From NCBI GenBank assembly GCA_002085155.1, contig NASX01000045.1, positions 5,122 through 38,464 on the forward strand: a stretch of 33,343 nucleotides of DNA. Reading direction: 5' to 3'. The stretch is from Sorangiineae bacterium NIC37A_2 (GTDB lineage: Bacteria > Myxococcota_A > Polyangia > Polyangiales > Polyangiaceae). This document shows positions 1-33,343 of this stretch, piece by piece; the first letter of the stretch is position 1, and every line of letters starts with the position of its first letter. Position numbers and translations under genes: made by a program. A model generated the notes under the pieces. It had not been told where the DNA came from and did not search any database. It saw only the letters and a list, made by a program, of their open reading frames with translations.

Positions 1-5
1 GGGCG

Positions 6-38
6 AAACGGCTCTGAGCTCGCCAAATCAGCCGTTTT
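6..38. terminator. possible terminator of an upstream gene
   Basis: An 8-bp perfect inverted repeat (AAACGGCT at 6-13 and AGCCGTTT at 30-37) encloses a 16-base loop and runs into four T residues on the plus strand. This is a plausible intrinsic terminator for a gene to the left of the window. The loop is long and the T tract short, so the call is weak. The rest of 39-123 shows no other clear element. Confidence 0.3.
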
Positions 39-123
39 CCGCAGCGAACGGGGCATCGAGTCGCGCATGCGAGGTCGACGGTGACTCGGCTTTTCGCGTT
101 CTCGCGCGGGACGCGGCCCCGGA

Positions 124-399
124 ATGGCGTCACAATTGCCGGAAACGTTGCCAGTCGGGGGAGGATTCCTTAATCTGTCTTTTGTGGCAGACGATTCTAA
201 CTCGAAGTCCGGTAGCGATAAGCGCAAGCAGAGCCTGTATTTCCCCGAAATCATGCTCCAGGAAATCAAGGACGAGGCGGCTCGCCTCGACCGTTCTCTC
301 TCATGGGTCGTTCAGCGCGCGTGGAAGCTTTCGCGGACCGAGATCCGCAAGATCCCGAGCGTGAACGAGGTCGATGACGACGACGACAGCCCCGCTTGA
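124..399 (+). CDS. small ribbon-helix-helix-like protein (TIGR04563-like)
   Basis: A 91-residue soluble protein. Residues about 32-75 have a ribbon-helix-helix look: a short strand (KQSLYFP) followed by two helices (MLQEIKDEAARLDRSLSWVV and a basic helix ending near KLSRTEIR). The phrase LDRSLSWVVQRAWK strongly resembles a short family that is repeated many times in myxobacterial genomes and, as I recall, is catalogued as TIGR04563. Such folds often bind DNA as dimers, but I do not know a proven role for this family. The tail is very acidic (VDDDDDSPA). The ATG at 124 has only a poor ribosome-binding site (GGA directly before it). No partner gene overlaps it. Confidence 0.7.
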   Translation: MASQLPETLPVGGGFLNLSFVADDSNSKSGSDKRKQSLYFPEIMLQEIKDEAARLDRSLSWVVQRAWKLSRTEIRKIPSVNEVDDDDDSPA

Positions 400-522
400 T
401 GCGTGAGGCGATCGCTCCCGAAATAGTGGTCCCAGGAATGCGAGTTCTTTCTGACTACCGACGACGCTCCTGACCAGCGTGCCCGGACGGGGGCCTCGAA
501 GAGCTCTGATCAACCGGAGATC

Positions 523-1197
523 TTGGGCGAGGTCCTCGGCACGATAGCGCACGACCTACGGAACCCGCTGGCCGCCTTGCTCAGCAATGTCGGCTATCTC
601 GGGATGGTCAGTCGAGACCTGCCGGAGGACATTCGAGAGACCATCGTCGATATCGAGCTCTCCGTGGAAGCTCTCGGGCGTATGACGCTCGCTGTGGCGT
701 TGCTCGGTGCCGAGCTCACGGGCGTCGACACAGCCCGCGGTGGCGTGCATTCCGCGGAAAAACTCCTGGATTTAGTCTGGCCCCAGGCCGAGCGTGCAGC
801 TCAAAGTCACGGCGTGGGTCTCAGGCGTGGCCCGAGTGCAAAGGGATCCTGCGCTGCGACGGAACCCCACGCGCAGACGGCTCTCTCCGCACTCGTTCAC
901 AACGCCATCGCCTGCTGCCCCACGGGTCAGTTTGTCACTGTCTCGCTCGAAGCGCGCGACGGAACTATGGTATTTTCGGTAGAGGATCCGGGGCCAGTGT
1001 TGGCTCCCGAGTTCCGCGAGAGCGCCTTCACCATGGCCGGCCAGACGACGACAAAGGGGCGCCTCGATGGTCGTTATTCGCGCGGCCTCGGGCTTTATGT
1101 GGCCGGGCGCAGCGCATCGCTCGCGGGGGGCACGATTTCTGTCGTGGAAGCCCCCTCGGGGAATTGCTTCGAACTTTCCTTTCCTGTCTCCCGTTAG
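523..1197 (+). CDS. minimal sensor-less histidine kinase
   Basis: A 224-residue cytoplasmic histidine kinase reduced to its two core domains. The H-box IAHDLRNPL puts the phospho-acceptor histidine at residue 10. The ATPase domain has an N-box asparagine at 127 (VHNAIA), a G1 box VEDPGP with Asp155, and a G2 box RGLGLYVA near 187-194. There is no sensor, PAS or membrane segment. The start is a TTG at 523. The frame stays open upstream only to the TAG at 424-426 and holds no ATG or GTG there, so at most about 32 residues could be added. No response regulator lies next to it, so it is an orphan. Input presumably comes from a partner protein, or the gene is a remnant of a larger kinase. All core catalytic boxes are present, so it may be active. 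Confidence 0.75.
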   Translation: MGEVLGTIAHDLRNPLAALLSNVGYLGMVSRDLPEDIRETIVDIELSVEALGRMTLAVALLGAELTGVDTARGGVHSAEKLLDLVWPQAERAAQSHGVGLRRGPSAKGSCAATEPHAQTALSALVHNAIACCPTGQFVTVSLEARDGTMVFSVEDPGPVLAPEFRESAFTMAGQTTTKGRLDGRYSRGLGLYVAGRSASLAGGTISVVEAPSGNCFELSFPVSR

Positions 1198-1208
1198 AGG
1201 TTCGTGAC

Positions 1209-2249
1209 TCAGGGCTGGAGCATCACGATGGACTCTGGCTCGCGAAACAGCGCCTTGCCTGTCTCTCCCGGACACCCCCAGCAGGTGCTGAAGTGGATGC
1301 GGGGACGGATCGACTGAGCGTAAGCGAGCGCCACCGGTCCTTTCTCTTTTCTCATCACGAAGGAGGAGGCGAAGACGTATCCTCCCGGGGACTTGAAGAA
1401 CGCGACAACGAAGGCCGTATCGCCTTCGCTCTTGCCCGCGATCACGAGGAGCCGAACCCCGCGCCGCGGCGTCCATTCGACAGGGGTCGTGGTGAGCTCG
1501 AAGCCCTTGGTGTCCCCGGGCCCACGCGCGAGGACCGTGGCAGCCGCGTCTTCTGGAAAGAGCGACGCGGATTTCGACAGTTCGCGAGTCTCCGGATGGG
1601 CCGCGAGCAGCTCGACGAGCGCCTCTTTCTCGAGAGGATGCGGCTTGAACACCGGGAGCTCATCGACAGGCTCTTTGACTCGCGGCGCGTTCGGTGCGCC
1701 ATAGCAGCAGCGCACCCTGGCTCCTTCTTTGGGCGCGGCGCGGCGCGCGGAGCAGCCGAGGGGCGCTTCCCCGCTCTTCTGGCGAGTCACCGCTTGGCCT
1801 TCGATTTCGCTCCCCGGACCAAAGGAGCTCGCGGTCCATTCCGCCTGGGATTCGAGCTCGAGACCGAGCTCCCCGCGGCAGGCCCGCTCCCACTCGAGCT
1901 CCGTACAGAGGCGCCCCTCGCCGCTCGCGCAAAGGGCCTCGGCAGCGGTCTGTGAGGTCACCGTGAGGTAGGAGCCGTCCGTGTTCTTTCGGGCGGTCCG
2001 GTCAATCCGGAACGGGCCGAGCTCCACCGCGTAGGGGAGCGGATCGAGAGAGGGATTGCGGCCCGGGGTGCCTGGCGGACTTCCTATGGTCACAGGGCCC
2101 ACGGGCACGTGCAGGATGGGATCCAGGGGAGCGGCCGAGTGGACAGCTTTCGCATGGCCTGCGGTCTCCTGGGGCTCGGGGGCGCTCCCTTCCTTCGAGC
2201 AGGCGAGGGTGGAGGTGAGGGTCAACGTGAGCGCCAGCAGACGACTCAC
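1209..2249 (-). CDS. lipoprotein with formylglycine-generating-enzyme-like (SUMF1) fold
   Basis: An exported lipoprotein of about 346 residues. Taking the GTG at 2249 as start gives a compact signal sequence (VSRLLALTLTLTSTLAC) with the lipobox cysteine at residue 17. An ATG at 2390 is in frame but would put 47 Arg/Pro-rich residues in front of the signal, so I prefer the GTG. The middle shows the signature of the FGE-sulfatase/SUMF1 fold: GPVTIGSPPG, GPFRIDRT, TSQTAAEALCASGEGRLCTE and LEWERACRG. Myxobacteria use this fold widely in surface lipoproteins without sulfatase activation. The usual C-terminal part of the fold, with the GFR-type motif and paired catalytic cysteines, is not evident. 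It is replaced by about 170 residues I do not recognise. It faces the kinase gene tail to tail with an 11-base gap. Confidence 0.65.
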   Translation of the reverse strand: MSRLLALTLTLTSTLACSKEGSAPEPQETAGHAKAVHSAAPLDPILHVPVGPVTIGSPPGTPGRNPSLDPLPYAVELGPFRIDRTARKNTDGSYLTVTSQTAAEALCASGEGRLCTELEWERACRGELGLELESQAEWTASSFGPGSEIEGQAVTRQKSGEAPLGCSARRAAPKEGARVRCCYGAPNAPRVKEPVDELPVFKPHPLEKEALVELLAAHPETRELSKSASLFPEDAAATVLARGPGDTKGFELTTTPVEWTPRRGVRLLVIAGKSEGDTAFVVAFFKSPGGYVFASSFVMRKEKGPVALAYAQSIRPRIHFSTCWGCPGETGKALFREPESIVMLQP

Positions 2250-2429
2250 CGCCCCGAGCAGCGCCTTCGGAAAGGGTGTGGAGATGTAGCTCCCGTGCGC
2301 ACTCCGCCGAGTGTCCCTTCGAGGAGAGATACGTCCACGGGGCCGGTCGAACACGGGGCCAGGCATCGCACCTCCAGCCTTGAGATTCAATCGTGACCTC
2401 CCGTCTCGTCCTGCTAGGCTAGCTGCGCA

Positions 2430-2696
2430 GTGCCTGCTTCGCTCGTCCGACTCCTTTCCACCCAGATGGACCGGGACATCGACTCGCTCTGGACGATCGT
2501 CGCAGGGTACGTCTTAAACGCTGGCTGCGAGCAAGAAAGGGCGGTTTTACGCCATTTCGGGACCGAGCTTGCAGCCGTCAAGCGCCGCATCGAGCGGCGT
2601 CCGGTGCCGCCGTCTGAAGAAGAAATCGAGATTGCGCTGACCGCAGTCCTGGCCCTGAGCCGACGCGCCTGCAGCCAGGAGTCCCAGATCTCCTGA
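2430..2696 (+). CDS. small protein of unknown function
   Basis: An 88-residue soluble protein read from a GTG at 2430, or 76 residues from the ATG at 2466. Neither start has a good ribosome-binding site. Codon third positions are G/C-rich as expected for a real gene here. The sequence is mostly helical and charged (ERAVLRHFGTELAAVKRRIE, then PPSEEEIEIALTAVLALSRR), with two Cys residues and no signal peptide. I recognise no family. It is the first gene of a plus-strand run leading to the HtrA-like protease, separated from the next small gene by about 100 bases. Confidence 0.5.
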   Translation: MPASLVRLLSTQMDRDIDSLWTIVAGYVLNAGCEQERAVLRHFGTELAAVKRRIERRPVPPSEEEIEIALTAVLALSRRACSQESQIS

Positions 2697-2800
2697 TTTT
2701 CGCCCAGCGCTTGATCCGGAGGGCAGCAGGGGGTTAATTCGGGGCCCGCGTTCGCTCTGAGCGCCGGACTACCCGAGAGCCTTTTCCGGAGCCAAGCCCT

Positions 2801-2977
2801 ATGGATGAGAAGTTCATTTACGATGTGAGAATCCGTCAGCGCATGATCGACAAAGGCCTCCTCACGCCCGAGAAGCTGGAAGAGTACGAGAAGTCTCTTT
2901 CTGACCTCGAGTCGCAGACCGAGACGCTGCCCCTCGAGCAGCCGATGCGGGTCGCCGCGGAGAAGGATCGGTCGTGA
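2801..2977 (+). CDS. 58-residue charged small protein
   Basis: A very short gene: ATG at 2801, TGA at 2975-2977, 58 residues, preceded by GGAG about ten bases upstream. The protein begins MDEKFIYDVRIRQRMIDKG and continues with LLTPEKLEEYEKSLSDLE, an amphipathic helical pattern, then a less ordered tail. Its stop codon overlaps the GTG start of the DUF1844 gene by four bases (GTGA), the strongest sign that it is translated and coupled to that gene. No known function is recognised. It is probably a small cytoplasmic partner of the DUF1844 protein. Confidence 0.7.
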   Translation: MDEKFIYDVRIRQRMIDKGLLTPEKLEEYEKSLSDLESQTETLPLEQPMRVAAEKDRS

Positions 2978-3255
2978 GCAGTTCGGGGGGCGCGGACGCA
3001 GAGCTCCCAGAGGTCGATTTTTCGACCTTCCTTTTGTCGCTCGCGCACTCCGCGTTCGTCCATCTGGGCGTCGCGGAGCCGCCCCCCGGCGAGTCTGCTG
3101 AGGTGAACCTGCCGCTCGCACGGCAGACCATCGATCTCATCGCGCTCCTTTCTGAAAAGACGAAGGGGAACCTGACTGGTGCGGAGGAGCGCCTGCTCAC
3201 GCAGATCCTCGACGACGTCCGCTCGCGTTATGACGAACTCGCTCGCGGCGCCTGA
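2974..3255 (+). CDS. DUF1844 domain protein
   Basis: A 93-residue cytoplasmic protein that matches the DUF1844 pattern over nearly all its length: FSTFLLSLAHSAFVHLG, then EVNLPLARQTIDLIALL, EKTKGNLTGAEERLL and a closing ILDDVRSRYDEL. The family is widespread in deltaproteobacteria, Acidobacteria and relatives, is all-helical, and has no established biochemical role. The start is a GTG overlapping the preceding stop (GTGA). The end overlaps the likely start of the HtrA-like protease by 26 bases, so the genes are very probably one transcript. Confidence 0.88.
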   Translation: MSSSGGADAELPEVDFSTFLLSLAHSAFVHLGVAEPPPGESAEVNLPLARQTIDLIALLSEKTKGNLTGAEERLLTQILDDVRSRYDELARGA

Positions 3256-4348
3256 GACAAAGCGGAGAATCTTACGAGGTCTCGGCTGGAGCGTCGCGCT
3301 CGCCTGGACTCTCCTGGGATGTCAGCGCGCGCCCCAAAAAGACCCCGAACCTTGCCGGGATCCGTGCGCTTCTGCGCAGGCAGCGGCCGACCAACCGAGC
3401 CCGGCCGCGCCGCCGCCTTTAGCGCCAGGCAGCGTCACGCCTCCGAACGGCGCGCCTCTCACCTTCGCCGATCTCGCGGAGCGGGCGAACCCGAGTGTCG
3501 TCTTCGTGCGCACTCTCGTGACGCAGACCCTCGGCTACCGGCGCGTCATGAACGAAGGGAGCGGCTCGGGTTTCGTCTTCGATAGCTCGGGTTTGATCCT
3601 CACGAACTACCACGTGGTGAAGCAGGCCAGCGCGATTCGCGTCGACCTGCTCGACGGACGCGAGTTCCCCGCTCAGGTGATCGGAGCGGACCCGCTCACC
3701 GATCTGGCGGTCTTGCGCGTCAGCGCAGGCACGCTTCCGGCGCTCGCGCTCGGCGATTCTTCGAAGGTTCGCGTCGGAGACTGGGTTTTAGCCATTGGGA
3801 ACCCCTTTGGCCTTTCCCACACTGTATCCGCGGGAATTATTTCTGCGCGTGAGCGTACCAAAGAGGATGTGGGTCTCGGCGATCCGCGCGCCTACTACAG
3901 CTTTCTCCAGACCGACGCGAGCATCAACCCGGGCAACTCCGGCGGCCCGCTCCTCGACCTTCAGGGACAGGTGATCGGCATCAACACCGCCATCAATCCC
4001 GAGGCGAACTCGATCGGCTTTGCGATCCCGAGTGACATGGTGCGGGAGCTCTTGCCGCGCCTGCTCAAGGATGGGGTGATCGTACGCGCCGCGATCGGCG
4101 TGCACGTCGCTGACGAAAAAGCCGGAGCCAGGATCTTGCAGGTGATCCCCGGTGGACCGAGCCACGCAGCGGGGATGAAGCCGGGGGATGTCGTGGTCCA
4201 GGTCGGAGATCACCCGATCGCCGATGCGACGGCGCTGCGCTGGCGCGTCAGCCTCTCGAAGGTCGGAGAGCCGCTCCCTGTGCGTGTGCGGCGCGGAGGG
4301 GACCTCGTCGAGCTTCAGATCGTTCCTGTGCAGCTCCCCATGCCCTGA
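3230..4348 (+). CDS. HtrA/Deg-family serine protease, predicted lipoprotein
   Basis: A 372-residue trypsin-like protease of the DegP/HtrA family, which degrades or refolds misfolded envelope proteins. The catalytic triad is complete: His128 in LTNYHVV, Asp158 in LTDLAVLRV and Ser237 in NPGNSGGPL. A single PDZ domain spans about residues 284-365 (IPGGPSHAAGMKPGDVVVQV). The N-terminus carries a signal sequence ending in a lipobox (WTLLGC, Cys31), so the enzyme is probably membrane-anchored rather than free in the periplasm. A Pro/Ala-rich linker (about 32-75) separates the anchor from the protease domain. The ATG at 3230 gives this clean signal. A further in-frame start at 3179 would add an Arg/Ser-rich stretch and is less likely. 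It overlaps the DUF1844 gene by 26 bases. Confidence 0.9.
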   Translation: MTNSLAAPETKRRILRGLGWSVALAWTLLGCQRAPQKDPEPCRDPCASAQAAADQPSPAAPPPLAPGSVTPPNGAPLTFADLAERANPSVVFVRTLVTQTLGYRRVMNEGSGSGFVFDSSGLILTNYHVVKQASAIRVDLLDGREFPAQVIGADPLTDLAVLRVSAGTLPALALGDSSKVRVGDWVLAIGNPFGLSHTVSAGIISARERTKEDVGLGDPRAYYSFLQTDASINPGNSGGPLLDLQGQVIGINTAINPEANSIGFAIPSDMVRELLPRLLKDGVIVRAAIGVHVADEKAGARILQVIPGGPSHAAGMKPGDVVVQVGDHPIADATALRWRVSLSKVGEPLPVRVRRGGDLVELQIVPVQLPMP

Positions 4349-4357
4349 GGCGGGACT

Positions 4358-6643
4358 TCAGAGCTCGCCATCGACCCCGAAGGTCGGGATCGACGCCGGG
4401 CCGATCTTCGACTCGGCACACAGAAGTGAGCCGCAGAACATGTCGTTTGTCTCTTGGTTGAGCGTGGTGTTCAAGAGGCCGAGGGTGAAGGTCAGTGCGC
4501 GGTCGGCTCCGAGCTCGACGCGGCGGGAGACCTGTACATCGATTTGATAGTAGGGGGTCGTGCGCGGAGGATCGACGGCGAGCGCGACACTGTCCGTGCG
4601 GCTCGGGTAGCCCGAGAGGAAGGAGCCCCGCAAAGACAGGAGCCAGCCGCGGCCAAAGTCATAGCCCCAGGCGGCGTCGATGATATGGGGCCGGTCGAAC
4701 TCCGATGGCCCGCGCACACGTCCGAGGGAGCGCCAGCTGTGGCCCAGGGAGTAGGAGATGAACCCGGTCAGGTGCGCGCCGAAGGTCCTGCGAAGCGAGA
4801 CCTCGAGTCCGTAGGCTTGGCCTTGGCCGCGCGCGAGGCCTGAGCGAGAAAGGGTACGTTCATCCTGATCGGCGAGCGGGCGCAGGGTGTTCACGTCGCC
4901 GGTGTTGAAATAAGCGTTTTGGAAGACCGTGACGTCGAGGGAGAACATGCGTGGCCAGCGCAGCTCGACTCCAAAATCGGAGAGGACACCATGGGCGAGT
5001 CCTCCTGAGACCGAGTAGATGCGCGCTGGGGGCCTCTGTCCTGGACTCGGTCGAGCGGCGCCGTAGCTGACTGAGGTGTGGAGGCGCAGGCGCCGCCCGA
5101 GCTCGTGGGACAGGATGAAATGCGGCCCAGCGGTGGCATAGTTTGCCGCGCCTTGGAGCGGTGAGTCCCCGCTACTGAGCCAGTCGGCGCGCACCCCGAG
5201 GTCGAGCTCGGTCGTGTCCGAGGGAACGTAGCTCCACATCAGCCAAGCGGCGGATTCCGAGTCGGTGCGCTGGTAAGAGGAGATCGCGTCGGGGCCGGTA
5301 TAGAAAGCGTCCTGCAAAGAGCGGAGGCCTGTGTCAGCCCCGAGGGAGAGGTGGTGCCCTACCGCAAGGAGGACTTTTCCAGAGGCCTGGGCGTGGAGCG
5401 TGTCGGAGCGAGGGTGGATCGGCGTGATGTTCGCGTCCCACTCGTCACGTCCGTAGACGACGCCGATGCGCATGGAGGACTCAGCCGTCTGCTGAGCGAA
5501 GCGCAGGGCGATGCGGTGGAAGGTGGCGTTGAAGAGCTCTTCGATGGCGCCATCGGGGGCCCGCCTGCCGGACATGTCGTGGCCGCCGAAGGCGGTGAGC
5601 TCGATGGTATCCTTGTCGCTGAGAGCGTAGCGGAGGCGGCCCTGGTAGTCCCAATAGTCGAGCGCAAAGGCGGGCGCGACGAGAGAGACGAGGGGTTCGG
5701 TGTAGGAATAGCGACCTGCGGCGAGCACCGAGCCACGTCCTTCAGCAAAGGGCAGCTCGGCGCCCAGGGCTGCTTCGGTGAGGCGTAGGCGTCCGGTCGC
5801 GCGAGGGCGACCGAGAGGCGCCGCCGCGCGAGCGTCGAGTTGACCTCCGATGTTGCGACCAAAAGCCCCGGGGCGGCCGGCTCCGTAGAGGCGAGCGCTT
5901 TCGACGAGCCAGGGATGAACGACGGCCGTGCCGCGGGCCAGGTGGAACAAGTAGGGCAGCTCGATGTCGTCGAAGCTGGCTCCCGTGAGGCCGGGAGGTG
6001 CGCCGCGCATGCCGATGAATGGACCGCTCACGAGGGTCGGGACGGTGCCTGGTAATGTCTGTAGACCGCGGATGGGATCGCCTTCGGCGCCGGGGATGAT
6101 GCGCGTTTCTGCGTCGGAGATGACGCGAGTCGAGATGGCGCGGCGCTCGCCGACCACAGCGATCTCTGGGGGCGGCTCGGTCGCGAGGGGCGGAGTGAGC
6201 GCGGTTTGCTGGGAGGGACGAGCCTCGAGAGCGCCACTTTCCTGACCGGGCGGAGGCACGAACCAGAGCTCGAAATGAATGAAGCTGGCGGCTGGTACCT
6301 CTCCACGTCGGGCCGGCTCGAAGACGAAGCTTTGAGCTGCCGTCCTTGCCGCGCTTGAAAAGGGCTCTCTTCCTTCGACGACCTCGACCGAGCTCACGAA
6401 TCCGTCGCGCCCGACCAGGAGCTTCAAGAGGACCCGAGTCGGCTCCGCTATTTCCCCGTCCAGCGGAGGGCGAGCACCGCCGAGGAATCGCGGCGGGACG
6501 ACGCTTGGCGCCTCGGCCCTAGCGCGCCCCTCCTCCACTGCCGCAGACTCGGGCGCCCGAGAGGTCTGGCCGAGCGCATGCGAGGAGCCGAGGCTCTGGA
6601 CAACGAGCAGGGGAGCGACGCGGCGCGCGAGCCGGAGTTTCAT
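4358..6643 (-). CDS. TonB-dependent outer-membrane receptor with N-terminal TonB C-terminal domain
   Basis: A 761-residue outer-membrane protein. A signal peptide (cleavage likely after ALG at residue 25) is followed by a TonB C-terminal-like domain at about 48-130 (PPRFLGGARPPLDGEIAEP, LVGRDGFVSSVEVVEG, AAQSFVFEPARR). Next come a plug domain (about 165-290, with IPGAEGDPIRGLQTLPG) and a beta-barrel. The barrel shows alternating patterns such as YGLEVSLRRTFGAHLTGF and GWLLSLRGSFLSGYP. Receptors of this kind import bulky substrates using energy passed on by TonB, and the fused TonB-like domain is an arrangement seen in deltaproteobacteria. The substrate is unknown: no transporter or iron gene is adjacent. 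The C-terminus ends in Leu rather than the usual aromatic residue. It converges with the HtrA-like gene, nine bases apart. Confidence 0.85.
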   Translation of the reverse strand: MKLRLARRVAPLLVVQSLGSSHALGQTSRAPESAAVEEGRARAEAPSVVPPRFLGGARPPLDGEIAEPTRVLLKLLVGRDGFVSSVEVVEGREPFSSAARTAAQSFVFEPARRGEVPAASFIHFELWFVPPPGQESGALEARPSQQTALTPPLATEPPPEIAVVGERRAISTRVISDAETRIIPGAEGDPIRGLQTLPGTVPTLVSGPFIGMRGAPPGLTGASFDDIELPYLFHLARGTAVVHPWLVESARLYGAGRPGAFGRNIGGQLDARAAAPLGRPRATGRLRLTEAALGAELPFAEGRGSVLAAGRYSYTEPLVSLVAPAFALDYWDYQGRLRYALSDKDTIELTAFGGHDMSGRRAPDGAIEELFNATFHRIALRFAQQTAESSMRIGVVYGRDEWDANITPIHPRSDTLHAQASGKVLLAVGHHLSLGADTGLRSLQDAFYTGPDAISSYQRTDSESAAWLMWSYVPSDTTELDLGVRADWLSSGDSPLQGAANYATAGPHFILSHELGRRLRLHTSVSYGAARPSPGQRPPARIYSVSGGLAHGVLSDFGVELRWPRMFSLDVTVFQNAYFNTGDVNTLRPLADQDERTLSRSGLARGQGQAYGLEVSLRRTFGAHLTGFISYSLGHSWRSLGRVRGPSEFDRPHIIDAAWGYDFGRGWLLSLRGSFLSGYPSRTDSVALAVDPPRTTPYYQIDVQVSRRVELGADRALTFTLGLLNTTLNQETNDMFCGSLLCAESKIGPASIPTFGVDGEL

Positions 6644-6743
6644 GTGGCTTCTGGGTGTTTCCCCCTACGGCACAGGACTTTTAGCGGAAGGCTGGTCAGC
6701 CGGGCAATTGAGGTATCATGGTCGAGGACGGCGGACGATCTCT

Positions 6744-7178
6744 ATGCGCCTTGGCTCGCTTCTCGTGCGCTACTTGCGCGGGCTGACGCCGCCCCGCGTC
6801 GTCCTCTGGTGTTACTTCATCTGGTGGCTCGGCGTCGCGATTCCCTACTTCGACCCGAGCCCTCGGCTGTGGCTGAGCTCAATCGGGCTCGCTCTCATCA
6901 TAGGGACAGCGCTCTTGCTCAGCACTGCCTACGCTGGGCCGACGGTGATCCGGCTGCACCCGAGCGTCGTCCATCGCCTCTACTTGATGCCTTTTTTTGT
7001 CTCGAGCTTCGCCGCCCTCATCAAAGACCGCGGGTTCGTCATCGTCTTTCACCCCGACTGGGCGGGGAACTTACGGCCGCTCGTTGCCTCTGCGGTTTGG
7101 GTGGCTCTCATCGCGGTCGTGAAGCGCCTCGCCAGAGGTCCCGAGCTTCCACCCTCGCCGCGCTCAGGGCCCGCCTAG
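6744..7178 (+). CDS. small membrane protein of unknown function
   Basis: A 144-residue protein starting MRLGSLLVRYLRGLTPPRVV at the ATG 6744; in-frame codons further upstream would only add an unlikely tail. Hydrophobic stretches at about residues 18-36 (VLWCYFIWWLGVAIPYF), 44-62 (LSSIGLALIIGTALLLS), 80-96 and 118-132 suggest three to four membrane segments. The final residues (ARGPELPPSPRSGPA) are a soluble tail. I do not recognise the family. It is divergent from the TonB-dependent receptor, so 6644-6743 must hold promoters for both, although I see no confident -35/-10 pair. It converges with the SulP gene 12 bases away. Confidence 0.6.
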   Translation: MRLGSLLVRYLRGLTPPRVVLWCYFIWWLGVAIPYFDPSPRLWLSSIGLALIIGTALLLSTAYAGPTVIRLHPSVVHRLYLMPFFVSSFAALIKDRGFVIVFHPDWAGNLRPLVASAVWVALIAVVKRLARGPELPPSPRSGPA

Positions 7179-7190
7179 AGCGCTCGGGGG

Positions 7191-8918
7191 TCAGGGACGC
7201 GGCGCCGACGAGGGCGGGCGCGGGAAAAATGATCTCGGATCTCTGCGACTCTCGTGGCGCAAGAGCGCCTCGTGGACAGAAATGCAGCTGAGCATCTCGC
7301 GTCTCCGCTCCCAGTATCCTGTGCGCTCCAGGATGTCGCGGACCGGTCCTTTGATGCCCGTCAGGTAGAACTCAACGCCCCGTGCCCGGTAGGCGGTGTC
7401 GAGCTCTTCGAGCAGATCAGCGGCGGTGGAGTCGATGGACGGGATCGCTCCCGCGTCGATGATGATCGCGGTGAGAGAGCGTTTGGCTCGGCCTTCCAGG
7501 CGAGCGAGCTGATCGCGAAGATACTCAGCGTTGGCGAAGAAGAGCTGCGCGTCGGGGCGGATGATGAGCACGTCGTCGTAGGTGATGAGGTTCTTGTTCC
7601 GTTTCACATCTTTGAAGAGCTGAGTGCCGGGGACGCGACCGAGCACTGCGATGTGCGGACGGGTCGCCCGCGCCAAGAACCAGGCGAGCGACGACATGAT
7701 GCCGAGAACAAGACCCGCCACCACCCCGAGGGTTACGGTGGCGGCAAAGGTGATGAGCAGAATGACGCCTTCGCTCTTCTGGATGCGGAACTTCTCGCGC
7801 ACCTGGGCGACGTCGACGAGTCCGAGCACCGCGGCCACGATGATCGCTGCCAGCGCTGCTTTCGGGATGTAGGAGAACAGGGGGGTGAACAAGAGGAGCG
7901 ACACGCCCACGATCAGGGAGGCGAATGCGATCGAGAGAGTCGTACGAGCCCCGGCGCGCGCATTGACGGCTGTTCGCGAGAAGCTGCCCGTCGCCGGGTA
8001 TCCCCGGAACAGTCCTCCGAGCACGTTGACGACACCGAGCGCGAGGAGCTCGCGATCAGACTGGAGGAGATACCTTCCGCGCTGGGCATAGAAGCGACCC
8101 ACGGCGATGGACTCCATGAAGCCGACGATCGCGATCGTGATTGCGCTCGGAAGAAGGCGCTGGGCGAGAGAGAGCTCAAACACTGGGAGCTCGAAGCTGG
8201 GCAGTCCGCGCGGGACCGGTCCCACAACACTCACTTCAGCGAAGGGTCCTTGGACCAAGAGGGGCACCAGGCTCCCGAGGAAGATCACGACGAGAGCTCC
8301 CGGAGCTCGAGGGAAATGGCGCACTTGCGCGAGCAGGATGAGGCCCGAGCCCAGAGCGAGGAGGAGCGTCGGGAGGTGGACGGCCGTGAAGTATGGGTGG
8401 AGCTCCCGCACAATTCCAAAGAGCGTTGCGTCTCGCACGGCAGGGAGGCCGAGCAGGTGTGGGAGCTGGGCGAAAGCGATCAGCAGCGCGGCTGCGGAGG
8501 TGAAACCGCTGAGCACCGGCTGCGAGAGCAGCGTGACGACGTGACCGAGCCGGAGCGCACCCATCGTGAGCTGGAGCAGCCCCACCATGAGGCAGAGGAG
8601 GGCCGCGGCGCTCGCGTACTGCTCCTTGGGGAGCTCAGCGATGCCTCCGAGCGCGGCGAGGACGAGCAAAGAGTCGATCGCCGTGGGGCCCACGGAGAGC
8701 TCCCGCGACGAACCAACGAGCACGTAGCCGAGGGGCGGCATGAGCGCCGCGTAGAGGCCCGTGACGGGGGGGAGCCCGGCCATGAGCGCATAGGCCATCG
8801 ATTGGGGAACGAGGAGAACCGCGGTCGTCAGCCCCGCCAGAAGGTCACTTCTGACAACTTGTCTTCCGAATCTCTCTAGGTCGGCGAACAGTGGGATCGG
8901 GAGTCGGCTTGTGCCCAT
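7191..8918 (-). CDS. SulP (SLC26-type) anion transporter with STAS domain
   Basis: A 575-residue inner-membrane transporter of the SulP family, which moves sulfate, bicarbonate or other anions. The start of the transmembrane part is typical (LAGLTTAVLLVPQSMAYALM, AGLPPVTGLYAALMPPLGYV). The conserved GSFSRTAVNARAGARTTLS segment lies in the later membrane part. A STAS domain at about 450-560 contains IIIDAGAIPSIDSTAADLLE, including the DST motif. The ATG at 8918 gives the usual short N-terminus and overlaps the preceding YedE-type gene by 43 bases in another frame. As last gene of a sulfur operon it most likely imports or exports sulfate or a related oxyanion. Substrate is inferred from context only. 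Confidence 0.9.
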   Translation of the reverse strand: MGTSRLPIPLFADLERFGRQVVRSDLLAGLTTAVLLVPQSMAYALMAGLPPVTGLYAALMPPLGYVLVGSSRELSVGPTAIDSLLVLAALGGIAELPKEQYASAAALLCLMVGLLQLTMGALRLGHVVTLLSQPVLSGFTSAAALLIAFAQLPHLLGLPAVRDATLFGIVRELHPYFTAVHLPTLLLALGSGLILLAQVRHFPRAPGALVVIFLGSLVPLLVQGPFAEVSVVGPVPRGLPSFELPVFELSLAQRLLPSAITIAIVGFMESIAVGRFYAQRGRYLLQSDRELLALGVVNVLGGLFRGYPATGSFSRTAVNARAGARTTLSIAFASLIVGVSLLLFTPLFSYIPKAALAAIIVAAVLGLVDVAQVREKFRIQKSEGVILLITFAATVTLGVVAGLVLGIMSSLAWFLARATRPHIAVLGRVPGTQLFKDVKRNKNLITYDDVLIIRPDAQLFFANAEYLRDQLARLEGRAKRSLTAIIIDAGAIPSIDSTAADLLEELDTAYRARGVEFYLTGIKGPVRDILERTGYWERRREMLSCISVHEALLRHESRRDPRSFFPRPPSSAPRP

Positions 8919-9358
8919 GATGAAACAGCGGCGTGGGGTGGACGACCTCGCGCAAGCTGCCGAGCTGCAAACAGGACCATCCCCAGGATCATGCCCGCGA
9001 CGAAAGTCAGCGTCTCGGTGTCGAAGGTAAACACACTGGTGAGCGCCGGACCAGGACAATACCCTGCGAGCCCCCAGCCCACACCGAACAACGCGGAACC
9101 GACGATGAGCCGAGCGTCCAGGGGCTTGTTTTCAGGGATCTCGAAGGAGGGCGCAAAGAAAGGGGAGGGGCGCTTCATGATCCATCGATAAGAAATCCCA
9201 TGGGTCAAGACGGCTCCGACCATGACCCAGAGTAAGGTCGGGTCGAAGTCGCCGCTCACGTCGAGGAAGCCGATGATGCGCTCGGGCTGAGTCATGCCCG
9301 AGAGGACGAGCCCTGTGGAGAAGAGGGCTCCGATGGCGATGAACGAGAGCGCCTTCAC
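8876..9358 (-). CDS. YeeE/YedE-type membrane protein, second half (DUF6691-like)
   Basis: A 160-residue membrane protein starting at a GTG (9358) that overlaps the previous stop as GTGA. It shows the second-half signature of split YeeE/YedE proteins: [30 protein letters not shown] and [13 protein letters not shown] with Cys101. Single-chain YeeE proteins take up thiosulfate through conserved cysteines. In bacteria with persulfide dioxygenase operons the protein is often split into two short halves as here. The last 25 residues or so are hydrophilic and unconserved in appearance. Together with the preceding gene it probably forms one sulfur-compound channel. Confidence 0.88.
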
Positions 9359-9792
9359 GCTGCCCCCCCGAGCTGCTTCACGAGGAAGACCGTGAGGGCG
9401 CCGAAAGCGATGAAGGTCAAAGTTGCGACCATGGATCGGAGCGAGAGACGGCTGATGCCGCAGACTCCATGTCCTGATGTGCATCCGGAGCCAAGCCGCG
9501 TTCCAAAGCCCACGAGCGCACCAGCGAGCCCCACGACGAGGAGTGACGATGCAGGCGACGAAGAAAACTGCTCGGGGACAAGCAGCCTGAGGAGAGCTCC
9601 AGCGCCCGCGAGACCGAGCAAGAACTCGAGGCGCCATCGTCGCTCCTTTGGAGCGACGGTCGTGCTGATGGCACTTCCGAGGATGCCGCTGATGCCGGCG
9701 ACGCGCCCGTGGAGGGCTAGAAGCAGGGTCGCAGAGAGCCCGATCAAGACTCCACCTGCGAGCGGGAGGAGGAAGGAGGAGGAGGGGATCAT
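9355..9792 (-). CDS. YeeE/YedE-type membrane protein, first half
   Basis: A 145-residue membrane protein with four to five hydrophobic segments. It has the signature [20 protein letters not shown], with Cys104 and Cys111, and an early [12 protein letters not shown]. These are hallmarks of the YeeE/YedE (sulfur-transport) family, in which cysteines in the pore relay thiosulfate or persulfide-like sulfur. The ATG at 9792 overlaps the stop of the upstream metallo-hydrolase gene by four bases (ATGA), and its own stop overlaps the next start (GTGA). The two halves are therefore translated together. Confidence 0.9.
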
Positions 9793-10721
9793 GAGTTGTT
9801 TGGTTCCTTGGACGAAGCGAGCGGTGCACCGGCCCGATTGGTGGGCGCGCTTCGATTGAGAGGGATCTTGAAGAAGCGTCCGCCGTTCGGCTCCTCCTCT
9901 GGCAAGAGGCCGCCGTACACGTTCGTCTGTACGCTCTGATAGATGAGCCGAGGCGCCTTCAGGGTCCGATCGCGACGCTGCCTGAGGGAGATGTACTCGG
10001 CTTCGGTGGTCGCCTGGCTGAGCTGCACGTTTGAGGCCTTCTCGCGCCCGATGGTGCTCTCGAAGCGGAGCGCGCGGTCGCCGGGGCGATAGTCGTGACC
10101 GACGAAGACCCGTGTTGCCTCCGGCAGTGAATAGAGGACCTCGTGGACCGAGTGATAAAGAGCCTCGGCGCTTCCTCCCGGGAAATCAGCGCGTCCAGTG
10201 CCGTAGTCCTCCATGAAGAGGGCATCGCCCGTGAACACGGCGTCTCCGATGAGATAGCTCAGACAGGCGGGCGTGTGTCCGGGAGTCGGCAGCGGGAGGA
10301 CCGCCAGAGTGCCGAAGTGCTGGACCTCTCCAGGGCGGAGCAGAAGGTCGAACTGTGAACCGTCCGTGGGAGTGGTCTCGGGGAAGTTGAAGATCGAGCG
10401 AAAGATGCTCTGGACTTTGGTGATGTCTTGGCCAATCCCGATCGGGGCGCCGGTTTTCTCCTTGAGATATTGGGCAGACGAAAGGTGATCGGCGTGGGCG
10501 TGAGTCTCGACAATGACCCGAAGGTTCACTTGCTCTTGTTCGAGGGCAGAGAGGACCTCGTCAGCGCTGGTCGCCCTGGTCTGGGAGGCGAAGACGTCGT
10601 AATCGAGGACCGGATCGATGATGAGCGCGTCGCGCGACTCGGGGTCCCAGACGAGGTAGGTCAGCGTCGACGTGTCCTCGTGGTAAAAAGCCCGGACCAT
10701 CGGCCTTGTCGAGAGTTCCAT
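9789..10721 (-). CDS. blh: persulfide-dioxygenase-like metallo-beta-lactamase-fold hydrolase (Blh-like)
   Basis: A 310-residue soluble enzyme of the metallo-beta-lactamase fold. Metal ligands are clear: HAHADH at residues 74-79, His149 in TPGHTPA, Asp166 in FTGDALF and His209 in VGHDY. The spacing and the sequence [19 protein letters not shown] fit the ETHE1/Blh group. Its members oxidise glutathione persulfide to sulfite with an Fe(II) centre and belong to hydrogen-sulfide detoxification. There is no fused rhodanese domain; the C-terminal region (about 240-310) is an extension ending in a polar tail. It is the first gene of the operon with the YeeE/YedE halves and SulP. No BigR-type repressor gene is adjacent. 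Confidence 0.85.
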
Positions 10722-10842
10722 AGCTCTCTGTAAAGCACGCCACGCGCCAAGCTCCAGGGGAAGCGGCCGTGGCGAGCCCGGACAGGGCTTTCCTCACCCA
10801 CTCTCGCCGTTTCCTGGTACCCTGGCGTCCGGAGGTTGGACC

Positions 10843-11502
10843 ATGAAAATAGGAGTGTTGGGGTCAGGTCAGGTGGGACAGGTGCTCGCCGACGGGTTTC
10901 TGAGCCTGGGGCACGAGGTTATGCGAGGCTCGCGAGAGCCCGAGAAGCTGGAAGGCTGGCTGAGCGGCGCCGAGGCACGGGGCCAGGGCACCGCTTCGAT
11001 CGGGACGTTCCAGGCCACGGCTAAACACGGTGAGCTGCTCGTACTCGCCGTCAAAGGAGCGGCCGCTGTTGCGGCCCTGAAAGGCATTGATCCTGCCCTT
11101 CTGCGCGGCAAGACCATCCTCGACACGACGAACCCGATCGCGGACGTGCCGCCTGTCGACGGGGTCATCAGCTTTTTTACCGACGGTCAGCGATCGCTCA
11201 TGGAAATCCTGCAGGATGCCTATCCTGAGGCCCATTTCGTGAAGTGTTTCTCCTCGGTGGGCAACGCTCTCATGTTCCAACCGAAGCTCCCTTCCGGCCC
11301 CCCGACGATGTTCATCTGCGGCAACAGCGAATCGGCGAAAGCACAGACGCGCCGGATCTTGACCGACTTTGGCTGGGAAAGCTGTGACATGGGCACGGTC
11401 GTCGCGGCGCGCGCCATCGAGCCCCTTTGTATTCTCTGGTGCATCCCAGGATTTCGCACGGGTTCTTGGAAGCACGCCTTCAAACTGCTCTCGGCGAGCT
11501 GA
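10843..11502 (+). CDS. NAD(P)-binding oxidoreductase, F420-dependent NADP reductase-like
   Basis: A 219-residue soluble protein with an N-terminal Rossmann fold: MKIGVLGSGQVGQVLADGF, with the dinucleotide loop GSGQVG at 7-12. The regions GSREPEKLEGW (cofactor 2'-phosphate contact area) and GKTILDTTNPIADVPP resemble the NADPH-F420 oxidoreductase/TrkA-like group that also includes plant-type and myxobacterial predicted dinucleotide-binding enzymes. Arg in GSRE after the second strand favours NADPH. The reaction is unknown. The start is an ATG after GGAGGTTGGACC, a good ribosome-binding site. It is divergent from the sulfur operon (121 bases between) and converges with the aldehyde reductase gene two bases away. 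Confidence 0.75.
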   Translation: MKIGVLGSGQVGQVLADGFLSLGHEVMRGSREPEKLEGWLSGAEARGQGTASIGTFQATAKHGELLVLAVKGAAAVAALKGIDPALLRGKTILDTTNPIADVPPVDGVISFFTDGQRSLMEILQDAYPEAHFVKCFSSVGNALMFQPKLPSGPPTMFICGNSESAKAQTRRILTDFGWESCDMGTVVAARAIEPLCILWCIPGFRTGSWKHAFKLLSAS

Positions 11503-11504
11503 TT

Positions 11505-12662
11505 TCAGCCTCGTGAGGCCGCCCGGAGCAGGGCCTCGATCTCGGGCAGACCGAGATCGAGGCGCTCGCCGAGGCGAAGCCGGCGCGCGCTCTTGAGTCC
11601 CGCCACGATGCGCTGAATTTGCGCGTCCGTGAGGGAGAGCTCGTGGAGTTTCGTCGGAAGTCCGAGGTCGCGGAAGAAGGAGACGATGCGCGCGAGGGTG
11701 AGCTGAGCCACTTCTTCTGGTTCCCCTTGGAGTTCGAAGACCCGGGCGCCCAACTGTGCCAGGCGTTCCTTCTTCTTCTCGAAGCGCGCTTGGTACACGA
11801 CCGGCAGGACGTATGTCAGCGTGTCGGCGTGCTCGATACCGAGCAGCGCCGTGAGCTCGTGGCCAATGAAGTGCGTCGCCCAATCTTCCGGCGTTCCCGT
11901 CGAGACCAGACCCCCCTGGGCGAGACTCGAGGCCCATAAGAAGTTCGTGAGGGTGCTGTCCTTGACCTGGTCGCGGATGAGTTCTTCCCCGACGGAGAGG
12001 AGGGACTTGAGGAGGGCCTCGGCGAGGTGCTGTTGGACGATATCCTCGGTCGGATAGGTCGCTGTTTGCTCCAGGACGTGCACGAAGGCGTCCGCGATGC
12101 CGCGGGCGAGGGCAGGGCGCGGTAAGCTGCGGAGGAGGGCCGGATCGAGGATAGCGAACCTGGGGACCGTGCCCGGGTGGATGTAGACGAGCTTTTGAGC
12201 CGTGCGAGCGCTGCTCATGGCGGCGATGCCGTTCGATTCCGACCCGGTTCCGGCGCGGGTGACGACGGCGCCCACGGGGAGGGGACTTTCCGGCTTCTTC
12301 CCCCGCGTGAGGAGAGTGAAGCTGTCTTCTTCGGCTCGCACCGTGGCGGCCACGAACTTGGCGAGGTCGATGACCGATCCGCCACCCACGGCCAAAATGA
12401 ACTCGGCGCCGAAGCTGCGAGCGCTCTCAGTGATCGGATCGGCGTCTTCGATGGTCGGGTTGGCGCGGACGCCGAAATGCTCGATGTACTCTCTGCCCGA
12501 GAGCGCCGCGCGGACCGCATCGAGGGCTCCACTCGCCTGAGCCGAAGCGCCCGCATAGATGCACAAGATCTTCTTTCCCCCCGGCACGAGCGAAGAGAGA
12601 GCCTCAAGCTGACCAGATCCGACGAGGAGGCGAGTAGGAACGTGATATTCGAACGGGCGCAT
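11505..12662 (-). CDS. YqhD-like iron/zinc-dependent aldehyde reductase
   Basis: A 385-residue group III alcohol dehydrogenase. The NAD(P)-binding GGGS motif is at 93-96 (VGGGSVIDLAKF). Metal ligands line up with those of E. coli YqhD at a constant offset: Asp191 and His195 in IADAFVHVLEQ, His264 in DWATHFIGHEL and His278 in GIEHADTL. YqhD reduces short-chain aldehydes with NADPH. The phrase DWATHFIGHELTALLGIEHA is very close to YqhD as I recall it, so aldehyde reduction is the best guess. The gene follows the alpha/beta hydrolase after 56 bases on the same strand and is probably the last gene of the acyl-activation cluster, where it could supply or remove an aldehyde or alcohol intermediate. 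Confidence 0.85.
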   Translation of the reverse strand: MRPFEYHVPTRLLVGSGQLEALSSLVPGGKKILCIYAGASAQASGALDAVRAALSGREYIEHFGVRANPTIEDADPITESARSFGAEFILAVGGGSVIDLAKFVAATVRAEEDSFTLLTRGKKPESPLPVGAVVTRAGTGSESNGIAAMSSARTAQKLVYIHPGTVPRFAILDPALLRSLPRPALARGIADAFVHVLEQTATYPTEDIVQQHLAEALLKSLLSVGEELIRDQVKDSTLTNFLWASSLAQGGLVSTGTPEDWATHFIGHELTALLGIEHADTLTYVLPVVYQARFEKKKERLAQLGARVFELQGEPEEVAQLTLARIVSFFRDLGLPTKLHELSLTDAQIQRIVAGLKSARRLRLGERLDLGLPEIEALLRAASRG

Positions 12663-12718
12663 GGTCTTCGAGCCTATCTCCGAGTCATCCTACCGCCGGA
12701 GCCACGAAAGAAAACTCG

Positions 12719-13567
12719 CTATTTCCAGAGGAATTCTCTCGCCCGGGTGAGAGCAGGTTCGTGCTCGAGGAGCGCTTCGTGTTCGAGGCCGGGGAACTCG
12801 AAATAGGAGCTTGAGCCGGTCTGACTGAGGAGCCGGGCCGCGGCTTTGCCCTGATCGGGGCCGTGAAATGCTTCATCTGCGCTCCCCTGCAGCACAAGGC
12901 TTCGGGATTTTACGGAGGGCAGGAAAGGCGCCATCTGGTAGTCGTCTCCGAGGCCCAGCCGTGCGAGCGGCGAAGGACGGATCATCACGAGATCATAACC
13001 TGGTGCGAGCAGCGTGAGACTCGCCGGCGTTCGCCCTCGTTCGCTCAGGTCGGCTGTCAGGCGTCCGGCGAAGTAACCACCGATGGAGAAGCCGATGAGG
13101 TGAAGTCGAGCGGGTGTGATCCCGTGCTGTCTCTCGAGGGCCTCGACAATGGCGAGGTTGTCCTCGGCGATCCGATCGACCTCGGCGGAGCCCGGGTTCC
13201 CGGAATAGCTGCGATAGGAGAGGGCGGCCAGATGGGCGTCGTGATCGGCCCGGAGCGCCTCGAGGACCTGCATGCCTCTCTTGAGTTGCGTTTTGTCGTT
13301 TCCGGGAAGGTAGAGGAGCCACGGCCCGTCTTTCGAGCGAGCGCTCGCGCGGGCGATCTGGATCGACATGTTGGGAGCGACCGTGAGGGTCTCGAGCTTC
13401 CACGATGAGCTGCGGAGGGCGGCCTGCTCTTCCGCTAGCATCGGTCCACTCGCGTAATGAAATCGGTAACGCTCGCGGCCGAAGACGCGCGCTCGGAGTC
13501 CCGAGACCTCGAAGAGCGCTGCGAGCACGACGAGGCCGGTGAAGGAAAGTAAAATGAGCCGCTTCAT
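12719..13567 (-). CDS. alpha/beta hydrolase, N-terminally membrane-anchored
   Basis: A 282-residue protein with one hydrophobic segment at residues 3-20 (RLILLSFTGLVVLAALFE) and no obvious cleavage site, so it is probably anchored with its catalytic domain outside the cytoplasm. The hydrolase domain has an oxyanion-area YLPGN (87-90), nucleophile Ser161 in IGFSIGGY, acid Asp231 in QGSADEAFH and base His263 in GLEHEALLEH. Esterase, thioesterase or lipase activity is likely; the substrate is unknown. The ATG overlaps the stop of the upstream acyltransferase by four bases (ATGA), so it is translationally coupled to the acyl cluster and may trim or release an acyl product. Confidence 0.82.
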   Translation of the reverse strand: MKRLILLSFTGLVVLAALFEVSGLRARVFGRERYRFHYASGPMLAEEQAALRSSSWKLETLTVAPNMSIQIARASARSKDGPWLLYLPGNDKTQLKRGMQVLEALRADHDAHLAALSYRSYSGNPGSAEVDRIAEDNLAIVEALERQHGITPARLHLIGFSIGGYFAGRLTADLSERGRTPASLTLLAPGYDLVMIRPSPLARLGLGDDYQMAPFLPSVKSRSLVLQGSADEAFHGPDQGKAAARLLSQTGSSSYFEFPGLEHEALLEHEPALTRAREFLWK

Positions 13568-14136
13568 CGCTTCACGGTAGCGGGGTTGCCTGAGACGAAG
13601 GCGCCCGCTGGTACCTCCTTGTTCACCATCGCGCGGGCGTCGACGATGGCTCCTGCCCCGACGCGGACCCCTGGACAGATCAGCGCTCCTGGTCCGATTT
13701 TCACGCCGCTCTCGATGGTCACCGGCATGCGCTGCAGGGCTCCGGCGCGGTGTTCCTTCGGGCCGATCTCGTGGGTGCTGGTGAGAATCATGGCGCCCGG
13801 AGCGAGATGGACGTCATCGCCGATCTCGATGTGTTCTTGGAGATCGAGGACCACCTTGTCTTCAATGAGACAGTTGCGTCCGATGCTCAGCTTCTTGAGC
13901 ACACGTGGGCGCTGCCCGTTCAGATAAGGCAGTGTGAGGAAACGCGTCTCGGGGCCGATCTCTGCTCCGAGGCTGCGCAGCCACTCAGCGCGCGTTTCTG
14001 GCGTCGCGTCGGGGAAGAGCAATTTGAGCACGCGCAGCCAGAGAAGCTCGAAATGGATGCCGCGCGTCTCTTCCCAGACGACGAGCTTGATCCTGGCTCT
14101 AATGCTCTCTTCGGGATTTTTTGAAGCGGGCTCCAA
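13564..14136 (-). CDS. left-handed beta-helix (hexapeptide) acyltransferase B
   Basis: A 190-residue O- or N-acyltransferase of the trimeric hexapeptide-repeat type. Residues about 82-185 are hexad repeats: IGRNCLIEDKVVLDL, IEIGDDVHLAPGAMI, VKIGPGALICPGVRVGAGAI. A closing VPAGAFVSGNPA is typical of sugar and maltose acetyltransferases of the LacA/NodL type. The probable catalytic base is His122 in LTSTHEIG. About 80 helical residues precede the repeat domain. Such enzymes normally use acetyl-CoA or acyl-ACP. Its start lies 38 bases inside the end of the AMP ligase gene, so the two are coupled. Confidence 0.87.
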   Translation of the reverse strand: MEPASKNPEESIRARIKLVVWEETRGIHFELLWLRVLKLLFPDATPETRAEWLRSLGAEIGPETRFLTLPYLNGQRPRVLKKLSIGRNCLIEDKVVLDLQEHIEIGDDVHLAPGAMILTSTHEIGPKEHRAGALQRMPVTIESGVKIGPGALICPGVRVGAGAIVDARAMVNKEVPAGAFVSGNPATVKR

Positions 14137-15484
14137 ATTGATCCTCCGTGATGATCTCCACGGCGCGTGGGATCTGGTAGGCGGCGAGGCGCGAGCGACA
14201 GAAGGCGAACATGCGCACCTTGAATTCGGCGAGGGGCTCGGGTTCGATCAAGTTGAAGCGCGCCGCGACCATTTGACCGGTCATTGGGTTCGGCTTCCCG
14301 AAAACGCTCACGTCGCGAACGTTCGGCATCTCGAGCAAACAGCCCTCGACTTCGGTCGGATAGACCTTCTGGCCGCCGACGTTGATGAGATCGGTCTTTC
14401 TTCCGAGGATGCGGAAATAGGGACCGTCGACTTCGACCGCGTCTTGGGTGTTGAGCCAGCCGTCCTCGTCGAACAGGTCCGGGGCGTTGAGGTACCCGAG
14501 CATCGCCGTCTCGGCTTTCACCCAGAGGATCCCGTCGCGCACGTCGACCTGGAAACCTTCTTGGCTGAACTCGATCCAGGGCGAGTTCGAGTCCTTTGAG
14601 CGCGAGCGCAAGACACCAACTTCGCTCATGCCGTAGGTCTGCACGAGTGCAACCTCGGGGAACGTTGCGTGGAGCCGCGCCAGAGTCCCCGCCGGCATCG
14701 GCTCGGTGCCGTAGGCGATGACGCGTAATGAACTGAGGTCGTGCTTCTCGACGAGGCCTGAGATGAGGAGAAGATTCAGGAAGGTCGGTGACGTCGGCAG
14801 CGTGTGTACACGGTGGCGCTCAATCGTCTCAACGACCGTCGCCGGATCGCGGCGAGCGACGGTGACGAGAGTACCGCCGCTCGTGAGTGTGCTGAGGAGG
14901 GTGTCCACGCCGCCGATGTGATCGAACAACAGGAAACAGAGCGTGACCTTCTTTTGACGAACCTTCTCGAACTTCTTCAGGATCTGGGCGAAGTCGTGGA
15001 GGATGCCCTTGGGCTGTCCCGTCGAGCCTGAAGAGAAGATGACGAGGCCAGGTGACTTTCGTTCCCTTAGCTTTTCGAGGGTCTTGTTTGTGCGGTGGAC
15101 GGGCCGAAGGTCGGTGACGGTTCGGTTGTCTTCCTCATCGAACTCAAAGAGCCACTCTGCCTCCGCGACTCCGAGGCAGGCGTCCCTCTGCGCGCGCATT
15201 TCTCGCACCATCGGGAGAGCGACCGCCTGGGCCTCGATCAGCGCCAAGATGAGCGCTGTGGCGCTGAGCGTGAACGCACCTTCTACGGCGACAACGTCGC
15301 CCGCCCCGATCCCCCGCTGTCCAAGTTCGGCGCCAAATCGCTCCTTAGCCTCGAGAAGGTCTCGATAGCTTGCGACTCGCTCTCCGGACGCCGTCGGGTA
15401 AACGAGCGCCTTGTCCTCGCCGAAGGACTTGAGGCGCTCGAAGAACCAATCGTTCAAAGCGCGTTCCCTCTCAGGTGATGCCAC
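14099..15484 (-). CDS. AMP-forming acyl ligase (stand-alone adenylation domain)
   Basis: A 461-residue adenylate-forming enzyme that would activate a carboxylic acid as acyl-AMP and pass it to a thiol, here most likely the neighbouring carrier protein. Motifs: phosphate loop FSSGSTGQPKG (150-160), aromatic motif YGMSE (284-288), GYLNAPD (330-336), DGWLNTQD with Asp348, hinge-region GRKTDLINVGGQKVYPTEVE (361-380), and a C-terminal FKKSRRE carrying the likely catalytic Lys. At about 460 residues it is shorter than typical acyl-CoA synthetases, the loss being in the N-terminal half. The start is inferred as the GTG at 15484, overlapping the upstream reductase by 14 bases; a TTG at 15457 is an alternative. 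Substrate cannot be read from sequence. Confidence 0.85.
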   Translation of the reverse strand: MASPERERALNDWFFERLKSFGEDKALVYPTASGERVASYRDLLEAKERFGAELGQRGIGAGDVVAVEGAFTLSATALILALIEAQAVALPMVREMRAQRDACLGVAEAEWLFEFDEEDNRTVTDLRPVHRTNKTLEKLRERKSPGLVIFSSGSTGQPKGILHDFAQILKKFEKVRQKKVTLCFLLFDHIGGVDTLLSTLTSGGTLVTVARRDPATVVETIERHRVHTLPTSPTFLNLLLISGLVEKHDLSSLRVIAYGTEPMPAGTLARLHATFPEVALVQTYGMSEVGVLRSRSKDSNSPWIEFSQEGFQVDVRDGILWVKAETAMLGYLNAPDLFDEDGWLNTQDAVEVDGPYFRILGRKTDLINVGGQKVYPTEVEGCLLEMPNVRDVSVFGKPNPMTGQMVAARFNLIEPEPLAEFKVRMFAFCRSRLAAYQIPRAVEIITEDQFGARFKKSRREH

Positions 15485-16178
15485 CGAGATAGATGACCTG
15501 GCCGGTGATGTTGTCGCTGGCCGGGGAGATGAAGAAGTCGCAGACGTTCGCACAGTCCTCGGGGGTCCCGAGACGCTTGATCGCTAGGCCATTCACGACC
15601 TCGTCGACCTTCTCCTTCGGAACACCGCGGATCATGTCGGTCATGATCGGGGTCGCGCCGAAGGAGTTGCAGGTGATACCCCACTGACCAAGCTCAAAGG
15701 CCAAGATGCGCGTGAACGTCACGACGGCGCTCTTCGAGGCTGCATAAACCGCCTCGCCAGCGAGCGCGATCGGCGCGACGATCGTCGTGAAGTTCACGAT
15801 CCGTCCCCATCGCTTCCTCATCATGACCTTCGCCGCTTCTCGGCAGACAAGCATGGTGCCTGTTACGTTCACCTCGAGCATCCGATTGGCCGAGGCAGCT
15901 GGCGTGAGCAGCACGTGGTTCATACTGGCGATCGCGGCATTGTTCAGCACCACGTCGAGCCGGCCGTGGCGCTTGACGATATCGGCCACCATCGTGCGCA
16001 CGCCCTTCTCATCAGCCACGTCCACGAAATGGTGGTGGTAAAAGGGGCTATCGATGTCGCATTCCTTGCGGCTACAGCCTTCGACGAGATAGCCCTGGTT
16101 GATGTAGTATTCAGCTAAGTATCTGCCGATTCCCTTGCGAGTGCCGGTGATGAGCATGACCTTCTTGGCGTCGGTCAT
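15471..16178 (-). CDS. short-chain dehydrogenase/reductase (FabG-like)
   Basis: A 235-residue classical SDR. It has the cofactor loop TGTRKGIG (11-18), NNA (79-81), and the catalytic Tyr145/Lys149 pair in YAASK. The position 13 residues before the Tyr, normally the catalytic Ser, is Thr132 (VNFTTIVA), which usually keeps the hydroxyl function. Arg14 in the glycine loop and SRKE after the second strand suggest NADPH. FabG-like enzymes reduce beta-keto groups on carrier proteins, and the adjacent carrier protein supports an ACP-bound substrate. No ketosynthase is present to make a beta-keto acyl-ACP, so the substrate may come from primary metabolism. The ATG overlaps the carrier protein stop by four bases (ATGA). 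Confidence 0.87.
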   Translation of the reverse strand: MTDAKKVMLITGTRKGIGRYLAEYYINQGYLVEGCSRKECDIDSPFYHHHFVDVADEKGVRTMVADIVKRHGRLDVVLNNAAIASMNHVLLTPAASANRMLEVNVTGTMLVCREAAKVMMRKRWGRIVNFTTIVAPIALAGEAVYAASKSAVVTFTRILAFELGQWGITCNSFGATPIMTDMIRGVPKEKVDEVVNGLAIKRLGTPEDCANVCDFFISPASDNITGQVIYLGGIT

Positions 16179-16480
16179 GCAGCTTTTGCCTCCTCGATCG
16201 TCGCAATGACGTGGGCGGCGAGGACCCCGACCGTTCGGAAGGGGCTATTTTTTGCGGACATCGCCTTGTCGTTGGCCAAGATGACGGAGACGCCGTGTTC
16301 TGCTTCGACGATCTGTTCGATCTCAACGATGAGCGAGACGACGCCGAGGGAGTCGATGATCGCGTCGGGGCCGACGAGCACGCTCTCGGCGCTCAGGTTC
16401 TCCGGCAAGGGCTCACCGATCTGATCGAAGACGCTCTGAACGGCCCTTAAGACGATTTGTTCTGCTGTATTTGCATCCAT
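16175..16480 (-). CDS. acyl carrier protein-like
   Basis: A 101-residue carrier protein with the phosphopantetheine attachment motif: Ser44 in IIDSLGVVSLIVEIEQ. The flanking helices (AEQIVLRAVQSVFDQIGE and the acidic helix after the DSL) fit a four-helix carrier fold. It is longer than a fatty-acid ACP, with an insertion near 63-80 (HGVSVILANDKAMSAKNSP). The ATG at 16480 follows GAG seven bases upstream. An in-frame upstream extension to 16567 would overlap the previous gene and is unlikely. Phosphopantetheinylation must come from an enzyme elsewhere; none is visible here. The stop overlaps the reductase start. Confidence 0.88.
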   Translation of the reverse strand: MDANTAEQIVLRAVQSVFDQIGEPLPENLSAESVLVGPDAIIDSLGVVSLIVEIEQIVEAEHGVSVILANDKAMSAKNSPFRTVGVLAAHVIATIEEAKAA

Positions 16481-16485
16481 GGCTA

Positions 16486-16520
16486 CTCGATTTCTTGTTC
16501 TCGATTGCTGCTCTCGATTG
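16486..16520 (-). repeat. three AATCGAG repeats upstream of the carrier protein
   Basis: The 40-base gap before the carrier protein gene holds three copies of AATCGAG (minus strand) spaced 13 and 14 bases apart, with partly similar spacers. The last copy supplies the GAG that serves as ribosome-binding site. It could be a small slippage product or a site affecting translation of the carrier protein. Confidence 0.5.
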
Positions 16521-17084
16521 TTAGCCTTGCCGCCAATTGGCGATAGAGACCTTGCGGTTGCCGACAACGAGCAAATTGGCTCCGACGTCGCTCTTCACTT
16601 CCGTGAGCGGTCCGATGATGGTTCCGGGGCCGATCGTCACCCCGGGATGGATCGTCGCGCGCGCACCGATCCAGGACCCAGTCCCGATGCGGATGGGCTC
16701 TCTCGCGAGGAAGGTCACCTCGTGCCCTACGGACACATGGTCCTCGATGATGAGGTCTGCCCCGAGCTCGAAGCGACTGCGCACATTGAATCCGCAGCGT
16801 TCACCGATCTGGAGGTGCTTCTTTGCGTCGCCTTCGAAATGGGGAATGCCCCAGAAAAGGGAAGTCCGGCCGAGGCGGACCCCGGCGGCGCGCAACGAAG
16901 CCGTGATCAGGCGCGCGCCCACAAAAGATGGGAAAAGTCCGAAGACGGATTCGAGCAGGCGGAGGGCTCGAGGAGTCGCCAGATCGTGAACCGAGGCACT
17001 GTTCGGCTCACTTTTTGCGATCATGGAATCCACTCGCGAGTAGCTTAACGAAAGGCGTCCGAGCTCTCCACACTCCATTTTCAT
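16521..17084 (-). CDS. left-handed beta-helix (hexapeptide) acyltransferase A
   Basis: A protein of about 187 residues, first gene of the acyl cluster. A helical N-terminal part (RALRLLESVFGLFPSFVGAR and following) leads into hexapeptide repeats: LQIGERCGFNV, FELGADLIIEDHVSVGH, IRIGTGSWIGARATIHPGVT and IGPGTIIGPL. The likely active-site His lies in SVGHEVTFL. It is related in architecture to acyltransferase B downstream but clearly different in sequence, so the two probably act on different acceptors or positions. The start is uncertain: ATG 17084 is used here. GTG 17111 (with AGG six bases upstream), ATG 17078 and ATG 17024 are also in frame. The GTG would lie inside the inverted repeat at 17103-17143. 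Confidence 0.83.
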   Translation of the reverse strand: MKMECGELGRLSLSYSRVDSMIAKSEPNSASVHDLATPRALRLLESVFGLFPSFVGARLITASLRAAGVRLGRTSLFWGIPHFEGDAKKHLQIGERCGFNVRSRFELGADLIIEDHVSVGHEVTFLAREPIRIGTGSWIGARATIHPGVTIGPGTIIGPLTEVKSDVGANLLVVGNRKVSIANWRQG

Positions 17085-17102
17085 TTTCTCTATGATTGAA
17101 AC

Positions 17103-17143
17103 GACCGACACCCACCACCTATGTGCGGAGGCAAGTGTCGGTC
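17103..17143. promoter_or_regulatory. 9-bp inverted repeat, candidate operator
   Basis: GACCGACAC at 17103-17111 and its exact complement GTGTCGGTC at 17135-17143 are separated by 23 bases. They sit in the divergent region between acyltransferase A (minus) and the glutaredoxin gene (plus). The arm spacing centre-to-centre is about 32 bases, or three helical turns. A dimeric repressor site is possible; no regulator gene is nearby. Confidence 0.4.
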
Positions 17144-17157
17144 CAAGTGCGGCAGCG

Positions 17158-17182
17158 TTCCGTCCGACCAGATCTGACGGAA
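17158..17182. promoter_or_regulatory. 7-bp inverted repeat, second candidate operator
   Basis: TTCCGTC at 17158-17164 and GACGGAA at 17176-17182 flank an 11-base spacer, about 35 bases before the glutaredoxin start. This shape (7-11-7) is compatible with a helix-turn-helix dimer site, or with a small hairpin in the glutaredoxin leader. No confident -35/-10 elements are seen around it. Confidence 0.3.
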
Positions 17183-17216
17183 ACGGCTAGGAAACCCGCC
17201 CCTCCGGAAAGCCCCT

Positions 17217-17483
17217 ATGTCCCACCTTCGCCTCTATCAAACCGAGTGGTGCCCCTATTGCCGGATGGTCACTCGGGCCGCGGAACGTCTCGGCGTTCAT
17301 CTCGAGCTCCTGAACGTCGATCGGGATCCGACCCTCCGCCAGATGCTCGTTGCGCGTCGAGGCAGGGGAACCGTCCCAGTGCTTGGAATTCCAAGGTCCG
17401 AGGGGGAGGAGCTGCTCGGGGAGTCGGCCGACATCATCGCGTATCTCGAGAAGGTGGCCTCCTCCGCGGCCCCGGGGCCTTGA
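17217..17483 (+). CDS. glutaredoxin-like thiol-disulfide protein
   Basis: An 88-residue thioredoxin-fold protein with the classical dithiol active site CPYC (Cys12, Cys15) after LRLYQTEW. The cis-proline motif TVPVLGIP sits near 52-59 and a GESADIIAYLEK segment resembles the N-terminal domain of glutathione S-transferases. It would reduce disulfides or glutathione mixed disulfides in the cytoplasm. The ATG is preceded by GGAAAG at good spacing. It is divergent from the acyl cluster; the large membrane protein gene follows after 83 bases. Confidence 0.9.
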   Translation: MSHLRLYQTEWCPYCRMVTRAAERLGVHLELLNVDRDPTLRQMLVARRGRGTVPVLGIPRSEGEELLGESADIIAYLEKVASSAAPGP

Positions 17484-17566
17484 GCGTGGGGACCACCCCT
17501 GCCCTCTCGGGCGACGGGGGACCCGATTGCGAGGAAAAAGGGAAGCGCGCAGGATGTGCGATTCGT

Positions 17567-20500
17567 ATGGCTCGCGTCGTGCACCATCACCTTCGTATCT
17601 TCCTCGCATTGCTCCTGGCGCTCGTAAGCCTCCTCCCCGAACGCGCCGAGGCGCAGCCTTCCTGGGGTGATCGGACCGCAGGTATCCCCGAGAGCCTACG
17701 TCCCTGGATTCCATGGGCGCTTTCGGGCGCGGAACAGGAGCTCTGCCCCCAGGTGGGTGAACAGCGAGTCTGCGTCTGGCCGAGCAGTCTGCGCATCGAA
17801 GCAGAAGAGAAGAGCGGACGCTTTGAGCTCGGCGTGGAAGCCCAAGTGGCGACGAAACAAGAGCTGCCGGGTGGACCGGGGCTCTGGCCTCAGAAGGTCA
17901 CGGTCAACGGCAAGCCGGCGCTCGTGATGAATGAGGGAGGACGCCCCGCGCTGGAGCTTTCTCCGGGGCGGCACGTGGTCCGCGGTGAGTTCTACTGGCC
18001 CAGCGTGCCCGATACGCTCCCTCTGAGCGGCAATGTCGCGTTCGTCCGCGTCTCGGTGCAGGGCAAGGAACTGCCCCTGGTGAAGCGCGACGACTCGAAG
18101 GTTTGGCTGCAACGAGGTGGCCTCGGCGCCGGGACTGCTTCGGAACAGGAGGGGCTCACGCTTTCGGTGTATCGCCGGATCCAAGACGGCGTGCTCATGA
18201 CCATCGAAACTCGGTTGGTCTTCGAGGTCTCGGGGCGTGCGCGGGAGCTCTTGCTCAAGGCCCCCTTCGTTCCTTCTTCAGTACCGCTTCGGGTCAGCGG
18301 GGATTTGGCGCTGCGTCTCGAGCCCAACTTAGACCTCCGGGTGCAGCTCGTGCCAGGGCGACATGAGCTCGTTCTCGTGGCGCGCCCTCTCTCCCCCGAC
18401 GGCCCGCTTGTCAGCCCCGTTCGCGAAAGTCCGTGGCCCGGCGAGGAGATATGGACTTTTGCTCCCGAGCCGTCGATTCGCTCCGTCGAGCTCCGAGGAC
18501 TTTCGGGCATCGATGCCTCCCGCACCGATCTACCGAGCGAATGGCGGAACCAGGGCGCATATCTCGCTCGGCCGGGCGATGAGCTCACGATTGTGAACAC
18601 TCGGCGCGGCCTAGAACAAATCCCGAATAACCAGATCCATCTGCGCAGGACATTTTGGCTCGATGAGAGGGCCGAGGCCTATACGGTCCTCGATCGGCTC
18701 ACAGGTGAAATGCACAAGACCTGGCGCCTCGAGCTTCTTTCGGGAGAGCTCGGGAGCGTGCGCGCCGGTGGACAGAGTCAAGTAGTCACCTCGGGAGCCG
18801 AGGGGGCGCGAGGGGTTGAGGTGCGGGAGTCGCGGCTCGACCTGACGGCTGTGTCCCGCGTTCCGCGCTCGAGCTCGCTTGCCGCGGTCGGCTGGTCCGA
18901 AGATGTGCGGAGTCTGAGCGCGGAGGTCTATCTTCCCCCGGGCTTTAGTGTCCTCGCTGCGTTCGGCGTCGATCGCCCGAGGGGCACTTGGGTGGATCGC
19001 TGGGATCTGTTCGATCTCTTCTATGTGCTCATCTTGGCGATTGCGGTCCACCGCCTGCTCGGTCGCGCGGCGGGTTTCTGTGCACTCGTCGCCCTTGTTT
19101 TGCTCCGAGGAGAGACGGGAGCTCCTGAGTACTACTGGATGCCCCTGATCGCGCTCGGGGCCCTCGCGAGCTTCTTGCCTCCGGGAACGTGGCAAAAGAT
19201 GACGCGCGCGGCGTTCTTTTTGACCGCGCTCTCTCTCACGATTTCGATCGTCACCTTCACAGTCTCCCAGGTTCGCTCAGCGATCTACCCACACCTCGAC
19301 AGGGACCACTCCTTCGTCCGCTTCGATGCGTGGCCAGGGACAGCTCCCGAGCCCCAAAGGGCTGAAATCGCAAGCGACGCGGACAACAAAGAAGGCGGCG
19401 CCGGGCTGGCTCTGCCGGTCGCTCCTCCTTCAGACATCGAGGAGCAAGCTCCCCTCAAGCGCAAGGTCCAGAGCTCAACGAAGAAGGACATGCTTTTGAG
19501 CGCGAGTGATCAGCTCAAGTACCGTCCGGACGCTGTGGCGCAGTCGGGACCCGGCCTTCCAGAAGCCGTAGGCAACTCGTGGCACTTCGAGTGGACGGGG
19601 CCGGTGGTCAAAGACCACTCGATGCGGCTGCTCCTCTTGCCGCCCCTCGGCCATCGCATCCTGACGTTGCTCCGAGTGCTCTCCCTCTTGGCGCTTTCGT
19701 TCCTCGCGTTCCGCCATTTCTGGCCCTTTATGGGCCCGTCCGAGAAGGTGAAAGCCACCCCTGCTCCCGTTGCTTCTGCCGCTCTCCTCGCTTTGGTCGC
19801 GATCTTTGTGTGGCCGAGTTCCGCGAGCGCACAGGAGCCGAGTGACGCCCGCCTCCAGGAGCTCAGGGCCCGCCTCCTCAAGCCGGCGCCGTGCGAGCCA
19901 AATTGCCTCAGTGTGTCGGCTTTGAAGCTCGACCTGGGACAGGAGCTGACCCTCGAGGCCGAAGTGCACGCGGGCGCGCCCCTCGCGTACCGACTGCCTG
20001 GACCCGCCACGGTGCTCGCTTCTCCGCGTGTCCTCATCGACGGTCGCCCGGAAGTGCCGGCGCAACGAGGCTCCGACGGAGCTTTGTACGTCAGGCTTGA
20101 GCCGGGCGTGCATCAGGTGCGCCTGGTCGCAAGCCTCGAGAGCGAACGACTCACCCTCGATCTCGGTACCCCTCCTGAGCGAGTCACGGTCAAGGCGGAC
20201 GGTTGGCTCGTGAGTGGGATCAACGAGCTCGGTCAGGCCCCAAGCGGAGCCCTCACACTTCAGCGGGAGGCGCGCCTACCGACGCTAGACGGCAAGGACA
20301 AAAGCGTCGTCGATAACATTCCGCCCTTTTTCATCGTCCACCGCACGCTCGACTTGGCCGTCACCCCGGCCATCTCGACCGTGGTGCGTCGCGTGAGCGA
20401 CGCGGGTTTGCCTGAGCAGTTGCAGTTGCCTCTTGTCCTCGGCGAGCGCGTGATCACCGCGGGGCTCGAGACTGAAAAGTCAGGCGTCATCCTCGGCTTC

Positions 20501-21763
20501 CCCGCCGAGACCACCGAGCGCTCCTTCCAGTCGAGCCTGACGCTCCCGGAAAAAGAAGGCAAAAGCCTCACGCTCACTCTGAGCGCACCCTCCGATCAAC
20601 CCTACCTCGAAGTTTGGACCGTTCGCTGCGGCATCATCTATCACTGCGAAACCGAGGGCATCGTTCCTTCCTCCTATCTCGAGGATGGGCGCAGTGTGAC
20701 CACGTTCCACCCGAGGCAAGGGGAGAGTCTCACGATTGTCGTCCATGCTCCGGAGCCGGCGAGCGGCGAGTACATCACCGTTCAGAATGCGCACCTCACG
20801 ACTGTCCCGGGCGTCCGCTCATCCGAGACGACTCTCAGCCTCGCCCTTGAGGTGACTCGCTCCATGGTCCACAGCGTGAAGATTCCTGAGCAGGCGAGGG
20901 TCGAACGTGTCACCATCGACGGCGTCTCCGAGGCCGTGAAGTTCACGTCCGGTTCCCTGATGATCCCGCTCCATCCTGGAAGTCCGCGGGTCGAAATCGT
21001 TTGGCAGGAGCCCGTGGGTATCTCAGCCGTGTTTCGAGCGCCCGCCGTCGATCTCGGCGCGGCGAGCGTGAACCTCCGCACCTCGATTGCACTTCCCTCC
21101 GGCAGATGGCTGCTCTGGGTGGGCGGCCCCGCTCAGGGCCCTGCGCTCTTATATTGGGGTTACCTCATCGTCCTGATCCTCGCCGGCTGGGTCTTGAGCC
21201 GCCTTCCGTACGCGCCGCTCCGCTTCTACCAGTGGCTCTTGCTTGGTCTCGGCCTGACGCAGGTACCCGCCGCTATCGCCGTTTGGACGGCGGGTTGGTT
21301 CTTCTTGATCGGGTCGCGCCGCCATTGGCCGAAGCTCGGACGCTTCCTTCACAACTTCGTGCACCTCGGGGTGATCGTCTACTCTATCACGTTCTTGAGC
21401 GCGCTGCTCACGATCGTCTACGCGGGGCTTGTGAGCTCACCGGACATGGAGATCGTCGGAGCCGGAAGTCACTCGGGCCAGCTCACTTGGTATGTAGATC
21501 GATCCCAGGGCCGCTTCGAGCCCGCATACATGTTCACCGTGAGCGTGTGGGTCTGGCGTGTGGTGATGTTGGCTTGGTCGTTCTGGCTGGCGACGAGCCT
21601 GCTCGGTTGGCTCAAATGGGCGTATAGTGAGCTCCGGGAAGGGGAATTCTGGAAGAGTCGGTCGAAAACTGCGCCTCCAAAGGACCTGGGCGTCGAGGTA
21701 GGTCAGAGGGGCCCAGAGCCGGTGAGTGAAGTTACATCGAGCGCTCCACCAGGTGAGTCATAA
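17567..21763 (+). CDS. giant two-halved membrane protein of unknown function
   Basis: A 1398-residue envelope protein I do not recognise. The ATG at 17567 opens a signal peptide cleaved after AEA (residue 29). Residues 30-475 form a non-membrane domain. A membrane cluster lies at about 480-575 (FDLFYVLILAIAVHRLLG, APEYYWMPLIALGALASF, AAFFLTALSLTISIVTFTV). A soluble stretch is followed by a segment near 698-722, then by ALLALVAIFVWPSSASA. That last segment looks like a second signal peptide, with an ASA/Q boundary at 755/756. A second domain (756 to about 1185) resembles the first: each begins with a Cys-X(4-6)-Cys motif and has VTVNGKPALV... or VLIDGRPEVP..., then a LxPGxHxVR motif. A final membrane cluster covers about 1190-1355. 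Codon use is normal. A fusion or duplication of two exported proteins is likely. Confidence 0.85.
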   Translation: MARVVHHHLRIFLALLLALVSLLPERAEAQPSWGDRTAGIPESLRPWIPWALSGAEQELCPQVGEQRVCVWPSSLRIEAEEKSGRFELGVEAQVATKQELPGGPGLWPQKVTVNGKPALVMNEGGRPALELSPGRHVVRGEFYWPSVPDTLPLSGNVAFVRVSVQGKELPLVKRDDSKVWLQRGGLGAGTASEQEGLTLSVYRRIQDGVLMTIETRLVFEVSGRARELLLKAPFVPSSVPLRVSGDLALRLEPNLDLRVQLVPGRHELVLVARPLSPDGPLVSPVRESPWPGEEIWTFAPEPSIRSVELRGLSGIDASRTDLPSEWRNQGAYLARPGDELTIVNTRRGLEQIPNNQIHLRRTFWLDERAEAYTVLDRLTGEMHKTWRLELLSGELGSVRAGGQSQVVTSGAEGARGVEVRESRLDLTAVSRVPRSSSLAAVGWSEDVRSLSAEVYLPPGFSVLAAFGVDRPRGTWVDRWDLFDLFYVLILAIAVHRLLGRAAGFCALVALVLLRGETGAPEYYWMPLIALGALASFLPPGTWQKMTRAAFFLTALSLTISIVTFTVSQVRSAIYPHLDRDHSFVRFDAWPGTAPEPQRAEIASDADNKEGGAGLALPVAPPSDIEEQAPLKRKVQSSTKKDMLLSASDQLKYRPDAVAQSGPGLPEAVGNSWHFEWTGPVVKDHSMRLLLLPPLGHRILTLLRVLSLLALSFLAFRHFWPFMGPSEKVKATPAPVASAALLALVAIFVWPSSASAQEPSDARLQELRARLLKPAPCEPNCLSVSALKLDLGQELTLEAEVHAGAPLAYRLPGPATVLASPRVLIDGRPEVPAQRGSDGALYVRLEPGVHQVRLVASLESERLTLDLGTPPERVTVKADGWLVSGINELGQAPSGALTLQREARLPTLDGKDKSVVDNIPPFFIVHRTLDLAVTPAISTVVRRVSDAGLPEQLQLPLVLGERVITAGLETEKSGVILGFPAETTERSFQSSLTLPEKEGKSLTLTLSAPSDQPYLEVWTVRCGIIYHCETEGIVPSSYLEDGRSVTTFHPRQGESLTIVVHAPEPASGEYITVQNAHLTTVPGVRSSETTLSLALEVTRSMVHSVKIPEQARVERVTIDGVSEAVKFTSGSLMIPLHPGSPRVEIVWQEPVGISAVFRAPAVDLGAASVNLRTSIALPSGRWLLWVGGPAQGPALLYWGYLIVLILAGWVLSRLPYAPLRFYQWLLLGLGLTQVPAAIAVWTAGWFFLIGSRRHWPKLGRFLHNFVHLGVIVYSITFLSALLTIVYAGLVSSPDMEIVGAGSHSGQLTWYVDRSQGRFEPAYMFTVSVWVWRVVMLAWSFWLATSLLGWLKWAYSELREGEFWKSRSKTAPPKDLGVEVGQRGPEPVSEVTSSAPPGES

Positions 21764-21819
21764 GGGGCGTCTGGGCAAAGGAACAAGGTGTTACATCGTA
21801 CCAAGAAGGAAGATTCGTG

Positions 21820-22239
21820 ATGAGAAAGTTTGCATCGGCAGTAGGCCTTGGTTTCGTGCTCTTGGGCGCGGTCGGGTGCTCCGGCGCTCAACGATATGAG
21901 ATCACGGGAGTGAACGCGGCACAGGGAGCCGACGCGACTCTGGAGGTTGAGGAAGAAGACCAAGGAACGGTCGGCGTAGCGATCGCTGTTCAACATCTGC
22001 TCCCCCCGGAGCGCGTCCAAACGAACGCCGAGCACTACGCCGTCTGGATCCGGCATCAGGACCGAGCTCCCATTCACGCTGGAAACCTCGCCTATGATTC
22101 CGAAAAGAGAACCGGCTCGCTGCGTGTGTCCACGCCGCACCGCCAGTTTAGCCTCAGCATCACCGCAGAGGTGGGAGAGAATCCCGCATTCCCCAGCGAC
22201 GACGTGGTTTTCCGACAGGCGGTCACCGTCGACGATTGA
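21820..22239 (+). CDS. small lipoprotein of unknown function
   Basis: A 139-residue exported protein. The signal MRKFASAVGLGFVLLGAVGC ends in a lipobox cysteine at residue 20. The mature part is about 120 residues and contains short alternating patterns (YAVWIRHQDRAPIHAG, GSLRVSTPHRQFSLSITAE) suggesting a beta-sandwich. I recognise no family. A strong ribosome-binding site (AGGAAG) lies 9 bases before the ATG at 21820; the GTG at 21817 is also possible. It follows the giant membrane protein after about 55 bases on the same strand and could be co-transcribed with it. Confidence 0.75.
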   Translation: MRKFASAVGLGFVLLGAVGCSGAQRYEITGVNAAQGADATLEVEEEDQGTVGVAIAVQHLLPPERVQTNAEHYAVWIRHQDRAPIHAGNLAYDSEKRTGSLRVSTPHRQFSLSITAEVGENPAFPSDDVVFRQAVTVDD

Positions 22240-22362
22240 TGCGCATTTGTGGCGCAAGGATGCTGCGCCGTTCTTCGGCTGTCAGGGAGCGAGACCTCCT
22301 GAAGGTTCTTGCTTCCTGTGCTGTCTTTCCGTCGGGAGCTCCCTGCAAGGCGAGGCAGACTC

Positions 22363-23457
22363 TCACTTCGGCGCGCCGGGCCGCGGAGAGACTCTGAGCA
22401 GCCACTCGAGCCCAAAGCGGTAGTTGCTCCCGGCCCAGACGCGAGCCCAGAGCCACCAAAGGAGCCATGTGGCGCCGATAGTGAGGAGCGTCATGGTCGG
22501 CGACAGCCGATGATCCAAGCCCCATCTTCCGAAGAGCTCACGGAAGAGCACCACGTGTACGACGAGCAGGGTGAGAGAGGTCCGTCCAAACAGGACGAGC
22601 GGATGTGTGCTTCGAGGTGGCGAGAGGCTTTGGGCTACGCGCAATAGGACAATACCGATCCCGCTCAGGCCGAAAATGAGCGCCGGGCTTGCGGGATAGA
22701 ACTCGAAGCTCGAGATCGCGCGCCAGGGAAGCAGGCGAGCGGCCCGCCCGAGAAGAAGCCCCGGCAAACTCGCGCAGAGAGCGAGCCCGAGACACGACAG
22801 GCCGAGCGCGAGCAGTGGTCCCTTTTGACCTGCTCGGAACAAGCGACCTGCGATGAGCCCGAGCACCGCTGCCGCGAGCCACGGAAAAAGCGGAAAATGT
22901 CCTTCGAACAAGGCCAGGCGAAAGAAACCTGCCCCGGTCCTACCGCTCATCATTGAGTTGGTGAGCTGCGCGGGAGTCTTGAGCCAAATTTGCCCGAGGA
23001 CACTGGCGAGGAGGATGCCGAGAGTGAGCGCGCAAAGACCAGGCAGATCGATCTTGCGGAGGAGAGGTGAAAGGATGAGCCAAACGCCGAGCAAGTGCAG
23101 CACGTAGAAGCTCGAGGCGCTGAACCAGCCGGGCGTGAGGAGATTCAGGGCGAGGCCGATGAGCAGGAGGCGAACGCCGCGGCCGAAATGGGCTCGAAGG
23201 CTCAGAGTTTCGCTCGCGTAAGCCGCGCCCACGCCAGCGAGCACAACGAACAGGGGTGCAGCGAGCCCCCCGAGCATATTGAGGTAGACGAGCGGGCCGA
23301 GCTCCGTTGCGTAGCGCTTGAGATCGACGAGCCAAATCCCGAGGTGTTGCTCGGTCATGAGCAGGACCGCGATCCCGCGCAGCGCGTCGAGGCGTGTGTC
23401 CCGACCGGAAGCTCCTTCGCTCCCCTTTTGTTTTTGGCCCCGGTCCATCACTTCCAT
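22363..23457 (-). CDS. multi-pass membrane acyltransferase-like protein (DUF418/DUF1624-like)
   Basis: A 364-residue inner-membrane protein with about ten hydrophobic segments. The N-terminal signature RLDALRGIAVLLMTEQHLG and the C-terminal SNYRFGLEWLLR fit the broad DUF418/DUF1624 (heparan-alpha-glucosaminide N-acetyltransferase-like, acyltransferase-3-like) group. Members move acyl groups across the membrane or modify surface sugars, but function is often unproven. A conserved-looking His in VVHVVLFRELFG lies in a late segment. It stands alone on the minus strand. The ATG at 23457 is used; an in-frame ATG at 23448 is equally possible. The 22240-22362 gap to the lipoprotein holds no gene. 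Confidence 0.75.
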   Translation of the reverse strand: MEVMDRGQKQKGSEGASGRDTRLDALRGIAVLLMTEQHLGIWLVDLKRYATELGPLVYLNMLGGLAAPLFVVLAGVGAAYASETLSLRAHFGRGVRLLLIGLALNLLTPGWFSASSFYVLHLLGVWLILSPLLRKIDLPGLCALTLGILLASVLGQIWLKTPAQLTNSMMSGRTGAGFFRLALFEGHFPLFPWLAAAVLGLIAGRLFRAGQKGPLLALGLSCLGLALCASLPGLLLGRAARLLPWRAISSFEFYPASPALIFGLSGIGIVLLRVAQSLSPPRSTHPLVLFGRTSLTLLVVHVVLFRELFGRWGLDHRLSPTMTLLTIGATWLLWWLWARVWAGSNYRFGLEWLLRVSPRPGAPK

Positions 23458-23535
23458 CGCGTCCGGCCGAGCCTTTAGCTGAATCCGCCTGCTCCGGTGA
23501 GTCCCCCTCTCTCCGGAGCTCTGTGACCCTCTCTC

Positions 23536-23599
23536 ATCTCAAAAAGTACCGCGGGGCGCGCTGCGCTCCCGGCGGGCGCGCGCTTCGCGCGCGCCCGCC
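23536..23599 (-). terminator. strong GC hairpin with downstream T-run, GH45 3' end
   Basis: A perfect 13-bp stem (23571-23583 with 23587-23599, three-base loop) lies 15 bases after the GH45 stop on the minus strand. It is followed by a second, imperfect GC hairpin and then five T residues (minus strand, about 23541-23545). The distance between the main stem and the T-run is unusual for a simple intrinsic terminator, but the overall arrangement suggests transcription ends here. Confidence 0.5.
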
Positions 23600-23613
23600 C
23601 CCCATGCCTTACC

Positions 23614-24534
23614 TCAGTAAGCCATCGAGCGGATTTCCTGGGGGCACTCAATGTCCTTGTAGACGAAGTTCGGGTTGTCGGCGGCCTCGAACCAGTCGAC
23701 GTACCACATGCAACCTTCGTACATTTCGTCGAGCCCTCGGCTTCCAAAGAGGCTCTGGCACTTCTGAGCGACGCAGTTCTTGATGCCATTCAAGTCACCG
23801 CTGCATCCGGAGCGCAGACCGCCGTACTGAGCGCCGAGCTCAGAGGAACCCTGCTGCACGCCCCAGGCCTGCCCGCACCCATAAAACGCTCCCGTACCGC
23901 CGCCCGGAATGAGGAGGTCCATCTGTCCGGCGCTGACGTCGCCGCCGATGTTCGTGCTCATCACGATCATGACCTTATCCTTGAGCGCCTGCGACCCTGG
24001 ATCGGCTCCGCCGTTGTGGCTCGAGCCGGTAAACTGGATTTGGTAACACTTGCCGCAGGCTGCGCCTTGGACGTGGCTCGCCACAAAGCCGAAGGAGACC
24101 TTGTTGCTGTACACCTTTGGCACCATCGAGTTGCACGTGGTGGCGGAACCGCCGCTGCACACGCTCTGATCGTCGGCGCTCACCTTGTTTTTGCCCGAGA
24201 CATTGCAGGTCTTCACGGGATTCCCTCCGGCGTTGTTGGCCCAGCCGCAGCTCTGTTTGCAGCAGTCCCAGTAACGACTCGCCCAGCCGTTCTGTCCACC
24301 GCTGACACTTCCCCAGGGGTTGTCGTCGCCGCGAGAACCACCGGAGCCGCTATTGCCCCCGCCGCCGTTGCCGCTTCCACCGGAACCACTATTGCCCCCG
24401 CCGCCATTGCCCGTATCGGTGCAGCGGCCGCAGCTCTTGTCACAGTAACCGTCGAGCCAGCCGTTCGGGTTGTTGCACTCGTTGCTTCCGCCGGCCTGGT
24501 TCGGATAGTGAAGAGACGCGTTTTCAAAGCGCGC
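23614..24534 (-). pseudogene. GH45-type endoglucanase frame lacking a start and signal peptide
   Basis: An open frame of 306 codons with no start codon in its first 106: it begins right after a TAA at 24535-24537, and the first ATG/GTG/TTG is the GTG at 24216, inside the catalytic domain. Frame content in order: a Cys-rich piece (ECNNPNGWLDGYCDKSCGRC), a Gly/Asn/Ser-rich linker, then a family 45 glycoside hydrolase domain. Its signatures are GWASRYWDCCKQSCGW (catalytic-base Asp), MDLLIPGGGTGAFYGCG (catalytic-acid Asp), GCMWYVDWFEAADNPNF and a closing IECPQEI. Family 45 enzymes cut cellulose internally by inversion and are secreted. Here everything needed for catalysis is present but the 5' end is missing, and stops fill the same frame upstream. 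Either a truncated pseudogene, a frameshift in upstream sequence, or an assembly error. Confidence 0.75.
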
Positions 24535-24537
24535 TTA

Positions 24538-24758
24538 CCTTAACTTTCAGGGCTAGGTGAGGCAAACGCGGGCAGCTGAAATGGGCTGTCTGGGAGTGGC
24601 GACACGGGAGAAGAGTCAGCCGCGAAAGGCCTTTGTCACACGGCGACTGTATCAATGCGCTCTCACGAAAGCGCGGGCGATGGGTGGTTGTCACTCTTCG
24701 ACGAGTGGGTGAGCAAGGATTCAGCTCGCGGCAGTTTTGAGGGGGAAGAGATGATGGC
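24538..24758. other. gene-free stretch between GH45 frame and terminator
   Basis: About 220 bases with no convincing gene. The minus-strand reading frames here do not encode a signal peptide that could serve the GH45 frame. Nothing repeat-like or promoter-like stands out. Confidence 0.5.
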
Positions 24759-24791
24759 AAAGAAAAGGGCGCCCCCCGCCGGGAGCGCCCT
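24759..24791 (-). terminator. intrinsic terminator of the carbohydrate-binding lipoprotein
   Basis: On the minus strand a stem AGGGCGC/GCGCCCT (24785-24791 with 24766-24772), with further G/C pairing inside, is followed by TTTTCTTT. It lies 24 bases after the stop at 24815, so this is a convincing rho-independent terminator for that gene. Confidence 0.8.
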
Positions 24792-24814
24792 CTGCTTCTG
24801 TCATGAGATGATGA

Positions 24815-25681
24815 TTACTGGACCTTGAGGTCGGTCAGACAGAACTCTGCGTTCGGTTGCGCAGCATCGGAGCCGTTGACCTGCAGGAGGATGGCCTTGA
24901 TGGGCGTTCCGGCCGGCAGCGGCGTGGAGCCTGCTGCGTCCCAGCAATTCTTGGCGAACCCCGAACGGGGGATGGCGGTCCCGGACTTGGCGGTCGCGCA
25001 ATAGTCGGTGTTGCCACTCTGGACGACGAGGCGAACCTCACCGGTTACGCCCGAGGTCGTGAAGGTCGGAGTGATGGAGCTGAAATCGCCGGTGAAGTTC
25101 CCGACTGTGCCACCCGAGGACTTCTGCGCGACGTTCCAACCGATCATGACGCCTGGATAGACCTTCTCGGTGGCGTCGTTGGCGGGAATGTTCGCGGTGG
25201 CGCAGATATCTCCCATGAAGCAGCTGCCGCCTGAATCGGGGCACGGGGGTTCGATCTCGCCACCGTCGTAGCCCGCCGTCCACGCATAACCGCAGAACGT
25301 ACCGTTATCGATGTAGCTCATGTTCGAAACGGTGAACGAGGCCGCGCTGCACCCAGGTCCCGCGTCCCCTGCCCCGCCAGCGCCCGCGGGCGCTCCCCCG
25401 GCGCCGGCAATGTCGCCGCCTGCGCCTACGGGCGCTCCACCCGCTCCGACCACGGCCCCGCCAGCGCCAACGATGCCACCACCGGCACCGACGACAGCTC
25501 CCCCGGCGCCGACGATGTCACCACCCGCGCCGACGATGTCGCCACCAGCTCCGACCACTGCGCCACCGGCGCCTGTCGGGCTCCCGCCGGAGCCCTCAAA
25601 AGTACCTACGGAAGCGCTACACCCAAGGATCGCGGCAAAGCCCAAGGAAGCGAGGAAGGAGACCCGTGCAAACATTTTCAT
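24815..25681 (-). CDS. carbohydrate-binding-like lipoprotein with Gly-rich heptapeptide linker
   Basis: A 288-residue surface lipoprotein. The signal MKMFARVSFLASLGFAAILG is followed by the lipobox Cys21. Residues 37-106 are nine to ten heptapeptides of the form GAGG-x-[IVP]-[VA]. The C-terminal domain (about 111-288) has six or more Cys, aromatic residues and phrases such as NGTFCGYAWTAGYD, AKNCWDAAGSTPLPAGTPIK and NAEFCLTDLKV. These resemble the beta-sandwich carbohydrate-binding modules attached to cellulases and hemicellulases in myxobacteria. It would hold cellulose or another glycan at the cell surface, which fits the GH45 frame downstream on the same strand. Start: ATG 25681, since the in-frame upstream stretch lacks signal character. 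Confidence 0.78.
   Translation of the reverse strand: MKMFARVSFLASLGFAAILGCSASVGTFEGSGGSPTGAGGAVVGAGGDIVGAGGDIVGAGGAVVGAGGGIVGAGGAVVGAGGAPVGAGGDIAGAGGAPAGAGGAGDAGPGCSAASFTVSNMSYIDNGTFCGYAWTAGYDGGEIEPPCPDSGGSCFMGDICATANIPANDATEKVYPGVMIGWNVAQKSSGGTVGNFTGDFSSITPTFTTSGVTGEVRLVVQSGNTDYCATAKSGTAIPRSGFAKNCWDAAGSTPLPAGTPIKAILLQVNGSDAAQPNAEFCLTDLKVQ
25364..25573 (-). repeat. 21-bp tandem repeats coding GAGG heptapeptides
   Basis: About ten direct 21-bp units in frame, encoding the linker of the carbohydrate-binding lipoprotein. Units differ at the two to three variable residues (AVV, DIV, GIV, APV, DIA, APA) and at silent sites, so the array has diverged but could still change length by slippage or recombination. 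Confidence 0.85.
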
Positions 25682-25965
25682 AACGAACTCTGCTGATACG
25701 CTGTGACGCCGAGCTCGCCCGTTTTCCGGTGCCCGCGCGGCCAGAATCGAAGTGGGGAGGAAATCTACCCCTGGCGTTCGATAGCAGCTAGCGAATTTCG
25801 GAATGCGCAAACCCTTTCCGCTTCGGACGGAGGATTGTTGCTTCAGTTGATTTTGGTGGTTCGAGTGAGGCCGTCTGCGCGCTGAGATCCCGCTTCACCG
25901 AGGCTCGAGATCGCTCGGACAGCGCAAATTTTGCTCCATGAGCCCATGTGGCCCAGACTGATCTT
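25682..25965. other. divergent intergenic region
   Basis: About 280 bases between the carbohydrate-binding lipoprotein (minus) and the large lipoprotein (plus). It must contain both promoters, but no confident -35/-10 pair or operator is visible. No gene is supported in it. Confidence 0.5.
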
Positions 25966-27732
25966 ATGCTCGGCCTCTTTGCGTCTTCATCGCGTGAGCC
26001 GAAAAGGCTCAGTCACTCCTGGGTGCTGTCCTTGTCTCTTCTGCTCGGCGGGAGCTTTCTGCTCGGGTGCACTCCGCGTCTGAACCCGACGGAAGACGAC
26101 GCCGACTCTTCCGTTCACTTTCCCCTCCCTTGGGAGTCGACGGCCCGAACGCTTCCTCCGCGCCCGGCAGCGGTCACCCACCAGCTCGATCCCTCCTTGG
26201 AAGCTGAATACCTGCGCTGCGGCGATGCGATCGACGATTCCTATTCGGAGGATCCTTTGCCCGGCGCTCCGGTGCTCGAGCGACGACGCGCTCAGGTGCT
26301 CATGCGTGCAAAGTCAGAGCCCGTTGTGTTCCGTCGGACGCCCGCCTTCGACAAGGACGTGACCTCGGGCATTCGTGCGCACCAGAGTCGACTCGCTGGG
26401 CGAGAAGCGCGCGAAGCTGCCCTACAGCTCCTCTCACAATTCCATGGGCATCGCTCCATCTTGCGGCAGCTCTTTCTTCGCGAGGGGTACTTCTATGCGG
26501 ACGATCCCTCGGTGGCGCGTCAGATCGCAGTGCGGCTCTCTCTCGACAAGCTTTTTGATGCGCCGCGCATCGTCGTCCAACGGGGGGCCACAAAAAGGGT
26601 AGCGGTCCGGGCTACGGACGGAAAATACATGTTTGAAGGGGGGGAAGCGGGCCCCGAACCTGCTCAGCTTCTGCTCTTCGACCGCGTCTACGAGGAAGGG
26701 ACCGACCCGGGTGAGCCATTGCACATCGATGTGCGGGAAGCGCTCGCGCGTAACTCGATCGATCAGCTCCGGGTCCTTCGGATGACGGAGCGAACTCTGC
26801 TCGGGGAAGTGCGCTACGATGACGTGTGGGTCAAGGCGCTCTTTGATCTGAATGGTCCTGAGGCGAGGCTCGACTGTGCCCTCGTGAGGCCCGAGGAGCA
26901 GGCGAAGGTCCAAGCGGCGAAAGATCGAGCGTTTCGGCGTGCGGCCGTTGTACGTCAGCTCAGGCGCCAGATTGTTTGGCAGGTGCAGGCGGGGCTGCCC
27001 TTTGATGAGCCGAAGACGGAGCGAGGACAGCAAGACGGCGAGCTGCGCCGACGCTGGGAAGATGCCTACTTTGCGGGCAAGCTGACCTACACGATGAACG
27101 GCGACACTTATCAGGTGTTTGATAAGTTCGGTCATCCGATGACTCCTCAGGTCTGCGTGGACTTTCTCACGGAGACGCTCGAGAGGGCAGGGGGCATGTA
27201 CTACGCCGATCGAGGTCGACCGCCCGAGAAAATTCGTGGAACGCTCGACTTCGACGAGCTCCTCCGAGGAGAGAGGCGCCGAGAGGCGGCCTTCCGAAAC
27301 TTTGCCCGCGCGAACCCGAGCTGGTTTTCGCTCCTTGATTACCCGATCCACAAGGCGGTCCCCTACGAGCGGAGCCAGGAGTTTTTCCGCTTCCTCGAAG
27401 CTCACGAGCGAGACTTTGAGGTGGGCGATGCGGTGATCATTCGAGGCCGGGCTGCCTGGGATCACTACGCCGAGATCCACTCGCACACCTTCTTCATCTA
27501 CGAGACCGACCCGATCACAGGGGTCCCGATTTTGCTCGCCGGGAACTCAGGAAAGCCCCGCATTGTGACTTGGGATGCGGAGATGACCCGCGCACCCAAA
27601 CGGCGCATCCTTCATCGCATTCGCCCGAACATGAGTTGGCTCTACGACCACGTCGTGCTTCATGAGCCGCTCACGGACGAGCGTTGGGCGACGCCACTTG
27701 CGGTCTCAGAGCGAAAGCTGAGCGCCCGCTGA
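25966..27732 (+). CDS. large lipoprotein with possible cysteine-amidase-like C-terminal domain
   Basis: A 588-residue lipoprotein from the ATG at 25966 (a GTG at 25948 would add six residues). The signal core SWVLSLSLLLGGSFLLGC ends in a lipobox. The N-terminal two thirds are charged and mixed alpha/beta, with no family I recognise. The C-terminal part has the order expected of NlpC/P60- or CHAP-like cysteine amidases: Cys397 at the start of a helix (PQVCVDFLTETLERAGG), then a strand with His505/His507 (YAEIHSHTFFIYETDP), then a polar residue Asn527 (LLAGNSGKP). That is suggestive, not proof; if right, it would cut peptidoglycan peptides or another amide in the periplasm. Flanking genes do not help. 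Confidence 0.7.
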   Translation: MLGLFASSSREPKRLSHSWVLSLSLLLGGSFLLGCTPRLNPTEDDADSSVHFPLPWESTARTLPPRPAAVTHQLDPSLEAEYLRCGDAIDDSYSEDPLPGAPVLERRRAQVLMRAKSEPVVFRRTPAFDKDVTSGIRAHQSRLAGREAREAALQLLSQFHGHRSILRQLFLREGYFYADDPSVARQIAVRLSLDKLFDAPRIVVQRGATKRVAVRATDGKYMFEGGEAGPEPAQLLLFDRVYEEGTDPGEPLHIDVREALARNSIDQLRVLRMTERTLLGEVRYDDVWVKALFDLNGPEARLDCALVRPEEQAKVQAAKDRAFRRAAVVRQLRRQIVWQVQAGLPFDEPKTERGQQDGELRRRWEDAYFAGKLTYTMNGDTYQVFDKFGHPMTPQVCVDFLTETLERAGGMYYADRGRPPEKIRGTLDFDELLRGERRREAAFRNFARANPSWFSLLDYPIHKAVPYERSQEFFRFLEAHERDFEVGDAVIIRGRAAWDHYAEIHSHTFFIYETDPITGVPILLAGNSGKPRIVTWDAEMTRAPKRRILHRIRPNMSWLYDHVVLHEPLTDERWATPLAVSERKLSAR

Positions 27733-27766
27733 GGGGCTCAGCTCTCGCCTGGCCTATCGTCCCCGC

Positions 27767-29005
27767 TCAAGCGGAAGGCATCTGTCGCACGACCGGCAAA
27801 GCGGTCAGGTCCGTCTCGTCGATCGGCTCAGGTTCCCAAGGCGGGAAAGGATCGGGGAGCTGAGCCCAGCCGAGCGGTCCCATGCGCATCTCGGAGCTAT
27901 CGAGGAGACAAGCATCGAGAGAGCTGCGGAGCTTGGCCTCGTCGAGGTCACGCCCGACGATCACGATCTCTTGGCGGCGGTCCCCGAAGGGGCCGCGGAA
28001 GTCGGCGCGGATTGCCTCGCGTACCACGTCCTCGGTGGGCCAGAGGCCGTCGGGAACACTGCTCCACCAACGACCGGCGCTCTGATGGCTCGATGAGCGC
28101 CCCGCCTGGGACCAGAGGCCCGATTCGTTCATGCGCGTCGCCAGCCAGAAGAGCCCTTTGCTCCGGAGCACCCCGGGCCACTCTTCACTCAAGCGGGACC
28201 AGAGTCTCTCCGGATGGAACGGGCGACGAGCCCGATAGACGAAGCTCGAGATACCGAGCTCGGAGTGGAGCGAGCTCTCGCGCGCTCGGACGTCCTCGGG
28301 GGTCTCTGCCTGGCTCCGGTCGAAAAGTCCTGTCCCGATGACGTCCTCGACGGCGATCCGGGAGAACATAGTCCGGACGATCTTCGCTTCCGGGTTCAGA
28401 CAATGGAGGAAAGACGCGAGCTCGTTGATCTCGGCGGGAGAAAGGAGATCGCACTTGTTGAGGATGATGACGTTGCCGAACTCGACTTGTTCCGCGAGCA
28501 GGTCCGAGACCGTTCGGTTGTCCAGGGAGTCGATGGCGAGGCCGAGCTGACCGAGCTCTCGACCGGCTTGGTAGTCGCTCAAGAAGTTCCGGCCATCGAC
28601 AACGGTGACCATCGTATCGATGGGCGCGATGGCTCCGAGCATCTCGCCGCCCGGCTCTTCTTGGTCGAAGGCCATTGCGATCGGCAGGGGCTCAGCCACG
28701 CCCGTCGCCTCGACGATCAAATGGTCGAAGCGGCCCAGTCGGGCGAGGCGCGCGACCTCGGCGACGAACTCCTCCCGCAGGCTGCAGCAGATGCACCCGT
28801 TGTGGAGTTCGACGAAGCCTTCGCGGGGGCGATGGAGCGCGGTTTTCCCCGATTTGATCAGGATGGCGTCGATGTTGACCTCGGCGAGGTCGTTGACCAA
28901 GACTGCGAACCGCCGACCCTTCGCGTTTGCAAGGAGATAGTTGACCAGGGTGGTTTTGCCCGACCCGAGGAACCCTGACAGAACCGTGACAGGAAGCGGA
29001 AGCAT
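27767..29005 (-). CDS. CobW/COG0523-family GTPase (metallochaperone-like)
   Basis: A 412-residue cytoplasmic G3E GTPase. Walker A is GFLGSGKTTLVNYLL (residues 11-25), the metal-binding CxCC is at 71-74 (NGCICCSLREEF), and the base-specificity motif is NKCD (IILNKCDLL). The C-terminal CobW domain (about 250-390) contains FVYRARRPFHPERLW and GRDLDEAKLRSSLDACLL. Members hand metals such as zinc or cobalt to target proteins, often under zinc limitation. I looked for a Zur-type palindrome upstream and did not find one. The start is ATG 29005 just before the P-loop. It follows the secreted 642-residue protein by about 125 bases on the same strand. Confidence 0.9.
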   Translation of the reverse strand: MLPLPVTVLSGFLGSGKTTLVNYLLANAKGRRFAVLVNDLAEVNIDAILIKSGKTALHRPREGFVELHNGCICCSLREEFVAEVARLARLGRFDHLIVEATGVAEPLPIAMAFDQEEPGGEMLGAIAPIDTMVTVVDGRNFLSDYQAGRELGQLGLAIDSLDNRTVSDLLAEQVEFGNVIILNKCDLLSPAEINELASFLHCLNPEAKIVRTMFSRIAVEDVIGTGLFDRSQAETPEDVRARESSLHSELGISSFVYRARRPFHPERLWSRLSEEWPGVLRSKGLFWLATRMNESGLWSQAGRSSSHQSAGRWWSSVPDGLWPTEDVVREAIRADFRGPFGDRRQEIVIVGRDLDEAKLRSSLDACLLDSSEMRMGPLGWAQLPDPFPPWEPEPIDETDLTALPVVRQMPSA

Positions 29006-29089
29006 CAAAAAGGGGTGAGTCGTCCGGAGAGGCCGCCTCGAAGTAGAGCGTAACACGCGAGCGCGGCTAAGCAACCGGACCTGGGGCTG

Positions 29090-29116
29090 CCAGTGCGAGC
29101 TCTGGGCCCGCACTGG
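29090..29116 (-). terminator. hairpin after the 642-residue secreted protein
   Basis: An 8-bp perfect stem CCAGTGCG/CGCACTGG (29090-29097 with 29109-29116) lies 14 bases beyond the stop of the upstream minus-strand gene. There is no T-run after it, so it may be a weak terminator or an RNA-processing or stability element before the CobW-like gene. Confidence 0.3.
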
Positions 29117-29130
29117 TCACGGCGCAGGGC

Positions 29131-31059
29131 TCAAGGAGAGACGAGGGTGAACTTCCCGTTTCGCATGGCAAAACGCCGCGACGGAATCGGACCCCAGGGC
29201 AAGAGGAGCGGTTCGAGTCCGCCCACTGCTTCGGTGTCTGGCGGATAGGGGTAGCTGCGCTCGGTCCATCCCACGGCCCGACCCGGCAAGAGCTCGATCT
29301 CACTTCCACCCCCTGCCGCCGGCAGGAAGCGGACAGTGCCGATGACCTTTCGATCGCCGAGCTGTCTCCCCGTCTCGGCGGAGAAAATGCGCGTCACCTT
29401 TCCGCTCACGAGTTTGTAAACGAGGAGAGCTTGGCGCACCGGTAGCTTATCGGCTTTGCCCGAGCTCTGGGAGGAGCGGAGGAGCGCGTTGACGACGAGA
29501 ACAGCCTTACCGTCGCTTGTGAGGTGAGCAGGAGTGATGGAGAGGATGTCTTCCTCGCTTTGAACGGGGAGCGTCACGTAGCTGTAGGTCTCCCCGTGTT
29601 TGAAGCCTTCGCCGAAGACGACGATGTCCTTGCCTTGAAGGAGGACTTGTTCGGGGCGCGAGTCTTCCGCCACATCGATAGAGAGCTCGGCGCGGATTTT
29701 GGCGGCGACTCCTTTCTCCGCCATGTACGACTCGTGGACCTGCTTCAACGTGGGCTTGCGCTGCACGGTGCGCGCAGGTTTTTCGGAGGAGGTCTGGGTG
29801 ACGCCGGTCCCTTTCGGCTTTGCCTTTACTTTGGGCGTCCAGGTCTTCTCGCGGACAAGCTTGAGCTGGCCGCCTTCAAGACCGTAGGTGCGAGCCTCGA
29901 CTTCGTCCCAAGGGAGCAAAGCCGGTGCCACGACATCGGTCATGACCGGCTCATGGTAGGTGTTCGGATCGAAGCCTTTGCTTTTGCCTTGGCGGATCGT
30001 GAGCTGTCCCCCTTCGACGCGGACCTCATTTTCGACCAGACCCTCGGGCGTTACGATGGTGACCTCGGTGACGAAGATCTCGCGGAGAGCTCCTCCGTCC
30101 GGAGCGGCGAACACCTGAAGGAGCTCTCGGTATTTCTTCGGGTCAGTACCGAGCCGCTTGATCAGCACGAGCTCGTGTTTGCCATCTTTGCCGAGGTCTG
30201 TGAGTTCCAGGCGGCGAATGGCGTTCGGATCGGAGATGTCGAGTTCGCTCAAGAAGAACTCTTTGCCGCCGCGGTAGTTTCCGCCGGCGACGGTGAGATA
30301 GTGGCGGTAGAGGGCGACGCGCTCGACCTGTCCGTCTCCGTCGAGGTCTCCGTAGGCTTCCCGATCGGGCCGGAACGGCGTGCCCCGGCTTTCGAGGAAT
30401 TGTCCGAGCCCGGTCTCGCCCGCGAGGGTGAAATAAGGCATCGCTTTCCCTGTCTTTTTGCTGGTTGTGCCGGCGGCGACGGTGTTGCCCGGCTTGTCCG
30501 CATCGGAGAACGAGATGCGTCCGCGGAGGCCGACCCGAACCCGCCGAGCAGAGGAGAGCGCGCTCCAGGGGATTTTTGCTTCGAGGTCGAAGCCGCTCCC
30601 GGTGGGCGCTTCGACGGCTTGGGCTGAGCTGACCTTGGTGCCGTCGACGACAACGAGCGCGGGGAGCTTGCCGGGATCACCGGGGTAGAGGTCGATGCGA
30701 TGGGTCTTTTCGGCGCTGCCAGAGGCTGGGGGAAAATAGAGCTCGATGGTCACGACGTCTTGCCCCGGTCCCGGGGCGCTCTTGCGCACGAGCGGGCCGG
30801 TCTTTGCCTTGAAGCCGAGGTAAAGAAACTCGTCGTCGTAGGCGAGGAGCGCGGAGGCATCGACGCCGGGGCCCTTCTGACTTTCGGAGAGTTTTTCGAA
30901 GCCTGCGGGCCACTCGCCGAGTCCTCCGTCGAGGCGGACTTTTTTCCCTGCGAAGGGTTCGATGGATACGAAATCTTTGGCGTGGGCGGCGGGCGCGAGG
31001 AGGAGGGGCAGGGCGGTCAGCGCGGCCCAAAGGCCACCGAATCGTAGGGTTCTCGGCAT
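29131..31059 (-). CDS. secreted protein with CBM9/DOMON-like N-terminal domain
   Basis: A 642-residue exported protein. The signal peptide is cleaved after AHA (residue 27). Residues about 36-220 look like the CBM9-like sugar-binding beta-sandwich found in many outer surface proteins: LDGGLGEWPAGFEKL, SALLAYDDEFLYLGFKAK, VTIELYFPP, GFDLEAKIPWSAL. A calcium-type repeat motif YGDLDGDGQVERVALYRH (about 236-253) and a similar TDLGKDGKHELVLIKRL follow, as in FG-GAP/VCBS proteins. A Lys-rich linker (about 415-450) leads to a C-terminal domain with no match I recognise. No catalytic residues are visible. It is divergent from guaB, with 69 bases between the two start codons. Confidence 0.7.
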   Translation of the reverse strand: MPRTLRFGGLWAALTALPLLLAPAAHAKDFVSIEPFAGKKVRLDGGLGEWPAGFEKLSESQKGPGVDASALLAYDDEFLYLGFKAKTGPLVRKSAPGPGQDVVTIELYFPPASGSAEKTHRIDLYPGDPGKLPALVVVDGTKVSSAQAVEAPTGSGFDLEAKIPWSALSSARRVRVGLRGRISFSDADKPGNTVAAGTTSKKTGKAMPYFTLAGETGLGQFLESRGTPFRPDREAYGDLDGDGQVERVALYRHYLTVAGGNYRGGKEFFLSELDISDPNAIRRLELTDLGKDGKHELVLIKRLGTDPKKYRELLQVFAAPDGGALREIFVTEVTIVTPEGLVENEVRVEGGQLTIRQGKSKGFDPNTYHEPVMTDVVAPALLPWDEVEARTYGLEGGQLKLVREKTWTPKVKAKPKGTGVTQTSSEKPARTVQRKPTLKQVHESYMAEKGVAAKIRAELSIDVAEDSRPEQVLLQGKDIVVFGEGFKHGETYSYVTLPVQSEEDILSITPAHLTSDGKAVLVVNALLRSSQSSGKADKLPVRQALLVYKLVSGKVTRIFSAETGRQLGDRKVIGTVRFLPAAGGGSEIELLPGRAVGWTERSYPYPPDTEAVGGLEPLLLPWGPIPSRRFAMRNGKFTLVSP

Positions 31060-31098
31060 GATCTTCGGAAAGGGACGCTAGCATAACCTAGAGGTTGA

Positions 31099-32580
<1,482 letters not shown>

Positions 32581-32609
32581 GGGCGCGCGGCGCCGTGCCA
32601 CGATGGACC

Positions 32610-32669
32610 AAGGGCGCGGGGTGCCCTCTTCCAAGGAGGAGGGGCCCGGGCGCCCTTTGCTTCTTTGGG
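32610..32669 (+). terminator. probable guaB terminator
   Basis: AAGGGCGC (32610-32617) and GCGCCCTT (32650-32657) form the base of a long stem with inner pairing between CCTCTTCC and GGAGGAGG. It is followed by a T-rich tail (TTTGCTTCTTT). It lies 30 bases after the guaB stop. The long internal region makes this less certain than a compact hairpin. Confidence 0.5.
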
Positions 32670-32753
32670 TCCCCACCCGGGCCGGGAAAGCCGGTAAAAT
32701 ATTGAAGAAATCTTGGCTTGACTCAGGACCGAACCGCTGCCAGCTTCCGCCGC

Positions 32754-32841
32754 GGAGAGATGACCGAGTGGCCGAAGGTGCCTGATTCGAAATCAGGTGT
32801 GCGGAAACGTACCGGGGGTTCGAATCCCTCTCTCTCCGCCA
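32754..32841 (+). tRNA. tRNA-Ser (anticodon CGA)
   Basis: A complete serine tRNA. The acceptor stem GGAGAGA (32754-32760) pairs with TCTCTCC (32831-32837). The anticodon stem CCTGA/TCAGG encloses the loop TTCGAAA, giving anticodon CGA for UCG codons. A long class II variable arm and the T-loop TTCGAAT follow. The 3' CCA is encoded (32839-32841). A TTGACT hexamer at 32718 could be a -35 element, but no good -10 follows at normal spacing. Confidence 0.95.
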
Positions 32842-32902
32842 GTACGAAGCAGCTCTGCCGCGGACTGAACAATTTGTGAACCCCTTACCCGAGGGGTTCT
32901 CC

Positions 32903-32989
32903 GGAGAGGTGACCGAGTGGTCGAAGGTGCATGATTGGAAATCATGTGTGTTCGCAAGAGCACCGCGGGTTCGAATCCCGCCCTCTCCG
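32903..32989 (+). tRNA. tRNA-Ser (anticodon GGA)
   Basis: A second serine tRNA 61 bases downstream. The acceptor stem GGAGAGG (32903-32909) pairs with CCTCTCC (32982-32988). The anticodon stem CATGA/TCATG encloses TTGGAAA, giving anticodon GGA for UCC and UCU codons. A class II variable arm (GTTCGCAAGAGC region) and the T-arm CGGGTTCGAATCCCG are present. The 3' CCA is not encoded: the gene ends in discriminator G followed by CAC. The CCA must be added by nucleotidyltransferase. Confidence 0.95.
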
Positions 32990-33030
32990 CACGATCAAAT
33001 AGAGAACAAACCGCCTCAAGCCACCAGCCG

Positions 33031-33090
33031 GCGAGGCGAAGCAGGCGGGATTCGAACCGTGTATCAAAGTACCAGGTTCACTCGCCTCGC
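33031..33090. repeat. 9-bp inverted repeat holding a reversed T-arm copy
   Basis: GCGAGGCGA (33031-33039) and TCGCCTCGC (33082-33090) are exact complements. Inside lies GGCGGGATTCGAACC (33044-33058), the 15-base exact reverse complement of the T-arm of the tRNA-Ser(GGA) gene (32968-32982). On the minus strand this resembles a tRNA 3' half, but no complete cloverleaf can be drawn. Confidence 0.5.
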
Positions 33091-33108
33091 GGGTGGGCAA
33101 CCGGTGAT

Positions 33109-33235
33109 CGCGGGTTCGAGCCTTCGTGGACTCCGTGCAGCAAGCTGCACGGAGTCCACGAAGGCAGACGGTGGCGCAGCACGCGAAGCGGGCGAAGCCA
33201 CGCGCCGGAGGCGCGAGTCCATCCGCCCTCTCCGC
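33109..33235 (+). other. split tRNA-Ser-derived fragments
   Basis: CGCGGGTTCGA (33109-33119) and CCGCCCTCTCCGC (33223-33235) are exact copies of 11 and 13 bases of the T-arm and acceptor 3' strand of tRNA-Ser(GGA), in the same order. In the tRNA three bases separate them; here 103 bases do, including a perfect palindrome. A CGAG occurs at both edges (33117-33120 and 33214-33217). No 5' half of a tRNA is seen, so it is not a working tRNA gene. Confidence 0.45.
33120..33165. repeat. perfect 22-bp palindrome
   Basis: Bases 33120-33141 and 33144-33165 are exact reverse complements with only AA between them. The structure is 46 bases long, lies in non-coding DNA and has no T-run on either side, so it is not a standard terminator. 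It lies between the two tRNA-Ser-derived fragments. Confidence 0.9.
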
Positions 33236-33288
33236 TGTTCTTTTGGAGGGGCAGTGCCCCTCCCCCCGCCGAAGTGAATTCGTCGGGG
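33201..33288. repeat. three further hairpins in the gene-free tail
   Basis: CGCGCC/GGCGCG at 33201-33215 (three-base loop); a near-continuous palindrome at 33245-33263 (GGAGGGGCA, central G, TGCCCCTCC); and an imperfect one at 33264-33288 (CCCCG-c-CGAA with TTCG-t-CGGGG). None is followed by a clear T-run. No gene is supported from 32990 to the window end. Confidence 0.6.
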
Positions 33289-33343
33289 CCCCCCACCCGC
33301 AATCGCTTCGGATGCGGCGGCTCGCTCAGGTTATCGCTCGCCG

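Follow-up and report, generated by a model that had tools for sequence, protein, structure and literature searches.

The window, the whole 33,343-nucleotide stretch of DNA analyzed here, carries between positions 12719 and 17084 of its minus strand a unit of six genes in the order LbH1, carrier protein, SDR, ligase, LbH2, and alpha/beta hydrolase (Table 1). These six genes are a genuine, rare cassette that is mostly myxobacterial. A first-pass annotation had described a seven-gene unit that also included a YqhD-like iron alcohol dehydrogenase (Fe-ADH). The seven same-strand open reading frames (ORFs) exist, and their families were broadly right, with Pfam matches to hexapeptide, SDR, and AMP-binding families, a weak alpha/beta-hydrolase match, and an Fe-ADH nearest YqhD (closest model PRK15138, 293 bits against a cutoff of 645). 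The main error concerned the extent of the unit. While six of the genes are conserved together, no Fe-ADH homologue was found beside any related locus; the unit is therefore one of six genes, not seven, and Fe-ADH was ruled out as a pathway member.

Table 1. Genes of the cassette and the adjoining Fe-ADH gene, with positions in the window.
Feature	Positions	Strand	Remarks
LbH1, left-handed beta-helix (hexapeptide) acyltransferase-like	16521..17084	-	Pfam Hexapep; exact start uncertain
Carrier protein, 101 aa	16175..16480	-	phosphopantetheine site Ser44 in D-S-L
SDR, FabG-like reductase	15471..16178	-	Pfam adh_short_C2 3.7e-46
Stand-alone adenylating ligase, ANL fold	14099..15457	-	Pfam AMP-binding 6.2e-42; TTG start preferred
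LbH2, hexapeptide acyltransferase	13564..14136	-	Pfam Hexapep 1.5e-12; invariant catalytic-type His122
Alpha/beta hydrolase, hydrophobic N-terminal segment	12719..13567	-	weak Pfam Abhydrolase_6/Thioesterase
YqhD-like Fe-alcohol dehydrogenase	11505..12662	-	Pfam Fe-ADH; outside conserved cassette

Most of the gene overlaps reported earlier were borne out. Both ATGA junctions (16175-16178 and 13564-13567) were confirmed, and the 38-base overlap of ligase and LbH2 (14099-14136) is supported by a GGAGGA lying five bases 5' of the TTG start. The 14-base overlap of SDR and ligase, however, probably reflects a wrong ligase start, since AGAGGGA precedes a TTG at 15457 that agrees with the N termini of homologues; this start leaves a 13-base gap to the SDR gene in place of an overlap, and the alternative ligase ORF, with a GTG start, is longer and reaches 15553. 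As the first-pass annotation had stated, Pfam scans of the window ORFs found no ketosynthase, condensation domain, or glycosyltransferase. Because ketosynthase and condensation domains, either of which would mark a modular PKS or NRPS cluster, are missing, a PKS, NRPS, or fatty acid locus was ruled out. No insertion point or empty site was found in 19.9 kb of DNA compared in 12 relatives, which showed no synteny.

The carrier protein has no match in Pfam or NCBIfam, but its profile finds a D-alanyl carrier protein as best solved relative (E value of 8e-4), and D43-S44 and an SPFR motif are invariant across 12 sequences, which upholds its earlier identification as a carrier. The SDR has the Rossmann TGxxxGIG motif and the N-S-Y-K tetrad of classical, FabG-like SDRs, and its invariant residues include T11-G12...G16-I17-G18, N104, Y145, and K149. 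Its predicted active site consists of N104, T132, Y145, and K149, with Thr132 occupying the usual Ser position in nearly all copies, a conservative change. It is the most conserved member of the cassette, at 73 to 85% identity among Myxococcota-type cassettes, and a search of the plasmid database PLSDB with it returned only distant SDRs at no more than about 35% identity. The ligase also matches Pfam AMP-binding_C and has the core motifs, C-terminal catalytic Lys domain, and fold of the ANL superfamily, including an invariant TYGxSE motif and catalytic Lys region (R444-K446-K447). A Foldseek search with its AlphaFold model (mean pLDDT of 87) placed it nearest to solved aryl/acyl acid, succinylbenzoyl, and oxalyl ligases and amide synthetases; given this span of aryl, acyl, succinylbenzoyl, and oxalyl ligases, a substrate prediction from the ligase was dropped.

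The best solved relatives of the two LbH proteins are maltose and galactoside acetyltransferases, while matches to LpxA/LpxD are far weaker. In alignments, LbH2 His122 falls on the catalytic His of maltose acetyltransferases, whereas another residue, mostly Glu, stands where the motif Asn would be. LbH1, whose orthologues occur at nine related loci, including the window copy (42 to 54% identity), retains the invariant Asn of the acetyltransferase motif (CGFN); the position of the usual catalytic His holds another residue in most copies and lies in a loop deleted from the window copy. To say that LbH1 always lacks the catalytic His would be too absolute, since the copy in genome G404 has TRTH. 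For LbH1, AlphaFold gave a poor model (pLDDT of 57), which was left out of the analysis. In the hydrolase, Ser161, Asp231, and His263 are invariant, and the hydrophobic N terminus is found in 8/8 homologues.

We asked how far these genes travel together. The identical six-gene order recurs in six genomes besides that of the window, at loci (L012, L013, L014, L015, L018, and L021) with different flanks, and a partial or split cassette is found in four further genomes. Divergence is correlated in all 15 gene pairs (Mantel P ≤ 0.01), and co-conservation of the six genes is far beyond chance. The prediction that the genes are kept together thus holds for six genes in the same order and fails for the seventh. 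Orthologues of the SDR, LbH1, and hydrolase occur jointly or are all missing. Among the 10 other cassette genomes, which where identified by name are all environmental assemblies, SDR, hydrolase, and LbH1 orthologues were present in 10, 9, and 9, respectively; counting the window genome, a hydrolase orthologue is present in 10 of 11, with the G404 copy on the exopolysaccharide contig. In a 377-genome sample of the phylum, the window genome alone has orthologues of the SDR (>70% identity), hydrolase, and LbH1 under strict thresholds. Since only 6, 7, or 9 candidates per genome were scored, depending on the search, this absence is strong but not absolute.

The surroundings of some related cassettes point to polysaccharides. 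In G404, the cassette is split, with the carrier-SDR-ligase triad on one contig and the LbH pair and hydrolase on another; there, a Wzx/Wzy-type exopolysaccharide locus has LbH1-LbH2 between its OPX export protein and WecG glycosyltransferase genes, with the hydrolase about 9 kb from the pair on the same contig. The G402 cassette sits amid WecG, a flippase, a UDP-GlcNAc 2-epimerase, and a DegT aminotransferase and, alone among the cassettes, adjoins an NRPS of 2009 aa, while that of G407 lies 3.8 kb from WecG amid glycosyltransferases. A divergent triad in G028 occurs together with a flippase and a Wzz/Wzc protein. Linkage to Wzx/Wzy-type genes is thus seen in G404 (LbH pair and hydrolase), G402, G407, and the divergent G028, but not in the window, where no polysaccharide genes were found, or in several others, including G401, G405, G406, and G409, whose contigs are short (28, 24, 7, and 12 kb). 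Elsewhere in the window's own genome, contig C74 carries a related exopolysaccharide locus that the window cassette may serve; its epimerase shares 66% identity with the G404 enzyme, and the stretch read contains no LbH pair. The earlier suggestion of acyl decoration of a surface sugar therefore draws its support from relatives (G404, G402, and G407) and none from the window itself.

Other divergent triads have different neighbors. At L050/L051, a divergent carrier-SDR-ligase core adjoins a KAS III gene in a PKS-type locus; on a Rhizobium plasmid (L023), SDR and ligase genes adjoin a gene annotated as a CmlS halogenase; and in planctomycete G630, a divergent triad adjoins an MBOAT, a GDSL-like protein, and a second carrier. 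Given the PKS-type and halogenase settings, the triad is not tied to polysaccharides. Furthermore, the claim of a cluster without a ketosynthase holds for the window and the Myxococcota cassettes and breaks down at L050/L051, where KAS III beside the divergent core makes the cassette less isolated than first claimed.

We compared the cassette with known systems of similar composition. The tetronate set of Vibrio cholerae comprises a carrier, a ligase (WbeL, 471 aa), a LuxC-like reductase, an Fe-ADH that makes or reduces the acyl precursor, and a hexapeptide-type acetyltransferase. In V. cholerae O1, the tetronate genes VC0248-VC0252 (rfbK-O/wbeK-O) acylate the perosamine of the O antigen (PMC3441752). 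Likened by gene content, these genes and the cassette both provide a carrier, an adenylating ligase, and a hexapeptide-type transferase without a ketosynthase, and the cassette is proposed to act similarly to the tetronate genes in placing a small hydroxy acid on a surface sugar. The two differ in that the tetronate genes use a LuxC-like reductase and an Fe-ADH for redox chemistry whereas the conserved redox enzyme of the cassette is an SDR, in that the tetronate locus includes the genes for its acceptor sugar whereas the cassette usually lies apart from sugar genes, and in the cassette's two LbH proteins and membrane hydrolase. The scanned window ORFs include no LuxC-like reductase or polysaccharide gene, and their Fe-ADH is unconserved.

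The Dlt system for D-alanylation of teichoic acid consists of the DltA ligase, the DltC carrier, the MBOAT DltB, and DltD. It shares with the cassette a stand-alone ligase and a dedicated carrier, it decorates a surface polymer, and its carriers belong to the D-alanyl type found as best solved relatives of the cassette carrier. Unlike Dlt, the cassette has an SDR and two cytoplasmic-type LbH transferases, and its ligase is closest to acyl/aryl acid ligases; DltB and DltD are absent from the scanned window ORFs and unconserved in related loci, with an MBOAT and a GDSL-like protein only beside the planctomycete triad. KAS III-carrier-SDR modules, such as that of the Pseudomonas a-type flagellin island, acylate flagellin or O-antigen sugars, using a carrier, a FabG-like SDR, and a hexapeptide transferase to put a 3-hydroxyacyl group on an amino sugar. 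The cassette has the same enzyme types, but these modules build the chain via KAS III, whereas in the cassette an acid would be activated by the ligase, with no linked ketosynthase; KAS III was found neither in the window nor beside the Myxococcota cassettes, only at L050/L051. On the best reading of these comparisons, the cassette would work like V. cholerae tetronate or Dlt decoration, yet it falls under neither definition, and we found no described match for it in the open-access literature.

Starting from the established gene set, order, co-inheritance, and exopolysaccharide context in several relatives, and from catalytic motifs that sequence comparison finds intact in the ligase, SDR, LbH2, and hydrolase, we propose, with a probability of roughly 0.6, that the six genes form a stand-alone cassette that decorates a secreted polysaccharide with acyl groups. 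In this model, for which we infer each reaction, the acyl group, and the acceptor, the ligase would adenylate a small carboxylic acid and then load it on the cassette's own carrier protein. On the carrier, the acyl group would undergo a redox change catalyzed by the SDR, in the simplest case an NADPH-dependent reduction from 3-oxo to 3-hydroxy. Acyl transfer would then take place in the cytoplasm, carried out by LbH2, probably with LbH1; the acceptor would be a sugar nucleotide or a lipid-linked repeat unit, presumably of a Wzx/Wzy-type exopolysaccharide, and the membrane-anchored hydrolase may trim, edit, or hydrolyze the product. A decoration role fits less well with the window's lack of nearby polysaccharide genes, and the Thr that stands in for Ser in the SDR, like the lack of the His in most copies of LbH1, makes the catalytic roles of these two proteins less certain. 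Acyl groups on secreted polysaccharides influence adhesion, biofilm behavior, and phage recognition, and, to our knowledge, the known carrier-based decoration systems are few and mostly from pathogens. A rare, portable, co-inherited cassette offers a defined set of six genes for asking which acid and which sugar are used and why a membrane hydrolase is kept, and it gives a name to genes otherwise annotated as a fatty acid reductase and acetyltransferases.

Alternatively, the cassette could belong to a small-molecule pathway yielding a free acylated amine, amide, alcohol, or ester that the hydrolase releases or cleaves, with polysaccharide proximity being incidental. The PKS/KAS III genes beside divergent triads (L050 and L051), the halogenase-annotated gene by the Rhizobium plasmid triad genes, the NRPS next to the G402 cassette, and the aryl-acid ligases and amide synthetases among the nearest ligase structures are all consistent with such a role. 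However, neither a transporter nor a biosynthetic megaenzyme is conserved with the cassette, the G404 LbH pair sits amid exopolysaccharide genes, and the cassettes consistently keep two hexapeptide proteins of sugar-acetyltransferase type, so we consider a small-molecule product unlikely.

The sugar acetyltransferase relationship also bears on the acceptor, which might be a lipid or outer-membrane glycolipid (lipid A, ornithine lipid, or another) rather than a secreted polymer. LpxA and LpxD are hexapeptide acyltransferases with acyl-carrier donors, and weak NCBIfam matches to them were obtained; set against the closer maltose and galactoside acetyltransferases and the absence of a linked lipid A gene at any of the loci examined, lipid acylation appears quite improbable. 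We hold out equally little expectation for a seven-gene pathway that relies on the YqhD-like enzyme to make or reduce its acyl precursor. The gene of this enzyme shares the strand of the hydrolase gene across a 56-base gap with no terminator-like site on that strand, and the tetronate-type combination of carrier, ligase, Fe-ADH, and acetyltransferase offers a precedent, but related loci have no adjoining Fe-ADH homologue, and the genes after the hydrolase differ in most of them.

Within the preferred reading of polysaccharide decoration, LbH1 and LbH2 might work only as a mixed trimer whose active sites draw on both proteins, moving a carrier-bound hydroxy acid, made without a ketosynthase, onto a myxobacterial exopolysaccharide. 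This idea is speculative, with the odds well against it. In such a trimer, the catalytic His would come from LbH2, which has lost the motif Asn, and the Asn from LbH1, which has mostly lost the His.

All seven open reading frames that the first-pass annotation had grouped into one acyl cluster are present on the minus strand of the window, which is part of contig 51 in a 5.0 Mb assembly. Pfam and NCBIfam support the families given to the two hexapeptide proteins (LbH1 and LbH2), the SDR, the AMP-binding ligase, and the YqhD-type iron alcohol dehydrogenase (Fe-ADH), and match the alpha/beta hydrolase weakly. The 101-aa carrier protein had no match in either database; a carrier-protein profile matched D-alanyl carrier proteins (E = 8e-4), and an Asp-Ser pair is invariant in the alignment of homologues. 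Three of the four gene overlaps named earlier hold, while the 14-base overlap between SDR and ligase probably reflects a wrong start. We prefer a TTG that leaves a 13-base gap, since it is preceded by AGAGGGA and agrees with the N termini of homologues.

Positions of the cassette and accompanying features
Feature	Locus	Position	Strand
Seven open reading frames	Window	11505-17111	-
Six-gene cassette	Window	12719-17084	-
Fe-ADH gene	Window	11505-12662	-
Preferred ligase start (TTG)	Window	15457	-
HGSNAT/Acyl_transf_3-like gene	Window	22363-23457	
Dispersed short repeat	Window	23404-23504	
GH45 gene	Window	23614-24216	
GH44 and GH9 genes	L012	928-6347	
OafA-like Acyltransferase_3 gene	L013	10888-12075	
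OafA-like Acyltransferase_3 gene	L015	10783-11991	
OafA-like Acyltransferase_3 gene	L016	5245-6342	
Divergent triad, KAS III gene, large polyketide synthase-like genes	L050	7746-11186	
Same	L051	8239-19415	
CmlS-annotated gene, SDR and adenylating enzyme genes	L023 (Rhizobium plasmid NZ_CP088011.1)	6741-14364	
Triad with O-acylation-type genes	L069	9327-15245	

A search for ligase relatives in one genome from each of ~85,000 species returned 11 loci. The order LbH1-carrier-SDR-ligase-LbH2-hydrolase is identical in L012, L013, L014, L015, L018, and L021, with differing neighbors; LbH1 lies ~4.4 kb off in L017, L019 is without the hydrolase, a contig end truncates L020, and only the carrier-SDR-ligase triad is present in L016 and L022. 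The proposed co-occurrence of seven families thus reduces to six genes kept together, because the Fe-ADH gene is missing from all related loci. Pairwise divergences of the six proteins are correlated (r, 0.58 to 0.86; Mantel P ≤ 0.01), with mean identity ranging from 80% (SDR) to 40% (hydrolase). The cassette is real and conserved.

In a 377-genome sample from the phylum, an SDR exceeding 70% identity occurred only in this genome (seven candidates scored per genome), with forms at 43 to 53% identity in three others; under strict thresholds, hydrolase and LbH1 orthologues were likewise found only here (six and nine candidates per genome). The cassette is absent from the same-genus genome G001, and G002 yielded no close ligase. 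LbH1 and the hydrolase are each present in 9 of the 10 other cassette genomes (G400-G409). From this pattern, we conclude that the cassette is rare, has a patchy distribution, and is inherited as a unit.

Exopolysaccharide genes recur around it in relatives. In cassette genome G404, the triad stands apart on one contig, and LbH1 and LbH2 are adjacent on another, with an OPX export protein on one side and a WecG-type glycosyltransferase on the other. This second locus also encodes UDP-glucose dehydrogenase, glycosyltransferases, and an initiating sugar transferase, and the hydrolase is ~9 kb from the LbH pair on the same contig. In G402, the entire cassette lies between a DegT aminotransferase gene and genes for an NRPS, flippase, WecG, and UDP-GlcNAc 2-epimerase; in G407, its end is 3.8 kb from WecG, with glycosyltransferases around; in G400, it is ~16 kb from the end of an exopolysaccharide cluster. 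Genome G028 carries a divergent triad inside a polysaccharide locus. By rough estimate, the chance of lying within 10 kb of a single WecG gene in a 6-Mb genome is ~0.3% per genome, so proximity in three of ~10 genomes is probably not accidental. The window itself holds no exopolysaccharide genes. Contig 74 of the same genome carries a locus related to that of G404 (UDP-galactose epimerase 66%, decarboxylase-like enzyme 56%, and WecG 47% identical), and no LbH pair was seen in the stretch read; we infer that the cassette in the window acts for this locus.

As an ANL enzyme, the ligase is complete (pLDDT of the model, 87; closest folds, aryl and acyl acid ligases), and judging from its family and gene order, it would load an acid onto the neighboring carrier. 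The SDR keeps the active-site Asn, Tyr, and Lys, with Thr132 replacing Ser. LbH2 has the catalytic-type His seen in sugar acetyltransferases and no motif Asn; LbH1 has the motif Asn, and the His is absent from most of its copies. LbH1 of G404 does have the His, so a mixed trimer with shared active sites is a hypothetical arrangement. Ser, Asp, and His are all in place in the hydrolase, and a hydrophobic N terminus in eight of eight homologues suggests a membrane-anchored enzyme.

Judged against the detailed gene content of the Vibrio cholerae tetronate set, the cassette would work alike, but tetronate-defining features were not found in it; it likewise resembles Dlt in operation but not in defining features. 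The V. cholerae genes acylate perosamine (PMC3441752). Passages of a Myxococcus xanthus EPS pathway study mention acetyltransferase genes and no such cassette (PMC7484181), and we found no description of one in the open-access literature. The cassette is apparently an undescribed variant of predicted carrier-dependent surface-sugar acylation.

OafA-like genes directly adjoin the cassette in three loci, and the HGSNAT-like gene lies ~5 kb from it in the window; either type may encode a membrane partner. The repeat just upstream of and overlapping the HGSNAT-like start recurs on many other contigs of this genome (~45 to 85 bases, 75 to 91% identity). Cellulase-type genes also occur near the cassette here and in L012. 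G407 (L019/L054) is labeled Actinomycetes, and its SDR is ~75% identical to those of Myxococcota, indicating either lateral transfer or a mis-binned or mislabeled assembly. Among divergent forms, L050 and L051 are possibly an unstudied PKS-type locus, and L023, where a gene annotated as the chloramphenicol-type halogenase CmlS adjoins SDR and adenylating enzyme genes, may be a plasmid-borne halogenated acyl pathway. In planctomycete G630 (L069), the triad accompanies a GNAT, a second carrier protein, an MBOAT, and a GDSL-like protein, which looks like a hybrid with a Dlt/alginate-type O-acylation machine.
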